Source of the DNA: Chloroflexota bacterium
GTDB taxonomy: Bacteria; Chloroflexota; Anaerolineae; B4-G1; DUEL01
Assembly (NCBI GenBank): GCA_014874475.1
Contig: JADBJJ010000026.1
Coordinates: forward strand, 124,001 to 188,000
DNA: 64,000 nt
Direction: 5' to 3'
Shown: positions 1-64,000 of the stretch, one piece after another
How the letters are laid out: each line of letters starts with the position of its first letter
How positions within the stretch are numbered: the stretch's first letter is position 1
The notes under the pieces: generated by a model
Seen by the model: only the letters and a program-made list of their open reading frames with translations
Database searches by the model: none
Told to the model about the DNA's origin: nothing
Program-made: the position numbers and the translations under genes

Positions 1-18
1 GGACATACGCATACGGAT

Positions 19-963
19 ATGGAATACAAAGACTACTACAAAATCCTCGGCGTTGATCGCAACGCCAGTCAGGACGAGATTAAGCAGGCCTACCGCCGAC
101 TGGCCCGGCAGTACCACCCGGATGTGAATCCGGGCGATAAGGCTGCCGAAGAGCGGTTCAAGGAGATCAACGAGGCCTACGAGGTCCTCTCCGACCCGGA
201 GAAGCGCCGCCGTTATGACCAGTTCGGCGCCGACTGGAGCCGCTGGCAAGCGCGCGGCGGCCCCGGTGGGTTTGAGGACTTCGCCCGCCAGTGGTTCGGG
301 CAGGCCGGTCCGTATGTCCAGTACGTGGACCTGGACGAACTCTTCGGGCAAGCGGGCGGCCTGGGGGATCTCTTTGAGTTTCTCTTCGGCACCCCGCGCA
401 CCCGGCCGCGCGCGGGCACCCGCCGGACCGCCACCACGAAGGGCCAGGATGTGGAAATGCCAGTGGAGATTACCTTGGAAGAGGCCTTCCATGGCACGAC
501 TCGCCAGGTGGAGCGGGCCGACGGGCGCGTCGTTACGATCAAAATCCCCCCCGGGGCCCGCACTGGCTCCCGTATCCGCTTTGCCGGTCTGGGCCAGCCG
601 GGCCTCTCCGGCGGCTCTCCGGGCGACCTCTACCTGAAGGTGACCGTCCAACCCCATCCCGTCTTCCGCGTGGAAGGGAGCGACCTCTGGCGGGACCTGC
701 CGGTGGACCTTTACACCGCCGTCCTGGGTGGCGAAGTGCCGGTGGAGACGATGGATGGGACGGTAACGCTGAAAATCCCGCCCGGTACTAGCAGCGGGAC
801 CAAATTCCGCCTGCGCGGGAAGGGGATGCCTCGCCCGGGCAACGCTGAGCGCCGGGGCGACCTCTACGTCGTCGTCCAGGTCCAGGTCCCCCAGCGGCTG
901 AGCGCGCGGGAGCGGGAACTCTTTGAAGAACTGGCCCGCCTGCACCGGGCTGCGCAGTCGTGA
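19..963 (+). CDS. DnaJ/CbpA-type co-chaperone without zinc finger
   Basis: This 314-residue protein is a J-domain co-chaperone that would stimulate the ATPase of DnaK and deliver unfolded clients in the cytoplasm. The J domain covers residues 1-70 and carries the HPD motif at residues 33-35. A Gly/Phe-rich linker follows (about 75-135), then two beta-sandwich substrate-binding domains (about 145-310) with the repeated motif IKIPPG/LKIPPG. The CxxCxGxG zinc repeats of classical DnaJ are absent, so it is a class B or CbpA-like protein. The start is the first ATG of a complete J domain, although no strong ribosome site precedes it. No grpE or dnaK is visible; they could lie to the left of the window. 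Confidence 0.93.
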
Positions 964-972
964 CTCACTCCA

Positions 973-1041
973 GAGCACGCAGAGATTAGACTTTATTGGG
1001 AATATTAGAACATCTGTGTTCGTCTGCGTCCGATTTCCGAG
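973..1041. repeat. Copy of an interspersed intergenic repeat
   Basis: This intergenic stretch shares the 16-mer TGCGTCCGATTTCCGA with the element at 8549-8604, and the string CATCTGTGTTC with the leuS leader near 29924. It is probably a diverged member of the same repeat family. Confidence 0.45.
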
Positions 1042-1055
1042 GCTATTCACCCAAC

Positions 1056-1086
1056 CTTCACAATGTCTTCGCCCTATCTTCACAAT
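1056..1086 (+). promoter_or_regulatory. Direct repeats upstream of the HtrA gene
   Basis: CTTCACAAT occurs at 1056-1064 and again at 1078-1086, exactly 22 bases apart, which places both on one face of the helix. This spacing is typical of a dimeric response-regulator site. No regulator can be named from the sequence. Confidence 0.35.
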
Positions 1087-1161
1087 CTCGTGATAGTGTT
1101 CCTGGCGGCTTCACTGCGGAAATGGTCTCTTTACCGTTAATTCAGGCCGATAGGTGGGAAT

Positions 1162-2394
1162 ATGCGCTTCGCTGATATGCGCCCTGCGACATACAACTTA
1201 CGACGTGCGCCCCGCTCCCTGCGCATCGGGCTGGGAGTGCTCCTTCTGCTGCTGACGACCCTGGCCTGTGCTTTGCCCCTCCCCACGCTGCCCCCTCAAT
1301 CGGAGACGGGGGCCCCGGCCAGCGCGCCGGTACCGGTACAGGTCGTCGTCACCACACCGACCCCGCTGCCGGACTCCCTGGTCGCCGAAGCAACAGCCGA
1401 AGACTTCCTGCTCATCAATCTCTACGCGCGGGTCAACCCCGGCGTCGTCAACATTGACGTGGCAGCCGGGACAGGAGACGAGGCCAGCATCTTCGGCAGC
1501 GGCTCCGGATTCCTCATTGACGCCGAAGGGCACATCGTCACCAATAATCACGTTGTGGAGGGGGCCGACGTCATCTGGGTCACTTTCAGCGACGGCAGTC
1601 TGCGAGAGGCGAGGGTGCTGGGCACCGACCCCTTCTCCGACCTGGCCGTCCTGCGGGTGGAGGACCTCCCGCCCGGCGCGGTCCCGCTGGAACTGGGGGA
1701 TTCGGATACCCTTCGGGTCGGCCAGCGGGTGATTGCCATTGGCAATCCCTTTGGCCTCCAGGGGACGATGACGGTGGGAGTCATCAGCGCGCTGGGGCGG
1801 GTGTTGCCCACCGTCACCACCGCGACCGGTGGCTCCTTCTCCAACCCCGAAGTCATCCAGACCGACGCGGCGATTAACCCCGGCAACTCTGGAGGCCCCC
1901 TCCTGGATTCGGAGGGGCGGGTGGTGGGGGTGAACACTGCCATCCGTACTACCACCGGGGGGAACATGGGCGTCGGCTTCGCCGTGCCGGTGAACACCGT
2001 CAAGCGCATCGTGCCCCGTCTGATCTCGGAGGGGACATACCGCTACCCCTACCTGGGTATCGTCTCGGATAACCGCTTCACCCTGGCCCAACTGGCCTCG
2101 GTGTTGGACCTGCCCGTCAACTACGGCGTCTTGGTCTCCTCAGTGGAGCCCGGAACTCCGGCAGACCGGGCAGGCATTCGCGGTGGGACCCAGTCTGTGC
2201 GGGTGTTGGGGACGACGGTGCGGGTTGGCGGTGACATCATCATCGCCGTTGACGGTCGCCGGATAGAAGACTTTAACGACCTCATTGCCTATCTGGTGCG
2301 AGAGACTGAGGTAGGCCAGGAGGTGACGGTGACCATTCTGCGGGACGGGCAGCGGATGGACATCCCCGTCCGGTTGGGAGAGCGCCCTCGCTGA
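1162..2394 (+). CDS. HtrA/DegP-like serine protease lipoprotein with PDZ domain
   Basis: The product (410 residues) is an extracytoplasmic trypsin-like protease of the S1C family, which degrades or refolds damaged envelope proteins. An N-terminal hydrophobic segment ends in a lipobox (LTTLAC), so the mature protein should be lipid-anchored. A Pro/Thr linker is followed by the protease domain with H130 (NNHVV), D160 (FSDLAV) and S243 (GNSGGP). One PDZ domain lies at about residues 295-405. The start has AGGTGGG a few bases upstream. It is monocistronic by appearance, with tandem CTTCACAAT repeats upstream that may be an operator. Confidence 0.93.
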   Translation: MRFADMRPATYNLRRAPRSLRIGLGVLLLLLTTLACALPLPTLPPQSETGAPASAPVPVQVVVTTPTPLPDSLVAEATAEDFLLINLYARVNPGVVNIDVAAGTGDEASIFGSGSGFLIDAEGHIVTNNHVVEGADVIWVTFSDGSLREARVLGTDPFSDLAVLRVEDLPPGAVPLELGDSDTLRVGQRVIAIGNPFGLQGTMTVGVISALGRVLPTVTTATGGSFSNPEVIQTDAAINPGNSGGPLLDSEGRVVGVNTAIRTTTGGNMGVGFAVPVNTVKRIVPRLISEGTYRYPYLGIVSDNRFTLAQLASVLDLPVNYGVLVSSVEPGTPADRAGIRGGTQSVRVLGTTVRVGGDIIIAVDGRRIEDFNDLIAYLVRETEVGQEVTVTILRDGQRMDIPVRLGERPR

Positions 2395-2433
2395 CTTCCG
2401 TTCACTCAGAAGCCTCAGAACCACACGAGAGTA

Positions 2434-2449
2434 CGCAGAAATTTCTGCG
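2434..2449. promoter_or_regulatory. Perfect 16-bp palindrome upstream of the baeRF gene
   Basis: CGCAGAAATTTCTGCG is a perfect inverted repeat lying 49 bases before the start of the release-factor-like gene. It is followed by a related string, GCGGAAATTCGCG. It could be an operator for a dimeric repressor; the bound protein is unknown. Confidence 0.35.
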
Positions 2450-2497
2450 GAAATTCGCGCGATTCTGCGGCAAATCCCCAAATGTGGAGGAACCCCC

Positions 2498-3607
2498 ATG
2501 ATTGACGAAACCGAACTGCGAAATCTGGCCCAGTTCCAGGCCGAGACGCCCATTCTGAGCGTCTATCTGGATGTGGACCCGACCCGGCATACGAGCGAGG
2601 AGTATCTGCTCTCACTGCGGAACATGCTGAAGCGGGTTGAGGGCGAAGCGGCGCCGGAGGACATCCAGGCCGTGCAGCGGTACTTTGAACACGAGTATGA
2701 CTGGTCGGGCCGGGGGGTGGCTGTCTTCTCCGGCGCAGCGGCGGGTTTCTGGCGCGTCTACATTTTGCCCCTTCCGGTGGCCTCCGGGGCGACGGTGGCC
2801 CGTCGGCCGTACATCTCCCCCCTGGCGGCCCTGCTGGATACCTATGAGCGCTACACAGTGGCGGTGGTGAACCGGGAAGGAGTCCGGGTGTTGCTTTTCC
2901 ATCTGGGTGAACCGATTCAGGAGGAGGTTTTTGAGGGGGAGGAAATTAAGAAACTGAAGCGAGGGCGGGGCTCTTCCGGAGGCGCTGAGCGCCGGGGCGG
3001 TGCCCCATCGGGCAGCCGTCATATGGAAGAGATGGCGATGCGCAACCTCCGCCAGGCCGCGCGGGTGGTGGAGCAATTCTGGCGCCAGCACAACCCCCGG
3101 CGGCTCATCCTGGCAGGCGCTGAACCCACTATCTCCCAGTTCCGAGACCTGTTGCCCAAAGCGCTGCAGGAGATAGTGGTCGGCACTATGAGCGGGAGTC
3201 CAACCGACAATGAGCGCATACTACGAGAGCGTTCACTTTACATTCTCCATCAGGTGGAGCAGGAGCGGGGGGCAGCGATGATAGAGGCTATAGTGACGGC
3301 GGCGGCGAAGGGCCGGGAGGGTGCCCTGGGGCTGGACGATACCCTCAGCGCGGCCCACGAGGGCCGCATCCGCACGCTGGTCATCTTGCGGGATTTCCAC
3401 GCTTCGGGCTATCGCTGCACCTCCTGTGGTTACCTGACGGCGCAGAATCCCGGTGTCTGCCCCTTCTGCGGCGGTGTCTTTGCTGAAATTCCCGACGCTG
3501 CCGAGGCCGTGGTCACCAAAGTGGTGGAGGACGGAGGGGAGATAGAGGTGGTGGAGCACCATCCGCTGCTGGAGCAGGCTGGCATCGGAGCACTGCTGCG
3601 GTATTGA
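2498..3607 (+). CDS. Bacterial archaeo-eukaryotic release factor (baeRF)-like protein
   Basis: This 369-residue protein resembles the baeRF/Vms1-like families, distant relatives of eRF1 thought to act on stalled ribosomes as peptidyl-tRNA hydrolases or release factors. Residues 1-135 match the N-terminal layout of that group (LSVYLDVDPTRH). The middle part has the AARVVEQFW helix and the LILAG strand. The C-terminal part carries DDTLSAAHEGRIRTLVI and then a zinc ribbon (CTSC...CPFC). A strong GGAGG lies 8 bases before the ATG. The specific subfamily (family 10-like) is inferred from memory of the domain order, and its in vivo role is not known. Confidence 0.75.
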   Translation: MIDETELRNLAQFQAETPILSVYLDVDPTRHTSEEYLLSLRNMLKRVEGEAAPEDIQAVQRYFEHEYDWSGRGVAVFSGAAAGFWRVYILPLPVASGATVARRPYISPLAALLDTYERYTVAVVNREGVRVLLFHLGEPIQEEVFEGEEIKKLKRGRGSSGGAERRGGAPSGSRHMEEMAMRNLRQAARVVEQFWRQHNPRRLILAGAEPTISQFRDLLPKALQEIVVGTMSGSPTDNERILRERSLYILHQVEQERGAAMIEAIVTAAAKGREGALGLDDTLSAAHEGRIRTLVILRDFHASGYRCTSCGYLTAQNPGVCPFCGGVFAEIPDAAEAVVTKVVEDGGEIEVVEHHPLLEQAGIGALLRY

Positions 3608-3721
3608 ACTCCGGATAGGACGCGGGTGAACGTAGATAGAAAGGTCCAGAATCCGAATTGAGGCTTACCAATTCATCGGTCTGTACCCCCGATCCTGTGG
3701 CCTCGTCCCCCCCGCAAGGCA

Positions 3722-3769
3722 GGGGTTTGTGCGGCGGGAGCCAAAGGCCTCCGCTGCACAAACCCACCC
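3722..3769. terminator. Large imperfect hairpin between convergent genes
   Basis: The arms GTTTGTGC and GCACAAAC enclose further pairing around a GCC-AAA-GGC tip, giving a long stem-loop that abuts the stop codon of the minus-strand regulator. It has no U-tract, so it may act as a bidirectional terminator or an RNA-stabilising structure for the two converging transcripts. Confidence 0.5.
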
Positions 3770-4540
3770 CTATAATATCCGACGAATCTCCTCGGCCGTC
3801 TCTTTGGCCCGATGGCGGATCATACCCAGGGGGACTTTGCCCGCCACTACGACGGAAAGGATGAGGTTTTCGGTAATCGCCAGGGAGTAGAGCAGATATT
3901 CGGCGCCCTCAATGCTCTGCTCAAAGCGAAGTTGTTCTTTGCCCAGAATCTGCGCCACGCGCGTAGATGCCCGCCAGGCATCGGATACCAGAGAAGTGAG
4001 AGCGGCGACGCCGTTTTCGCCCATCCGGCCCGTATAGGCGACCAGTTCGCCGCCCCGAATCAGGAGGACAGCCTCAGCGCCTAATTCCTGCGCCAGCCGG
4101 GACATCAGAGGCAGAGCATCTGGAACGGCCGCTTCCGCAGGCGCGTGAGGGGGGACTTTCTCCGCCGGTGCCTGAGTTGTCATCGGGCGGGAAAGGGCTT
4201 GCTGGATGCGTTCCGGCAACTCGGGGAGAAAAAAAGGCTTGGGGAGGGTGCCCTGAATGGGCACATCCGCCAGTTCCGCCGGAATCTCTTCCCCTTCCAG
4301 CGGGATTACCATAAGCCGGAGGTCCGGATGTTCCTGGCGCAAAGCACGCACCAGTTGGGCGGCGGGGAGGTCGGGCAGGCCCATATCTACAATGGCCATC
4401 GCGTAGTCGGCAGCAGTGGTGGCCCGCAGGGCGTCGTGCCCGTTGACGACCAGGTCCACACGCATTCCCATGCCCTCCACTTCCTGCTGGAGGAGCGCTG
4501 CGAAGGACTCATTTGCATCGGCAATCAGAATTCGCTTCAT
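3770..4540 (-). CDS. Receiver domain fused to roadblock/LC7-like domain
   Basis: This 256-residue cytoplasmic protein has a CheY-like receiver at residues 1-117. D9 lies near the acidic pocket, the phosphoacceptor is in the VDMGLPDLP segment, and the switch lysine is in TLPKPFF. A Pro/Ala linker leads to a C-terminal domain (about 140-256) with the alternating pattern of roadblock/LC7 proteins (LGAEAVLLIRGGELVAYTGR), which control small GTPases or assemble regulatory complexes. The fusion suggests phosphorylation-dependent control of such a partner. No MglA-type GTPase or kinase is adjacent. It lies 61 bases after the solute-binding protein gene and may be cotranscribed with it. Confidence 0.75.
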   Translation of the reverse strand: MKRILIADANESFAALLQQEVEGMGMRVDLVVNGHDALRATTAADYAMAIVDMGLPDLPAAQLVRALRQEHPDLRLMVIPLEGEEIPAELADVPIQGTLPKPFFLPELPERIQQALSRPMTTQAPAEKVPPHAPAEAAVPDALPLMSRLAQELGAEAVLLIRGGELVAYTGRMGENGVAALTSLVSDAWRASTRVAQILGKEQLRFEQSIEGAEYLLYSLAITENLILSVVVAGKVPLGMIRHRAKETAEEIRRIL

Positions 4541-4601
4541 TGGACCCCAGACGCATTGAAAAATGAAAGACTGCCACTAACGGCTGATGACTGACGACTG
4601 G

Positions 4602-6281
4602 CTATGGGCGGGACGCGACCTCAGCCTGGCTGACGATGACCCGCCGGGTGGCGATGTACCAGGAAGAGATGGTCTCCAGACGGTCGGATGGTATCATCAG
4701 CGGGCCAATTTGAACGCCCTGAACCTTTTGGCCCACCCCATAGGTGTAGATCGGCTGGTAGAGCAGGATAGCAGGGATCTCGTCGGCGAAAAGTTCCTGA
4801 AATTCCCGATAGAGGGCAACCTGACGGGTCGGATCCACTGTAATACGGGCCGTCTCTATGACCTCACTGATGCGCCGGTGGTCTAGCCCAGCGTAGTTCT
4901 GTCCGCTGGCAATCTGCGTCTGATGCCAGAGGGGGTAAGGGTCGGGGTTACCAGGGAGGGCCAGTTCCACCAGCGCGGCCTGATAGTCTCGCCGTTCCAG
5001 CCGGCCCCGCAGTTCCAGCGGGGGGACGGCGATGACGCTGACATAAACGCCGATCGCCTCCCACTGATGGGCCACCTCCTGCGCGACGGCCATCTGCACT
5101 GGGTCGGTGGAGGAGAGCAGGGCGAAGGAAAACCCCACTTCCCCTTTTACTCGGATTTTGCTGCCCGGGGGCAACGTCCAGCCAGCGCCGTCCAGCAGCG
5201 CGCGGGCCTTCTGCGGGTCGTACTCGTAGTGACGGATGCCTTCGTAATAGGCCCACGTCCCAGCCAGGATGGGACTATGGGCCACAATGGCCTGTCCTTC
5301 CAGCACACCCTCCACCAGCCCCTGCCGGTCCAGGCCGTAGAGGAGCGCCTGCCGGACTTCCTTCTCCTGGAAAAAGGGCAGTTCTTCTTTCTTTGCAAGG
5401 TTCAGGAAGATGAGCACCTGGTTGGCCAGGGGGGCGGAATAGAGGTTAAGGTCCGCTTCCTGCCGGGCCTGAGGCAGTTCCGTGAGCATAATCCGTCCCA
5501 CTCCTTCCACCTCTCCGGCCTGGAGGGCGCGGAACGCGCTCTGATAAGAGGGATAAAAGCGAAATCGTACACCCTCCAGATAGGGCTTAGGGCCGTAGTA
5601 TTCCGGGTTGGGCTTCAACAGGATGGAGGCGATGTCCCCTCCCTGAGTTTCTACCTCCATCACCTGGAAGGGGCCGCTGCCCACCGGTTGAAGGTTGAAG
5701 TCCAGGGACGGCAGATCCGTCGCCCGTGCGCCCTCCAGAATGTGGCGCGGGAGGAGTCCGATGGTGGTGTAATCCAGGAACGGCGCGAACGGTTCGGAGA
5801 GGACGAAGCGGACTGTCCGGTCATCATCTTTAAAAACCTGGACGGTGCGCCAGAGAGCGCCCAGGTCGGAAGGGCCAGGAAAGTCGGGGTCCTGCATCAG
5901 GCCGATGGTGAAGAGGACGTCATCGGCCGTCAGGGGAGCGCCATCCGACCAGCGGAGTCCGCTGCGCAGGTGGAAGACGTAGGTCAGACCGTCCAGGGAG
6001 GTCTCCCATTTCAGGGCCAGGTCGGGCTCCACTTCGCCCTGGGCGTTCATCCGGGTGAGGCCGCTGTAGACCAGAGCGCAGAGGTCCCGGTCCACGTCGT
6101 TGTAGGCAGCCAGGAGCGGGTTGATGGTTTGGGGAAATCCCGCTACCCCCTCCACGTAAGTCCCGCCCGGCGCCGGGACCGTGACGGTGGTATAGGTGAA
6201 CGCCAGATAGACCAGTGCGACGACCAGCAGGGTGGCGCCGGCGCCGATGAGCAGGGCCGACCAGCGGACCGTTCGTGCCAT
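4602..6281 (-). CDS. Family 5 extracellular solute-binding protein (peptide/nickel type)
   Basis: The 559-residue product belongs to the SBP_bac_5 family that captures peptides, nickel or opines for ABC import. The N-terminus has a single hydrophobic helix (about 9-30) with no lipobox cysteine, so it is probably an uncleaved anchor or a non-lipoprotein signal. Family features include GVAGFPQTINPLL near the start, LTADDVLFT, the VGSGPFQV loop and FLNLA. No permease or ATPase gene is nearby, so it is an orphan that must use transporter parts encoded elsewhere. It lies 6 bases after secG and is presumably cotranscribed from the promoter at 6601-6628. Confidence 0.88.
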   Translation of the reverse strand: MARTVRWSALLIGAGATLLVVALVYLAFTYTTVTVPAPGGTYVEGVAGFPQTINPLLAAYNDVDRDLCALVYSGLTRMNAQGEVEPDLALKWETSLDGLTYVFHLRSGLRWSDGAPLTADDVLFTIGLMQDPDFPGPSDLGALWRTVQVFKDDDRTVRFVLSEPFAPFLDYTTIGLLPRHILEGARATDLPSLDFNLQPVGSGPFQVMEVETQGGDIASILLKPNPEYYGPKPYLEGVRFRFYPSYQSAFRALQAGEVEGVGRIMLTELPQARQEADLNLYSAPLANQVLIFLNLAKKEELPFFQEKEVRQALLYGLDRQGLVEGVLEGQAIVAHSPILAGTWAYYEGIRHYEYDPQKARALLDGAGWTLPPGSKIRVKGEVGFSFALLSSTDPVQMAVAQEVAHQWEAIGVYVSVIAVPPLELRGRLERRDYQAALVELALPGNPDPYPLWHQTQIASGQNYAGLDHRRISEVIETARITVDPTRQVALYREFQELFADEIPAILLYQPIYTYGVGQKVQGVQIGPLMIPSDRLETISSWYIATRRVIVSQAEVASRP

Positions 6282-6287
6282 ATGCGC

Positions 6288-6518
6288 TTATGCTGGACCG
6301 ATGACCACAGCGTTCAGGATGGCGACCAGGAAGAAGAGGACAGAGAGGATGATGGTGACGATAAACAGGGTGCGCTCCACGCCCCGCCGGGTCCGGTAAA
6401 TGGAAGTCTCGCCGCTGCCAAAAATCGCGCCCAGCCCGCTGCTGCGCACTTCCAGCAGGATGACGGCCGTGAGCGCAATGCCCAGGATAATCTGGACGAT
6501 ATACAGGTATGTACTCAT
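6288..6518 (-). CDS. secG: Preprotein translocase subunit SecG
   Basis: This 76-residue protein matches the small SecG subunit of the SecYEG channel. It has two transmembrane helices (about 4-21 and 50-72) separated by a cytoplasmic loop rich in Gly/Ser (GLGAIFGSGE). The ATG at 6518 is chosen over an upstream codon because GGAGGAG sits 6 bases before it and the longer form adds only a charged, non-conserved tail. It is first in a probable unit with the solute-binding protein gene. Confidence 0.9.
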   Translation of the reverse strand: MSTYLYIVQIILGIALTAVILLEVRSSGLGAIFGSGETSIYRTRRGVERTLFIVTIILSVLFFLVAILNAVVIGPA

Positions 6519-6600
6519 TACAAATCTCCTCCGTTCAGTTTTTCTTTGCTCCCTGCCAGATTCGCCCAACCGTATGAGCGTCAGGATTTATACGGGTGGT

Positions 6601-6628
6601 ATTATAACACGCCCCGGGTTGGAGGCAA
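6601..6628 (-). promoter_or_regulatory. Promoter for secG and the solute-binding protein gene
   Basis: On the minus strand TTGCCT is followed after 16 bases by a perfect TATAAT. It reads toward secG and is divergent from the YfcC gene. The same TTGCC-N16-TATAAT form recurs at 51059 and 54756. Confidence 0.75.
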
Positions 6629-6640
6629 GCGCTTGACCGA

Positions 6641-6669
6641 TTGCGTTCCCGGCCAATCTCTGCTATACT
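6641..6669 (+). promoter_or_regulatory. Promoter for the YfcC-type carrier gene
   Basis: TTGCGT and TATACT are separated by 17 bases, ending 28 bases before the start codon, divergent from the secG promoter. Confidence 0.65.
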
Positions 6670-6697
6670 TGAGCCTATCCCCCTCCACGAGGTGAGT

Positions 6698-8146
6698 ATG
6701 GAGCCCCAGGCTGGTGTCCGAATCAGTACCCGTGCATTTATCCAGTCGCTGGTCATCCTGTTTGTTTTCATGATGGTGGCGGGCTTGCTGACCCGCATCG
6801 TCCCGGCTGGAGCATATGACCGTCTCTCCGTGAATGGCCGGGAAGTGATTGATCCCGCCTCGTATCGGGTGACCCCGCAGCCCGATTATCCCATCTGGCG
6901 ATGGTTCACGGCCCCGGTAGAGGTGCTGGGCGCGCCCGGAAACCTGACAATCATTGTCATCATCATTTTCATCCTCTTTATCGGTAGTTCGTTCGCGGTG
7001 CTGGATCGGAGCGGCATCGTGCGGGCAGCCATCGGGCGCATTGTGGGGCGCTTTGGGCGGGAGAAATATGCCCTCCTGCTGGTCATTTCTTTCTTCTTTA
7101 TGGCACTGGGGGCCTTCTTTGGCATCTTTGAGGAAGTCGTCCCGCTGGTACCGGTAATGGTCGCCCTCTCCTACTCTCTGGGCTGGGACGCCCTGGTAGG
7201 CCTGGGGATGTCTGTGCTGGCGACCAATCTGGGTTTCTCGGCGGCCATCACCAATCCCTTCACCATTGGGGTCGCCCAGAAACTGGCCGAACTGCCCACC
7301 TTTTCGGGCTGGTGGCTGCGGGTCCCTATCTTCCTAGTCATTTATGTCCTTTTCGCTGTATTTCTCACAAACTACGCCCGGAGCATTGAGCGTGACCCGA
7401 CTCGTTCCCCTGTCTATCGGGAAGACCTGGCGGAGCGGGAGAAGTACCGGGCCATGCAGGTCGGGCCCGGCGATGAGCCTCCGCGCGTCGGCCGCGCGCT
7501 GGTCTGGTTTGGCGCTTTTACTCTGATCATCCCGGTGGTCCTGGTCGCCGGCCCGTTTATCCCCGCCCTTTCAGACTACATGTTGCCGGTAATGGGCCTG
7601 CTCTTCTTCTTCGCAGGGGTTGGCGCAGGACTGCTTTCGGGCGTAGGGAGCAGAACGGTAGGGCGGGCGCTGATAGAGGGCTGGAAGGGCGTTGCGGCCT
7701 GCATCCCGCTGATCCTGATGGCCGCCAGCATCCGCCACATTGTGGTCCAGGGTGGCATTATGGACACGATTCTCCATTGGGCGTCCCGGCCCTTCAGCCA
7801 GGCCAGCCCTCTCGTTGCTGTCCTTGCTATGTATGGCCTGACCCTGATCCTGGAGTTTTTCGTCCCCTCCGGGTCGGCCAAAGCGTTTCTGATGATGCCC
7901 ATTCTCTTGCCGCTAGGCGAACTTCTGGGCATTACCCGTCAGACAATTGTCCTGGCCTACTGCTTCGGTGATGGGTTTTCCAATATGGTGTACCCCACCA
8001 ACGCGGTCTTGCTGATCTCCCTGGGGCTGACCTCCGTCAGTTACCCTAAATGGCTCAAGTGGTCGCTACCGCTCTGGGTGTGGGTGGTTCTGACGGCGGT
8101 CGTCTTTATGGCTGTAGCGGCGGTCATCCGCTACGGACCGTTCTGA
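6698..8146 (+). CDS. YfcC/DcuC-family membrane carrier
   Basis: This 482-residue integral membrane protein has about twelve hydrophobic helices and fits the YfcC branch of the DcuC superfamily (C4-dicarboxylate or amino-acid-like carriers). Family marks are a first helix followed by LTRIVPAGAYDR, the AFFGIFEEVVPLVPV stretch in the first half, and FFVPSGSAKAFLMMPI plus YPTNAVLL in the second half, where inverted-repeat hairpins would bind substrate. The ATG at 6698 follows GAGGTGAG closely and is preferred to an upstream in-frame start. The substrate is unknown. It stands alone with its own promoter. Confidence 0.85.
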   Translation: MEPQAGVRISTRAFIQSLVILFVFMMVAGLLTRIVPAGAYDRLSVNGREVIDPASYRVTPQPDYPIWRWFTAPVEVLGAPGNLTIIVIIIFILFIGSSFAVLDRSGIVRAAIGRIVGRFGREKYALLLVISFFFMALGAFFGIFEEVVPLVPVMVALSYSLGWDALVGLGMSVLATNLGFSAAITNPFTIGVAQKLAELPTFSGWWLRVPIFLVIYVLFAVFLTNYARSIERDPTRSPVYREDLAEREKYRAMQVGPGDEPPRVGRALVWFGAFTLIIPVVLVAGPFIPALSDYMLPVMGLLFFFAGVGAGLLSGVGSRTVGRALIEGWKGVAACIPLILMAASIRHIVVQGGIMDTILHWASRPFSQASPLVAVLAMYGLTLILEFFVPSGSAKAFLMMPILLPLGELLGITRQTIVLAYCFGDGFSNMVYPTNAVLLISLGLTSVSYPKWLKWSLPLWVWVVLTAVVFMAVAAVIRYGPF

Positions 8147-8185
8147 CCCCTTATCTCCTTCGCCGAAAAGCAGGAGTTACGCGCG

Positions 8186-8244
8186 TGCCCTGCAGGACGG
8201 CCCTTCCCAGCGGTCCAAGCGGGCTGAAAAGCCCATCCTGCAAG
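8186..8244. repeat. REP-like palindromic element
   Basis: This intergenic segment contains GGGCTGAAAAGCCC, a short perfect stem, inside outer arms that read GCAGGA and TCCTGC. A similar palindrome (GGCGGCAAAGCCGCC) precedes the peptidase gene at about 12647. These look like small palindromic intergenic repeats rather than terminators, because no U-tract follows. Confidence 0.4.
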
Positions 8245-8263
8245 TAAACCGCAAGGAGGACGA

Positions 8264-8545
8264 ATGTCGCGAACCCTTGGGACCCTTCGCTACCCCGGCT
8301 GGTGCGAGACCTGGCAGAAGTTGGTGGAACTGGGCCTCCTGGACCTGACGGAACGGGAGGACCTGACCGGAATGACATACCGGCAGTTGCTAGCCCATCT
8401 GATCGGCTGTCCAGAAACGGCCGACCTGCGCCGAGACCTGGCAGTCCACCTGAACCTGCCCGAAGACTCTCCCGTTTACGAGCCGGTGCCGACGGAACTG
8501 AAGGGGAGGGGTATCCGGGTAGAAGAGCGGACGGAGCGCCTCTGA
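8264..8545 (+). CDS. Free-standing saccharopine-reductase C-terminal-like domain
   Basis: This 93-residue protein starts with the signature GTLRYPGWCETW...LGLLD. In saccharopine dehydrogenases that signature lies in the domain C-terminal to the Rossmann fold (GTxRYxGxxxxxxxLxxLGL). It continues with MTYRQLLAHLIGCP, which resembles the LTWKQLLCDLVG segment of the human enzyme as I recall it. The NAD-binding part is entirely absent. A strong ribosome site (AAGGAGG) sits just before the ATG, so it appears to be expressed as a separate small protein rather than to be a random scrap. Function is unknown; it could be a remnant, a regulatory subunit, or a partner of a split enzyme. Confidence 0.65.
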   Translation: MSRTLGTLRYPGWCETWQKLVELGLLDLTEREDLTGMTYRQLLAHLIGCPETADLRRDLAVHLNLPEDSPVYEPVPTELKGRGIRVEERTERL

Positions 8546-8548
8546 ACC

Positions 8549-8604
8549 GGACGCAAAACGTGAAAAATCGGCGTTCATCCGCGTTCACTTGCGTCCGATT
8601 TCCG
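8549..8604. repeat. Copy of an interspersed intergenic repeat
   Basis: The element begins GGACGCA and ends TGCGTCCGATTTCCG, giving it inverted ends, with CGTTCATCCGCGTTCA inside. Related copies occur upstream of leuS, at 52769 and, diverged, at 973. Confidence 0.6.
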
Positions 8605-8644
8605 ACAAAGTCCAATATTACCTTGCTACTGGGAGATTCGGACT

Positions 8645-11029
8645 ATGCCCAGCGAATTGATGCCCGAGCAACTCCGTCGTATCTGCGACTCTCAGCAGTT
8701 CTCCTTTGAGACAACGGCCGAACTTCCGTTGATCCCGGACATCATCGGTCAGCCCCGGGCCACCCGGGCCATTGAGTTCGGGCTGGATATGGAGGCCCCG
8801 GGCTACAACATCTTCGTCCTGGGGCCGGGGAGGACGGGCCGCACTACCACCATCCAGCGCTTCCTGGCCCAGCGGGCCGCCCAGGAGCCCACGCCCGACG
8901 ACTGGATTTACGTCCACAACTTCCAGCATCCCCGCAGTCCCCAGGCCATCCGTCTTCCTCCTGGTATGGGCGCCCGCTTCCGGGATGACATGGCCACGCT
9001 GGTGGCCCAACTCCGCCAGACCATCCCCCGGGCCTTTGAGAGCGAAACCTATCAGGAGGCCCGCCGTCAGATTGAACAGCGGTTCCAGCAGGCACAGGAA
9101 GCGCTCCTGAAAGAACTGGACGCCCAGGCCCGCCAGCGCTCCTTCGCCGTGGTGCGCGCCCCCTCCGGTCTGGCGATCGTCCCTCTCAAAGATGGCCGTC
9201 TCCTCCCCCAGGAGGCCTTCCAGGGACTGCCGGACGAGGAGCGGGAGCGCTACGCGGCCCAGTATCGGGAACTGGAGCCGCTGGCCGAGGAGACGGTCCT
9301 GCGATTGCGGGAGCAGGAACAGATTAGCCGGGAGGCCCTCCAGAAACTGGATCAGGAGATAGCGGCCGCAACGGTGGGCCACGCGGTGGACGAACTGAAA
9401 TCCCGCTACGCCGAATACGAGGAGGTCAGCGAATACCTGGAAGAGGTGCGTGCCGATATCATCCGGCGAGCGGAGGAGTTCAAGCAGACAGAGCAACCCG
9501 CTCCTGGAGCCCCCGGAGCACCCCCCGCGCCACCGTTCGGGCGGTATCTGGTCAACCTGCTGGTGGATAACAGCCAGCAGCAAGGCGCGCCGGTGGTGGT
9601 GGAGGCCCACCCGACCTATGTCAACCTCTTCGGGCGGACGGAGTACGAAATCCGGATGGGCGTTCCCGTCACCGATTTCACCCTCCTGCGCGCCGGCACT
9701 CTCCACCGTGCCAACGGTGGCTACCTGGTCCTCCAGGCCCGAGATGTCCTGGCCGACCCCCTGGCATGGCCGTCGCTCAAGCGCGCCCTCTCTGAGGGCG
9801 TCATCCGTCTGGAAGACCGCACTGTTAGTCCAGTCTCCGTCGTCAGCCTGGACCCAGAGCCCATCCCGCTGGACGTCAAGGTCATCCTGATGGGCAGTCC
9901 CTACCTCTACTATCTCCTCTACGCCCTGGATGAGGAATTCCGGGAACTCTTCAAGGTCAAGGCCGACTTCTCCACCGAAATGGATCGGACGCCGGAGAAC
10001 GAGTATCTTTACGCCCTTTTCATCCGCGCCCGCTGTGAGGAGGAGGGTTTGCGCCCCTTTGACCGGACGGGTGTGGCGCGGGTGGTGGAATACGGCTCCC
10101 GGCTGGCGGAGGACCAGAACCGCCTTTCCATCCGCTTCGGCGAGGTGACCGACCTCCTGCGGGAGGCCGACTACTGGGCAGGCAAGGCCGGGCGGGACGT
10201 GGTGACAGGAGAGGACGTGGAGCGGGCCATCGCCGAGCGCACCTACCGGGCCAATCGGGTGGAGGAGGAAATCCGGCGCGTCATCACCGAGGGCACCCTC
10301 CTGGTGGATACCGAGGGCGCCGTAGCGGGACAGGTCAACGGGCTGAGCCTTCACGTGGTCGGCGACCACATCTTTGGCCGCCCAACCCGGATTACCGCCC
10401 GCGCCTACGTGGGCCGCAGCGGCGTGGTGGACATCCAGCGGGAGGTCAAATTGAGCGGCCCCACCCACGGCAAGGGCGTGCTCACCCTGGCCGCCTACCT
10501 GGGCGGTCAGTACGCCACCGACCAGCCGATGACCCTCTCCGCCAGCCTCAGTTTTGAGCAGACCTACGACGAGGTCCACGGCGACAGCGCCTCGCTGGCC
10601 GAACTCTATGCCCTTCTCTCCGTCCTGGCGAACGCCCCCCTGCGGCAGGGCATCGCCGTCACCGGTTCGGTGGACCAGCAGGGGCGGGTCCAGCCCGTCG
10701 GTGGCGTGACGCACAAGATTGAAGGCTTCTTCCGGGTCTGCAAGGAGCGAGGTCTGACGGGCGATCAGGGCGTCATCATCCCGGCGACCAACGTCCGCAA
10801 TCTGATGCTGGACCCCGAGATTGTCCAGGCCGTGGCGGAAGGGAAGTTCCACATCTATCCGGTGACAACGGTGGACGAGGGGATAGAACTCCTGACGGGC
10901 ATCCCAGCCGGCGCTCGGGATGAGAAGGGACAGTTCCCGGAGGGGACGCTGCACGCGCGGGTGCTGGCCCGGCTGAAAGAATTGGCTGCGCGGCTGGAAA
11001 GAGGTGGAGAGGAGAAACCCCAGCGGTAA
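8645..11029 (+). CDS. Lon-family ATP-dependent protease (LonB-like, AAA_32 type)
   Basis: This 794-residue protein is a cytoplasmic AAA+ Lon-like protease. The N-terminal ATPase region has GPGRTGRTTTIQRF at about residues 58-71, a P-loop with arginine where lysine is usual; I recall this as frequent in the family. A long coiled, Gln/Glu-rich helical insertion follows (about 120-290). The C-terminal Lon protease domain has the catalytic Ser in HGDSASLAEL and the Lys in GGVTHKIEG, forming the Ser-Lys dyad. Length and order match the AAA_32/Lon_C family rather than classical LonA. The ATG has GGGAG upstream. Confidence 0.9.
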   Translation: MPSELMPEQLRRICDSQQFSFETTAELPLIPDIIGQPRATRAIEFGLDMEAPGYNIFVLGPGRTGRTTTIQRFLAQRAAQEPTPDDWIYVHNFQHPRSPQAIRLPPGMGARFRDDMATLVAQLRQTIPRAFESETYQEARRQIEQRFQQAQEALLKELDAQARQRSFAVVRAPSGLAIVPLKDGRLLPQEAFQGLPDEERERYAAQYRELEPLAEETVLRLREQEQISREALQKLDQEIAAATVGHAVDELKSRYAEYEEVSEYLEEVRADIIRRAEEFKQTEQPAPGAPGAPPAPPFGRYLVNLLVDNSQQQGAPVVVEAHPTYVNLFGRTEYEIRMGVPVTDFTLLRAGTLHRANGGYLVLQARDVLADPLAWPSLKRALSEGVIRLEDRTVSPVSVVSLDPEPIPLDVKVILMGSPYLYYLLYALDEEFRELFKVKADFSTEMDRTPENEYLYALFIRARCEEEGLRPFDRTGVARVVEYGSRLAEDQNRLSIRFGEVTDLLREADYWAGKAGRDVVTGEDVERAIAERTYRANRVEEEIRRVITEGTLLVDTEGAVAGQVNGLSLHVVGDHIFGRPTRITARAYVGRSGVVDIQREVKLSGPTHGKGVLTLAAYLGGQYATDQPMTLSASLSFEQTYDEVHGDSASLAELYALLSVLANAPLRQGIAVTGSVDQQGRVQPVGGVTHKIEGFFRVCKERGLTGDQGVIIPATNVRNLMLDPEIVQAVAEGKFHIYPVTTVDEGIELLTGIPAGARDEKGQFPEGTLHARVLARLKELAARLERGGEEKPQR

Positions 11030-11080
11030 CTAGACGGGCCGTACCTTGAGGAAGTGCCTGACCTGTCATAGGAGTCCACT

Positions 11081-12415
11081 ATGTTGATTGCTCATGCCTG
11101 CCTAATGACTATGGGAGAGGCCCCCCGATTGATAGAAGACGGCGCTCTGCGCATCCAGGGCGAAGTCATCACCGATATCGGCACCACTGCCGACCTGATC
11201 CGGCGCTACCCCGAAGAGGAGCGGTGGGATGCCGGCGGGCAACTGGTGATGCCAGCCGCCATCTGCGGGCATACCCACTTCTACGGCGCCTTCGCTCGGG
11301 GCATGGCGCTTCCCGACGAGCCGCCTGCCGACTTCCCCCAGATTCTGGAGCGGCTCTGGTGGCGGCTGGATAAAGCCCTCACCCTGGAGGACGTCCGCTA
11401 CTCAGCCCTGGTCTGCCTGGTAGACGCTATCCGACACGGCACCACTACGTTGATAGACCACCATGCCAGCCCTAACGCCATAGAGGGGAGCCTGGATGTC
11501 ATTGCGGAGGCGGTGGAGGAGGCCGGCCTGCGGGCCTCCCTCTGCTACGAGGTGACCGACCGCGATGGTCCCCAGCGCGCGCGGGCCGGCATAGAAGAGA
11601 ACGTCCGCTTTGCCCGCTCGCTGACCCCGGACCGTCGGCGCTATCTGGCGGCCTCCTTTGGCCTCCATGCCTCGCTGACTCTCTCCGACGAGACGCTGGC
11701 GGATTGCGTCGCCGCTGCGCGAGACCTGGGCCTGGGCTTCCATGTCCACGTCGCCGAAGACGTCGCCGACCAGGAGGATAGTTTCCGCAAGAGCGGCAAA
11801 CGGGTGGTCCACCGGCTGGGGGATGCGGGCATCCTGGGCCCCCAGACCATCGCCGTCCATTGCGTCCACGTGGACCCCACCGAAATCGCCCGTCTGGCGG
11901 AAACGGAGACGTGGGTCACCCATCAGCCCCGGTCCAATATGAACAACGGCGTCGGCGTGGCGCCGGTGGAGGAGATGCTGAAGGCGGGCGTGCGAGTGGC
12001 GCTGGGCAACGACGGCTTCTCCAACAACATGTTCGCCGAGATGAAGGCGGCGTACCTGGTGCACAAACTGGCCCGCCGCGACCCCCGGGCCATGCCCGGC
12101 GATCAGGTGATGCGGCTGGCCTACGGGAACAATGCCGCCCTGGCCCGCGTTTTCTGGCCGGATTTGTATCTGGGGGAACTGGCCCCCGGCGCGGCGGCGG
12201 ACTTGGTCTTTCTGGATTACCATCCCACGACCCCGCTGACGGCGGGGAATCTGCCCTGGCACATCCTCTTTGGCATAGAAGCCTCTATGGTCACTGCCAC
12301 CATCTGCGCCGGGCGGGTGCTGATGCGGGACCGGCAACTGTTGACGCTGGACGAGGAAGCGATCACCGCGCGCTCCCGCGAACTGGCCGCGCAGGTCTGG
12401 CGGCGGCTCGGGTAG
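11081..12415 (+). CDS. ssnA: SsnA-like aminohydrolase
   Basis: This 444-residue amidohydrolase matches the SsnA group, metal-dependent deaminase-like enzymes often found with selenium-dependent purine catabolism genes. The TIM barrel carries metal ligands in GHTHFYGAFARG, HVHVAED, VHCVHVD and LGNDGFSNN. The stretches DHHASP, SLCYEVTDRDG and GLHASLTLSDET are characteristic of SsnA rather than of TrzA or MtaD. The expected partners (YgfK, xanthine dehydrogenase-like subunits) are not adjacent; its neighbours are a Lon-like protease and a peptidase. Substrate is unknown. AGGAG lies 6 bases before the ATG. Confidence 0.85.
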   Translation: MLIAHACLMTMGEAPRLIEDGALRIQGEVITDIGTTADLIRRYPEEERWDAGGQLVMPAAICGHTHFYGAFARGMALPDEPPADFPQILERLWWRLDKALTLEDVRYSALVCLVDAIRHGTTTLIDHHASPNAIEGSLDVIAEAVEEAGLRASLCYEVTDRDGPQRARAGIEENVRFARSLTPDRRRYLAASFGLHASLTLSDETLADCVAAARDLGLGFHVHVAEDVADQEDSFRKSGKRVVHRLGDAGILGPQTIAVHCVHVDPTEIARLAETETWVTHQPRSNMNNGVGVAPVEEMLKAGVRVALGNDGFSNNMFAEMKAAYLVHKLARRDPRAMPGDQVMRLAYGNNAALARVFWPDLYLGELAPGAAADLVFLDYHPTTPLTAGNLPWHILFGIEASMVTATICAGRVLMRDRQLLTLDEEAITARSRELAAQVWRRLG

Positions 12416-12698
12416 CCTCCACGGAGACCACACTTCAAGAGTTGTCCTTATCCTCCGCGCCGGGCGCGGTGGACAAGCCCTGCCGCCCCCGGAGGAGGTC
12501 ATCCGGGGATGGGAGAGGAGCGGGATGCCCGGCTTGCCTCAGGGCACAGGAGGGACAAGGGGATGTGCCCGTTGTGGCCCAATCAGGAGATAGCCATATG
12601 AAGGGCCGTCAGGCCCGCTGGGTAGAAAGGGCGAGATTGGGGAGGTGGCGGCAAAGCCGCCCGTTCCAAAACCCCATCCTTTCGCTGAAGGAGTCCCT
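12416..12698. other. Intergenic region with small palindrome
   Basis: No gene is supported in these 283 bases. They contain GC-rich, short inverted repeats, the clearest being GGCGGCAAAGCCGCC near 12647, similar in style to the element at 8186-8244. The peptidase ribosome site AAGGAG lies at the right end. No convincing promoter was seen. Confidence 0.5.
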
Positions 12699-14648
12699 AT
12701 GTTTCACAAACTCTGGCCTCTTATTCGGAGCGAAATCTCCGGCACGGCGGCGGCGCGCGCTGTAGCCGAAATTGCCCGTTTCCACCGTATCCAGGCCAGT
12801 CCGGGATTCCGCCAGGCCGCCGAATGGGTCTGCCAGGAGGCCTCCCGCGCTGGCCTGGCGGCCGGTATCAACTCCTTCCCCGCCGACAGCGCCGCGCGCT
12901 TCTGGAGCGCGGCCAGTTTCCAGGAGTGGGAGGCCCGCGCGGCGACGCTTTACCTGATAGAGCCCGCCGACCAGGCCCGCAAACTGGCCGACTTCCGGGA
13001 CCTCCCCCTCCACCTGGTTGCCCGCAGCCTCCCCTTTGACGGCGAAGCGGAGGTCGTTGTCCTGGAGAAGGGCGAGGAGGAGAAGGAATACGAGGGCAAG
13101 GACCTGAGAGGCAAAGTCGTCCTGGTACGGGGGAATGTCCGACGGGTTCAGGATTTGGCGGTCGTCCGGCGGGGCGCCGTCGGCCTCATCTACGACGGTA
13201 TGGCCGAACAGGAACCGGTCCGCCCAGCCTGGGCTCTCCCCGACGCCGTCCAGTACACCTCTTTCTGGTGGTATGGGCCGGAGCCGCGCGGTTTTGGCTT
13301 CGCCATCACTCCCCGCCAGGGGGAGACCCTCCGCCGCCTGGCCCAGGAGCACACCCTGCGGGTGCGCGCTTACGTGGACGCCTCTCTCTACAACGGCTGG
13401 ATGGAGGTGGTGGAGGCCTTCATCCCCGGTGAGACCGACGAGGAAATAGTCCTGCTGGCCCACCTTTGCCACCCCCAGCCTTCCGCCAACGACAACGCCT
13501 CCGGCGCGGCGGTGCTTTTGGAGACGGCGCGCGCTCTGGCCGCGCTCCTGGCGCGGGGGGAACTGGCTCCTCCCCGCCGCACCATCCGTTTCCTCTGGGT
13601 GCCGGAAATCACCGGCAGCCTGGCCTGGCTTTCGTTCAGCGAAGACTGCATCCCGCGCCAGATCGCCGGCCTGAACCTGGACATGGTCGGGCAGGACCAG
13701 GATCAGTGCGGCAGTTCCCTACTGGTGGAATCTCCGCCCGAGGCCCTGCCCAACTTCACGGGCGCGCTGCTGGCCCGCCTGCGGGACCTCCTTTTGCCAG
13801 AAGTGAAGACCTTCGGCGGTGTCGGCGGCTATCCTCTCTTCCGCACCGCCGATGTCCCCTTCGGCGGCGGCTCCGACCACTCTGTCTTCTCCGACCCGTC
13901 GGTGGGAGTCCCGATGCCGATGCTCATCCAGTGGCCCGACCGGTACTACCACACCAGCGCCGACACGCCGGACCGGGTGGACCCGAAGATGCTGGGCCGG
14001 GTGGCGGCCCTTTCCGGCCTCTATGCATACTGGTTGGCCCAGGCGGGAGAGCAGGAGGCCCGCTGGCTGGCGCGAGAACTCTCCGCGCGCTTCCGCCAGC
14101 GGGTGATTGCTGAACTCCAGGCCGCCCTGACGGGGGCGGACGAGGAATCTGGCCCAGGCCGGGAGGAGATTCGGCAGCGATTGGAGTACCGGATAGAACG
14201 CCACCAGAGGGCGCTGGAGAGCGTCCGGCGGCTGGCTCAGATTGACATCTCTTCCCATCAAGCCGCTGATGCCGACTTCGCTGGGCAGGAGTACCGCCGC
14301 GCGGCTGACGATCTGCCCGACCGGCCCGCCCCGGCGATGCCGGAGGTGGAGGGGGCGGAATGGGTGCCTCGTCGGCGCTTCCGGGGGCCCCTCCACCCCG
14401 AGGAGGAGGTAGCCCGCCGAGACGCGGCCGTCCGGGACCGCTGGTGGGAGTTCCAGCGGCGCATGCGGAAGACAGCCTCCGTCCTCCCCAACCTGGCCGA
14501 ATACTGGGCCGACGGCCGCCGCACCGTTGCGGAGATAACTGCGACGATCCGCCATGAGACCGGATTGGAAGCGGCCGCGCTGATTGCGGAGTATTTTCGC
14601 TGGCTGGCTGACCTGGGGCTGGCAGAAGTCCGTGTCACGGATCACTGA
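12699..14648 (+). CDS. M28-like (DUF4910) aminopeptidase with C-terminal winged-helix-like tail
   Basis: The product (649 residues) resembles DUF4910 aminopeptidases, zinc enzymes related to M28. A PA-like inserted domain occupies about residues 120-230. The catalytic part shows the zinc and base residues in LAHLCHPQPSANDNASG (H, D), WVPEITGS (E), LNLDMVGQD (D) and GGSDHSVFSD (H). The last 60 residues (DGRRTVAEI...YFRWLADLGL) look like a small winged-helix module. The ATG at 12699 follows AAGGAG and is preferred to an in-frame start 54 bases upstream. No secretion signal is seen, so it probably acts in the cytoplasm on short peptides. It precedes recF by 47 bases. Confidence 0.8.
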   Translation: MFHKLWPLIRSEISGTAAARAVAEIARFHRIQASPGFRQAAEWVCQEASRAGLAAGINSFPADSAARFWSAASFQEWEARAATLYLIEPADQARKLADFRDLPLHLVARSLPFDGEAEVVVLEKGEEEKEYEGKDLRGKVVLVRGNVRRVQDLAVVRRGAVGLIYDGMAEQEPVRPAWALPDAVQYTSFWWYGPEPRGFGFAITPRQGETLRRLAQEHTLRVRAYVDASLYNGWMEVVEAFIPGETDEEIVLLAHLCHPQPSANDNASGAAVLLETARALAALLARGELAPPRRTIRFLWVPEITGSLAWLSFSEDCIPRQIAGLNLDMVGQDQDQCGSSLLVESPPEALPNFTGALLARLRDLLLPEVKTFGGVGGYPLFRTADVPFGGGSDHSVFSDPSVGVPMPMLIQWPDRYYHTSADTPDRVDPKMLGRVAALSGLYAYWLAQAGEQEARWLARELSARFRQRVIAELQAALTGADEESGPGREEIRQRLEYRIERHQRALESVRRLAQIDISSHQAADADFAGQEYRRAADDLPDRPAPAMPEVEGAEWVPRRRFRGPLHPEEEVARRDAAVRDRWWEFQRRMRKTASVLPNLAEYWADGRRTVAEITATIRHETGLEAAALIAEYFRWLADLGLAEVRVTDH

Positions 14649-14695
14649 TTCACGGCGCACTCTTCACGACTCCCAGTTGAACTCGGTCGTTGATT

Positions 14696-15907
14696 ATGCG
14701 AATCCGTTCTCTCAGCCTGGAAAACTTCCGCAACTACGTCCGCATGGAGGTTGAATGGCCCGACCGGCCCGTTCTCCTGGTGGGTGGCAACGCTCAAGGC
14801 AAGACATCCATCCTGGAAGCCATTTACTATCTGGCAACGGGCCGCTCCCCCCTCACCGCCGTGGACCGCCAGTTGATTAACTGGACGGCGGAGCGGGAAG
14901 GGCTCCCCTACGTTCACCTGCGGGCGGAAGTGGTCGGATGCCATCGGGTGCGGGAAATCGCCATCGCCCTGAGCCTCACTTCCAACGCCAACGGCGCCGT
15001 CCGGCTCCAGAAAAGCATCCGGGTGGATCGTCAGCCTCGCCGTCTGCGGGACCTGACCGGCTGCCTGAATGTGGTCCTGTTCCTGCCGCAGGATGTAGAC
15101 CTGGTGTCCGGCTCGCCCGCAGGCCGGCGGGACTACCTGGATGCGACTCTCTCCCAGGTGGATAGCGCCTACGCGGCCGCTCTGGAGACGTACACCGAGA
15201 CCCTCCGGCAGCGGAATGCTCTTCTCCGCCACTTGGCGGAGGAGGGCGGCGACCCGGCCCAACTGGACCCTCTGGACGAGCGACTGGCGCAGAGCGGGGT
15301 GGTCGTCGCCCGGGGCCGCCGCGGCTTCATCGCCGACCTCTCCCGGCACGCCGGCCCCCTGCACGCGGAACTGACCGGCGGACGGGAGTGGCTCCGTCTG
15401 GAGTATCGGCCCAATTTTGATCCCGCCCGTCCGCCCGCGCTGACCTACCAGATGAGCCTGGCACTGGAGGAGCCGGGCGGCCTGCCTCCCGGCGTCTCCG
15501 CGGAGGACCTGGAGCGATCGTTCCTACAGCGCCTTCGTCAGCGGCGGAAGGAGGAGATAGAGCGAGGGATGACCCTGACCGGTCCCCATCGGGACGAGAT
15601 GCGCTTCCTCATCGGCGATGTGGACCTGGGCATTTTCGGTTCGCGGGGCCAGCAGCGGACGGCCGTCCTGGCCCTCAAAATGGCGCAACTGGCCTGGATG
15701 CAGGAGACAACGGGGGAGTCCCCGGTCCTCCTGCTGGACGAAGTGCTGGCGGAACTGGATAGCGAGCGGCGGGCGTTTCTCCTTTCCTGGGTGGATCGGG
15801 TAGAGCAGGCCATCCTGACCGCCACCGACCCGGAGATGTTCAGTCCGGAGTTCCGCCAGCGGGCGGCTCTGTTCCGGGTGGAAGGCGGCATCCTCCGACC
15901 GTATTGA
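14696..15907 (+). CDS. recF: DNA replication and repair protein RecF
   Basis: This 403-residue SMC-like ATPase loads RecA at gaps through RecOR. It has the RecF N-terminus (RIRSLSLENFRNY), Walker A GGNAQGKT at about 30-37, an SMC-type signature SRGQQRTAVLALKMAQ near 318-333, and Walker B VLLLDEVLAELD. Length is slightly above the usual 360-380. ATG at 14696 is chosen because it directly begins the conserved RIRSL strand. It is the last gene before a change in base composition and gene type, so it may mark the boundary of an inserted island. Confidence 0.95.
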   Translation: MRIRSLSLENFRNYVRMEVEWPDRPVLLVGGNAQGKTSILEAIYYLATGRSPLTAVDRQLINWTAEREGLPYVHLRAEVVGCHRVREIAIALSLTSNANGAVRLQKSIRVDRQPRRLRDLTGCLNVVLFLPQDVDLVSGSPAGRRDYLDATLSQVDSAYAAALETYTETLRQRNALLRHLAEEGGDPAQLDPLDERLAQSGVVVARGRRGFIADLSRHAGPLHAELTGGREWLRLEYRPNFDPARPPALTYQMSLALEEPGGLPPGVSAEDLERSFLQRLRQRRKEEIERGMTLTGPHRDEMRFLIGDVDLGIFGSRGQQRTAVLALKMAQLAWMQETTGESPVLLLDEVLAELDSERRAFLLSWVDRVEQAILTATDPEMFSPEFRQRAALFRVEGGILRPY

Positions 15908-15948
15908 TAAGGGAGGAGCAACATTCAGGCCTTGTCCGGTCGCGCACT

Positions 15949-15977
15949 TTGCGTTTTGCCTGCGGTCGTGCTATAAC
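15949..15977 (+). promoter_or_regulatory. Promoter at the left end of the methylase island
   Basis: TTGCGT and TATAAC are separated by 17 bases and lie just upstream of the hsdM remnant. It is the only clear promoter seen before the four-gene methylase-DUF3800-NurA-HerA set. Confidence 0.55.
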
Positions 15978-15979
15978 GT

Positions 15980-16198
15980 TTGTGGGCAAGGGTTATATCG
16001 TCTGGGGTTTGCCTGGGGCTGCTCTGGCAAATGGTCAATGCACTGCGCGGTAGGATGGACGCTGCCGAGTACAAACAGGTCGTCCTCGGCCTCATCTTGC
16101 TGAAAACATCTTCTGGGCGCCGCCCGAAGCGCGCTGGGCGCATCTTAGAGCACACACGAACAAGGCTCACCGAAGGGAAGCCATACCTGGCTCGCTGA
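15980..16198 (+). pseudogene. Fragment of type I restriction methylase HsdM (N-terminus)
   Basis: The 72-residue reading frame contains [20 protein letters not shown] and VVLGLILLK, which match the start of HsdM proteins (LWxxADxLRGxMDAAEYKxVVLGLIFLK). After this point the similarity stops and a short unrelated tail leads to a stop codon. The methyltransferase domain is missing altogether. This is a deleted hsdM gene whose promoter region may have been kept. It sits directly before another methylase gene, consistent with replacement or recombination at a restriction locus. Confidence 0.75.
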
Positions 16199-16308
16199 TA
16201 TTGGATAGTCTGTTTGGAACTGGGCATATGCCCCCAGGGCGTGCGTCCAGCCTTTGCGCCATAAATACGTGCAGCCGTTCAAGCGAGCGCTGTCTGTTGG
16301 AGACCTAC

Positions 16309-19300
16309 ATGAGGCCTGAAGATAGAGAGCGTATCATTGCCACGTGGAGTCAAAATCTCTGTGAAAGACTCCCCCAAATTCTCTCTTCTCACCCCACCGA
16401 GGCGGACTTTCGTCGGGCGGTGGACCCCCTCCTGGACAAGTTCTGCGCCGAGATGGGCTTGAACCCCCTGACTCACGCAGAATACACCCTCGCCACCGGC
16501 CGCGCCGATGCGGTCTTTAACCGGCTGGTCATTGAGTACGAGCGCCCCGGTGTGCTCAAAAAGACTCCCGACGCTGCCACACGACATGCCGCTCAGCAGG
16601 TGAGGGATTACATTGCCGGCCTGGCCCAAAAAGAGCATCGCGAGATGAGGCACCTGGCGGGGGTGGCCTTTGATGGATACTTCCTGATCTTTGTGCGCTA
16701 TATAGACGGCAAATGGGTGGAAGAGCCACCCGTTGAGGTCAACCGACACTCGCTAGAAAAGTTCCTCACCTGGCTCGCTGGGTTGGCCTCCGGCATTGCG
16801 CTCACCTCGGAAAACCTCAACCGCGATTTTTCCATTGAGCAGTTGCGCACTCAGAACATCCTGCGCGGACTGTTCCGCGCCCTCGGCCCGGCGCTGGCTG
16901 CTCCCGATGGCCTAGTCGCTAAGCTCTTTCAGCAGTGGCGGCTGTTCTTCAGTGAGGCGATCGACTACTCCGAAGCCTTCGGCGGGCGCAAACTGGAGCC
17001 GCTGAAAAAGTGGGTGCGCAAGGCCGGCATTGAGGTCCGAACCGCCGAGGAGGCGGAGCGGTTTTTCTTCGTCCTGCACACCTACTTCGCTCTGCTGGTC
17101 AAACTTCTGGCCTGGCTGGCCCTCTCGCGGCACCTGGGCGTCCGATTGGGCGTGCCATCCTTTGCCAACCTGGCCACCACGGACAGCGAAACCCTACGTC
17201 GCCGCCTTGCGGAGATGGAATCAGGCGGCATCTTTCGCGCCTACGGCCTCCTCAACTTGCTGGAAGGCGACTTTTTCTCCTGGTACCTATCCACCTGGAA
17301 CGACGAGATTGAAACCGCGCTGAGGGAAATCCTCAAGCGTCTGGATGAATACGACCCGACCACGCTGACGCTGCTCCCCGAAGAGACGCGGGATCTCTTC
17401 AAGAAACTCTACCACTACCTCTTGCCCCGCGAAATCCGCCACAACCTGGGCGAGTACTACACCCCCGACTGGCTCGCCCAGCGGCTGCTCAACCAGATAG
17501 ACCAGCCGTTTTTTACTGGACAACCCCCACGGGACAAGGTCCTCAACAAGCGCTTCCTGGACCCTGCCTGCGGCTCGGGCACCTTCCTGGTGCTGATTCT
17601 GGCCCGTATGCTGGAACTGGGCCGAACCCTCTTCATTCCGGAATGCGAACTGCTACAGAGCCTGCTGCACAACGTGGTGGGCTTTGACCTGAACCCGCTG
17701 GCTGTGCTCACCGCGCGAGTGAACTACTTGCTGGCGATTGCCGACCTGCTGGAGCACCGCTCCGGCGAGATTACCATCCCCATCTACCTGGCCGATTCGG
17801 TGCGCACGCCGGCCGTAGGGAAAGACCTGTTTTCTCACGGCGCCTACGAATTCCCCACCGCCGTCGGCAAATTCCTGGTGCCGGCAGTTCTTTGCACCCG
17901 CGAACGATTCGACCGCTTCACCGCAATTCTGGAGGAAAGTGTGGGAAGCGATGTCGCGTGGGACAGTTTTCGCAAACGCCTGGAGGCCGAATTGCGGTTG
18001 ACGCCGCCCGAATGGGAGGAGCGCGCGGTTGGGCACTTGCAAACCCTTTATGAGATGATGCAAGACCTGCACCGCCGCGGCCTGAACGGGCTTTGGGCGC
18101 GCCTATTGCGCAATAACTTCGCCCCCCTCACCGTCGGGCAGTTCGACTACATCGTGGGCAATCCCCCGTGGGTCAACTGGGAACACCTGCCCGACGAGTA
18201 CCGCAAATCGATCGTGGATATCTGGAATGAGATGAACCTTGGCGCTACCGTCCATCTGGGCAAAAAGTGGGATATCTCGTACCTGATGACCCAAGTAAGT
18301 GCCCATCACCTGCTGAAGAAGAATGGCAAGCTGGGCTTCGTCATCACACAGTCGGTGTTTAAAACCAACCTTGGCGCCAGGGGGTTTCGTCGGTTTCAGC
18401 TTCCGGACGGTACTCCCCTTCGCGTGTTGGGGGTGGACGATATGGTGAGCCTCAACCCGTTTGAGGGCGCCTCCAACCGCACGGCGGTGATGGTGCTGCA
18501 AAAGGGCCAGCCCACGCAATACCCCGTGCCTTACACCGTATGGCGCAAAGAAAAGGGCGCGCGCTTTACCTATGAGAGCACGCTGGACGAAGTGGTGGAC
18601 GCAACCCAGCGTCTCCACTTTGTGGCCGAGCCGGTGGACCCTAATGACCCCATCTCGCCGTGGCTCACCGCGCGGCCAAAGGCCCTCCGAGCCGTGCGCA
18701 AAGTGCTGGGCAAGTCCGACTACAAGGCCCACGAGGGTGTCAACACCGGCGGCGCCAACGCGGTCTACTGGGTGGAGGTGGTGTACAGACGGCCCGATGG
18801 CTTGATGGTGGTGCGCAACCTGACCGAAGGGGCGAAGGTCAAGGTGGACGAAGTGACCGAGCCGCTTGAGCCCGACCTGCTCTATCCGCTGCTGCGCGGG
18901 CGGGATGTGCGGCGGTGGCGGGCGGAGCCATCCGCTTTCATTATCATGACTTACCCGGAGGCTGGGGAGATTGATCTCGAGGAGATGCAGAAGCGTTTCC
19001 CACGCACCTACGTCTACTTCAAGCGCTTTGAGGCCGTGCTCAAACAGCGCGCGCACTATCGCCACTATTTTGGACCATCGGGCAAACCTTTCTTTACGAT
19101 AATGCAGATGCCTGGCTCTTTCGCGCCGTGGAAGGTGGTGTGGAGAGAAGTATCGCATACTCTCGATGCAGCCGTCGTTTCGCCCCATGATGACAGACCT
19201 ACGGTTGCAAGCCATACTCTGGTTACGGTGGGATGTTCAGACAAGCAAGAGGCTCATTATTTGTGTGGTGTCCTGAACAGTTCAATGGCTCGGTTAGCCG

Positions 19301-19581
19301 TCCAGTCCTATATTGTTCTACATCCTGACCCTCACATCCTTGAGAACATCCGCATCCCCCGCTACGACCCCGCTAACCCCGTCCACCGCCGGCTGGCGGA
19401 GTTAGCGGAGCGGGCGCACTGGGCAGTGGCGTGCGGCGAGGAGAAGGCGCTTGCCGCGATTGAGGCTGAAATCGACGAAGAGGCTGCGCAGGTGTGGGGC
19501 CTGAGCAAGGCCGAACTGCGGGAGATTCAGCGCAGTCTGCGCGAGTTGGAGGGGGAGATTCCCACTTCCGCAGAAGAATAG
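16309..19581 (+). CDS. Large N6-adenine DNA methyltransferase with N-terminal nuclease-like domain (type IIG-like)
   Basis: This 1090-residue protein looks like a single-chain restriction-modification enzyme. Near residues 64-78 GRADAVFNRLVIEYERPG resembles the D...(D/E)xK core of PD-(D/E)XK nucleases, but the last position reads Glu (EYE) rather than Lys. A helical region leads to the methylase with motif I DPACGSGTF (about 418) and motif IV NPPW (about 618), the class of N6-adenine methyltransferases. The last 350 residues are probably the target-recognition part (RGRDVRRWR...). ATG at 16309 is chosen because the upstream in-frame extension is not conserved in character; its ribosome site is weak. 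It begins a run of four same-strand genes and could be a type IIG enzyme or a BREX/DISARM-like methylase. Confidence 0.85.
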   Translation: MRPEDRERIIATWSQNLCERLPQILSSHPTEADFRRAVDPLLDKFCAEMGLNPLTHAEYTLATGRADAVFNRLVIEYERPGVLKKTPDAATRHAAQQVRDYIAGLAQKEHREMRHLAGVAFDGYFLIFVRYIDGKWVEEPPVEVNRHSLEKFLTWLAGLASGIALTSENLNRDFSIEQLRTQNILRGLFRALGPALAAPDGLVAKLFQQWRLFFSEAIDYSEAFGGRKLEPLKKWVRKAGIEVRTAEEAERFFFVLHTYFALLVKLLAWLALSRHLGVRLGVPSFANLATTDSETLRRRLAEMESGGIFRAYGLLNLLEGDFFSWYLSTWNDEIETALREILKRLDEYDPTTLTLLPEETRDLFKKLYHYLLPREIRHNLGEYYTPDWLAQRLLNQIDQPFFTGQPPRDKVLNKRFLDPACGSGTFLVLILARMLELGRTLFIPECELLQSLLHNVVGFDLNPLAVLTARVNYLLAIADLLEHRSGEITIPIYLADSVRTPAVGKDLFSHGAYEFPTAVGKFLVPAVLCTRERFDRFTAILEESVGSDVAWDSFRKRLEAELRLTPPEWEERAVGHLQTLYEMMQDLHRRGLNGLWARLLRNNFAPLTVGQFDYIVGNPPWVNWEHLPDEYRKSIVDIWNEMNLGATVHLGKKWDISYLMTQVSAHHLLKKNGKLGFVITQSVFKTNLGARGFRRFQLPDGTPLRVLGVDDMVSLNPFEGASNRTAVMVLQKGQPTQYPVPYTVWRKEKGARFTYESTLDEVVDATQRLHFVAEPVDPNDPISPWLTARPKALRAVRKVLGKSDYKAHEGVNTGGANAVYWVEVVYRRPDGLMVVRNLTEGAKVKVDEVTEPLEPDLLYPLLRGRDVRRWRAEPSAFIIMTYPEAGEIDLEEMQKRFPRTYVYFKRFEAVLKQRAHYRHYFGPSGKPFFTIMQMPGSFAPWKVVWREVSHTLDAAVVSPHDDRPTVASHTLVTVGCSDKQEAHYLCGVLNSSMARLAVQSYIVLHPDPHILENIRIPRYDPANPVHRRLAELAERAHWAVACGEEKALAAIEAEIDEEAAQVWGLSKAELREIQRSLRELEGEIPTSAEE

Positions 19582-19607
19582 TGTCCCATTTCTGAGACTC
19601 GCCCAAA

Positions 19608-20507
19608 ATGACCACCGTGACTGAATACGACCTGTGGGATCAACCAGTGCATCGTGAAGAAGAGTGGTGCGTCTTTCACGATGAGAGCATTCCCAATAAG
19701 AGGTGGCTGCTCATCGGGTTGCTTTTTGTCCGTGAGAAAGATGTAGAAGAGGCCAAAAGGGTTTTGAGGCAAGCACGGCAAAACGAGAATTACGAAGGCG
19801 AGATCCACTTCTCAGCGCTTCCCAAGTCCTTTGGAGGTCAGTATGGAGCCAAGGCAAGGGTAGCTCGCTCCTGGCTGGAAGCCTACCAAGACCACTTGTG
19901 CGAGCGAGTGTTTTTCTCCTGTCTGGCGGTGGATCGGCACAGCCCAAAGTACAAATCTGAACATTTTCCGAAAGACTTCCACGCCTATAACCGGTTTACA
20001 GCGATGGCTCTAAAGGCGGGCATTGCGTGGCATCTGGTCCCACGGAACTTGAATTGCGTGGTTATTCACTTCGTTTCGGACAAGAAAGACCGCCAGACTC
20101 GGCCCGATGAAGGGTGGCAGGACAACTTTGAACAGTACCTGCCGTATCGGGCTGGACGGGACGTGTTTTCGGCCCAAGTAGAAGGCAGGAACTATCCTTT
20201 GGTGAAAAAGTTCCGTGTCGAACTTCGCGATTCCAAGTCTGAGGACCTGCTCCAATTGACTGACTTACTCCTTGGCGCTATGCAGGAAGCCCTTGTCAGT
20301 GGTTCTTCCCGGGCCACGAAGCAAGAGTTGGGAAAAATGGTGCTTCGGTGGTGTGAGGACATAAGGAAGAAGCCGCGTGAACAGCAATATGCTTTGCATC
20401 GCAAATTCAATGTTTGGGCTTTTCCGGACGAGCAAGGAAGGCCATATAATAATGTGCGATTTGCGTTAGACGCAAACCCTAACCAGCTAAGGCTGTTCGA
20501 GGCATAA
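19608..20507 (+). CDS. DUF3800 family protein
   Basis: This 299-residue protein has the DUF3800 pattern: an early acidic strand motif (VFHDES), an EIHFSAL segment, and a late DLLQLTDLLLGA helix. These acidic residues are arranged as in RNase H-like folds, so a nuclease role is suspected but not shown. Members are frequent in defence islands and near mobile elements. The start lacks a clear ribosome site and lies 26 bases after the methylase gene. The base composition is noticeably more A+T-rich than the housekeeping genes, suggesting transfer. The stop codon abuts the start of the NurA-like gene. Confidence 0.75.
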   Translation: MTTVTEYDLWDQPVHREEEWCVFHDESIPNKRWLLIGLLFVREKDVEEAKRVLRQARQNENYEGEIHFSALPKSFGGQYGAKARVARSWLEAYQDHLCERVFFSCLAVDRHSPKYKSEHFPKDFHAYNRFTAMALKAGIAWHLVPRNLNCVVIHFVSDKKDRQTRPDEGWQDNFEQYLPYRAGRDVFSAQVEGRNYPLVKKFRVELRDSKSEDLLQLTDLLLGAMQEALVSGSSRATKQELGKMVLRWCEDIRKKPREQQYALHRKFNVWAFPDEQGRPYNNVRFALDANPNQLRLFEA

Positions 20508-21635
20508 ATGATGATGGTATTAAGCGGAGTACGCGATGTTCTAAAGATGCTCGGGCGGGAAGTTGAGATTCTACCTGCCGTCGGCGGCGCGATCGAAGAC
20601 CTCGAGCGCCCCGACTTTGAAGAGCGCGAGGATCAGGCGCTGAACGAAGACGAAAAAGTCTTTGAGACGATCTTTGAGCGCGATCCTGCAGGCGTGCGCC
20701 TGTACCGCCATGTACCGCCCCTGGACCGTACCGAACAGCACCTCTTTCGGTATTTCCTGGACGGCTCGTTCCGTTCCTACTTCCTTGGAACGGCGTTGGA
20801 GCACGAACGCGAATCCCCGGTGCACTTTGCCCAAATCGGTGCCTGTGTGTTGCGGCGCGAAGAGGACGGCACAGTGCGGCGCGAGGCGCTGCGTGTAGAC
20901 CACCTCCTGCTGGCCGGAAAGCAAAGGCTATCCGAGCAGGTATGGCAACAGCTCAGCGCTTTGAGTGCCCAGGCAGGCATCCGATTGGTTGACCTGACGG
21001 AGCGGGATATTGTCAGCGGCATCCTATCGGACTTTGACTTGCGCAACAAGGCTGCCGGCAAGGTGCGCTATGAGATGCGCACCCTGGAGGCGGAAGTGAT
21101 CCAGACCATCTTGCCCCACCTGACGGCCGAGCGATGGTTGATCGCGGATGGTTCGCTTATGTTTGATCCGATGCTCAAGCAGGTAGGCAGCGAAGGTGAA
21201 ATCAAACCGGTCATTGGCGTGGCAAAGAACTTTCGCAAAGACCCGCAGTTTGTTTTCGGCCGAGGCCCACGTGCCGAGCGCCGCTCTATCTACAAATTAC
21301 TGGCCGACTTGCAGGCCGAGCATCGCACCGCCGCCTTTAGCGCGCAGGAGGGCAAAGTGGTGTTCTGGTATGTCCGCCTGCGTGAGCAGCGCCATCTGGA
21401 CTACCCCCTAATGGGCGTGGTCAAAGTGGAACTGGCGAACCCGACTCAGGAAGCCGTCCCTTCGGAATTGGTAGACCGGATTTCGCGGGCACTGGTGGCG
21501 GAGCGTCAGGTCACCCCCCACGGCCAGGACCGTCGCTGGCACGCTCACCTGTACCCCATCTTCCTCGCCGAGCGCGCAGTGAAGGAGAGCCTGGTCTCGC
21601 GTGAGGTGGTTCAACAGTACCTAAAATGGAGGTGA
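20508..21635 (+). CDS. NurA-domain nuclease
   Basis: The product (375 residues) fits the NurA family, toroidal 5'-3' nucleases that work with the HerA translocase to resect DNA ends in archaea and some bacteria. Visible family features are FLDGSFRS (about 84), LIADGSL (about 205), a conserved Lys in IGVAKNFRKD, WYVRL near 285 and the C-terminal HLYPIFLAERAVKE helix. It begins immediately after the DUF3800 stop codon and ends in front of the HerA-like gene, whose ribosome site lies within its last codons. Such tight pairing with HerA supports the assignment. Confidence 0.8.
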   Translation: MMMVLSGVRDVLKMLGREVEILPAVGGAIEDLERPDFEEREDQALNEDEKVFETIFERDPAGVRLYRHVPPLDRTEQHLFRYFLDGSFRSYFLGTALEHERESPVHFAQIGACVLRREEDGTVRREALRVDHLLLAGKQRLSEQVWQQLSALSAQAGIRLVDLTERDIVSGILSDFDLRNKAAGKVRYEMRTLEAEVIQTILPHLTAERWLIADGSLMFDPMLKQVGSEGEIKPVIGVAKNFRKDPQFVFGRGPRAERRSIYKLLADLQAEHRTAAFSAQEGKVVFWYVRLREQRHLDYPLMGVVKVELANPTQEAVPSELVDRISRALVAERQVTPHGQDRRWHAHLYPIFLAERAVKESLVSREVVQQYLKWR

Positions 21636-21640
21636 AGAGT

Positions 21641-23317
21641 ATGAACGCTGAACGCCCTATCATCGGACTTTCGTCCGCAACCGCTAACCAGCCCAATACA
21701 TCCGATGAATTCTCCTTCTGGCTTGCGCCCGAGGTCATTGTCAACCCATTTGACATTGTGGAGGTAGAGCAGGTCGCTCCTGAGGGCACGAGCCGAACCT
21801 TCGGTATCGTCACAACTCTTGAGCACAGTACCGATGCGCCGACCCATCTTTCCAACTTCATCTCCAACGACTTTGGTCAGGTGAGCGGTGAGGCCAACAC
21901 GGTACGCCAGGGGACGACCGTCGCACACGTGGCCGTGCTTTCCAATGATCAAGACGTCTACATGCCGGTGATGAATGACCGCCCGGTGCGCTTTGCCGAC
22001 GAAGCGGGCATCCACACGGCGTTGGGCATTGACCAGGTGCCGGAGCGGTATCGCGTGCCTGCTGGCTTGATTGAGATGACCGATGGAACCCGCGCCGTCG
22101 TCTACTTGGATAGCCGCTACATTCTGGGACCTGAGGGCGCGCACGTCAACATCACCGGCATTTCGGGCCTGGCGACCAAGACTTCCTACGCGATTTTCCT
22201 CATCCAGTCCATCCTGCAAAAGGTGGAAAATCGCGACCGGATCGGCGTCATCATCCTGAACGTGAAGCATGGCGACTTGCTCACGATTGACCAACCGCCG
22301 CGGGGAGGTTTGCCTCCGGAACAGCACGACCTGTGGCGCGCGCTCGGTCTTACGCCCCAGCCGTTCAGCAACGTGCGCTACCTGCTGCCCTATGGCAAAG
22401 ACACCCTGACTACCGGGCGGCCAAACAGTTTCCGGATTCCGGAGCGCAATTGGTTCCTCTACGCCTACTCGCTCAAGGACACGTATGACAAGTTGGATTT
22501 GCTCCTTTCCAACATCCCCGATCCGTGGGATACCGTCGGCGCGCTGATCGGCGAAATCCAACAGGGGCTATCAGATCCGAAGACCGGAAAGTGGGGCCAG
22601 ACGGGCAAATGGAAGAGCGTTACCGACTGGAACAGCCTGCTGAATGGCGAGCCGTTGGTCAAAGAGGGGCAGGCGCAAGCGGTGGGCGATGTACGCGCGG
22701 TATCCGTGGGCCGCTTCCGGCGGCTTCTGCGGCGTATCGTCCAAACCAGACAAAGCGGTGTCTTCGTCAGCCAGCGCCCAAGAAACGTCAAAAACCTGAG
22801 CGAGGAAATCGCCAAGATTCGCGGCGGCGAAACGATTGTCGTGGACATCGCACGCCTGACGGATGACGAGCAAACGCTCGTCTTCGGAGACATCCTGCGC
22901 ACCATCTACGCCCTCTACGCCGAAGAGGGAAGCGAACGAGAGGACTTGCCGGAGAAGGTCATCATCTTTGTGGACGAACTGAACAAGTATGCGCCTGCCC
23001 GCGAAAAGGAATCGCCCATCATCGAACAGGTCCTGGATATCGCCGAACGCGGGCGTTCGCTGGGTGTGGTGCTCCTGGGCGCGGAGCAGTTTATGAGCGC
23101 GGTGCACGAGCGGGTTGTGGGCAACGGCTCGACGACCGTCATCGGTCGGAGCGGTTCGGCCGAACTTTCGTCGTCCGCGTACCGCTTTCTCGATCCAGCG
23201 GTCAAAGCAAACATCTCGCGCTTGCAGAAAGGCGAGTTGGTCATCAGCCATGCGACGTTTCGGCAGCCCGTGAAAATCCGCTTTCCCAAGCCAGCATATC
23301 TGCAAGAAGGTGCTTGA
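21641..23317 (+). CDS. HerA-like hexameric DNA translocase ATPase
   Basis: This 558-residue protein resembles the HerA/FtsK superfamily. The N-terminal 130 residues suit a HAS-barrel (FDIVEVEQV...GIVTTLEH). The P-loop is unusual: GISGLATKTSYA replaces the usual GxTGSGKS, a form I recall from a distinct HerA-like clade. Walker B is IIFVDELNKYAP. A late GRSGSAELSSSAYRFL segment may carry the sensor/arginine finger. ATG at 21641 is preferred because GGAGG lies 8 bases before it; the 5-base spacing from nurA implies translational coupling. It would pump DNA to the NurA ring. Confidence 0.82.
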   Translation: MNAERPIIGLSSATANQPNTSDEFSFWLAPEVIVNPFDIVEVEQVAPEGTSRTFGIVTTLEHSTDAPTHLSNFISNDFGQVSGEANTVRQGTTVAHVAVLSNDQDVYMPVMNDRPVRFADEAGIHTALGIDQVPERYRVPAGLIEMTDGTRAVVYLDSRYILGPEGAHVNITGISGLATKTSYAIFLIQSILQKVENRDRIGVIILNVKHGDLLTIDQPPRGGLPPEQHDLWRALGLTPQPFSNVRYLLPYGKDTLTTGRPNSFRIPERNWFLYAYSLKDTYDKLDLLLSNIPDPWDTVGALIGEIQQGLSDPKTGKWGQTGKWKSVTDWNSLLNGEPLVKEGQAQAVGDVRAVSVGRFRRLLRRIVQTRQSGVFVSQRPRNVKNLSEEIAKIRGGETIVVDIARLTDDEQTLVFGDILRTIYALYAEEGSEREDLPEKVIIFVDELNKYAPAREKESPIIEQVLDIAERGRSLGVVLLGAEQFMSAVHERVVGNGSTTVIGRSGSAELSSSAYRFLDPAVKANISRLQKGELVISHATFRQPVKIRFPKPAYLQEGA

Positions 23318-23609
23318 GGAGAGTTCTGGCAAGCCCGTGATGTTTCGTGCTAGGGCGGGCGTGTTCTTTCCAAGCAGTGGAGGCAGGGCGTGAGGGCGGG
23401 GGCGAACCACGCGCTCCAGCCCGGCGGCAAGCCAGGCGACTGGCGCTGCTCCGCGTCAAGTCAAATGATAATGTTACCGGAGCGAGATCGCGCCAGTTTG
23501 ACCGCTGCGCTCTATTGGGCTATAATCAAAGTCCGGGCATGTGTCTCGGTACAGGCCCGGGGGAACGAATCAGGTGGGCATAACCTGCCCCCTCTGGACC
23601 TGAGGAGAT
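23318..23609 (+). other. Intergenic region and sortase leader
   Basis: No gene is supported in these 292 bases. The left half is GC-rich with no clear structure. The right half holds the sortase promoter and an approximately 80-base leader with two possible hairpins, CCGGGC...GCCCGG near 23535-23562 and CAGGTGGGCATAACCTG near 23572. Confidence 0.5.
23498..23526 (+). promoter_or_regulatory. Promoter for the sortase-holA gene group
   Basis: TTGACC and a perfect TATAAT are separated by 17 bases, about 84 bases before the sortase start codon. Confidence 0.8.
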
Positions 23610-24380
23610 ATGCTGGACCGAACCCCCAATCGGAGTGGTACATCCGGCCTGTTAATCTGGGTTGGGATGCTGTTGCTGATGGCTGGAGGGGTTGTAGCCG
23701 GACCCTACCTGGTTTCCGGGATGCCGTTGCCAGTAGCCTCCCCACCGCCATCTGGCGCTCCCGCTGCTTCCCCCTCACCGCTCCCAGCCCTGCCGACCCA
23801 TACAGCGATACCGACGCCCATTCCAACGGCCTCATTGCCTCCCACCCTGACGCCAAGCCCGTTGCCTCCTACCGCAACTCCGACCCCCGCCATCTATCCT
23901 CCCACCCGCCTCGTCATCCCCTCCGTGGACATAGATGTGTCCGTTATCCCAACTCACTGGGAGATGCAGGAGGTGGACGGGACTCAGCAGCCGGTGTGGG
24001 TGGTCCCGGATGCGCCCTACGTCGGCTGGCACGAAACCTCCGCCCCCCTGGGGCGGCCAGGGAACACCGTCCTCAGCGGCCATAACTGGCCGGAGAACGG
24101 GCCGTTCCGGTTCCTGTATAAAGTTCAGCCGGGTGATCCTCTCATCGTGTATTCCGGTGCTATGGTCTTCCTGTATCGGGTGGATGAGGTGCTCCTGTTG
24201 CCGGAGGCCGGGCAGCCGCTGGAAGTCCGGCAGGCCAATGCCCGCTACATTCAACCCACCGATGATGAGCGCGTGACGCTGGTTACCTGCCATCCTTACG
24301 GGAGCACTCGCTTCCGCCTGATCGTGATTGCATATCCGGCGGAAGTGCCCTCGCGCTACCGGGAACTGGAGGCACCCTGA
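23610..24380 (+). CDS. Sortase family transpeptidase
   Basis: This 256-residue protein has an N-terminal transmembrane anchor (about 14-34), a long Pro/Thr/Ser linker (about 40-95) and a sortase beta-barrel. Catalytic His is in LSGHNW and catalytic Cys in the TLVTCHP signature, with the downstream Arg in STRFRL. It resembles class E/D-like sortases of Gram-positive-type cells, which join surface proteins to the wall or polymerise pilins. AGGAG lies just before the ATG. No pilin or classical LPXTG substrate is adjacent, but two anchored proteins at 51.1 and 54.8 kb end in a similar VVLPT-hydrophobic-RR tail and are possible clients. Confidence 0.85.
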   Translation: MLDRTPNRSGTSGLLIWVGMLLLMAGGVVAGPYLVSGMPLPVASPPPSGAPAASPSPLPALPTHTAIPTPIPTASLPPTLTPSPLPPTATPTPAIYPPTRLVIPSVDIDVSVIPTHWEMQEVDGTQQPVWVVPDAPYVGWHETSAPLGRPGNTVLSGHNWPENGPFRFLYKVQPGDPLIVYSGAMVFLYRVDEVLLLPEAGQPLEVRQANARYIQPTDDERVTLVTCHPYGSTRFRLIVIAYPAEVPSRYRELEAP

Positions 24381-24389
24381 GGAGGCAAC

Positions 24390-24896
24390 ATGGGTTTTCT
24401 GGACCATCCGCTGATAGACCGGGTCCGACGGAATCATGCCTTGGAGCATGCGACCATTCATATCCTCTCCCGCTACTACCGGGACCTGCACGTGATGGGA
24501 CGGTCTACCCCGAATGGGTTCATCCTGTACGGTGACCTCCCGACCGATGCCGTCCATAAGGCCGTGCAGGAGGCGCTGGAGCGGCTGCGGGCAGGCGAGC
24601 GCCACCTGGCGGTCCACCCCACCTGTGGCACCAACGCCGTCGCCGCGGGTACGTTGGCAGGGCTGGGGGCGTTTCTCGTGCTTTCCCCCCGCCGCCGCAG
24701 CGGGGCCGAATGGCTGAGCCGATTGCCGGTAGTTATCCTCTTCACCACCCTGGGCTTCATCCTGGGGCAGCGGATAGGGCTGGCCCTTCAGGCTTCTCTG
24801 ACTACCGATCCACGCGTAAGAAATATGCGCGTGGTGGCGATTGTTCGGGAAGAGCGCGGCCCTATGGTTCTCCACCATATCTACACCGAGCCGTAG
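24390..24896 (+). CDS. DUF6391-like membrane protein
   Basis: This 168-residue protein begins with a conserved-looking RRNHALEHATIHIL motif, which I associate with DUF6391 proteins. The middle part has a cysteine-containing HPTCGTNAVAAG segment. Two hydrophobic helices lie at about residues 86-103 and 110-130. The His/Glu-rich N-terminus (HALEHATIH) could bind a metal, but nothing is proven. It starts 9 bases after the sortase gene with AGGAGG upstream, and its stop codon touches the holA start, so all three are probably one transcript. Confidence 0.6.
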   Translation: MGFLDHPLIDRVRRNHALEHATIHILSRYYRDLHVMGRSTPNGFILYGDLPTDAVHKAVQEALERLRAGERHLAVHPTCGTNAVAAGTLAGLGAFLVLSPRRRSGAEWLSRLPVVILFTTLGFILGQRIGLALQASLTTDPRVRNMRVVAIVREERGPMVLHHIYTEP

Positions 24897-25871
24897 ATGG
24901 ATAGCCCTCGCTTCTATGTCTTCCACGGCAGCGATGAATTTACCCGCAGCGAGGCGGTCGCTGACCTGCGCCACCGCATGGGGGAACTGGGGGAACTGAA
25001 CACCGTCCACCTGGATGGACGCACGGTAACCCTGGAGGAACTTCGTCGTGCCTGTGAGACGGTGCCGTTTCTGGCCGACCGGCGGCTGGTACTGGTCACC
25101 GGTCTCCTGACCCGGCTGGGGCGCGGGAAGGAGCGGGCGCTCCTGGAAGGGGTGTTTCGTCTTCTCCAGGCCTTGCCGGAGACGACCCGCCTCGTCTTTA
25201 TAGAGGACGGTCCCCTTCCCGACGGCCATCCGGTCCTGAAATACGCTGTCGGAGGGAGCGAGGGGTTCGTCCGACAATTTGAGCCGCCCTCTCCGGAAGC
25301 GCTCCCCGGCTGGATCCAGGCGCGTGCCCGTCTCCACGGCGGGGAGATGGAGCGGGAAGCGGCCCTCCATCTGGCCCAGGTCATCGGCCCCAGTGACCTG
25401 CGCCTGCTGGATAGCGAAATCGCCAAACTGGTCACCTACGCCGGGCCTGGGCGGGCGGTAACTTCCCAGGACGTCGCGCAACTGGTCCCGTATGTCCAGC
25501 AGGCGGTAATCTTTGATCTGGTGGATGCACTGGGCCGGCGCGAGGGCCGGCAATCTGCCATTCTCCTTCACCGTCTCCTGGACGCGGGCGAGAACCCGAT
25601 GGGCATTCTGGCGATGGTCGTCCGCCAGTTCCGCCTCATCATCATGGTGAAAGACTTGAGCGGGCGGGGGGAGAACCCGGCATCCACTGCCCAAATGCTG
25701 GGAATTCACCCCTTCGTTGCCCGAAAACTGCATGCCCAGAGCGCGAATTTCACCCTCGCCCAACTGGAACGCATCTACCGGTATCTGCTGGACCTGGACG
25801 TGGCCATTAAAACCGGAGATATGACCCCCGAGACCGCGCTGGACCTGCTGGTAGCGGGGCTGGGGGAATAA
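24897..25871 (+). CDS. holA: DNA polymerase III delta subunit
   Basis: The 324-residue product is the clamp-loader delta subunit, which opens the beta sliding clamp. The start FYVFHGSDEFTRSEAV matches the HolA N-terminus (xYLxGxDxFLxxEA). The RRACETVPFLADRRLVLV stretch is also diagnostic. The C-terminal collar region (QAVIFDLVDALGRR, MVVRQFRLI) matches the delta family, and the length is normal. The ATG follows the upstream stop without a gap. Confidence 0.92.
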   Translation: MDSPRFYVFHGSDEFTRSEAVADLRHRMGELGELNTVHLDGRTVTLEELRRACETVPFLADRRLVLVTGLLTRLGRGKERALLEGVFRLLQALPETTRLVFIEDGPLPDGHPVLKYAVGGSEGFVRQFEPPSPEALPGWIQARARLHGGEMEREAALHLAQVIGPSDLRLLDSEIAKLVTYAGPGRAVTSQDVAQLVPYVQQAVIFDLVDALGRREGRQSAILLHRLLDAGENPMGILAMVVRQFRLIIMVKDLSGRGENPASTAQMLGIHPFVARKLHAQSANFTLAQLERIYRYLLDLDVAIKTGDMTPETALDLLVAGLGE

Positions 25872-25904
25872 AGGGGCGCGAAAGGCGCGAAAACGGAGGT
25901 GATG

Positions 25905-26660
25905 ATGACCCGACATCCGCATCTGGACCCTTCGCCGTTTCTGCTGGAAGGCGGGCCGATTGGCATGCTGCTCATTCACGGTTTTACCGGCTCCCCGCCG
26001 GAGATGCGCCTGGTGGGAGAGTACCTCCACCAGCGCGGCCTCACCGTTTATGCTCCCCTTCTCCCCGGCCACGGGACGACCGTGGAAGATATGAACCGCT
26101 GTCGCTGGACCGACTGGGCAGGGCATGCGGAAACGGCGCTGACCGACCTGCGCGCCCGCTGCGAAACGATCTTCGTCGGCGGACTCTCTATGGGGGCGGT
26201 GTTGACCCTGTACCTGGCGGCGCACCATCCGGAACTGCCCGGCGCTGTTGCCTACTCCCCCGCGACCATCGTCGCCGACCGGCTCATCTATCTGACCCCC
26301 GTCCTCAAATATTTCATCCACCGGCGGCCCAAATCGCCGGATAAGGACCTGACCGACCCGGAGGCGGACCTGCGCCTCTGGAGTTATGAAGAGAACCCCG
26401 TCTTTGCGGCCCACGAACTCCTGAAACTGCTCTTCCGGGTACGCCGGGAACTTCCCCGGGTGACCTGCCCGCTGCTGGTCATCTACAGTACCCTGGACCG
26501 GGTCATCCACCCTCGCAGCGGGCCGTACACGTATGAGCGAGCCGGCTCTCGGGATAAGGAATTGGTCACCCTGCACAACTCTGGCCACGGCATCACCGTG
26601 GATAGCGAGTGGGAGTTCGTGGCCGAGAAGACCTATCAGTTCATCCAGAGCCACCTCTGA
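25905..26660 (+). CDS. Carboxylesterase-like alpha/beta hydrolase
   Basis: This 251-residue serine hydrolase resembles the Est30/monoacylglycerol-lipase type. The oxyanion loop LLIHGFTGSP is at about 24-33, the nucleophile elbow GGLSMG at about 88-93, the acid D in STLDRVIHP and the catalytic His in SGHGIT. Three start codons (GTG, ATG, ATG) are clustered at 25899-25907; the last ATG gives the best spacing from GGAGG. No signal peptide is present. It overlaps the Nudix gene by one base, pointing to coupled expression. Confidence 0.85.
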   Translation: MTRHPHLDPSPFLLEGGPIGMLLIHGFTGSPPEMRLVGEYLHQRGLTVYAPLLPGHGTTVEDMNRCRWTDWAGHAETALTDLRARCETIFVGGLSMGAVLTLYLAAHHPELPGAVAYSPATIVADRLIYLTPVLKYFIHRRPKSPDKDLTDPEADLRLWSYEENPVFAAHELLKLLFRVRRELPRVTCPLLVIYSTLDRVIHPRSGPYTYERAGSRDKELVTLHNSGHGITVDSEWEFVAEKTYQFIQSHL

Positions 26661-27337
26661 TGCCTGACCTGTTCGCTTCTCTGCCAGCTCTGGATGGCGT
26701 CCATCCGTTACTAATGGGGCGGCGGATTGCCCTGATCGGCGTCTCGGTCCTTTTGCGGGACGATGATGCCTGGTACTTTGAGATTCAGCGTCCCCGCTAC
26801 TGGGCCCGCCGCCCGGACGGTCTCCCCTCGGTGGGCATCGGCGGCATCGGCGGTAGCCTGCGAGTCGGAGAGGATGTCCTGACCGCCCTGCGGAGGGAAG
26901 TGCGGGAGGAACTGGGGGTGGATGTGGCGCTGGAGATGCCGCCCCACACCGTCTTGCTCCACGAGTGGCAGGTGGCAGGCTATCTGGAGGTCCCCTCCAG
27001 CATCCTGGGGCCGGAGACATGGCTTTACATCGTTAACCTTCTCCCGCCCCAACTGGGCGGTTCCGAGATGCCGGACGCGCTGGCGCTGGTGACTTTTCTG
27101 GGCCGGCCACTGGGCCGTCCCCGCCGGGGCGACCTTTTCGGTCTGCTGACGGTCGCCCCAGAAGCCCTTTCCGACTTTCTGGAGACCCCCGAATGGCCTC
27201 TGGAAATGGTCCGGGCCCACCCCGGCCTGGGCCTGGACCTGGCCTCTGAGTTGCCCCCGGGCTGTGTTCTCCGCCCCATTCTCACCGCGCGGGCGTTCCG
27301 GGTGGTGATGGGGCGGGAGCCGAGCCCCAACGGCTGA
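26660..27337 (+). CDS. Nudix hydrolase family protein
   Basis: This 225-residue protein has a Nudix-box-like segment at about residues 70-95 (GGIGGSLRVGEDV followed by REVREELG), the magnesium-binding element of enzymes that cleave nucleoside diphosphates linked to another group. The substrate cannot be told from sequence. Its start overlaps the esterase stop (TGATG). The C-terminal 60 residues have no recognised domain. Confidence 0.75.
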   Translation: MPDLFASLPALDGVHPLLMGRRIALIGVSVLLRDDDAWYFEIQRPRYWARRPDGLPSVGIGGIGGSLRVGEDVLTALRREVREELGVDVALEMPPHTVLLHEWQVAGYLEVPSSILGPETWLYIVNLLPPQLGGSEMPDALALVTFLGRPLGRPRRGDLFGLLTVAPEALSDFLETPEWPLEMVRAHPGLGLDLASELPPGCVLRPILTARAFRVVMGREPSPNG

Positions 27338-27468
27338 TGCGATGAACTTATGCCGGGCTACAAACCACATCTGGGGAGAGAAGCGGGGGATCAAGGGGGG
27401 GTGGAGAGGCGGAATCCATCGTCTGCCACCCGGAACAGGGCGGCCCCAAAACCTGCAACGCCGCAAAT

Positions 27469-27496
27469 TTGACATTTACCCAAGTTGCGATAAAAT
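27469..27496 (+). promoter_or_regulatory. Promoter for the ilvE T-box transcript
   Basis: A perfect TTGACA and a TAAAAT are separated by 16 bases. Transcription would start near 27503, leaving a leader of about 400 bases before ilvE. Confidence 0.8.
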
Positions 27497-27526
27497 ATAA
27501 AGCCGTAGAGGGTTCTCTTCCCTGAA

Positions 27527-27540
27527 GGGCCCCGGGGCCC
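27527..27540. other. Perfect GC palindrome between promoter and T-box
   Basis: GGGCCCCGGGGCCC is a perfect palindrome followed by GTTTTC, lying between the promoter and the T-box body. It could fold as a short hairpin or be a dyad binding site. Confidence 0.4.
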
Positions 27541-27584
27541 GTTTTCTGATTTCGCGGTTGTTTTGCACCTTTGACTTTCCGATT

Positions 27585-27884
27585 CTCTACTGGCTGCGAA
27601 CAGGAGCAGTAGGCCATCCCTTCAGCGAGTCGGGGACGGTGAAAGCCCGACACCTGGTGCCAAAGGGAGCACCGTAAAAGGCCGAACTCGCCTGGGAGCC
27701 GCGTCGGCGAACAGGATTTCCCCAGTAGTCGGCGACGGGTGGCCCCCGTTATCGGGCTGAGAGCGGGAGACGCACCGTTATCAGGCACGACGAGCGGGAG
27801 TGCCATTGGTCATAAAACGGCGTCTCCAACCAGGGTGGTACCGCGGAGCGTGCCCCTTCGTCCCTGGACGAAGGGGCTTTTTTT
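27585..27884 (+). ncRNA. T-box riboswitch leader (transcriptional, probably leucine-specific)
   Basis: The leader has the T-box hallmarks: an AGTAGG element near 27608, GGTGAAAGCCCG around 27635, the specifier region GAACTCGCCTGGGAG at 27684-27698, the T-box sequence AGGGTGGTACCGCG at 27833-27846, and an intrinsic terminator. The codon after GAA in the usual alignment is CTC (27687-27689), which would read leucine tRNA. Uncharged tRNA pairing with the T-box bulge would prevent the terminator and allow ilvE transcription. The specifier assignment is an inference from linear alignment and has not been folded. Confidence 0.85.
27852..27884 (+). terminator. T-box intrinsic terminator
   Basis: GCCCCTTCGTC pairs with GACGAAGGGGC around a four-base loop and is followed by seven T residues. 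It lies directly downstream of the T-box motif, as needed for mutually exclusive antiterminator folding. Confidence 0.9.
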
Positions 27885-27905
27885 GTTTTAGTTTAAGGAG
27901 GGGAA

Positions 27906-28835
27906 ATGGGCATCCAGCCAACATCGTATATCTGGCACAACGGGAGGTTGGTTCCGTGGGAAGAGGCGCGTGTGCATGTGATGACTCACGCCCTTCATTA
28001 TGGCTCCAGCGTGTTTGAGGGGATCCGTGCTTATGGAACCCCTCGGGGTCCAGCCATACTGGGCCTGCGACCTCACGTGAACCGCCTCTTCGCATCCTGC
28101 AAAATTTACCAGATGGCTATTCCGTACTCGCCAGAGGAGGTTGCCCAGGCTATCCTGAATACTGTTCGGGCCAACGGCCTGAGGGATTGTTACATCCGTC
28201 CTCTCGTCTTCCGGGGGATGGGGACGATGGCCCTGGACGGCCGCGAATGCCCCACCGAAGTTATCATCGCCGCACTGGAGATGGGGAAGTACCTGGGAGA
28301 AGAGGGCCTGCGCCAGGGAATTGATGTAATGGTTTCCTCCTGGCAACGGATGGCCCCCAACACCTTCCCGGCAATGGCCAAAATTGGCGGGCAGTACATC
28401 AACTCTCAATTGATCGCGATGGAGGCTCACGATCGGGGATTCGCTGAAGGATTGGCTCTCAGTACGGAGGGCTTCGTCAGTGAAGGGAGTGGGGAGAACA
28501 TTTTTGTCGTCAAAGACGGCGTTCTCTACACCCCGCCTTCCTACGCTTCCCTCCTGCCCGGCATCACGCGCGGGTTCGTCATCCAACTGGCCCGCGATAT
28601 GGGATACCCGGTGCGGGAGGAACCCGTTGCCCGGGAGATGCTGTATTGGGCGGACGAGATTTTCTTGACCGGGACCGCGGCGGAGATTACCCCTGTCCGA
28701 AGTGTGGATGGGATTCTGGTTGGAGACGGTCAGCGAGGTCCGGTGACGACCCGTATACAGGAAGAGTTCTTTGGGATCGTGACCGGCCAGAAAGAAGACC
28801 GCTTCGGCTGGCTGACGTTCGTGGAGGACCGATGA
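27906..28835 (+). CDS. ilvE: Branched-chain amino acid aminotransferase
   Basis: This 309-residue PLP enzyme (fold type IV) makes the last step of leucine, isoleucine and valine synthesis or the first of their breakdown. It shows the IlvE start WHNGRLVPWEEARVHVM, HYGSSVFEGIRAY, the catalytic Lys in AKIGGQYINSQL and the TGTAAEITPV loop near the end. GGAGGGG precedes the ATG. Expression is controlled by the T-box leader, so it should respond to leucine-tRNA charging. It overlaps the next gene by four bases (ATGA). Confidence 0.95.
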   Translation: MGIQPTSYIWHNGRLVPWEEARVHVMTHALHYGSSVFEGIRAYGTPRGPAILGLRPHVNRLFASCKIYQMAIPYSPEEVAQAILNTVRANGLRDCYIRPLVFRGMGTMALDGRECPTEVIIAALEMGKYLGEEGLRQGIDVMVSSWQRMAPNTFPAMAKIGGQYINSQLIAMEAHDRGFAEGLALSTEGFVSEGSGENIFVVKDGVLYTPPSYASLLPGITRGFVIQLARDMGYPVREEPVAREMLYWADEIFLTGTAAEITPVRSVDGILVGDGQRGPVTTRIQEEFFGIVTGQKEDRFGWLTFVEDR

Positions 28836-29731
28836 ACATCGTAGAACTGGCGCCGGGCATCTTCCACCTCCAGGGTGGCTCCAATATGGGGCTTGTCGTC
28901 CGGGAGGGGAGAGGGTTGCTGATAGATGCCGGTCTGGACGAGGACGCGGCGCGGCGGGCCCTTCGCTTCGCCGAAAGGGAGGGCGTCCAACTGGAGGCTG
29001 TATTCCTCACCCACGCCCATGCTGACCACCACGGCGGCGCCTATTTCCTCCAGCGGCGGCTGGGGGTCCCGCTCTACGCGCCGGCCCTGGAGGCCGCTAT
29101 GATGGAGCATCCCATCATAGAGCCGCTGTTTCTTTTCGGCGGCGCAGCGCCCATTCGGGAACTGCGCCAGAAGTTCACAATGGCCCAACCCTGCCAGATC
29201 GCCCGCGTCGTGGACGCGGGTCCCCTGGAGGTGGGGCCGTTCCGGGTGGAAGTGGTGCCGCTGCCAGGCCACGCCCTCAACCAGATGGGTGTCGCCGTGG
29301 ACGACGTCCTCTTCTGCGCCGATGCCGTCTTCCCGGCGGAGACGCTGGAGAAGCACAAACTCATTTTCTGCGCCGATATGGACGCCGCACAGGAGACGCT
29401 GGAACGGCTCCCGGAGATGCTGTATGCCCGCTTTGCCCCCGGCCACGGCCCGGCTTATGCCACGGGAGAGGAAATCACCGCCATCTGTCGGGCCAACCGC
29501 GAGCGCCTGGAGCAGATACGGGAGCGGGTTCTGGCGGCTTTGACCGAACCGGCAGACACGGATACCATCATCCGCCGGGTGGCCGACTCATTCGGCCTAC
29601 AGGTGACAACGGCTACGGCCTTCTTCCTTGCCCGCGTCACCGTCCTGGCTGCCCTCTCCTCGTTGGAGCGGGCAGGGGAGGCGAGGGCGGCAGTGGAGGG
29701 GAACCGACTGATGTGGCAAAAGGCCGTGTAG
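28832..29731 (+). CDS. MBL-fold metallo-hydrolase
   Basis: The 299-residue product has the metallo-beta-lactamase fold with the THAHADHHGG zinc motif at about residues 55-64, a later LPGHALNQMG His, a CADAVF Asp and a PGHGPAY His, giving a full set for a binuclear site. The last 70 residues look helical and may form a winged helix. The ATG overlaps the ilvE stop codon, so it belongs to the T-box-controlled transcript. Whether it acts in branched-chain metabolism is unknown; glyoxalase-II-like thioester hydrolysis is one option. Confidence 0.85.
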   Translation: MNIVELAPGIFHLQGGSNMGLVVREGRGLLIDAGLDEDAARRALRFAEREGVQLEAVFLTHAHADHHGGAYFLQRRLGVPLYAPALEAAMMEHPIIEPLFLFGGAAPIRELRQKFTMAQPCQIARVVDAGPLEVGPFRVEVVPLPGHALNQMGVAVDDVLFCADAVFPAETLEKHKLIFCADMDAAQETLERLPEMLYARFAPGHGPAYATGEEITAICRANRERLEQIRERVLAALTEPADTDTIIRRVADSFGLQVTTATAFFLARVTVLAALSSLERAGEARAAVEGNRLMWQKAV

Positions 29732-29763
29732 CCCATCGTTATTATCCGCGTCTCAATTCCCGG

Positions 29764-30007
29764 GACGCAGACGGGTACAGAAATACGTCCGTGTTCATCC
29801 GCGTTCATCCGCGTTTATCCGCGTCCTAAAGTAGGAGAACATACCCGACCCATACATCCTGCGAGAGATAGAGCCGAAATGGCAGAAAAAGACGCAGACG
29901 AGCACAGAAATACATCTGTGTTCATCCGCGTTTATCCGCGGCCTAAAGGAGGAGAACATGCCCGACCCATACATCCCTCAACAGATAGAGCCGAAATGGC
30001 AGAAAAA
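29764..30007 (+). repeat. Tandem duplication covering the leuS leader and first codons
   Basis: Two copies, 29764-29890 and 29891-30007, share the GACGCAGACG start, an AGAAATAC segment, TTCATCCGCG units, CCTAAAG(T/G)AGGAGAACAT and the coding stretch GAGCCGAAATGGCAGAAAAA. The first copy has one extra 10-base TTCATCCGCG unit and an ATA where leuS has its ATG, so the decoy start is destroyed. Confidence 0.9.
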
Positions 30008-32753
30008 ATGGGAAGAAGACCGCCTTTATCGTTCCGTCATTGACCCGAGCAAGCCCAAACACTACGCGCTGACTATGCTGCCGTACCCCAGTGGGGACCT
30101 GCATATCGGCCACTGGTACGCTATGGCCCCCTCGGACGTCCGCGCCCGCTACATGCGCATGCGCGGCTACAATGTCCTTTTCCCGATGGGCTTTGATGCC
30201 TTCGGCCTCCCCGCCGAGAACGCCGCCATTGAGCGCGGGATCCATCCCTACCAGTGGACGATGTCCAACATTGAAAGGATGCGCCGTCAACTGCGCAGTA
30301 TGGGCGCAATGTTTGACTGGGAGCGGGAGGCCGTCACCTGCTTGCCCGGCTACTACCGCTGGACTCAGTGGTTCTTCCGCAAGATGTACGATATGGGCCT
30401 GGCCTACCGCAAGAAGTCTCAGGTGGACTTCTGCCCCAAATGCAACACCACCCTGGCCCGGGAGCAGGTCTGGGGGCCGGAGCGGGTCTGCGAGCGCTGC
30501 GGCACGCCCGTCATCAAGAAAGAACTGGAGCAGTGGTTCTGGCGCATCACCGCTTACGCCGAGGAACTGCTGGACTTCTCCAAAATTGACTGGCCCGAGC
30601 GGGTGGTCGCGATGCAGACCAACTGGATCGGCAAGAGTATCGGGGCCCACGTCACCTTCCGGACCGAGCGCGGAGACCCGCTGGTCGTCTTCACCACCCG
30701 CCCGGATACCCTCTGGGGCGCCACCTTTATGGTACTGGCCCCGGAGCATCCGCTGGTAGATGAACTGACCACGCCCGAGTACCAGGAGGCCGTGGAAGAA
30801 TATAAGTACTTCGCCGCCCGTCAGAGCGAGATTGACCGTCTCTCCACCGAGAAGGAGAAGACCGGCCTCTTCATCGGCGCGTACGCGGTCAACCCGGTCA
30901 ACAACAAGCGGATCCCCATCTGGATTTCCGACTACGTCCTGATGAGTTACGGGACGGGGGCCATCATGGCCGTCCCGGCCCACGACGACCGGGATTTCGC
31001 CTTCGCGCTCAAATTCGGCCTGCCGGTCATCCCGGTCATTGACCATCCCGAAGAGGTTCGGCGCTCCTTCGTTCGCGCCGATGCGGTGAAGGAGGGCTTC
31101 GGCGAAGCGCTGGCAGAGACCGGTTTCTCCTGGGAATCGCAGGAAGGAGGCCTGCTGGTCGCTTTTGATCGCGCCCAGGAGGACCGCTACATCGCCCTGG
31201 CCCAGGAATACGTCCGGCCGGGGGCCTGGGTGGAGGTCGTCGGCGGCCCCTGGCTCTTCGTTTTCGCGGACGGTGTGCTCTCGGTGTCCTCTCTGGAGGA
31301 CGAGCAGTGGATCCTGGAGCGCTGCCGAAGCCTGGACCCCTCGGCCCAGGAGTGCCGGACCGTTGCGGAGATGCTCTGGCGCATCCCGTCCTACCGGGAC
31401 GTCCTCTTCCACGTCCGCTACGGGCCGATGATCAACTCCGACCTGCTGACGGGCACCCCAGGCAACGTTGCAGTCCAGAGGACGACAGAGTGGCTGACGG
31501 AGCGCGGGATCGGCGAATTCGCCGTCAACTACAAACTGCGGGATTGGTGCATCAGCCGCCAGCGATACTGGGGCGCGCCCATCCCCATTATCTACTGCGA
31601 CCGCTGCGGCATCGTGCCCGTCCCCTACGAAGACCTGCCGGTCCTGCTGCCCACCGACGCCGTCATCCCGCCCACAGGGGAGAACGCCCTGAAGTACCAC
31701 GAGGGCTTCCTGCATACCACCTGCCCCCAGTGCGGCGGCCCCGCCACCCGCGAGACCGACACTATGGACACCTTCGTCTGCTCGTCCTGGTACCAGTACG
31801 CCTACCTGAGCCCGTACTACAAAGAGGGCGAGCCGGCCCATGCTGACTCTATTCCCTTTGACCCCGCGGAGAAGTACTGGCTGCCGGTGGACGTCTATAC
31901 GGGCGGGGTGGAGCACGCTACCATGCACCTTATCTACACCCGGTTCTTCACCAAAGTGATGCGGGATATGGGGCTGGTGGACTTTGACGAGCCGATGATC
32001 GTCCTGCGCAACCAGGGCGTCATCTTGGGCGCGGATGGGGAGAAGATGTCCAAGAGCCGGGGGAACGTGGTGGCGCCGGACGACCTGGTGGAGCGGTACG
32101 GGGCGGATACGGTGCGGGGTTACCTGATGTTCGGCTGGCGCTGGGAGCAGGGCGGGCCCTGGGATCCGATGGGGATTGAGGGCGTCTACCGATGGCTCCA
32201 CCGGGTGTGGAATCTGGTGCTGGAGTCGGGGAGCGGCAGAGCCGGCGGCCAGCCTGCGCCGCAAGAGATCGCCGACCTGCGCCGCTGGACCCACCGGACC
32301 ATTCAGCGGGTGACGGAGGACCTGGAGAATTTCAACTTCAACACGGTCATCTCCGGACTGATGGAGTTCACCAACGCGCTCCAGAAGGCGAAAGAGACGG
32401 CAGTCTGGGGGACGGAAGCATGGGAGGAGGCGATCCAAACGCTGATGCTCCTGCTGGCCCCCTGCTGCCCGCACATCGCCGAAGAGTTGTGGGTACGGAC
32501 CGGCCGGCCCTATAGCGTCCATCTGCAGTCCTGGCCTCAGTACGACCCGACCCTGCTGGTGGAGGAGGTGGTGACGCTGGTGGTGCAGGTGAACGGGAAG
32601 GTACGGGCCCGGCTGGAGGTCCCGGCGGACATCGCCGAGGAGGCCGCGCGGGAGACCGCGCTGACCCATCCCAACGTGCAGAAGTACATCGCGGGGAAGG
32701 AAATTCGGCAGGTGGTCTACGTGCCGGGGCGGCTGGTCAACATTGTGGTGTAG
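29958..32753 (+). CDS. leuS: Leucyl-tRNA synthetase
   Basis: This 931-residue class I synthetase charges tRNA-Leu. The catalytic core has GDLHIGHWYAM (the HIGH motif) at about 50-60 and KMSKSRGN near 697. A zinc-binding-like segment (CPKC...CERC) lies near 160-180. The editing domain begins at TRPDTLWGATF. Between VIDHPEEV (about 362) and MINSDLLTGT (about 490), where bacterial LeuRS normally has a short DGxGxMINS link, there is an insertion of roughly 120 residues. AGGAGGAG lies 4 bases before the ATG. The leader contains a decayed duplicate of the gene start and no T-box motif. Confidence 0.96.
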   Translation: MPDPYIPQQIEPKWQKKWEEDRLYRSVIDPSKPKHYALTMLPYPSGDLHIGHWYAMAPSDVRARYMRMRGYNVLFPMGFDAFGLPAENAAIERGIHPYQWTMSNIERMRRQLRSMGAMFDWEREAVTCLPGYYRWTQWFFRKMYDMGLAYRKKSQVDFCPKCNTTLAREQVWGPERVCERCGTPVIKKELEQWFWRITAYAEELLDFSKIDWPERVVAMQTNWIGKSIGAHVTFRTERGDPLVVFTTRPDTLWGATFMVLAPEHPLVDELTTPEYQEAVEEYKYFAARQSEIDRLSTEKEKTGLFIGAYAVNPVNNKRIPIWISDYVLMSYGTGAIMAVPAHDDRDFAFALKFGLPVIPVIDHPEEVRRSFVRADAVKEGFGEALAETGFSWESQEGGLLVAFDRAQEDRYIALAQEYVRPGAWVEVVGGPWLFVFADGVLSVSSLEDEQWILERCRSLDPSAQECRTVAEMLWRIPSYRDVLFHVRYGPMINSDLLTGTPGNVAVQRTTEWLTERGIGEFAVNYKLRDWCISRQRYWGAPIPIIYCDRCGIVPVPYEDLPVLLPTDAVIPPTGENALKYHEGFLHTTCPQCGGPATRETDTMDTFVCSSWYQYAYLSPYYKEGEPAHADSIPFDPAEKYWLPVDVYTGGVEHATMHLIYTRFFTKVMRDMGLVDFDEPMIVLRNQGVILGADGEKMSKSRGNVVAPDDLVERYGADTVRGYLMFGWRWEQGGPWDPMGIEGVYRWLHRVWNLVLESGSGRAGGQPAPQEIADLRRWTHRTIQRVTEDLENFNFNTVISGLMEFTNALQKAKETAVWGTEAWEEAIQTLMLLLAPCCPHIAEELWVRTGRPYSVHLQSWPQYDPTLLVEEVVTLVVQVNGKVRARLEVPADIAEEAARETALTHPNVQKYIAGKEIRQVVYVPGRLVNIVV

Positions 32754-32790
32754 GCAGCAGGACAACTGTGAGCCATCCTGTTGCTTTGGG

Positions 32791-32833
32791 CGTGCCAGGC
32801 ACTTTCTGGAGTGCCTGGCACGTTTTTGTTTTT
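32791..32833 (+). terminator. leuS intrinsic terminator
   Basis: CGTGCCAGGCACT pairs perfectly with AGTGCCTGGCACG around a six-base loop, followed by TTTTTGTTTTT. It ends at the stop codon of the convergent minus-strand gene. Confidence 0.93.
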
Positions 32834-33788
32834 ACTCCATCGTCCCGAAGCGGGTGAGGGCCACTGCGCCCAACCCCACGCAGGTGACCAAGAAGCCGCC
32901 GATCCAGCCCACGCAGGGGATGAGCCCCAGCAGGTCGCTCAGCAGGGTCAGGAGCCCCGCCCCCAGCGCGGCGGTCCAGAACGGCGCGACGGTCCGGGAT
33001 GTGAAGGTCGGCATCAGCCGCTCGCCGATGGTGATGCCAATCGCCAGCCAGCCGAAGAGGATGGCGACCACCAGGGCAACTGCGGCCGCGATCCCCACTG
33101 GCGAAAGGCAGATGGTGATAACAAGCCCGATGATGAGCAGGACGCCGACGACCAGCGTCAGCAGGCCCATACCGAAGGCGGGAAGGGGCCGCTCCAGCGC
33201 GCTCCGTCCGACCCGCGCCGCCGCCCGGGGCCACAGCAGTGCCACCAGCCCGGCCAGTCCGGCCATCACCACCGCCCGCAGGAGAATCTCCACCCCTCGC
33301 ATGGCGACCTGGAACATCAGTGCGGGCAGCCCGTCTGAAGGGAAGTACGGGTAGGTGGGAATCGCTACCCACCCCCAGCGCCACCAGGACCATTGTTGGG
33401 GGTTCACCACCTGCTGACCGCGCACCTGGGCGCCCTCTTCCCGCTCCATTACGCCTCCGAAGGCCATCACTCCGCCGTCCACCCGGGCCGTCCTGCGCAG
33501 GAGAACGTTGCCACCGAAAGCAACCACATCCCGCTCCACAGTACCGGCGATGTCCACGTCGCCGCCCCAGGCCACCACACTGCCCTCCACAGTACTGGTG
33601 GCCTCTATCCATACGTCGCCCCCGAAGACGACCAGGTCGCCATCCAGTGTCTGACCGCTCTGGAGGGTGACATCTTGCCCGAAAACGACCTGGCCCGGCG
33701 GCTGCCCGTCTGAAGCGAAGGCCGGAGTGGCCATCGCCAGGATCGTCATAACGACCAGAAGGGCTGGCAAAATGCGTGTGAACCGCAT
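32832..33788 (-). CDS. Bactofilin-like polymer-forming membrane protein
   Basis: This 318-residue protein has a signal peptide (about 1-26, ending near FAS). A right-handed beta-repeat segment of short hexapeptide-like turns follows (DGDLVVFGGDVWI, GSVVAWGGDVDI, RDVVAFGGNVLL), as in bactofilin-like polymer-forming proteins. After residue 165 come about four transmembrane helices. The ATG at 33788 has GGGAGG 6 bases upstream. It is the last gene of the sigma-factor unit. An envelope scaffold or stress-response role is inferred from location and fold. Confidence 0.7.
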   Translation of the reverse strand: MRFTRILPALLVVMTILAMATPAFASDGQPPGQVVFGQDVTLQSGQTLDGDLVVFGGDVWIEATSTVEGSVVAWGGDVDIAGTVERDVVAFGGNVLLRRTARVDGGVMAFGGVMEREEGAQVRGQQVVNPQQWSWWRWGWVAIPTYPYFPSDGLPALMFQVAMRGVEILLRAVVMAGLAGLVALLWPRAAARVGRSALERPLPAFGMGLLTLVVGVLLIIGLVITICLSPVGIAAAVALVVAILFGWLAIGITIGERLMPTFTSRTVAPFWTAALGAGLLTLLSDLLGLIPCVGWIGGFLVTCVGLGAVALTRFGTME

Positions 33789-33847
33789 AGGAAACCTCCC
33801 CAAGATTGAGATTTGTCGGGAGAGGGCAGCCACGAGAGATGCCCCTA

Positions 33848-34726
33848 TCATTCCGATTCCAGTATCACGCCCCCGACCCCGGCGGTGAGGGTAACATCCA
33901 GGGTCGTACCAACCTGCCCGTAGGCTTCATTGAGATACGCGCCCCCGGAGAGCCGCCAGTTGCCACTCGTCGTCACATTGCTCAGGCCGCCCTCCACCGC
34001 AATCTGCACCCCTACATCTGAGGGGAACCGGAGCGTTAGAGCCCCCACGCCGGCGGTCACCTTGACCCGGGCGGAATCGGTCCAGGGGCCCCTGAAATCC
34101 AAGGTCAGGTTGCCGACTCCGCCTTCTACCTGGACGTTCCGGGGGCGGGCGTAGCCGATGCCCCGGACCTCCATGTTGGCTGCCCCAGCGCGGAGCAGAA
34201 ATCGCTCCATCGGGACGGCATTGGGTACGTCCCAGCGCACAATCATATCCGAGGCGCCGGTCTCCAGGGAGAGATGGGTCAGTGCCAGGCCGCCCAGGTC
34301 CAGTTGCCCCTTTGTGGCACCGACCTGCAGTTTCAGGTTCATCGGCACGCGGGGGGCCAGGGCGAGGTCCCACTCATTCTCTGCCCCGGGGCCAGGTATA
34401 CCCCGGATATCCGGCTGGGCGACCTTCAGGACTCCGTCTTTCCAGGTTACTTCGGGCTTCCAGGCCGGGACATTGGTTCGGAAGAGGCCAGAGAAGAGCA
34501 GGTCCGGCTCTCCGGCTGTCAGCGTCAGTTCGCCTATGCCCAGGATGATTTCCACCTGGGCGGCCGTCGTGCCCTCCAGGGGAATCTCTTCCCGGTACTC
34601 CTGTATCGGCCCGACCTCCAGAGTAGGCACGCCGGGCAGGGAGATACGGGGAACGGTGATGGTGCATGCCAGACTGCTCAGCACCAAGAACAGAACAGGC
34701 CAGATATATGTGGTTTTGCGCATCAT
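33848..34726 (-). CDS. Toast-rack/DUF4097-like lipoprotein
   Basis: This 292-residue protein starts with a lipoprotein signal (LVLSSLAC lipobox) and consists almost wholly of short beta repeats with G-A-N/S turns (GAANMEVRGIG, GGVGNLTLDF, AGVGALTLRF). This is the pattern of toast-rack or DUF4097/LiaF-like domains found with envelope-stress systems. It follows the anti-sigma gene by 23 bases. Two in-frame ATG codons begin it (MM). Function is unknown; a surface sensor or effector of the ECF system is plausible. Confidence 0.72.
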   Translation of the reverse strand: MMRKTTYIWPVLFLVLSSLACTITVPRISLPGVPTLEVGPIQEYREEIPLEGTTAAQVEIILGIGELTLTAGEPDLLFSGLFRTNVPAWKPEVTWKDGVLKVAQPDIRGIPGPGAENEWDLALAPRVPMNLKLQVGATKGQLDLGGLALTHLSLETGASDMIVRWDVPNAVPMERFLLRAGAANMEVRGIGYARPRNVQVEGGVGNLTLDFRGPWTDSARVKVTAGVGALTLRFPSDVGVQIAVEGGLSNVTTSGNWRLSGGAYLNEAYGQVGTTLDVTLTAGVGGVILESE

Positions 34727-34749
34727 CCCTCCTTATCGCACTTCACGTT

Positions 34750-35283
34750 TTACGAAGAAACTGGCTGCCAGCGGCGAAGCAGTCCCCACCACAGACTACC
34801 CAGCAGGAGCGCTGTCACCAGGCTGCAGAGGGCCAGGGGTAGGGTCTGGATGACCAGCGCGCCCGTCAGCAGGCCCAGGGAGTTCAGAAATAGGCGGGCC
34901 GCCCCGAGGAGATGCTCCAGCAGGACACTCCCACTGTGAGAGAGTGCCACCAGGAAGCCTGCCCATCCGGGCAATGCCCGGAGAACCGGAAGGAACCCGA
35001 TGAAGAGGACAAGGGCAGATCCCGCCAGCGCCAGACTGCCGAAGAAAGCGCGCTGCCGGGCCCGGCGCCGGTCCACCTGTGCCATCACCCGCCCGACAAA
35101 CCCCGGCGGTGGGGAGAGGATCGGCGCGCCGCTCAGGACTTCCTCCGCGGCTTGCAGTCGCTCCCATTGGGCCCGACAGGGGTCGCAGACTTTCAGGTGA
35201 GCCTTCAGGATGCCCCATTCTTCGTCCGGCAGTTCACCGTCCAGTGCCCTCATCATTCGTTCCAGAGTCTCTTTACACTCCAT
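34750..35283 (-). CDS. Anti-sigma factor with zinc-finger domain
   Basis: The 177-residue product begins with a putative zf-HC2 anti-sigma domain (ECKETL, then HLKVCDPC, HxxxCxxC) that would bind and hold the ECF sigma factor encoded just upstream. Two or three hydrophobic segments in residues 85-170 place the rest in the membrane, so it could sense envelope signals. Only 6 bases separate it from the sigma gene. Confidence 0.85.
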   Translation of the reverse strand: MECKETLERMMRALDGELPDEEWGILKAHLKVCDPCRAQWERLQAAEEVLSGAPILSPPPGFVGRVMAQVDRRRARQRAFFGSLALAGSALVLFIGFLPVLRALPGWAGFLVALSHSGSVLLEHLLGAARLFLNSLGLLTGALVIQTLPLALCSLVTALLLGSLWWGLLRRWQPVSS

Positions 35284-35289
35284 ATTTCC

Positions 35290-35859
35290 CTACTCCTTAC
35301 TTCCCGCACTCTGTTCCCTATCCCGACTTCCTTCCTCCCCCAGCATCTGGGCCAGCGCCAGACGGGCGCGGTGGAGTCGGGATTTCACCGCACTGACCGT
35401 TGTCCCCAGAATCTGGGCCATCTCTTCGTAGGAGCAATCGTACCAGTACCGCAGGGTTACCGCCGCCCGGTCCTCGGCGGGGAGGCGCAGCAGCAATCGC
35501 TGAATTCGCTCCCGGGTTTCCCAGGCGATGACCGCATCGTCGGAGTTTGCGCCGATTTTTCCGACGGGAAGTTCGTCATCCAGTGCCAGAACGGGCCGAC
35601 GGCGGCGGATGCGGTCCACACAGTAGTGGGCTGTGATGGCCAGCAACCAGTTCCGGAAAGGACGGACGGGGTCATACTGGCTCAGGTTGCGAAAGGCCCG
35701 CAGAAAGGTCTCCTGAGCCGCATCCTCCGCTTCCATCCGTTCTCCCAGCATCCGGTAGGCCAGGTTATATACCGGCGTCTGGTAGAGATGGACCAGATGG
35801 GCGAAGGCATCCACGTCTCCCTTTTGGGCTTGCTGGATCCAGGTCGCTTCGTCTATCAT
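35290..35859 (-). CDS. ECF-type RNA polymerase sigma factor
   Basis: This 189-residue sigma-70 factor has region 2 (FAHLVHLYQTPVYNLAYRMLG...AEDAAQETFLRAF, about 19-58) and region 4 with a helix-turn-helix (LPAEDRAAVTLRYW...SYEEMAQILGTTVSAVKSRLHRAR, about 124-170). It directs RNA polymerase to its own regulon, which usually includes its own operon. A TATAAT lies only about 14 bases before the ATG. Genes in order are sigma, anti-sigma, toast-rack lipoprotein, bactofilin-like protein. Confidence 0.93.
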   Translation of the reverse strand: MIDEATWIQQAQKGDVDAFAHLVHLYQTPVYNLAYRMLGERMEAEDAAQETFLRAFRNLSQYDPVRPFRNWLLAITAHYCVDRIRRRRPVLALDDELPVGKIGANSDDAVIAWETRERIQRLLLRLPAEDRAAVTLRYWYDCSYEEMAQILGTTVSAVKSRLHRARLALAQMLGEEGSRDREQSAGSKE

Positions 35860-35872
35860 TGGCTTCCACTTA

Positions 35873-35878
35873 ATTATA
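35873..35878 (-). promoter_or_regulatory. -10 element for the sigma-factor operon
   Basis: A TATAAT reads toward the sigma gene, 14 bases before the ATG. No good -35 box was seen. The short distance suggests a very short leader. Confidence 0.4.
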
Positions 35879-35909
35879 CGTCAGATATGGCGAAAAGTTG
35901 CGGACGGTT

Positions 35910-35965
35910 GCTTCTCTCTCCCCCTCTCTCCCTCTCTGCGACCCCAGGGGGAATGGGGATAAAAG
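35910..35965. repeat. CT-rich intergenic repeat copy
   Basis: A run of CTCTCCCCCTCTCTCCCTCT followed by AGGGGGAATGGGGATAAAAG forms purine/pyrimidine-biased complementary halves. Similar blocks occur at about 39594-39655 and 63620-63675. Confidence 0.4.
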
Positions 35966-36023
35966 GGGATATTTTGGACGGGCGCTTCGCCTGCCACCCG
36001 CTGCAAAACCCCCATCAACCCAC

Positions 36024-36051
36024 TTGACAAGACCCGGTTCTTGAGTACACT
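36024..36051 (+). promoter_or_regulatory. Promoter for the ammonium-transporter-like gene
   Basis: A perfect TTGACA and TACACT are separated by 16 bases, ending 18 bases before the ATG at 36070. Confidence 0.7.
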
Positions 36052-36069
36052 TTGAACACGTCAAGAACT

Positions 36070-37353
36070 ATGGACACCGAAATCGGCTTCTTACTGATGC
36101 TGGGTTATCTGCTCCCGGTCGGTTTCTTCCTGCTGGCATGGGGTGGGATGGAGCCGGAACGGGCCCGGCGGGCCGCTATCCAGGGATTGGTGGCCCTGGC
36201 GCTGGCCGCAGTGGGTTACTTCGCTACCGGATTCGCTTTTCACCTGGGCGGCGCTGCCGTCTTTTCGGACCGGCCTGGACTGGGCGGGCTGGATAGCATC
36301 TGGTCGCCTCTGGACCGGACCCGAGGGCTGGGATGGGGGATCATCGGGCTGAAGGGTTTCTTCCTGGGCCAGGGTGCGGGTACCCCCGAGGCGCTGGCTC
36401 TCTTTGCCGCCTATCTCCCGATGGCTGCGACGGTTGTCCTGATGCCGGTGATGGCCCTCTTTGGCCGGGCACGGGGTGGCTGGATGGCCTTGCTGGGGCT
36501 GCTGACCGGCGCCTTGCTCTTCCCGCTGGCGGCCTGCTGGGTCTGGGGGGGAGGGTGGCTGGCCAGCATGGGCCAGACTCTGGCGCGAGGCCACGGGACG
36601 GTGGACTATGCGGGCAGCGGGGTGGCCTACCTGCTGGGCGGGATGATTGCCTGGGGTGCGTTGACGGCGTTGGGCCGCGAACCGCTGCAGGAAGGCCCCG
36701 CCGAGATGCCTCCGGCTCATTTCCCCTTGCTGGCCAACCTGGGCGCGCTTCTGATGGCGGTGGGCTGGCTGGGATGGTCGCTGAATGTCCCCTTCCACGC
36801 TGACGGGGCTCGCCTGGACGCCGGGCGGATTGCCGTCAACGGCCTTCTGGCCCTCGCTGGAGCCACGCTGATCTCCCTCTTTTACTGCTGGCTGGCTCTG
36901 GGGCACGGCGACCCTCTAATGGTGGCACGCGGTGCAGCAGGGGGACTGGTCGCCATCTCTGCGGGCGCGCCGTTTCTCCCGCAATGGGCCGCGCTGGTGA
37001 TTGGCGTTGGGGCTGGACTGCTGGTCCCGCTGAGTGTCTATTGGGTGGACCGGGTTCTGCGGCTGGCCGATGCCTCGGCATCAGTGGCGACGGCGGCCCT
37101 TCCCGGGCTCTGGGGCCTGCTCTCGGTGGCCCTCTTTGCGGACGGACACTGGGGGCAGGGCTGGAACGGTGTCGGCGCGGAGGTTTACCGCACTGTGATT
37201 GGGCAGGGAGTCAGTGGCTTCTTGGTAGCGCCGGGTTTTATCGGCGACGGCCCGGGTCAGTTGATAGCCCAGGTGGTGGCGGTGGTCGCCCTGGGCCTTC
37301 TGGGCTTTGCAGGGGGGTGGCTGATCATATCTGTTAACCGTTGGCGACGGTAA
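36070..37353 (+). CDS. Ammonium-transporter-family membrane protein without twin histidines
   Basis: This 427-residue protein has about eleven transmembrane helices and keeps Amt landmarks: GYFATGFAFHLGG, a DYAGSGVAYLLGG segment where AmtB has DFAGGTVVHINA, a DPLMVARGAAGGLVAISAG segment matching DPSM...GALAGLVAITAG, and PGLWGLLSVALFADG. At the two pore histidine positions it has Tyr (VAY) and Ala (TAAL). Residues of the usual outer FNGGS motif are also lost (WLGWSLNV). It may not conduct ammonia, and could be a sensor or carry another small solute. No GlnK gene is adjacent. An upstream TTG in frame was rejected for the ATG at 36070. Confidence 0.75.
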   Translation: MDTEIGFLLMLGYLLPVGFFLLAWGGMEPERARRAAIQGLVALALAAVGYFATGFAFHLGGAAVFSDRPGLGGLDSIWSPLDRTRGLGWGIIGLKGFFLGQGAGTPEALALFAAYLPMAATVVLMPVMALFGRARGGWMALLGLLTGALLFPLAACWVWGGGWLASMGQTLARGHGTVDYAGSGVAYLLGGMIAWGALTALGREPLQEGPAEMPPAHFPLLANLGALLMAVGWLGWSLNVPFHADGARLDAGRIAVNGLLALAGATLISLFYCWLALGHGDPLMVARGAAGGLVAISAGAPFLPQWAALVIGVGAGLLVPLSVYWVDRVLRLADASASVATAALPGLWGLLSVALFADGHWGQGWNGVGAEVYRTVIGQGVSGFLVAPGFIGDGPGQLIAQVVAVVALGLLGFAGGWLIISVNRWRR

Positions 37354-37378
37354 CGGTCCCCTGACCGGAGTTGGTGGT

Positions 37379-37407
37379 GCGGCGGCGGCCTGAAGGGCCG
37401 CCGCCGC
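37379..37407 (+). terminator. GC-rich hairpin after the Amt-like gene
   Basis: GCGGCGGCGGCC pairs perfectly with GGCCGCCGCCGC around a five-base loop. Only a weak T-rich stretch (GTTGTTTC) follows. It lies between convergent genes. Confidence 0.65.
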
Positions 37408-37446
37408 ATCGTTGTTTCTCCCCATCAGCCCGGCGGCCCCGGTGGG

Positions 37447-39450
37447 CTATGGCGTCGGCGAAGGCGTCGGTGTTGGAGTAAACGTTGGTGTCGGTGAGGG
37501 CGTCGGTGTTGGAGTAAACGTCGGCGTCGGCGAAGGTGTCGGTGTTGGGGTAGGAGTCGGTGTCGGTGAGGGCGTCGGTGTTGGGGTAGAAGTCGGTGTC
37601 GACGAAGGCGTCGGTGTTGGGGTAGAAGTCGGTGTCGGCGAGGATGTGGGCGTTGGCGTAGCCGTGGGCGTGCCGGTTGGGGTGGCAGTCGGCGTACGGG
37701 TAGCGGTGGGAGTGCTGGTCGGCGTCGGTGTAGGCCAGTCGCCAATCCGCTGCCACCAGACCTTCAGGAGCGCCCTTCCGGTCGCCTCATAATACTCCAC
37801 CGTCAATGGCTGAGCGCCGGTCAACAACAGGTCCACAGAGTAGATTCTACTGCCATCGCTGGGATGCCACTCATCCAGCACCCGGGTGCCGCCCACGTAT
37901 ATCCGGACTCCATCGTCGGCCTGGGCGTACAGGCGGTAACGGGCCGGCTCAAAGGTCACCTGGCGGGTCCAGCGGGCGGAGAAGTTATCCGCCGGGAGAC
38001 CCCACGCGGGCGACCCCGTACCCCAATCAAAGTTCAGAGCGCGGTCATTGCGCACCAGGACAGGGTTTCCGCTGAGGTTGGGGTTGGGCCAGTACTCCCC
38101 TTTCCAGTCCGGATAGGAGGGTGAGGTGATCTTCTCCCACCATACCCGGATGCGCGCGTCGCCGGTGTTCTCGTAGTACTCCACTCGTAGACTATGGGTC
38201 CCCTGTACCAGGGCATAATCCACCGTGATTTCACGGGTGCTGCCGTCGTGCCAGGAGTCAATGATCAACTGATCGTCCACCCACATGCGCGCGCCGTCGT
38301 CCACGATAATGCGGAATCGGTACGTGGCCCCCTCAAAGGGGTACATGCGCGTCCAGCGGGCGGAGAAGCCATCAGCAGGGATGCCGGGCGCGGGCGAGCC
38401 GGCTCTCCAGTCGTAAGAGATATTCTCGTCGTTTCGCACCAGCACCGGATTGCCGCTCAGGGTCCGGTTAGACCAGTATTCTCCTTTCCAGTCCGGATAA
38501 GCGGTCAGTTTCTCCCACCAGACCTGGATCACCGCGTCGCTGCCGCGCTCGTAGTACTCCACGCGCAGGATGTGAGAACCGGCGGCGATTTTGTAGTCGG
38601 CCGTCACTTCTCGCCGGGCTCCGTCCTGCCAGGCATCCAGCACCAGGGTGTTGTCCACGTAGATGCGCACTCCGTCGTCCACGACCGCGCGGAAGCGATA
38701 CAGGCCGGCCTCAAACGCCAGTGTGCGGGTCCAGCGGACGGAGAAATTGTCGGCGGGGAAATTTGGGGCCGGTGCTCCCCGGCCCCAGTTGAACCGGATT
38801 TCAGCATCGTTTCGCACAAACGCCGGAGGACCGGCCAGCGAAATGTTGGCGAAGTACTCCCCGCGCCAAGCGGCGGGCGGGGTGGTAGGTCTGGGAGTCG
38901 GCCTTCGGGTAGGGGTCGGAGTGGGGAGGGGCGGAGGGGCCGTCGGCGTTGCAGTGGGCTCAGGGGACGGCAGTGGAGTGGCGGTGTTGTTGGGGGTGGG
39001 GGTAGGCGTTTCCGTAACGACGATGAGGAGGGGAACTCTCACTACCGTGCCGGTCGTAGAAGACCACACCGCGATAGAGACGGCTTTGCGCTCTGCCCCA
39101 ACCTCTGCAGGTATCACGAACACCGCCGCGAACTGCCCATCGGCCCCCACCGCGGCGGATGCCAGGGCGGTCCGTCGGCCGTCCGGGCCCTCCGGGCCGA
39201 CGAAGACGGTGTCCCCGGGTTTCCAGCCTTCGCCGTTCACGGTGATGGGAGTGCCAGGAGCGGCCGTTTCCAGGGACAGCCGTATGGATGGGGTGGCCTG
39301 GGGCGATACCGGCGTTGGGAACACGGGATATCGGCGGGTCAAGAGAGCCGCGCCGAGGAGACACAGCGCCAGAAAGATCAACGAGATGCCCAAAAGCGCG
39401 ATGATGAGGGATCGGGATTGTAGGTTAGAATCCCCCTTTCTGCTTTTCAT
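37447..39450 (-). CDS. Membrane-anchored protein with three PA14 domains and TP-repeat tail
   Basis: This 667-residue surface protein has a transmembrane anchor (about 13-37), a beta domain (about 55-150) and a Pro/Thr linker. Three successive PA14 modules (about 190-310, 315-435, 440-560) follow, each with W(K/R)GEY(F/W) at the start, RW(T)R in the middle and a VDDG(V/A)R strand. PA14 modules often bind glycans. The C-terminal 100 residues are Thr-Pro-Ser repeats encoded by a 36-base minisatellite, ending at TAG. ATG at 39450 follows GGAGGTGG. It lacks an obvious enzymatic domain. Confidence 0.85.
37450..37735. repeat. 36-bp coding minisatellite
   Basis: A unit of about 36 bases (for example GTCGGTGTTGGAGTAAACGT followed by TGGTGTCGGTGAGGGC) repeats about five to seven times with point changes, staying in frame and encoding 12-residue TP-rich blocks of the PA14 protein. 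Confidence 0.8.
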
Positions 39451-39848
39451 TGCATCCACCTCCGATGCGAACCCGAGAGCCTGCTGACCTGATTGTAGGA
39501 CGTCCGGGAGGGGCAGAAAGTTCCTCCGGCCAGGATCGGACCTGGCCCGACGGCGGCGGTTGCTCTGGTTCCATATCCAGCATATCGGCCCTACCTCCCT
39601 TCCCCCTTCTCTCCCGCCGCGACGGGGGAGAAAAGGGCTCGGGGGATGAGGGGGCGTTAGAGGCCCTATCCTGTGCTCGCACAGGCTTTGCCCATAAGCC
39701 GACAACGTTACAATTTCAGCAACCCTCAGGCGGGAGACGACCGCAGTTTTTCACCCCCAATTGGTTCTGCAGGCCGCGTCCTAAACGGGCGACAAACAAA
39801 AACGGGGAGCGGGCACCTGCCTGCTCCCCGTTTTTTGCACGGGCTTGC
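39451..39848. other. Intergenic region with CT-rich repeat
   Basis: No gene is supported in these 398 bases. They contain a block near 39594-39655 with CCCCCTTCTCTCCCGCC facing GACGGGGGAGAAAAG, a copy of the CT-rich intergenic repeat, and at the right end the cytochrome terminator. Confidence 0.5.
39799..39837 (-). terminator. Terminator for the decaheme cytochrome gene
   Basis: AACGGGGAGC...GCTCCCCGTT forms a strong stem with an imperfect inner part. T-tracts occur on both strands (TTTTTT on plus, GTTTTTG on minus), so it may stop transcription from either side. Confidence 0.85.
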
Positions 39849-42014
39849 CTACGGCCGCGTCATCCCTCTCACGTCGCCGCCGATGTCGGCCAGGCTGTCA
39901 TACAGCACCTGGAGGATGTATTTGCCACCGTGGATGTAGTCGCCGGGGTCCTTTTGGGCAAACTGGTAGTTGTAGGCGGCCTTGAGGAGGCGTGGCGTCC
40001 AGGCGTTGTAGCGGTTCTGGGAATTAACCTCATCCGGGTCGGCCTGGCCGTTGCCGTTGGTGTCCACGAAGAAGTACGGATGAGTATAGGCATCGTAGAC
40101 GATGGGCGTACCCACCGTCTCGGCGGCGTACTTCAGGATCGCGGCGTAGAGAGCCTCCTCCATAGTCGCCACCTCGCCTGCGATGCCCTCCTCGGTGTCG
40201 CCGTCGCCGTCAAAGTCGGTGGCATCCATGCGGATGGCCTCCGGCTCCTCTACCTTGTGGCATCCGGCGCAGGCCTCCAGTTCCACCTCCAGCGCGTGGG
40301 CATCGTGGCAATCCACGCAGGTCTGGAAGCCCTGGACATGCTCAAACCGGCCCACGTAGGTCTTGCCCTCATACTCGTAGGCGCCCTTGACCTCTGTCCC
40401 GTAGAGGGAGGCCCCAGCCGCAAAGTAGTGGATGTTCCGGAAGGTCAGTTTTTCGGATGGGGTGTCGGAGTCCACTCCGGCTGCGGCAATGGCCCGGTTG
40501 ACGCTCACCGTGGACTCCCGGCCCTGGTGACAGTTGAGGCAGAGATTGGCATCCAGGTTCTCCAGCGCAACCTTTGCGCCGCTGGGGAAGGTTACCTCTT
40601 TGACCTCGTAACGGGCCGGGAAGTTGGCGGGATCGTGGCAGGTGGTGCAGGCCATACTGCTGGAGGGTTCCACTGCGATGGTGGCGTTGTTCTTCAAGAA
40701 CATTGGCAGCCCCTCAGCGGTGTGGCACTTGACGCAGGCCGCCCGGACCTCGCCCTCGTCATCCCAGTACCGCCAGGCCTCAGCGGAGCTGTCAAAGTGA
40801 CCGGCGTCCACCCGATGGGCCTTGCTCAGGTCCACCGGCTGGGTGAGGGCCTCATTCAGGTCCTCAATGGAGTCGTAGAGCAACTGGAGGATGTATTTGC
40901 CACCGTGGACGTAGGCGCCAGGGTCCTTCAGGGAGGTCTGGTAGTTATAGGCGGCCTTGAGGAGGCGTGGCGTCCAGGCGTTGTAGCGGTTCTGGAAATT
41001 GGCCTCATCCTGGTCGGCCTGGCCGTTGCCGTTGGTGTCCACGAAGAAATATGGATAGGCCGCCGAGCTGTAGGCGATGGCTACCTTGGCTACTTCGCTG
41101 GCATAGGCCTGGATGGCCTGATAGAGCATCGCCTGGAGGCCCTCTATCTCGCCGTAGATGCCCTCCTTCACGTCCCCATCCCCGTCATAGTCCTTGGTGG
41201 AGCCCAACGTGCGGACTTTCTTGAAGTCCTCCACGGATTTGACGTCCTGGTGGCATGTGGTGCAGGCTTCCACCTTGACCTTGAGGGAATGGGAGTCGTG
41301 GCAGTCCACGCAGGCGGTGAAGCCCTCCACATGTCCGAAACGGGCGTCGTAAGACTTGTCGGGGTACTGGTAGCCGCCCTTCGCCAGGGTACCGAACTGG
41401 GTCGCCGCTGCTGCGTAGTAGTGGATGTTAATGAAGGCCAGGTCGGCACTGACTTGGTCGTCGGCAACGCCGGCTTTGGTAACGGCTTCATCCACCGCGA
41501 CCGTGGAGGCCCGCCCCTGATGGCACTGCATACAGCGGGCTTCGTCGCCCAGGCCCTTCACCTCCATGCCGGAGGGGAATACGACGGAGGTCAGTTGCGC
41601 CGCCGCCGGGTTGTGGCAGGCCTCGCAGAAGATAACCGTGCCGACGGGGGCGGCTTTATCTACGATGCCGGCCTCGCTCCCATCCGCGCCCAGGAAGTCT
41701 AGGAAACCGGGAGTGCTGTGGCACTTGGCACACTCCACAGGGATCTCGCGCGGGTCTTCCTCGTTCCAGTGGGTGAAGGACTCGGAAGCGGCATCGGCGT
41801 GATCGGATTGGGCCCAGACGTCCAGGTACGGACACGTCGCCGCCTCAATAGGGGAGGGGAGTTCCTCCTCGGGAGGCGGCGCGGTCGTTGGGGTCGGCGG
41901 CTCAGGGGTCGGGGTAGGGGTGGGTTGAGCGCATGCGGTCAGCAAAACGGCAGCCGCCGCCAGCAAAAGAGCCGTTAACCCCAGAAGCCATTTGCGGGTC
42001 AGAGAATGGTCCAT
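39849..42014 (-). CDS. Decaheme c-type cytochrome lipoprotein with two pentaheme modules
   Basis: This 721-residue exported protein has a lipoprotein signal (VLLTAC lipobox near residue 27) and a TP-rich linker. Ten CxxCH heme-binding motifs are present: CAKCH, CEACH, CMQCH, CVDCH, CTTCH in the first half and CVKCH, CTTCH, CLNCH, CVDCH, CAGCH in the second. The two halves are an internal duplication, each ending with YFFVDTNGNGQAD and NRYNAWTPRLLKAAYNYQ. The DxNxDG-like loops (DYDGDGD, DTNGNGQAD) could bind calcium. It would carry electrons outside the membrane, to an acceptor that is not known. ATG at 42014 follows AGGAGG. No reductase or maturation genes are near. Confidence 0.9.
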   Translation of the reverse strand: MDHSLTRKWLLGLTALLLAAAAVLLTACAQPTPTPTPEPPTPTTAPPPEEELPSPIEAATCPYLDVWAQSDHADAASESFTHWNEEDPREIPVECAKCHSTPGFLDFLGADGSEAGIVDKAAPVGTVIFCEACHNPAAAQLTSVVFPSGMEVKGLGDEARCMQCHQGRASTVAVDEAVTKAGVADDQVSADLAFINIHYYAAAATQFGTLAKGGYQYPDKSYDARFGHVEGFTACVDCHDSHSLKVKVEACTTCHQDVKSVEDFKKVRTLGSTKDYDGDGDVKEGIYGEIEGLQAMLYQAIQAYASEVAKVAIAYSSAAYPYFFVDTNGNGQADQDEANFQNRYNAWTPRLLKAAYNYQTSLKDPGAYVHGGKYILQLLYDSIEDLNEALTQPVDLSKAHRVDAGHFDSSAEAWRYWDDEGEVRAACVKCHTAEGLPMFLKNNATIAVEPSSSMACTTCHDPANFPARYEVKEVTFPSGAKVALENLDANLCLNCHQGRESTVSVNRAIAAAGVDSDTPSEKLTFRNIHYFAAGASLYGTEVKGAYEYEGKTYVGRFEHVQGFQTCVDCHDAHALEVELEACAGCHKVEEPEAIRMDATDFDGDGDTEEGIAGEVATMEEALYAAILKYAAETVGTPIVYDAYTHPYFFVDTNGNGQADPDEVNSQNRYNAWTPRLLKAAYNYQFAQKDPGDYIHGGKYILQVLYDSLADIGGDVRGMTRP

Positions 42015-42166
42015 AGACTGCCTCCTGTACAGTGGGATTTTTTTCGCTTCCTGATAAACAGGAAACTGGAGTGCGACAGAGAACAAAAAGGGAAATTGGA
42101 TTGAGGGAAAGTATTCTATCCTGAATAGTAAAACCTGTATGTTATATCTTGTAGATTCTGTACTAA

Positions 42167-42172
42167 TTATAC
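42167..42172 (-). promoter_or_regulatory. -10 element for the cytochrome gene
   Basis: An AT-rich stretch at 42100-42180 contains TATAAT on the minus strand, about 150 bases before the cytochrome ATG. The -35 box is unclear because the upstream sequence is a gene remnant. Confidence 0.45.
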
Positions 42173-42181
42173 CATACTTAC

Positions 42182-42352
42182 GAGAGGCTGTCAAGAGCGC
42201 GCGGGGCAGAGCGGGCCATAGGATGGGGGGTGAAAGAGCGGTATCGGACGATGCGGGGGTATAAGCGGACGGTGTCGGTGTTGAATGTGAGCAGCCTGTT
42301 AGGAGAATTGAGGAGAGGGAAGATTTCCCTGGCGGAACTGATGGCCGCATAA
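42182..42352 (+). pseudogene. Possible transposase C-terminal remnant
   Basis: An open 56-codon frame without a start codon reads KERYRTMRGYKRTVSVLNVS, then a GELRRGKISLAELMAA tail and a stop. It has the look of a transposase C-terminus (RxxMRGxK...), but the family is not identified. It directly abuts the AT-rich cytochrome promoter region, so an insertion may have shaped this junction. Confidence 0.4.
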
Positions 42353-42483
42353 GAAAAAGGCGGTAAATGGGGAGATATTTGAAATTCAAACTCTATGCTA
42401 ATTTTGGAACAATCACTTTCTACAGGTTCGACCCGTAGAGTTCTACAGGTAAGTAACCGAGGTATCTCCGATGCCAACGAAAA

Positions 42484-42508
42484 GGCCCGGCTGTCAGTGC
42501 CGGGCCTG
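42484..42508 (-). terminator. Hairpin downstream of the LuxR-type remnant
   Basis: AGGCCCGG pairs with CCGGGCCT around a nine-base loop. On the minus strand it is followed by TTTT, so it probably terminated the now broken regulator gene. Confidence 0.7.
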
Positions 42509-42524
42509 CAATCGTCACGCCGGC

Positions 42525-42749
42525 GTCACGGAATGATCCCGTGCTCTTGCGCCCGTACCACTGCTTCAACCCGTGAGGCCACCTTCAATTTGCGCAGGAT
42601 GGCGCCCACGGGAAACTCCACCGTCCTCTCCGTCACGCCCAACCGACCGGCGATTTCTTTGTTGCTCAGACCCTCCGCCATCAGGTGTACCACTTCTAAT
42701 TCCCGCTCGGTCAGGCCGCCAGGCCGCTTCCCCGCACCCAGGCCGCCGT
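42525..42749 (-). pseudogene. LuxR/NarL-type response regulator remnant (DNA-binding domain only)
   Basis: The minus strand encodes LTERELEVVHLMAEGLSNKE and a continuing helix-turn-helix (GRLGVTERTVEF, then ILRKLKVASRVEAVVRAQEH) to a stop at 42525. This is a complete LuxR-type domain similar to that of the intact regulator at 44272-44910. There is no start codon, and the receiver domain is absent: stops and non-homologous sequence lie upstream. In the recognition helix HVG is replaced by PVG. It is a truncated copy and probably not functional. Confidence 0.75.
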
Positions 42750-42856
42750 CTTTAGCGCCAAGCGATCGTCGGTCAGCCGCAAGAGGCCGCTGTCTCCTCG
42801 GAGATAACGGCCTCTATTGATTCAGCAGTTCCGGCTGCGATTTCTGTGGCTTTACA

Positions 42857-43519
42857 TTACCACTCGAGCCTCCAGAAGGGAGACTCAGAGACTATAATTA
42901 TCTCCCTGCCAGCCACTATATCCGCATGCCTCTGAGCGAGGAGCTCGTTGATCTCCACTGCAATGGTGTCAATTATGTAGACGCGGTTATCTGTCAGCCA
43001 CCGGCCCAATCCCCGTTCTGTTGTCTCCACCCACCCTTGCAGAAACATAACTCCAAGGTCTGGATCACAGACCGGTTGGTCAAGGTTGCCAATCGCGTCT
43101 ATACACCATACCCTACCTCCTTGAGAATTACGGCCAGCCATAAGGAAATCTTGCACCTTAAAGCCCGTCTCTTTGACCAGGGAGCTCACCTCAGCGCTGG
43201 GGATTGGGCGGGCAAAAGTCACCTGCACCCATATGAGCTGCGGCTCTTTCTGCGCGATAAGGGCACGGCTTCGCCGGATATTGGCTTCTCTATAGGCTTG
43301 TATTGCTTTGTCGCCGCCACGGAGGTAGTAAACGTTTACAAGGACATCTCCGGTGTGCTCTAATACCTTCCCTGCGTACTCATAAATTGCAGTTTTACCG
43401 CCGAAGACAGGTTTTCCCGCGTAGACCCCAAGGGGCTTCCTGAGTAAGATTGCCGCCAATGCTACTATCAACGTCAATCCCAGAAATCCGATGCCTATCC
43501 AGAGTTTCTTGTGCTTCAT
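42857..43519 (-). CDS. Membrane-anchored protein of unknown function
   Basis: The product (220 residues) has an N-terminal transmembrane helix (about 5-25) after a KHKK cluster and an extracytoplasmic mixed alpha/beta domain. No known family is recognised. Two cysteines (WCIDAIG and QPVCDPD) are about 13 residues apart and could form a disulfide. AGGAGG lies 6 bases before the ATG. Its start overlaps the tail of the broken upstream gene. Base composition is lower in GC than the surroundings. Confidence 0.65.
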   Translation of the reverse strand: MKHKKLWIGIGFLGLTLIVALAAILLRKPLGVYAGKPVFGGKTAIYEYAGKVLEHTGDVLVNVYYLRGGDKAIQAYREANIRRSRALIAQKEPQLIWVQVTFARPIPSAEVSSLVKETGFKVQDFLMAGRNSQGGRVWCIDAIGNLDQPVCDPDLGVMFLQGWVETTERGLGRWLTDNRVYIIDTIAVEINELLAQRHADIVAGREIIIVSESPFWRLEW

Positions 43520-44168
43520 GTAGACCTCCTGCTTCTTTGGGCAGATCAGCGAACAGCGCTCTTCTAATTGACCAAGCCGGGCGGGTCGCTGTGTTTCTTG
43601 TTAACCACCGATCATATACTACTTTGCCCAGCCAGCTATCGCTCCAGGCCCACTCGTACGAGAAAGAGTAGTTAACCTCGCCATCACCACCACTTCCTGG
43701 GTTCTGTTTTTCATAAGTTATTCGGTGCCGGTACCACACATTTGCATCGATGCTGGTCTCCTTTAAGTCCAAATGCACTAATTCCTTAATACTACTGCTG
43801 TCGCAGCCATTGCGAACTCTGTAGCCGGTGATTGGCAAATTCCATATCGGAGGTTGGTTTGCATAAACTGCGTGCACCTTCAAACGGTCACAAGAAGTTC
43901 CCGCACCTGGATTGTAAGCCTCTTGTTCAAGACGGTATTGCCGCCCATAATATATGTGACCCACACGTAACGCATTGACCCCTGACTGAGTCCAAAGGTC
44001 ATCGATGTCCCAGTCAAGATAGGCCCCGTTCCACCACCACCAGTTGCCCAGGTACGGTTATTCAGGCCAATTGCCGTGATAAACAGCATAAGCATAAACG
44101 ACAGAGGTCATCAATAAGGTAGCCGCGATCGCCAAGGCCAACACCGGGAAAAGCTTAATCCTGCGCAT
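43395..44168 (-). pseudogene. Secreted protein gene interrupted by an in-frame stop
   Basis: From the ATG at 44168 the frame encodes a good signal peptide (MRRIKLFPVLALAIAATLLM, continuing to YAYA) and then VYHGNWPE. A TAA at 44058-44060 (codon 37) follows, after which the same frame stays open for more than 200 codons (PYLGNWWWWNGAYLDWD...). The downstream part has an aromatic, beta-rich character with paired cysteines (TSCDRL, NGCDSS). The last 40 codons overlap the next gene out of frame and are probably not original. It is either a pseudogene, a recoded gene or a sequencing error. Family unknown. Confidence 0.6.
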
Positions 44169-44271
44169 CAGCACACCCCCTTAATTTGAGATTCTCACCG
44201 CTCTCCCCAGCGGCATCTTCAGTATAACCCATCCCGTGCCCGCTGGCTACTGTGGAAATTACCAGGTTTGA

Positions 44272-44910
44272 CTACTTATCCTCGCCCGGGAGGAACCCGT
44301 ACTCCTTTGCCCACATCACCGCTTCCAGACGCGTGGTCACCCCGATCTTCTGTAAAATGTTCCCAACGTGAAATTCCACCGTTCGGGGGGTCAAGCCCAA
44401 CCAGACGGCGATCTCTTTGCTGCTCAGCCCTTTCGCGATCAGCCCTAACACCTCCCGTTCCCGCTCCGTCAGATTCTTCCAGCACGCTTCCACCTCCTGG
44501 TATTGCTGAATCCGTTGGCTCTGGACAGCCGTCCAGAGAGATTCGCCACGAGATGCCTGCCGGATGGCCGATACAATGCGGTCCAACGGCTCCTCTTTAA
44601 GGAGGTAGCCCCAGGCTTCTGCTTTCCACATTTCGGCTAGGTAGCGGTCGTAGTCGTAGGCGCTGAGGGCCAGGACCCGCACCGGCAGGCCTCGCCGCTG
44701 GATCTCCTGCGCCACCTCCGGCCCCGAAAGGCCCGGCAACTGGCAATCCAGCACCGCCACATCGGGCCGAAGGGCCAAAATCTTCTCCAGGGCTTCCTCC
44801 CCACTTTCGGCCTCGGCCACAACGTCTATATCCGGCTCCCGGTCCAGGAGCACCCGTAGCCCCAGCCGCAGGGTGGGATGGTCATCGGCGAGAAGGACGC
44901 GAATCTTCAT
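44272..44910 (-). CDS. NarL/FixJ-family response regulator
   Basis: This 212-residue regulator has a receiver domain at residues 1-118 (LLADDHPTLR acidic pocket, phosphoacceptor in VLDCQLPG, switch Lys in YLLKEEP) and a C-terminal LuxR-type helix-turn-helix (LTEREREVLGLIAKGLSSKE, TVEFHVGNIL). ATG at 44910 is taken because it begins the KIRVLLADD strand; the ribosome site is weak. It is the last gene of the sugar ABC-kinase unit and is the likely partner of the histidine kinase at 46453-47577. Confidence 0.88.
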   Translation of the reverse strand: MKIRVLLADDHPTLRLGLRVLLDREPDIDVVAEAESGEEALEKILALRPDVAVLDCQLPGLSGPEVAQEIQRRGLPVRVLALSAYDYDRYLAEMWKAEAWGYLLKEEPLDRIVSAIRQASRGESLWTAVQSQRIQQYQEVEACWKNLTEREREVLGLIAKGLSSKEIAVWLGLTPRTVEFHVGNILQKIGVTTRLEAVMWAKEYGFLPGEDK

Positions 44911-44992
44911 AACGCAGGTCACAAGGCGCAGGTCGCAAGTTGCAGGACACAACTTTCCTTATACCCTTGCCGTCTTGTCCCGTGCCTCTTTC

Positions 44993-46495
44993 TCACCGCT
45001 TCAGCAACTCCTCAAACTCCTCTGCGGCGTCCACTAGGCGGCCCCGCCGACGGGTCAGGCTGAAGTTCTCCCACTGGGTGTCCCCGGGCAGGTCGTCCAG
45101 AAACCAGCAGAGGGCCTGAATTTGGGGTTCGCCGTTCACCACGCTTATGGCCGAACTCAGCCAGCCTCGGGGGTAGTTCTGGGCCGGAGGAATCCCCACC
45201 GCCGGAATGAAGGTGTTGGCCGAGGTGACGTAGACGGGGAGCCCTCGGGTGGACGAATAGGAGTTGATGATGTCCAGCCACTCCCGATAGATCCGAAAGC
45301 CGGCCTGGGCGCCGTTCCATTCCGCCCGTGGGAGGTCGGTCTGGGGCTCCGCAGAGCCGGATCCGCCCAGTTCGGGGGCATCGGGGCGGCCCGGGGCCTG
45401 GACGGCGAAGCCATCGGGGGCGGCAAGGGGAATCCCCGCAGTGGCCTTCGCTCGTGCCGATTCGTCCACATAGTGCACCAGAGTGTTCATGTAGTTGAGC
45501 CAGGGCGCATCTATGCGGTACTTGTGAAGACCGTCCTGGTCGGTGTTCCAGGGCCGGACCGGGCCTACCAGCACTCGGACGGAGGGGTTCTCGGCCCGGA
45601 TCATCTGGACGGCGTTGTCGGTGTGGTAGACGGGCTCGCCATAACCGTTGAGGACCCGGGCATACCACTCAGGGGTCACTGGACGGTCGGGGGCCAGCGC
45701 GTTCTGGTCCAGGCCGTTATAACTGCTTCCCAGGATGTAGCCGTAGACCCCCCGGAGACGGTCGTCCCGGGCCAGGCGCGCCAGATACTCCAGATACTCC
45801 GCTAGGGCCAAGTAGTCGCCGGTCGGCGGGATGGATTGGTTGTAGTCATAATCCACCCGCACCAGCACCCGCAGTCCCTTTGTTTGATGCCGGTAGACCT
45901 TCGCAGCCAGATCGTCCACTCCCCAGCCGGGCTCCTGGGCCCGCCGGACGTAGGTCATCTCCACAACCCAACCGCTGCGCCCGTGCCAGTCCCGATCCGG
46001 GTTGGGAAAGACCACGCCCAATTTGGTGGGAGTCAACACAAGGGGAGGGGTGGGCGTCTCCCCCACCGACATTCGCCCCCGTTCCCGGCATCCGGTATCG
46101 CAGTCGTGATAGAAGACCAGTTCCGCAGGGCGGGTGGGGAGGACGAAGTGAAAAGCCCAGGTCCATTGCCCACCCAGGCCGGCCTCCCACCAGGTCTCCG
46201 GATGGACGGAGATGCCGTTGACGGTCAAGAGGACGTGGGTCCAGGGGATACGGTCGGTGATGTGGAGACGGACTTTGTCGCCGGGGCGGGCGAAGAGCGG
46301 GTCCAGCCGCATCTGTGGGCTCAGCGGGGCAGGGATGACGGGGCCATTTCCCCCCGGGACGATGACCACGTAGCCGGGGATGGGAATCAGCGCGCAGGCC
46401 AAAAGCGCCAGCAGTAACCCCAGAAGCCACCCTCGCCGACGAAGAAAGGCTCCTATGGCCGCAAGGGTGTAGTCGGTAAGATGAACTGGACGCAT
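44993..46495 (-). CDS. Membrane-anchored glycoside-hydrolase-fold protein lacking the usual glutamates
   Basis: This 500-residue protein has an N-terminal transmembrane helix (about 22-45), an early beta domain (about 60-140) and a TIM-barrel-like part from about 155. It resembles the clan-A-like proteins at 56.4-62.1 kb in order of strands, but where those have WNEPN it reads LGSSYNG, and where they have TE(F/M/L)G it reads VTSANTF. It may therefore bind rather than cut glycans. It overlaps the kinase gene by 43 bases; GGAGAG precedes the chosen ATG. The context (sugar transporter, kinase) suggests extracellular sugar sensing. Confidence 0.6.
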   Translation of the reverse strand: MRPVHLTDYTLAAIGAFLRRRGWLLGLLLALLACALIPIPGYVVIVPGGNGPVIPAPLSPQMRLDPLFARPGDKVRLHITDRIPWTHVLLTVNGISVHPETWWEAGLGGQWTWAFHFVLPTRPAELVFYHDCDTGCRERGRMSVGETPTPPLVLTPTKLGVVFPNPDRDWHGRSGWVVEMTYVRRAQEPGWGVDDLAAKVYRHQTKGLRVLVRVDYDYNQSIPPTGDYLALAEYLEYLARLARDDRLRGVYGYILGSSYNGLDQNALAPDRPVTPEWYARVLNGYGEPVYHTDNAVQMIRAENPSVRVLVGPVRPWNTDQDGLHKYRIDAPWLNYMNTLVHYVDESARAKATAGIPLAAPDGFAVQAPGRPDAPELGGSGSAEPQTDLPRAEWNGAQAGFRIYREWLDIINSYSSTRGLPVYVTSANTFIPAVGIPPAQNYPRGWLSSAISVVNGEPQIQALCWFLDDLPGDTQWENFSLTRRRGRLVDAAEEFEELLKR

Positions 46496-47577
46496 GTACC
46501 GGTCTCTCCTTCCGTCCGGCTGGAAATCTCCAGGCGACTCCCGTGGCGGCGGAGAATCTCCTGCACCAGCGCCAGGCCCAATCCGCTCCCTTCCACTTCC
46601 TGCTTCGCCGCCCTATAGAAACGACGGGTAATGTGCGGCAAATGTTCCGCCGGAATGCCCGGTCCGGTATCCTGAACCGCACAGAGGACGCCGTCCTCCA
46701 TCCGCCGGAGGAGGACGGCGGCGCGGTCACCCGGGCGACAGTGCTTGAGGACGTTATCCAGCAGGTTCAGGAAGACCTGCATCAGCCGGTCCGGGTCCCC
46801 CCAGATGGTGGGGATGGGGGAGTCGGCCTCCAGGGAGAAACGGATGTTCCGTTCTTCCGCCTGGGAGGCCAGGGTGGATATCGCCCGCTCCGCCAGGTCC
46901 ACCAGGTCTACCGGGCGCCGGTCTATCTCCGGAGAGGTCTCCAGGCGGCCCAGTTCCAGCATCAGGTGGACCATCCGGGCCAACCGTCGGGCCTCTGCCC
47001 GAAGCAGGTGGAGAGATTGCGCTTTGGTCTCTTTGGGGATGTCGGGCAGGCAGAGGATTTCCAGGTGGGTGAGGATGGCGCCCACAGGAGTCCGCAGTTC
47101 GTGGGAGAGATCGGCAAAGAGTTGGATGCGGGCCTCCTCGGCCTCGTAGTGGGAGGTGACGTCCAGCAGGAACAGGTAATCCCACCGCTGGCCGGACATC
47201 AGCCACCAGCGGACGGCCCGGCCGGAGGGAAGGCGGAGGACGCGGTAGCGACCTTCGGGGGCTCGGCCCCGCCGGACGTCGGAGCGGTCATCGTCCAGGA
47301 GAAAGCCCCACTCCACGGCCGGGACAGGGCCAGAGGGGGCCTGCAGTTCCAGCAGACGGCGGGCATACTCGTTGGCGTAGACGTAGCGCTCCGCGCTCTC
47401 TAAGACGAGCCAGCCGAAGGGGGCATGTTCCAGGACGGCGTGGAGGGCGGCGTCGGCGAAGGTTTCTGCTGCGCGCCGCCCGGCACGACGACGGTCCAGC
47501 CAGAGGGTCAGGAGAGTCGCTGCAACGACGGTCAGAAACAGGCCGAAGAGGAGCCAGCGCAGTTCCAGGATCAGCAT
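46453..47577 (-). CDS. Sensor histidine kinase
   Basis: The 374-residue product has one N-terminal transmembrane helix (about 6-26), a PAS-like segment (about 40-135, HAPFGWLVLES), the H-box FADLSHELRTPVGAI (about 155-168) and an ATP-binding domain with the N-box LNLLDNVLKHC, DTGPGIP and GSGLGLAL. The lack of a large outside loop suggests it senses through the membrane, the PAS segment or a partner protein. It lies 7 bases after the MalG-like permease gene, implying cotranscription with the transporter. Confidence 0.92.
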   Translation of the reverse strand: MLILELRWLLFGLFLTVVAATLLTLWLDRRRAGRRAAETFADAALHAVLEHAPFGWLVLESAERYVYANEYARRLLELQAPSGPVPAVEWGFLLDDDRSDVRRGRAPEGRYRVLRLPSGRAVRWWLMSGQRWDYLFLLDVTSHYEAEEARIQLFADLSHELRTPVGAILTHLEILCLPDIPKETKAQSLHLLRAEARRLARMVHLMLELGRLETSPEIDRRPVDLVDLAERAISTLASQAEERNIRFSLEADSPIPTIWGDPDRLMQVFLNLLDNVLKHCRPGDRAAVLLRRMEDGVLCAVQDTGPGIPAEHLPHITRRFYRAAKQEVEGSGLGLALVQEILRRHGSRLEISSRTEGETGTCVQFILPTTPLRP

Positions 47578-47584
47578 CCGAAGG

Positions 47585-48481
47585 TCACCCCTTCAGCGCG
47601 CCCGCCAGGAGCCCTCGCATGAAGAAGCGTCCCAGGAAAATGTAGACCAGCAGGGTGGGCATCGCCGCCAGCAGCGCCCCGGCCATCTGGACGTTCCACT
47701 CCACGATATAACTCCCGGCCAGGTTGTAGAGGGCGACCGTCACCGGGCGGATGGCTGGGTTCTGGGTGAGGATGACGGCGAAGAGGAACTCGTTCCAGAT
47801 GGAGGTGAATTGCCAGATCATCACCACGGCGAAGGCCGGCATAGAGAGGGGAAAGAGCACCCAGCGGTAGACTTTGAAGATGTTGGCGCCGTCAATTTTG
47901 GCGGCCTCCACCAGTTCGTTGGGGACCGTCGCGTAGTAGTTGCGGAAAATCAGCGTGGTGATGGGGATGCCGTAGACGATGTGGACGAAGGCCAGGCCGG
48001 CGATGGAGCCGTAGCCAGGCACCAACCACCGCAGCGTGGCCGGGATATGCAGCGCATCCGCGGCCGTATTGACCTTCTGCAGAACCTGCACCAGCGGGAT
48101 GAGAACACTCTGGTAAGGGATGAACATCCCAAACAGCATGAGGGGGAAGAGCACCTCCGATCCCCGGAAGCGCCACTTGGAGAGGACATACCCGTTGACC
48201 GAACCCAGAAGCGAAGAGAGCAGCGTCGCCGGGATGGTCAGGTAAACACTGTTGCGGAAGTGGGGTCCCAGTTGCCCGAAGGCGCGCAGGAAACTCTCCA
48301 GACTGGGAGCGGAGGGGAATTGCCACATCCCGGCCAGGTTCGCCTCAGCATAGGGCTTCAGGCTGGTCACCACCAGGACATAGACGGGGAGGAGGTAGAA
48401 CGCGCTGGCTGCTAGGAGGGCCAGGTAGATGCCTGCCCGGCTGCTGTGTCGGATGAGCCAGTTCCGTCCGGTCGCCTTCAT
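47585..48481 (-). CDS. Sugar ABC transporter permease, MalG type
   Basis: This 298-residue membrane protein has six transmembrane helices and the inner-membrane EAA loop ([20 protein letters not shown]) that contacts the ATPase. The N-terminal part and the [11 protein letters not shown] stretch fit carbohydrate ABC permeases. Its start overlaps the end of the MalF-like gene by four bases (ATGA). Confidence 0.92.
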
Positions 48482-49470
48482 AGTTCGGCCTCCCGACGAG
48501 TGCTGTAAACCAGGTAGGGGATCACCAGGAGGCTAACGGTGACCAGCAGAAATATGGCGATAGAGGCCCCCTGAGAATAGTGGTCACCCTGGAAGGTGGT
48601 CTCAAACATAAAATAGGCCGGCACATCGGTAGCGAAGCCGGGTCCTTTCTTGCTCATCGCGGCCACCAGGTCAAAGATTTTCAGCGAGATGTGGCCCAGG
48701 ACGATGACGACGCTCAGCGTGACCGGTCGCAGGAGGGGGAAGACGATGTTCTGGTAGACCTGCCACTCGCTGGCACCGTCCACCCGTGCTGCTTCCCGCA
48801 GTTCCTCCGGAATCCCCCGTAGTCCGGCCAGATACATCGCCATCACGTACCCGGACATCTGCCAGGTGGCGGCAATCACGATAGAGATCATCGCCACCGG
48901 CAGGCCAAAATTAGGGGTCGTCAGAAAACCCAGGTCGATTTGCTGGAGAAACTGCCCCATCGCGCTGGTGGGCTGAATGTGGACGACGGTGGGGTCAGTA
49001 TACCACCGAGAGAGGGGAATGCCGACGGCATCCAGCAGGACGTTGATACCGGTCAGACGACCTGTCGCCGGGTCGCCGGGGGCCAGGAGCCATCGCCAGG
49101 TGACTCCGGTCACGATGAACGAAATGGCCATCGGGAAGAGGAACAGGCTACGGAAGAAGTTCTCCCCCCGGATGCCCTGGTCCAGCAGGATCGCCAGCCC
49201 CAACCCGATGACGATGCATGTGCCCAGGAACAAGACGGTGAAAACAACGGTATTGCGCAGGTCAATCTGGAAGCGGGGATTGGCGAAGAGTTTAGCGTAG
49301 TTGACAAAACCAGCCCAGGAGAGGTCCGGACGCAGGCCGTCCCAGTTGGAGAGGGAGACCCATCCACTCCAGGCGATGAAGCCATAGACGAAGACGGCGA
49401 TGGCCAGGATAGAGGGGAGGATAAGCAGAATAGAGATGACCCGGTCCCACGATATGCGGCGCATACTCAA
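48478..49470 (-). CDS. Sugar ABC transporter permease, MalF type
   Basis: This 330-residue permease has six predicted helices, the EAA loop EELREAARVDGASEWQVYQN, and FLFPMAISFIVTG near residue 115, as in glucose- and sorbitol-type permeases. It follows the binding-protein gene by 83 bases. A periplasmic-side insertion (about 130-185, ending near PNFGLP) is typical of the glucose-type MalF group. Confidence 0.92.
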   Translation of the reverse strand: MSMRRISWDRVISILLILPSILAIAVFVYGFIAWSGWVSLSNWDGLRPDLSWAGFVNYAKLFANPRFQIDLRNTVVFTVLFLGTCIVIGLGLAILLDQGIRGENFFRSLFLFPMAISFIVTGVTWRWLLAPGDPATGRLTGINVLLDAVGIPLSRWYTDPTVVHIQPTSAMGQFLQQIDLGFLTTPNFGLPVAMISIVIAATWQMSGYVMAMYLAGLRGIPEELREAARVDGASEWQVYQNIVFPLLRPVTLSVVIVLGHISLKIFDLVAAMSKKGPGFATDVPAYFMFETTFQGDHYSQGASIAIFLLVTVSLLVIPYLVYSTRREAEL

Positions 49471-49553
49471 TTGTCACCTCCTTTCTGGAGGTCATGATAG
49501 TTGACAGCGGGGCAGCCCGGAGGGGCCGCCCCGCTGCATCCAGGCCGGGGCGC

Positions 49554-50822
49554 CTACTTGCAGACCCCGACATCCTTGCAGGCCTGAGCCATGCCAGCCT
49601 GGGCCTTGGCCACGTCCCTGTCGGTGACGAAGGCGGTCATCACGTCGTTGATCTTCGTCACCCAGGCCTCGGAGGCCGCGGCACCGTGGGCCAGGCTGGG
49701 CACGATGGTATCTTTCTGCCAGTCCTCCATCGCAGTCTTCAGGTAGGGGCCGAAGAGTTCGGGGTTGCAGTCGTTGCGGGCACAGATGGAGCCCTTGAGC
49801 GGGTTGAAGGCCTCCTGACCCTCTTTGGAGCCGCAAATCCGCAGCCACTCAATGGCCTGCTCCCGGTGCGGCGCATTCTTCGGCAGCCCGAAGGTGTCGG
49901 AGAGGGCGACGAAGATGCCCTTCGTCCCCGGTGGAGGGGCCCAGCCGGAGTCCTTGAAGCCCTTCGCCAGGTTGTCGGCGTCCACCCAGTCGCCCATAAT
50001 GGTCATTCCGGCCTTGCCCTGAATCACCAGATCGTTGGCCTGGTCCCAGGATAGAGCGGAGTGGTCTGGATTGACGTACTCCAGCATCTTCGCCATTGTC
50101 TCCAGGGCCTTCTTGACCTCCGGGCCGTTCCAGTCCGTCTGACCGGTCCAGAGCCCTTTGTATTTCTCCGGGCTCATAGTACCCGCCAGAATGACCTCAA
50201 AGAGATGGGTGGAGGCCCAGATGCCCACATCGCCCAGGGCCAGCGGGGTGATCCCCTTGGCCTTCATTTCCTCCGCCAGGGCGAAGAACTCGTCAAAGGT
50301 CGCTGGGGGCTTCCAGCCGTTGGCCTCAAAGACCTTTTTGTTGTACCAGAGGACGTTGGAGCGATGGATGTTGACAGGGACGGACCAGTAGTGGCCGTCA
50401 TAGGAGACGATCTCCAGCACGCCCTTGGGGAAGACGGACTCCCAGCCTTCCTGCTTGTAGAGGTCGTCCAGTGGCTCCATATAGCCTGTGGTGACCCAGG
50501 TGTCAATGAGTTCGTGGCCCATGTGCACCTGGAAGGAGTCCGGGGGATCACCGCCCAGCATACGGGCTTTCAGCGCGGGCTTGGCTTCAAAGCCGGCCCC
50601 ACCAGCAACAGTGGCGTTGATGATCTCCACATCCGGAAACTTCTGGTTGTAGAGTTCAAAGAGTTTCAGGAGACCGGCTGCCTCTCCACCTGTTGTCCAC
50701 CAGGAGAAGATTTCCAGTTGCTTCTTCGCGGGTGGGGGTGTGGGCTGGGGCCTGCAAGCAACCAGAAGCAGCGCCAGCACCACAACAAGGCTCAGCACAG
50801 ACCAGATAGTTCTGCGGGACAT
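49554..50822 (-). CDS. Sugar ABC transporter substrate-binding lipoprotein
   Basis: This 422-residue protein has a lipoprotein signal (LLLVAC lipobox) and a family 1 solute-binding fold with LEIFSWWTTGGEA, PPDSFQVHMGHE and VPVNIHRSNVLWYN. These resemble glucose/mannose-binding proteins, so a monosaccharide substrate is suggested. The ATG at 50822 has AGGAGG 7 bases upstream; the longer frame is rejected. It begins a likely operon of binding protein, two permeases, kinase, glycosidase-like protein and regulator. No ATP-binding subunit is present, so an ATPase encoded elsewhere must serve it. Confidence 0.93.
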   Translation of the reverse strand: MSRRTIWSVLSLVVVLALLLVACRPQPTPPPAKKQLEIFSWWTTGGEAAGLLKLFELYNQKFPDVEIINATVAGGAGFEAKPALKARMLGGDPPDSFQVHMGHELIDTWVTTGYMEPLDDLYKQEGWESVFPKGVLEIVSYDGHYWSVPVNIHRSNVLWYNKKVFEANGWKPPATFDEFFALAEEMKAKGITPLALGDVGIWASTHLFEVILAGTMSPEKYKGLWTGQTDWNGPEVKKALETMAKMLEYVNPDHSALSWDQANDLVIQGKAGMTIMGDWVDADNLAKGFKDSGWAPPPGTKGIFVALSDTFGLPKNAPHREQAIEWLRICGSKEGQEAFNPLKGSICARNDCNPELFGPYLKTAMEDWQKDTIVPSLAHGAAASEAWVTKINDVMTAFVTDRDVAKAQAGMAQACKDVGVCK

Positions 50823-50985
50823 GGTTACTCCTCCTTGAGTCATAATTGGGGACTTGAAAGATGCTGAAACGTGGAAGTCAAGGGATTTTTCCCTCAAAAC
50901 ATAGACATCAACGGGGACATCACCTCCTTTCGGGAACCCGGACTTCTGAGAACGCCCTGGGGCCGGGACATCCAGAAGCAAAAAT

Positions 50986-51013
50986 AGTATACTCCTATGG
51001 AGCAGTTTGTCAA
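50986..51013 (-). promoter_or_regulatory. Promoter for the sugar ABC transporter operon
   Basis: On the minus strand a perfect TTGACA and TATACT are separated by 16 bases, about 165 bases before the binding-protein ATG. The leader between (50823-50985) has no ORF; sites for catabolite control were not recognised. Confidence 0.8.
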
Positions 51014-51058
51014 GTTAAAGGTCGCCGCAAGACCTGCCTGTCTTGGAGGCCCGTTGGT

Positions 51059-51086
51059 TTGCCCTCCCCCCGGAATGTGCTATAAT
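51059..51086 (+). promoter_or_regulatory. Promoter for the NBR1-Ig surface protein gene
   Basis: TTGCCC and a perfect TATAAT are separated by 16 bases, 40 bases before the ATG. The same architecture occurs at 54756-54783 before the paralogous surface gene. Confidence 0.8.
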
Positions 51087-51125
51087 CAATGTGTGACGTC
51101 AAGCCGGAAAGTGAGGGAGAGAGAA

Positions 51126-52694
51126 ATGAAATACGGGCAGCGACTAGTCGGTGTCATGCTTTTACTGATAACGATGATGCTGGCCCTGGCACCCCGGACT
51201 CAGGCTCGTCCCCTGATGCAGAATCTCCTGGCGAACCCCGGTTTTGATGCCTGGGAGGGTGCTACGGCTTCCGGCTGGTATCCCTGGCATGAAGACGCCG
51301 GGGATAAATGCAAACAGGCGCCTGACTGGCTCCCCTGTCGCCCTAACTGGTGGGTGGAGCGGGACTTTAATGGATACGGTTTGCTTCGCAGCGCGCCGTC
51401 ATCCCAGGCGGTCGGTGTCCAATACGTACCCTGGCGTGGCGGCGTGATGCAGACCGTCAGTGTGGCGCCGGGAACCCGGCTGCGTTTCAGCGTTTGGGCG
51501 CGCGCCCATATCAGTAACGACGACCTCCCCCGTCCTTCCTACGGCGGCTGGAACTCCAATTTCCAGGTGGGAATTGACCCCGAAGGGAAGGGGCTCTGGT
51601 ACGATTCCGGCGTCGTCTGGTCGGCGCCGGTGAACGCGCTGGACCAGTGGGTGCGGGTTTCGGTGGAGGCTACCGCCGGGGCCAGCGGCAAGGTGACCGT
51701 CTTCGTCTCTGCCCGGATGACCAACCAGCAGCCGCTGAAGCACAACAATGCCTGGTTTGACGACGCCGAACTGGTAGTGGCGGCGCCGGCGGCCACTGCT
51801 ACCCCCGTCCCCACCAATACCCCCACCCGTCCCCGCTTCCAGGCTGCCTTCGCCGGAGAGACCATTCCGGACGGCACGGCGTTTAATGGCGGTGCGGCTT
51901 TCACCAAAACCTGGCGGGTCCGCAACACCGGGACCGACGCCTGGCCCGATAACACCGTCCTGATCTTTACGGGCGGGGAGAAGATGGGCGGGCCGGATTC
52001 CCTGCCCATTGGACGGGTGGCGCCCGGGGAAGTGAAGGAGATCAGTGTGAACCTGGTCGCGCCGGCCGCACCGGGGGACTACACCGGCAACTGGGTCCTG
52101 CAGACGGGCGGTACCCGCATCCCCGGCAGCGAATTGTGGGTCAAGATAAAGGTCACAGCACCGGCACCTCCGACCCAACCGCCGGCTTCTCCCACGCCGG
52201 AGGCCACGCCTACCCCAGAGAGTGGCCAGATTTGCGTCCTGGCCTTCCACGACCGCAACGGCGACACATTCCGCCAGCCGGAGACGGAGGAACTCCTGCC
52301 TAACGCGACCTTCTCCGTGGGCGGCGCAGCGGGCATAGTGGGCCAGTACACCACTGACGGCATCAGTGAGCCCTATTGCTTCGCGGGCTTGACGGCGGGT
52401 TCCTATCGGGTGACGATGCAAACGCCGGCAGGATATGTTTCCAGCGGGCCCTCGGATGTGATGGTGGCGCTGGCGGGCACAGCCCGGATGGATGTGGCAT
52501 TGGGTGCAAAGCGCGGAGAGGGCCCGGCAGCGACGTCTACCCCCGGTGTCGTTCTTCCCACTCCCGTTGGTGGCGGGGAACAGCCCTCCTTCTGGTCTCA
52601 GGCTCTGCGGGGGATGGCCAGCATCGCAGGTATCCTGCTTCTGGTGCTGGCGGTGGTCATCGGGGTGGTGTTTGTCCTCTCTCGCCGTCGGTGA
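51126..52694 (+). CDS. Anchored surface protein with NBR1-type Ig and SdrD-B-like domains
   Basis: This 522-residue protein has a signal peptide (about 1-27) and a carbohydrate-binding-like jelly roll at about 33-215 (NLLANPGFDAWEG). An NBR1-type Ig-like domain lies at about 240-340 (KTWRVRNTGTDAW, GGEKMGGPDS). A prealbumin/SdrD-B-like module follows at about 360-455 (VLAFHDRNGD, PETEELLPNA). The C-terminus is a stalk, VVLPTPVGGG, then a transmembrane helix ending in SRRR, much like the protein at 54836. The tail resembles a sorting signal. Its role is probably in the cell surface; no catalytic motif is seen. Confidence 0.78.
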   Translation: MKYGQRLVGVMLLLITMMLALAPRTQARPLMQNLLANPGFDAWEGATASGWYPWHEDAGDKCKQAPDWLPCRPNWWVERDFNGYGLLRSAPSSQAVGVQYVPWRGGVMQTVSVAPGTRLRFSVWARAHISNDDLPRPSYGGWNSNFQVGIDPEGKGLWYDSGVVWSAPVNALDQWVRVSVEATAGASGKVTVFVSARMTNQQPLKHNNAWFDDAELVVAAPAATATPVPTNTPTRPRFQAAFAGETIPDGTAFNGGAAFTKTWRVRNTGTDAWPDNTVLIFTGGEKMGGPDSLPIGRVAPGEVKEISVNLVAPAAPGDYTGNWVLQTGGTRIPGSELWVKIKVTAPAPPTQPPASPTPEATPTPESGQICVLAFHDRNGDTFRQPETEELLPNATFSVGGAAGIVGQYTTDGISEPYCFAGLTAGSYRVTMQTPAGYVSSGPSDVMVALAGTARMDVALGAKRGEGPAATSTPGVVLPTPVGGGEQPSFWSQALRGMASIAGILLLVLAVVIGVVFVLSRRR

Positions 52695-52706
52695 GATGGT
52701 ACAACT

Positions 52707-52754
52707 CGGGGTTGGGGGTGGCCCGGCGTGGCGGCCTCCAACCCCGTATTTTTT
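52707..52754 (+). terminator. Terminator after the NBR1-Ig protein gene
   Basis: CGGGGTTGG pairs with CCAACCCCG around a longer GC-rich interior and is followed by TATTTTTT. Confidence 0.85.
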
Positions 52755-52768
52755 AAGCCCCGGAAATA

Positions 52769-52807
52769 GGACGCGGATGAACGCGGATGGACGCGGATGG
52801 ACGCAGG
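52769..52807. repeat. Copy of an interspersed intergenic repeat
   Basis: GGACGCGGATGAACGCGGAT continues as GGACGCGGATGGACGCAGG, the reverse orientation of the TTCATCCGCG units before leuS and at 8549. It sits just after a terminator. Confidence 0.6.
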
Positions 52808-52873
52808 TTTGTTCCTAATCATAGAGTACAGGTCTGCTTCCCTCGGCGTTATTCCCGGTAAAGTCTGTTAAGA

Positions 52874-54736
52874 ATGGACGGTAACCCACCCGCAGGGCAT
52901 CATCAGGCCAACAGATACCTCTGGCTTTTCTTAGCCGGAGCCTGCCTGGTGGCGTTTGCTCTCCGGATGTACCAACTGGCAGTCCCGGCCCTGCGCTGGG
53001 ATGAAGGCTGGACGATTGCCCACGGCACTCTGCCCTGGCCCGAGGTGGTCCGGATTGCCGCCCTGGAGTGGCATCCGCCGCTGTTTTATATTTTTTATAA
53101 ACTCTGGCAGTCGCTGGTCGGGGTGAATGCTTTCGCCGCGCGCTACCTGGCCGTTCTGGCCGGGGTGATCATCGTTCCCTTGACGTATGTCGCCGCAATT
53201 GCCTGGGCATCCGACCGGCGGGTCGCGGCCATCGCCGCCCTCTGCAACGCAGCGCTCCCCCTTCTGGTCTACTACGGACAGGTCAACCGCATGTACGCCT
53301 GGACCCCGGTAGGCGTCCTGCTGGCGACCTGGGCGCTCCTGCGGGCCACGGAAAGGAGGAGCGGGGCCTGGACATTGGGAGCGGGCATCGCCACTGCTTT
53401 TGCCCTGTATCTCCTGTACTACACCGTCTGGCCCCTGGCGGCTCTCTACCTGTATGTCCTGCTCGCTCGCCCGCGCGCCTGGCGGACTACGCTGATGGCC
53501 GCTGGAATTGCGCTCTTTCTCTTCGCCCCCTGGCTGGTCTACGCGTCCGGGACCCTGCAGCACCGCATCCAATCCGGCCCCGTGCTCCCTTCCCTGCGCA
53601 ACGCGCTGGAGTTTGTCGGCCCCTCCGTCTTCGGGCTGGTCTTCGCCTATGGGCGAGGATGGACGGCCGTCGGCGTGATGGGAGGGGTGCTGCTGGCCGG
53701 GCTCCTGCTGGCCCCCCGACATCAGTGGCCCCGCATGCTCCTCCCGGCTCTGGGTATCGCCATCGCTGTCATAGGCGTCTCCTACGGCGCTCAGGCCGTC
53801 CGCTTCTTTGCTGTCCGTCACTTCGTCCCCGTCGCGTCGTTCCTGGGGATGGCTCTGGCCTGGGCATTGGCGCAATTTCACCGTCGGAGTGGGTGGCTGC
53901 TGGCTCTGGCCCTCGTAATTCTGGTAGTCACCTTCTGGCCCGTCCGGACGGACGTCTACGCGAAGATGCTGGAGGTTGTGGACCCCTTTGACCCTGCCGC
54001 CGACTGGCGGTATCTCTCCCCGCTCCTCCGGCCCGATGACCTGGTGTTCTTTAACAACCTGGCAAAGGCCGGATGGTACGAAGCAAGCCGGGCGGGCCAG
54101 GGAGCGCCCTGGTCATACACGCTGGCATGGGAGCCCATCGTAGAGCCGATGCCCGTCATCGCGGAGCGGGTGGAGGCGGCGATGGAGAACCACTCCCGCC
54201 TGTGGTTTGTCCTGTATAAGGGAACCCTCGGAGCGAACAATGACCTGCGGGCCTGGCTGGACGCGCATCCCCGGCTGTATCCGATGTGGGAAGGTTGGGC
54301 CGGGGATACCCTGGTTCTGGGCTACGGAGTGCCTCATGGGCCGCTGGTGGAATCCCCTGCGCGGGGAGCCCTGGTGGACGGGGCGATAGAACTGACCCGC
54401 GCCGGCTTTACGCCGGTCGCGGAGTCTATGGTGGCTGTTGAACTGACCTGGCTCGTTGAGGAACGCCCCTCTCGCTCCCTTAAAATATTCGTTCACTTGA
54501 TGTCTGCAGACGGCCAACTGGTCGCTCAGCACGATGTTCGCCCGCCCGAATCCTGCGGGGCATCCGCTGGGGAGCCCTGTACCGACCGTCACGGGGTCGC
54601 GCTCCCGGCAGATGCCCAGGGCCCCCTGACTATCCGGGTCGGCCTCTACGATGAGGAGACGGGTGAGCGGATGAGGTGGGACAATGGGGGTGATTTTTTG
54701 ACCCTGGGGCAGGTCAGGATTGGGAGTGAGGAATAA
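52874..54736 (+). CDS. GT39/ArnT-like membrane glycosyltransferase
   Basis: The 620-residue product has about ten transmembrane helices in residues 17-370 and a catalytic-loop signature after the first helix (ALRWDEGWT), typical of GT-C enzymes that take sugars from polyprenyl phosphate. A second loop ALEWHPPLFYIFYKLW (about 63-78) also matches the family. Residues 470-615 form a soluble beta domain. It probably glycosylates envelope lipids, polysaccharide or the neighbouring surface proteins. No classical ribosome site is visible. Confidence 0.85.
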   Translation: MDGNPPAGHHQANRYLWLFLAGACLVAFALRMYQLAVPALRWDEGWTIAHGTLPWPEVVRIAALEWHPPLFYIFYKLWQSLVGVNAFAARYLAVLAGVIIVPLTYVAAIAWASDRRVAAIAALCNAALPLLVYYGQVNRMYAWTPVGVLLATWALLRATERRSGAWTLGAGIATAFALYLLYYTVWPLAALYLYVLLARPRAWRTTLMAAGIALFLFAPWLVYASGTLQHRIQSGPVLPSLRNALEFVGPSVFGLVFAYGRGWTAVGVMGGVLLAGLLLAPRHQWPRMLLPALGIAIAVIGVSYGAQAVRFFAVRHFVPVASFLGMALAWALAQFHRRSGWLLALALVILVVTFWPVRTDVYAKMLEVVDPFDPAADWRYLSPLLRPDDLVFFNNLAKAGWYEASRAGQGAPWSYTLAWEPIVEPMPVIAERVEAAMENHSRLWFVLYKGTLGANNDLRAWLDAHPRLYPMWEGWAGDTLVLGYGVPHGPLVESPARGALVDGAIELTRAGFTPVAESMVAVELTWLVEERPSRSLKIFVHLMSADGQLVAQHDVRPPESCGASAGEPCTDRHGVALPADAQGPLTIRVGLYDEETGERMRWDNGGDFLTLGQVRIGSEE

Positions 54737-54755
54737 CGGAACTCCGGGAACCAAC

Positions 54756-54783
54756 TTGCCTCCTGCTCCGACCATGTTATAAT
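54756..54783 (+). promoter_or_regulatory. Promoter for the LysM surface protein gene
   Basis: TTGCCT and TATAAT are separated by 16 bases, 52 bases before the ATG. It is nearly identical in layout to the promoter at 51059-51086. Confidence 0.8.
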
Positions 54784-54835
54784 CACCGGCATATAGCAAC
54801 ACTGGCAAAAATCTGTTATTAAGGAGATGTGGTTT

Positions 54836-56374
54836 ATGAAATACCTGCGCATTGGTTGGATCGCCATGGCCGCGCTTCTTCTGTTGGGTCTCCAGCGGCC
54901 AGTCTACAGTCAGGAAGGCCCCAACCTGCTGCGAAACGGGGACTTTGAAGAAGGGGGGCCGGGCCAGGCCTGGCCTTTCCAGGACGGCATTCCGGAAGTA
55001 CAGGTCGCCCCGGGATGGCGAGCCTTTTATCTGGACAATCCTCCACCCTATGCGGTGGCGCCCAACTATTGTGGAGGGGATGTCCGTTGTGCCTGGGGAC
55101 GACCGGAATTCCGGGGCGTCGCCACCTACGAATTTGCTAACCGGGTCCGTTCCGGGCAACTTTCTCAGAAGTACTTCTCCTGGAACCGGCAGCACGAGGC
55201 GGGGCTTTACCAACAGGTGAGCGGTATCCAGCCGGGTACCCGCCTGCGCTTCAGCGTCTGGATTCAAACCTGGTCCTGCAAGCCGGCCTCCTCAGAGACC
55301 TGGAACATCTGCCCGACTGGCGACCGGTCCAACAACCCGGCCCCCATGCATATCTGGGTCGGCATTGACCCCACCGGCGGCACGAATTGGGCCGCTCCGA
55401 CGGTCGTCCGCTCCCCGGAGGGGGATGCCTGGGATAACTGGACGCTGTTCCAGGTAGAGGCAGTGGCCCAATCAGATAAAGTCACCGTCTTCATCCACTC
55501 CCGCGCCGACTGGACGGACGTCGAGCCCCGCATCAACAACGACGTCTACATTGACGACGCCAGTTTGGTGGCGCTGGGGCGGGCCACACCGACCCCTCTG
55601 CCCCCGCCGCCGACGTCTGCCTCTACTCCCACGGCGGCACAGCAGCCATCCTGGACGCCTGCTCCCCAACCAACGCCCCGACCGGACGGCTGCCGGGTCC
55701 ACATCGTCCAGTCCGGGGACACTCTCTTCGGCATCGCCCTGCAATACGGCATCCCATTGGAGGACCTGGAGCGGCTCAACGCCGGTTCGCTGGGGCCCAA
55801 TAAAATGATATTTGTCGGGCAGGAAATCGTCCTTTCCTGTCCCACCGCCACTCCCACACCGGCAGCCACGCCCACGCCGGAGGCCACCCCGACGCCCCAG
55901 AGCGGTCAGGTCTGCGTCCTGGCCTTCCATGACCGCAACGGTGACGGCGTCCGGCAGCCAGAGACGGAGGAACTGCTCCCCAACGCCGTCATCGTTCTCA
56001 GCAATGCCGGTGGGCTTGTAGGACAGTATACTACCGATGGCATCAGCGAGCCCTACTGCTTCCCCGGCCTCCAGCCGGATGCGTACCAGGTTGCTGCCCA
56101 GCCTCCGGCCGGGTACGGCGTTAACGGACCGGCCCAACTGGCACTGGCGCTGGCTCCCGGTGGGCAACTGGAGGCCGCTGTTCCTCTGCAAAGAGGCGCA
56201 TCTACCGGCGTCACGCCGGCGGTTGTCCTGCCTACGGTGGCATCCGAAGAATCCTCTGCCGCCCGGCCCTCTATTTGGCCCCAGGTCTTGCGGTGGGGGG
56301 CCCGTATTGGCGGCATCCTGCTGGTGATCCTCGCAGTTCTGATACCAGTGCGGTGGCTGCTTTCTAGACGATAG
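54836..56374 (+). CDS. Anchored surface protein with LysM and SdrD-B-like domains
   Basis: This 512-residue protein has a signal peptide (about 1-26) and a jelly-roll domain like that of the protein at 51126 (NLLRNGDFEEGG, TRLRFSVWIQTW). A LysM module follows at about 285-338 (HIVQSGDTLFGIALQYGI...GQEIVLSC), which binds peptidoglycan-like glycans. Next come an SdrD-B-like module (VLAFHDRNGDG) and a C-terminal VVLPTVASEE stalk, transmembrane helix and SRR end. It is a paralogue in which LysM takes the place of the Ig domain. GGAG lies upstream. The GH-like genes follow closely. Confidence 0.82.
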   Translation: MKYLRIGWIAMAALLLLGLQRPVYSQEGPNLLRNGDFEEGGPGQAWPFQDGIPEVQVAPGWRAFYLDNPPPYAVAPNYCGGDVRCAWGRPEFRGVATYEFANRVRSGQLSQKYFSWNRQHEAGLYQQVSGIQPGTRLRFSVWIQTWSCKPASSETWNICPTGDRSNNPAPMHIWVGIDPTGGTNWAAPTVVRSPEGDAWDNWTLFQVEAVAQSDKVTVFIHSRADWTDVEPRINNDVYIDDASLVALGRATPTPLPPPPTSASTPTAAQQPSWTPAPQPTPRPDGCRVHIVQSGDTLFGIALQYGIPLEDLERLNAGSLGPNKMIFVGQEIVLSCPTATPTPAATPTPEATPTPQSGQVCVLAFHDRNGDGVRQPETEELLPNAVIVLSNAGGLVGQYTTDGISEPYCFPGLQPDAYQVAAQPPAGYGVNGPAQLALALAPGGQLEAAVPLQRGASTGVTPAVVLPTVASEESSAARPSIWPQVLRWGARIGGILLVILAVLIPVRWLLSRR

Positions 56375-56435
56375 GTTTTCGGAGTGCGCAACGCGCGGAG
56401 CGTGAAGCGTGAAACGTGAAACGGAGGTAGTGTCA

Positions 56436-59400
56436 ATGGGAGCGAACGACGTAGCGACCAGGAATCCGAAGCCCTCTGCCCTGCAACGGGTCGTCAGCCA
56501 CTTCCGGGAGTTCGGACAGTGGCTGGCGGCTGGCAATTGGATCTATGGCGCCATTGCTTTCCTGGTCATCGGAGCGCTGATTCTGCCGCCCATCTCTTTA
56601 CCACAGCGACTGCACATTACCGGGTACACGCGCCTCGGCGCGAAAAACCCATCCGTTTCCCACCCCGACGGCCTCACCGTCGGCGTCAACCCGGAGGAGA
56701 ATGTCTCCCTACGGGTCCGGCTGGATTCGGTACCCCAGGCCATATTCCTGGAAGGCTCCGCTGGAGCCGACCTGAAGGCGGCCCTGGCGGCCATCCCGCC
56801 CGTCCTCCAGGTCAAGAGCCCCCTCTACCGCATTCAGACCGGTTCCCGCACGGCCGGACCGGCGACGGTGGAGGTCGTCATCCCCAACGATGCCGAGCCC
56901 TGGGAGGCGCTGGACCTCTACACCTGGACCGGCGCGACCTGGGAGTGGGTCGGCGGGACGCTGGACCGGGAGCGGGAGGTGCTCATTGCTTATGTGGACC
57001 GTCTCCCCTCTTCGGTGGTGGTGATGCAGACGTTGCCGGTGGTTCCGGCTATCGGTACGGTGGCCCAGGGCGAGGCGGTGAGCGGCCCGGCGGCGGGTCT
57101 CCTCACCCAGGTGATGCTCCCCGGCCTCTACCTGGGCGCGGATGGAACGCTCATTGGCCGGCCCCCGACCCTTCCCTCTGGCAGCCCAGAGGCCTTGTTG
57201 CTGGTGGGTAACCGCCCGGCCGGTCAGCCCCTGAATCGGGTCCTGCTGGAGGAGTTGCTCTCTAACCCCGACCTTCAGGCCCGCCACATTGCCGAGATTC
57301 TCTCCAAAGCCACAGGCTATGTCGGGGTCGCCCTGGATTATGAAGGAGTGATACCCGAGCAACGGGAGGCGTTCTCGGCCTTTGTCGCTGCGCTGGCCGA
57401 CGCGCTGCACGCTCAGGGGCTGCGCCTGGAGGTAATGGTGCCGGCCCCGTCCCGTACCGACTCCGGCTGGGATCCCGGTGGCTACGATTGGGCCGCGTTG
57501 GGCCGCGCGGCTGATGCCCTGATCTTCCCTCTGCCCGCTGACCCTGCCGCCTACACGGAAGGAGGCACGGTTCCAGCCCTGCTGGAGTGGGCTGTGGGGC
57601 AGGTGGGCCGCTACAAATTGCGCGCCGCCGTCTCTTCCCTCAGCGCCGACTCCGGCGCCGACGGGGTCCGCTACGTAGGCCTGGAGGAGGCCTTGGCCCC
57701 CTTCGGTCAGGTCCAGCCCCCCGCCGAATCCTCTCTCCAGCCCGGGCAAGAGGTAGTTTTCACCCTGGTTGGTCAGGTGACCAGTATCACCCCGATGGAG
57801 TCGGTCGGTACCTACGCCATTGCCTACAAGACGGAGCAGGGGGAGGGGCGCACTGTCTGGCTGGGCACTCCGTCGTTCCTGGCCCGCAAACTGGACTGGG
57901 CTCTCCGTTACCACCTGGGCGGCGTCGTCGTCCACGACCTGGTGAGCGCTGGGAACATGTCCGGCGTGGCTGAGGCGGTGGACGGATACCGGGTGGCGGC
58001 AGGCCTGCCCCAGCCGACCGCGCTGGAGGTGGTCTGGAAGGTGGAGGGCTCCCAGACCGCTGAGGAGCGAGTCACCCTGAGCCAGCCAGAGTTCCGCTGG
58101 AAGGCCCCGGAGACGGCGGGAACCTACACCATCTCGGCGGCAATTGCCGGGGTGAACCGGGGCTCTGTACAGGTGAACGTCGCTGCGCCCACCCCGGTGC
58201 CGACGCCCACTCCTGCCTCCACCGCTGCGACGGCCGCAACGACGACGGCCCCGGCTTGTATGCAGGCCGCGTTTGTGACTGATGTGACTGTGCCGGACGG
58301 CACGAAGTTCAATAACAACGAGACCTTCAAGAAGACCTGGCGGCTGCGCAACAGCGGCACTTGCGACTGGCCCCAGGACACCATCCTGGTCTTCGCCAGC
58401 GGCGAGAAGATGGGCGGGCCGGATAGTGTCCCTGTGGGCGCCGTCAAAGCCGGCACGACGGTGGACATCAGCGTGGACCTGAAGGCTCCGGCCAACCCGG
58501 GCCGTTATACCGGCATCTGGTACGTGAAGGCCAGCGGCGCCAAAATTCCCGGCAGCGATGTCTCCGTCGTCATTCAGGCCGGGGAGGTCGCGCCGGCGCC
58601 GGCCCCGGGGGCGCGGGGCAATTTTGAACTGGGCGGCCACGTGGCCAACTTCAGTTTACCCTATGCCAGCCAGATGCGCTACGCCGGAATGAACTGGGTG
58701 AAGACGCAGATTCGCTATCCGGCCGACGCTTCTGGCGTCATCGCCGCAGCCCATGCGGCCGGCTTCAAGATTCAGGTCAGCGCGCTGGGTCCAGCCAATA
58801 TGACGGGTCAGCCCGGCTTTGAGCAGGAAATTGCCCGGTGGGTCGCCGGGATGGCGGCCGCGGGCGCCGATGCCATTGAGGTCTGGAACGAGCCGAACAT
58901 TGACCGGGAGTGGCAGAACGGACTGATCCATCCGGCCAACTACACCAAACTGCTGTGTGCGTCCTATCAGGCCATCAAGGCGGCCAACCCCGGCACTGCG
59001 GTCATCAGTGCCGCGCCGGCCCCGACCGGCTACTTTGGCGGCTGCCATCCTCACGGCTGCGATGATAAGCCCTGGCTGGAAGGGATGTACGTGGCTGGCG
59101 CGGCGAACTGTATGGACTACATCGGCGCGCACCACAACGCTGGGGCGACTCCTCCATCGGCTCGCAGCGGCCATCCCGCCGATCGCGGCGACCGCCATCA
59201 CTCCTGGTACTTCCTGCCGCAGACCGAACTCTACTACAACATCTTCCGGGGCACCCGCCAACTCTTTTACACCGAGTTGGGCTTTGCCTCGCAGGAAGGA
59301 GTGGAACCCTTCCCCGACAACTTCTGGTGGGGCCGGGAGACGGATAACAGCGAGCAGGCTGCCTGGCTGGCGGAGTCGGTACGGCTGAGCATTCAGACCG

Positions 59401-59543
59401 GAATGGTGCGCTGCATTATCGTCTGGAATGTGGACTTTCTGCAGCCCATCCCGGGTGACCCGCAGAACGGCTACGCTATCATCCGGCCTGGTGGCAGCTG
59501 TCCGGCCTGCGACGCGTTGCACGCAGTGCTGGGAAGCCGGTAA
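56436..59543 (+). CDS. GH18-like/NBR1-Ig/clan-A glycosidase-like multidomain protein
   Basis: This 1035-residue protein has a transmembrane anchor (about 38-58) and a GH18-like barrel (about 190-510) with VGVALDYEGV near 300, where the family acid is in a DxxDxDxE-like strand, here ALDYE. An NBR1-type Ig domain follows (about 600-710, KTWRLRNSGTCDW, GGPDS). The C-terminal barrel (about 725-1035) is clan-A-like, with EVWNEPN (acid/base Glu) and YTELGFAS (nucleophile Glu). ATG at 56436 follows GGAGGT; a longer GTG start is rejected. It may hydrolyse or bind polysaccharide at the cell surface. The two barrels in one chain are unusual. Confidence 0.72.
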   Translation: MGANDVATRNPKPSALQRVVSHFREFGQWLAAGNWIYGAIAFLVIGALILPPISLPQRLHITGYTRLGAKNPSVSHPDGLTVGVNPEENVSLRVRLDSVPQAIFLEGSAGADLKAALAAIPPVLQVKSPLYRIQTGSRTAGPATVEVVIPNDAEPWEALDLYTWTGATWEWVGGTLDREREVLIAYVDRLPSSVVVMQTLPVVPAIGTVAQGEAVSGPAAGLLTQVMLPGLYLGADGTLIGRPPTLPSGSPEALLLVGNRPAGQPLNRVLLEELLSNPDLQARHIAEILSKATGYVGVALDYEGVIPEQREAFSAFVAALADALHAQGLRLEVMVPAPSRTDSGWDPGGYDWAALGRAADALIFPLPADPAAYTEGGTVPALLEWAVGQVGRYKLRAAVSSLSADSGADGVRYVGLEEALAPFGQVQPPAESSLQPGQEVVFTLVGQVTSITPMESVGTYAIAYKTEQGEGRTVWLGTPSFLARKLDWALRYHLGGVVVHDLVSAGNMSGVAEAVDGYRVAAGLPQPTALEVVWKVEGSQTAEERVTLSQPEFRWKAPETAGTYTISAAIAGVNRGSVQVNVAAPTPVPTPTPASTAATAATTTAPACMQAAFVTDVTVPDGTKFNNNETFKKTWRLRNSGTCDWPQDTILVFASGEKMGGPDSVPVGAVKAGTTVDISVDLKAPANPGRYTGIWYVKASGAKIPGSDVSVVIQAGEVAPAPAPGARGNFELGGHVANFSLPYASQMRYAGMNWVKTQIRYPADASGVIAAAHAAGFKIQVSALGPANMTGQPGFEQEIARWVAGMAAAGADAIEVWNEPNIDREWQNGLIHPANYTKLLCASYQAIKAANPGTAVISAAPAPTGYFGGCHPHGCDDKPWLEGMYVAGAANCMDYIGAHHNAGATPPSARSGHPADRGDRHHSWYFLPQTELYYNIFRGTRQLFYTELGFASQEGVEPFPDNFWWGRETDNSEQAAWLAESVRLSIQTGMVRCIIVWNVDFLQPIPGDPQNGYAIIRPGGSCPACDALHAVLGSR

Positions 59544-59566
59544 TCCACTGCTGATCAGGAGGTTCT

Positions 59567-60889
59567 ATGTTCCAACCACGCTCCACGCGCGAGCGCCAGC
59601 AACTGATCTTCGGTATCGTTCTCTGGCTGATGGTCTTTCTGCTGGGGGTCTTCTGTCTCTGGTGGGGCTTCTTTGCCCCTCAGCCGGAGACGCCCCGGCC
59701 CGCTGCGGAAACCGCCATCCCTACGATGACCGCCTCCCCCGCTGGGGGCCTGCGACCCCTGGCCACTGTCACCCCATCCTCGGGCACCGGATCTCAGCCC
59801 ACTATCCCTCTGGACCAGGAAGTCTTCGGCTACGGTATTGCTGTCCATGCCGTCGTCGGCGACCCCAACTACACAATGGATGTGGTAAAGTCGCTGGGGT
59901 TGGGTTGGGTCAAACAGCAGGTCCGCTGGGACCTGGTGGAGCCCAGCCCGGGCCAGTACAACTGGGGGATGTACGACGGGGTGGTGGACGCCGCGAACAT
60001 GCGCGGCCTGCGGGTCATGCTCAGCGTGGTGCACGCGCCGGCCTGGAGCCATACCAGTTATGTGGACGACAACCCCGAGGGCGCCCCGCCGGATGACCTG
60101 ACCCTCTTCGCCGATTTCCTGGGTCGCCTGGTGGACCGCTACCGGGGCCGCATCCACGCCATAGAGGTCTGGAACGAGGAGAACCTGGACCGGGAATGGG
60201 ACACAGCGGAGGGCGTGAATCCGGCCCAGTATGTGGAGATGCTCCGCCTGGCCTATCAGGTCATCAAGAGCCGCGACCCCAACATTATCGTCATCAGCGG
60301 CGCGCTCTCGCCGGTGGGCGCCACAGCCACCGACCCCCAAAACCCCAACCGCATCATCTATATGGACGATTTCCAGTACTACCAGGAGATGATCGCCAAA
60401 GGATTCCTGAGTTATGCCGATTGCGTGGGCATCCACCACAACGGCTACAACATCCCCCCGGACATCGCCTGGGACGACCAAACCTACCAGGACCCCACCG
60501 CGAAGTTCCGGGGGTTCTGGGATAATCCCCACCCGTCCTGGTCCTTCCGCAGCACCCTCTGGCGCTACCGGGATGCTATCTCTGGGATGAAACCCCTCTG
60601 CGTGACCGAATTCGGCTGGGCTTCCTCCGAAGGGTTGGGGACGCCGTCGCCTGGCTTTGAGTTCGCGCTGGATAACACTCTCCAGGAGCAGGCTGACTAC
60701 ATCGTCCGCGCCTACCAGTTGATGCGCCAGTGGGGTTTTGTCCGCCTGGCCTTCCTCTGGAATCTGGACTACATCCAGAAGACGGGCCTGCCTCCCGAAA
60801 AGGACCCATACGGCCCATACAGCATCATAGACCCTCAAGGGGTCCCCCGTCCGGCCTTCGGAGCCATCATGAGCATGCCCAAACCATAG
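59567..60889 (+). CDS. Membrane-anchored clan-A glycoside-hydrolase-like protein
   Basis: The product (440 residues) has an N-terminal transmembrane helix (about 16-38), a Pro/Thr linker and a barrel from about 83. The acid/base region reads EVWNEENLDREW (Glu kept, the following Pro replaced by Glu) and the nucleophile region CVTEFGWASSEG. It is a paralogue of the C-terminal barrel of the upstream protein and of the gene downstream. AGGAGG is 7 bases before the ATG. It resembles GH39/GH5-type enzymes, but the substrate is unknown. Confidence 0.78.
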   Translation: MFQPRSTRERQQLIFGIVLWLMVFLLGVFCLWWGFFAPQPETPRPAAETAIPTMTASPAGGLRPLATVTPSSGTGSQPTIPLDQEVFGYGIAVHAVVGDPNYTMDVVKSLGLGWVKQQVRWDLVEPSPGQYNWGMYDGVVDAANMRGLRVMLSVVHAPAWSHTSYVDDNPEGAPPDDLTLFADFLGRLVDRYRGRIHAIEVWNEENLDREWDTAEGVNPAQYVEMLRLAYQVIKSRDPNIIVISGALSPVGATATDPQNPNRIIYMDDFQYYQEMIAKGFLSYADCVGIHHNGYNIPPDIAWDDQTYQDPTAKFRGFWDNPHPSWSFRSTLWRYRDAISGMKPLCVTEFGWASSEGLGTPSPGFEFALDNTLQEQADYIVRAYQLMRQWGFVRLAFLWNLDYIQKTGLPPEKDPYGPYSIIDPQGVPRPAFGAIMSMPKP

Positions 60890-60956
60890 CCAGCGGATGC
60901 AGGGAATAGAATAGACGTGGCGGCGAAACGGACGGACCTCCTGGAACGGGAAGCGT

Positions 60957-62144
60957 ATGCCTCCTGAACGGCGTCCGCTTCGGTTGTTCTTTTATCTCTT
61001 TCTGTCTCTCCTCTTGGCGCTGGGCATCGCTGGCTGGCTTCGTTTGGGGAGGCTATCCTCTCCTGCCCCTGCGACTCCAACCCCAACTCCGTTACCGCTT
61101 CCTACCCCTACCTCCTGGCCGCGCGTCCGGCTGGGGTCTCCTGAATACGGTATGGTCGCCTTCCTCTGGTGGCGGGAGGAGGTCGCCGACCGGGACCTCA
61201 ACCTGATCCGGGACGCCGGCTTCACCTGGGTTCGTCAGAACCTGCACTGGGTGGATGTGGAGTTGTACAAAGGGGGCTTTGACTGGCGCTACAGCGACCG
61301 CATCGTCCGGCAGGTCCAAGAGCGGGGTCTCAACCTGCTCTTCCGGTTGCACGGCCTGCCCCGTCCCGGTTGGGTCTCCCTGCCCGAAGACCCGACGCTG
61401 CCGGTGCCGGTGGAGGACTTCGCTGATTTCTGCGGCGCGGTCGCGGCTCGCTATCGGGGACAGGTGCGCGCCTACCAGGTCTGGAACGAACCCAACCTGG
61501 CCCGGGAGTGGGAGGCCCGGGCGCCGAACCCCGAGGGCTACGTCCGCCTGCTGCGGGCCTGCTACATCGCCATCAAGCAGGCCGACCCGGACGCGCTGGT
61601 CCTATCGGCCGGAATGGCGCCCACGGGCACGGAATTGCCCCTCGCGATGCCCGATATGGACTACTTCGCTGGAATGTACCAGGCGGGCGCGGCGCCGTAT
61701 TTTGACCTTCTGGGCGTCCATGCCCCCGGATTCGCCGCGCCGCCGGAGGTCTCCCCGGACGAGGCCGCCACCAACCCTGCCTACGGTGGCCAGCGCTTTT
61801 TTTGCTTCCGCCACACCGAGGATGTCCGGGAGATTATGGTCCGCTACGGCGATGGGGAAAAGCAGATTGCGATTACTGAGATGGGGTGGACCTCCGACCC
61901 TGTCAACCCCGAGTACTCGTGGTTTGCTGTCACTGAGGAGCAGAAAGCGGACTATCTGGTGCGGGCGTTTCGGTACGCGCGGGAGCACTGGCAGCCGTGG
62001 GTTGGCCCCATGTTTGTGCTGGCCATCGCCGACCACGACTGGACTCCCGATGAAGAGCAGTACTGGTGGGCCATCACTGAACCGGGCTGGCCGTTGACGG
62101 TCGTCCGTCCCGCCTATGAGGCGTTGAAAAATATGGAGAAGTAA
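60957..62144 (+). CDS. Membrane-anchored clan-A glycoside-hydrolase-like protein
   Basis: This 395-residue protein has one N-terminal helix (about 8-27), a TP-rich linker and a TIM-barrel-like domain with QVWNEPNLAREW (acid/base Glu) and IAITEMGWTSD (nucleophile Glu). It ends the series of three consecutive paralogous genes. A GGAACGGGAA string precedes the ATG as a weak ribosome site. It would face the outside. The series probably arose by tandem duplication. Confidence 0.78.
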   Translation: MPPERRPLRLFFYLFLSLLLALGIAGWLRLGRLSSPAPATPTPTPLPLPTPTSWPRVRLGSPEYGMVAFLWWREEVADRDLNLIRDAGFTWVRQNLHWVDVELYKGGFDWRYSDRIVRQVQERGLNLLFRLHGLPRPGWVSLPEDPTLPVPVEDFADFCGAVAARYRGQVRAYQVWNEPNLAREWEARAPNPEGYVRLLRACYIAIKQADPDALVLSAGMAPTGTELPLAMPDMDYFAGMYQAGAAPYFDLLGVHAPGFAAPPEVSPDEAATNPAYGGQRFFCFRHTEDVREIMVRYGDGEKQIAITEMGWTSDPVNPEYSWFAVTEEQKADYLVRAFRYAREHWQPWVGPMFVLAIADHDWTPDEEQYWWAITEPGWPLTVVRPAYEALKNMEK

Positions 62145-62175
62145 ACGCGCAGTTTCCCCTTTGTTGATCTGTCCT

Positions 62176-63549
62176 CTATTCGGGGAAACTCGCTTCCCGA
62201 TTGAACCGGCTCCAGGCCAGAGAGAACGGTAGCGGCGGACGATGCCGCACCGGGGTGTTCGCGACAACCTCAACCCAGCGCTCCGTGGCCGTTGCTGCCC
62301 GCTCAAAGGAGGAAGCGCTAAAGGCCCGCAAGGACTCCGCCCGCTCTGCAGGGCTCATTTCCTGATATCGGGCAACTATCTCTGCCGCTTCCTGCAAAAA
62401 GGACGCTTCCAGGGCGTCCCGTTCTTTCCGATAGAGCGGCATACGGCTTGGGTAATCGCGAATCACCTGGCGGTGAAGACGTTCATGGCTCCACCACAAA
62501 GTGCGGGGGTCATAGGTGCCCGTTGGCTCTCTATCCAGGCCCGGAATGGAAGGAAGCCCTGCGCCTCCCAGGAACACCGGCTTGAAGATACTCGTGCAGA
62601 TGCCGGAGGTGCCCGTTACCCAAACGACGGGCATGCCCGGGATGAGATGGGCGACCATTGCGCCGACGGACTGGCTGGGGCGAGTTGGGCCCAGCCCAGC
62701 ATGGACACAGATGGTATCCATTATCCAGCCCCGACCGGGATTCCAGAGAGGGTTCGCGGATGCCTCTGGCCCATGATCCCGGAGGGCGGCCATCATTGTC
62801 TCCACGGTAATGCGGCCCTTCTCGGCTTCCAGGATGGCGGTAGAGCGGCGCTGGCGAGCCCGACAACCGTCCAGCCGGGTGTAGAGGAAATCAGAATAGC
62901 AGCGGGCAAAGTGAAAGTCGTCCCGCGATTTGCACCATCCCTTCTTCACTGCATACTCCACCAGGCCGGGGGAGGCCTCATCCCATTCGGAACCGATGGT
63001 CAGGCCGTTGGAGATGGTTCGCACATCCCGTACCCGCTCCGCCGCCCATTGCTTTCCGACCGTCTCCAGCACCCAGGCTTCCTGGGGGTCGGCGATGATA
63101 TAGGAGTTGTGGTAATAGGTCTCGTGGCGGAAGCCGCAGTTCCCCCCTTGACCGTAGATTTCCAGTAACTGGACGATTATCTCCAGCGCGCGGCGGGCGG
63201 TGTCGGCCCGCTCCAGCGCCAGGCGAATGTAGTCCATTCCAATCAGTCCAGGGGCTTTATTATAGGGCTCTCTGGTGAAGACAGCCTCGTTGCCGATAGC
63301 CACTCCGTGTTCATTGACACCCATCTCGCAGCCCCAAATCCAGAAAGGCTTGCAGGGCAGAACTTCGTACGTTTCTGGTACCTGGGGCACTTCTATGTAG
63401 GTGCATTTCACCGTAGTTCCGGGTTCGTGATGGGCGCGGGGAATGTGGACCAGTACATGGGCCTCGTTGGGCTCCCGGTCGCTGTTTTTCGCCAGGATCG
63501 TTGTTCCGTCAGCCGTAGCGTTGCCGATCGCAACCAGTGTGTCGCACAT
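62176..63549 (-). CDS. Secernin/C69-family dipeptidase-like Ntn hydrolase
   Basis: This 457-residue protein begins MCDTLVAIG, so removal of Met would expose Cys2, the N-terminal nucleophile of C69 peptidases. ILAKNSDREPNE, WGCEMGVNEHGVAIGNEA and a RTISNGLTIG stretch fit the secernin/dipeptidase A branch. AGGAGG lies 6 bases before the ATG. No signal peptide is seen. It is transcribed convergently toward the glycosidase series with only 31 bases between stop codons. Confidence 0.9.
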   Translation of the reverse strand: MCDTLVAIGNATADGTTILAKNSDREPNEAHVLVHIPRAHHEPGTTVKCTYIEVPQVPETYEVLPCKPFWIWGCEMGVNEHGVAIGNEAVFTREPYNKAPGLIGMDYIRLALERADTARRALEIIVQLLEIYGQGGNCGFRHETYYHNSYIIADPQEAWVLETVGKQWAAERVRDVRTISNGLTIGSEWDEASPGLVEYAVKKGWCKSRDDFHFARCYSDFLYTRLDGCRARQRRSTAILEAEKGRITVETMMAALRDHGPEASANPLWNPGRGWIMDTICVHAGLGPTRPSQSVGAMVAHLIPGMPVVWVTGTSGICTSIFKPVFLGGAGLPSIPGLDREPTGTYDPRTLWWSHERLHRQVIRDYPSRMPLYRKERDALEASFLQEAAEIVARYQEMSPAERAESLRAFSASSFERAATATERWVEVVANTPVRHRPPLPFSLAWSRFNREASFPE

Positions 63550-63847
63550 CCTTTACCTCCTGGCAAGTCGTATTTTTACCCCTCCCGGAATGATGAGCGG
63601 CAGCGGCCGAAGACTGCTGCCCTTCCCTCTCTCCCCCCGCTGCGCAGCAAGGGGAGAGGGGAAATGGAGGGAGGGGCGAAAAAGAAGTCTCTCCCATAGC
63701 CAGCAAAATTCCCATCGGCAAGTCCGAAGGGCAAGGGACAGGATGAGGGCGTTATATCCAAACTTATGCCCCGACCTCAGCCGTTTCCCTCATTGGAAAA
63801 CTGGAGTAAAATCTGCATGCAAGGGGCATCGCTGCTATCCAATTCCC
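63550..63847. other. Intergenic region with CT-rich repeat
   Basis: No gene is supported here. A block near 63620-63675 has CCCTCTCTCCCCCCGCTGC facing GCAAGGGGAGAGGGG, the third copy of the CT-rich intergenic repeat seen at 35910 and 39594. Confidence 0.45.
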
Positions 63848-64000
63848 TTATAACTCCGCCTGCAGGTCGGCCAGGGCCCGCCGGTAGAGGGTGGGGGCTT
63901 CCCGGCGCAACCGCTGGAAATCCGCTGCCACCCGTCCACCAGAGGCAAAGTAGGCCAGTGCTCCCAGGAGACTGATGCCGTTGACAGATGAGCCTTTCAG
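63848..64000 (-). CDS. C-terminal end of an unidentified protein (runs off the window)
   Basis: The last 50 codons of a minus-strand gene are present, open to the window edge and ending with TAA at 63848. The tail reads VNGISLLGALAYFASGGRVA, then a Leu/Arg-rich helix ending DLQAEL. The family cannot be told from this fragment. Confidence 0.55.
   Translation of the reverse strand: MKGSSVNGISLLGALAYFASGGRVAADFQRLRREAPTLYRRALADLQAEL

Follow-up and report, generated by a model that had tools for sequence, protein, structure and literature searches.

A tdtA-type cassette in a Chloroflexota genome couples a predicted type IIG restriction-modification enzyme to NurA and HerA

In a 64,000-nucleotide stretch of Chloroflexota DNA (the window), a gene for a type IIG restriction-modification (RM) enzyme stands in one recently inserted block with genes for a NurA nuclease and a HerA ATPase. 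The conserved unit is this RM-NurA-HerA triad, not the four genes found together in the window. Overall, we are inclined to read the block as a mobile tdtA-type cassette, built from a TspDTI-subfamily IIG enzyme and HerA-NurA and joined late by a DUF3800 gene, that would destroy unmodified incoming DNA.

Genomic context

The four genes are intact open reading frames on one strand (Table 1), and their gaps are 26, 0 and 5 bases, as the original prediction had it, given that HerA most likely starts at the ATG at 21641, which is preceded by GGAGGT. Only in the window genome are all four genes packed this closely. In two genomes of the same genus (G303, locus L110; G304, locus L109) the sortase gene follows recF directly, with ~100 bp between them, and positions 15908-23601 of the window are absent from both. 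The window therefore holds an insert of ~7.6 kb, comprising the N-terminal remnant of hsdM and the four genes, and the block was inserted recently into an empty chromosomal site. The restriction-gene remnant noticed earlier beside the set is real, and belongs to a type I methyltransferase. The lower GC content that had been claimed for the set is evident against recF (0.666) and slight against the sortase side (0.636); genes of the block lie at 0.59-0.60, and the DUF3800 gene, at 0.514, marks the block minimum. No integrase was found within the insert and no end repeats or att repeats at its ends; that the window holds an ICE bounded by att repeats was accordingly rejected. Nor does an N4/N6 methylase lie downstream of HerA here, the sortase gene being the next gene.

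Table 1. Features of the inserted block, in window coordinates.
Feature	Position	Strand	Basis
Inserted block between recF and the sortase gene	15930..23494		Ends placed from the alignment, to within tens of bases
hsdM N-terminus remnant (type I restriction methylase)	16001..16195	+	PADLOC MTase_I, E=7e-8, profile positions 12-42/932
Predicted type IIG restriction endonuclease-methyltransferase, TspDTI subfamily	16309..19581	+	PADLOC and motifs
DUF3800 protein, optional accessory gene	19608..20507	+	Pfam PF12686, 9e-7
NurA-family nuclease	20508..21635	+	Profile match, AlphaFold2 fold, acidic motifs
HerA/TdtA-type hexameric ATPase	21641..23317 (ORF opens 21626)	+	Profile match, P-loop, Walker B

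Gene identities

The first gene encodes a product of 1090 aa with full-length PADLOC matches to REase_II (1647 bits) and REase_MTase_IIG (1374 bits), an intact nuclease motif, D67-E76-Y-E78 (D-EXE), and intact methyltransferase motifs, DPACGSG at 418 and NPPW at 618. By these marks it is a complete type IIG RM enzyme of the TspDTI/Tth111II/TsoI subfamily; this corrects the earlier description, a large nuclease-like and N6-adenine methylase protein.

For the third gene Pfam gave no match, and the assignment to NurA comes from a profile match to Deinococcus radiodurans NurA (7f6d_H, 6e-6), from an AlphaFold2 model (pLDDT 88.5) whose best folds are 7f6d_G and 1zup, both solved bacterial NurA structures, and from the acidic motifs FLDGS and ADGS kept in its 375 aa product. 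The profile of the fourth gene matches D. radiodurans HerA at 2e-115. Both assignments of the original prediction stand and, as judged from sequence and model, this nuclease and ATPase are NurA and HerA of the bacterial, Deinococcus type. The HerA Walker B motif reads FVDELNK and the P-loop GISGLATKTS; the unusual P-loop was ruled out as a novelty, since D. radiodurans HerA shares it (GISGVATKTS). The window HerA is 88% identical over its full length to the cassette copy of Thermus scotoductus DSM 8553, gives partial matches of 36-43% to the second HerA of that organism, HepA, and falls in a separate clade from HepA in the tree. By sequence it is nearer TdtA than the housekeeping HepA, T. scotoductus serving here as a proxy for the TdtA of T. 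thermophilus HB27. A NurA-HerA pair also occurs in a tailed phage, Marinitoga camini virus 1 (L150), where a NurA-like exonuclease and HerA are annotated in a 13.6 kb stretch with no annotated restriction gene.

Conservation across genomes

A HerA scan with one genome per species kept 79 loci, which a tree resolves into two clades. Clade A, with HerA 48-90% identical to that of the window, contains the window cassette; counts for this clade were made by hand, include the window and the IMG/VR locus L103, and exclude loci cut off at contig ends. An RM gene accompanies NurA-HerA in 37 of the 43 informative clade A loci, distributed over many phyla. Four of the other six keep a separate type II methyltransferase, while two (L038 and L068) have neither, so that a DNA methyltransferase gene is adjacent in 41 of 43. 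The usual order is RM-NurA-HerA, with NurA-HerA-RM in L039, L046, L051, L060 and L061, and an N4/N6-type methyltransferase lies downstream of HerA, as in the Thermus element ICETh1, in 19 distinct loci other than the window. Distances among HerA, NurA and RM proteins covary (Mantel rho 0.52-0.77, all p about 0.003), some of which shared ancestry alone would give. That the methylase gene and HerA-NurA belong together, as the original prediction had it, was borne out: the recurrence of the triad, this covariation and the insertion into an empty site mark a conserved unit that moves horizontally, not a chance pairing.

Between the window genome and Thermus, Bipolaricaulota and others, HerA is 81-89% identical; in the same comparison the RM protein is 58-69% identical, and its C-terminal recognition part 46-65%. 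A recognition part that has diverged beside a near-constant HerA is what diversifying specificity would be expected to produce. A tyrosine recombinase appears in the examined flanks of only four clade A loci, and defence-type neighbours (GmrSD, AriA-like AAA_21, GajB, BrxC, DpdF) at several, in a tally made without a random-locus control. Coupling of the RM enzyme to HerA-NurA is common, not obligatory: members of the RM family stand without NurA-HerA in G081 (59% identity), G194 and G240, which rules out an obligate coupling and indicates that HerA-NurA is dispensable for restriction as such.

Two further arrangements were seen. In one Chloroflexota relative (L018, 1832-3577) a single frame, followed by the RM gene, encodes NurA joined to a C-terminal portion of HerA, which may be a gene fusion, the result of a deletion or an artefact of assembly. 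Four of the clade A loci with NurA-HerA-RM order (L039, 9534-11087; L051, 16014-17612; L060; L061) have a B12-binding radical SAM protein downstream.

The second clade (L072-L098, L100-L102, L104-L107 and L019), with HerA 37-41% identical to the window HerA, comes chiefly from Bacteroidales and Clostridia, with a few members on viral contigs. In place of an RM gene, the partners of its NurA-HerA are a GHKL-type ATPase of ~520 aa and a radical-SAM-like protein of ~640 aa; neither partner had a PADLOC match in the one locus tested (L089, 8794-15095). The radical-SAM-like protein is distantly related to the B12-binding protein of clade A (hhalign probability 97).

The possibility that HerA-NurA is an invariant housekeeping pair in this lineage, which the original prediction had itself raised, was checked and is not so. 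HerA is present in one of 13 genomes of the host family, and relatives of NurA in 11 of 301 genomes of the phylum; this sporadic distribution and the empty site in two same-genus genomes rule out a housekeeping role. We likewise give next to no credence to the idea that HerA-NurA is a DNA-repair end-resection pair standing beside an RM gene by chance. Such a role would suit a pair that adjoins recF and is homologous to the D. radiodurans proteins, for which end resection in vitro is known; the pair is, however, lacking in 12 of the 13 family genomes and 290 of the 301 phylum genomes, arrived with the RM gene in a single insertion, and belongs to a clade separate from T. scotoductus HepA, and loss of TdtA in Thermus hardly alters survival of UV or heat.

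DUF3800 has a very different standing from the triad. The second gene is indeed a DUF3800 gene, as originally identified, and DUF3800 is described as an RNase H-like fold tied to other defence loci as well (PMC10910872); an AlphaFold2 model of this protein, built from two sequences, reached a pLDDT of 34.7, too low for a fold to be read from it. Yet the expectation that all four families would recur in the same order elsewhere failed. DUF3800 is present in 2 of about 43 informative clade A loci, in different positions, the second copy (L031) being 51% identical and downstream of HerA, and in one of 251 phylum genomes, the other 250 being without it; no relatives were matched in viral contigs or plasmids. 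The slot between RM and NurA is filled elsewhere by other genes, namely an AAA_21 gene, a three-gene AAA set or a transposase-like gene. At L055, L057 and L059 three genes lie between RM and NurA, one of them an AAA ATPase that is weakly BrxD-like. The searches of phylum genomes and genome contigs rule out a four-gene system, and we regard it as very unlikely that DUF3800 serves as the nuclease of such a system for defence, as an integral part of it: its place inside the operon, the copy beside the triad in L031 and its fold would speak for one, and its absence from all other clade A loci, its low GC, the lack of any plasmid or viral match, the changed position in L031 and the other occupants of its slot speak against. 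To judge by sequence, the DUF3800 gene is a late-acquired accessory.

Discussion

A logic of marking self and of cutting and degrading non-self fits the encoded enzymes, and a plausible course of events can be drawn from homologues. The IIG enzyme would methylate its own asymmetric site throughout the host genome, and would cut or nick unmethylated copies at a fixed distance from that site. The breaks would then serve as entry points where HerA hexamers load with NurA, translocate the DNA, and resect it or break it down. The outcome under selection would most likely be that incoming DNA lacking the modification is destroyed, not just cut once in a way that can be repaired, with DUF3800 as an optional and possibly nuclease-like extra. 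Four observations favour the destruction of invading DNA: the diversified recognition part of the RM protein beside a near-constant HerA, the turnover of restriction genes at the site evident in the hsdM remnant, the defence-type neighbours (in that uncontrolled tally), and the rarity of recombinases beside clade A loci. Counting against it, the one homologous operon that has been studied genetically has a phenotype in DNA donation, and loss of TdtA left transformation unchanged, though the DNA in that assay may already have been modified. The RM enzymes of this family that stand alone, without NurA-HerA, also weigh against it.

The main alternative is that the cassette exports DNA. Here the IIG enzyme would nick or cut the genome of its own cell at many sites, HerA (as TdtA) and NurA would pump the DNA to competent neighbours, and the cassette would spread by export and homologous recombination into flanking genes. 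The triad and its order match TTC1877-1879 of the ICETh1 operon in T. thermophilus HB27 (TTC1877, Tth111II, 1106 aa; TTC1878, NurA, 377 aa; TTC1879, TdtA; and a methylase), where deletion of tdtA abolishes transjugation and deletion of nurA or of the IIG gene lowers it 10^3 to 10^5 fold (PMC5365140), so that all three genes have a donation phenotype (PMC5365140, PMC7767461). Moreover, T. scotoductus DSM 8553, the source of the 88% identical HerA, is a named carrier of a tdtA-like cluster (PMC5365140), a bare insertion free of integrase fits spread by natural transformation in a host genome that has ComEC, and the indifference of transformation to TdtA loss is also consistent with export. Against this, the window block has no integrase, att repeats or downstream methyltransferase, and recombinases are missing from the examined flanks of most relatives; the cassette is spread over many phyla, several of them MAG-only, without sign of cell-contact DNA transfer; and no membrane or secretion partner is encoded inside it. 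We lean towards destruction of invading DNA as the preferred reading, and hold export to be possible but doubtful.

The role of bacterial HerA-NurA is unsettled, and Deinococcus cells that have lost it even survive some kinds of damage better. A large clade of bacterial HerA-NurA now gains a specific candidate partner, the DNA methyltransferase encoded beside it in nearly every case, which is usually a complete type IIG enzyme. It is conceivable, and we suggest it only tentatively, that RM-NurA-HerA represents a widespread restriction class in which cuts by the IIG enzyme are handed to HerA-NurA so that, in the majority of hosts, foreign DNA is processively destroyed, DNA donation in Thermus being a derived or side use; we call this class so far unnamed on the strength of open-licence PMC literature, and a name for the wider family may exist. 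The question thus raised is whether the DNA-donation machine of Thermus was repurposed from a restriction system, or the reverse.

Comparison with known systems

The closest known relative is the tdtA operon of ICETh1 (PMC5365140, PMC7767461), which agrees with the window cassette in its three gene families and their order and has proteins of similar size (NurA of 377 aa in Thermus and 375 aa in the window; RM enzymes of 1106 and 1090 aa). The original prediction knew of no named system with this composition, a claim that fails because an operon composed like the triad, Tth111II-NurA-TdtA, had been published (PMC5365140). Unlike ICETh1, the window has an extra DUF3800 gene between RM and NurA, no downstream methylase and no integrase or att repeats, and its cassette is flanked by recF and a sortase gene. 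The window cassette is thus tdtA-type by its operon and not an ICETh1-like element; in T. scotoductus DSM 8553, too, the copy is a bare triad between housekeeping genes with no adjacent integrase.

D. radiodurans HerA-NurA (7f6d) is a more distant member, of the same HerA family, with the GISG-ATKTS P-loop and the same RNase H-like NurA fold; in the part of the published account available to us, no linked RM gene is described, and the purified pair resects DNA ends and gives no protection against DNA damage (PMC9960219).

With the TspDTI subfamily of type IIC/IIG enzymes (TspDTI, Tth111II/TthHB27I and TsoI; PMC3384240) the first gene shares the D-EXE motif at the same spacing, DPACGSG, NPPW, a length of ~1100 aa and a C-terminal recognition region; D-EXE, DPACGSG and NPPW are listed for TspDTI and Tth111II/TthHB27I, and TsoI has PPACGSG (PMC3384240). 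SAM-stimulated cleavage 11/9 nt from the site and m6A methylation mark the subfamily, and would be expected of the window enzyme, which is assigned to it by sequence. The characterised enzymes were studied as lone enzymes, whereas that of the window is encoded with NurA-HerA.

Finally, the HerA/FtsK capture systems (DndFGH and relatives, PMC10853773; BRC, PMC12839542) and the HerA-effector defence pairs have partners that differ from those in the window, NurA being unmentioned in a text search of PMC10853773 and PMC12839542. What they have in common with the cassette is a HerA-type motor joined to restriction-type nucleases, and the capture systems are proposed to intercept invader DNA.
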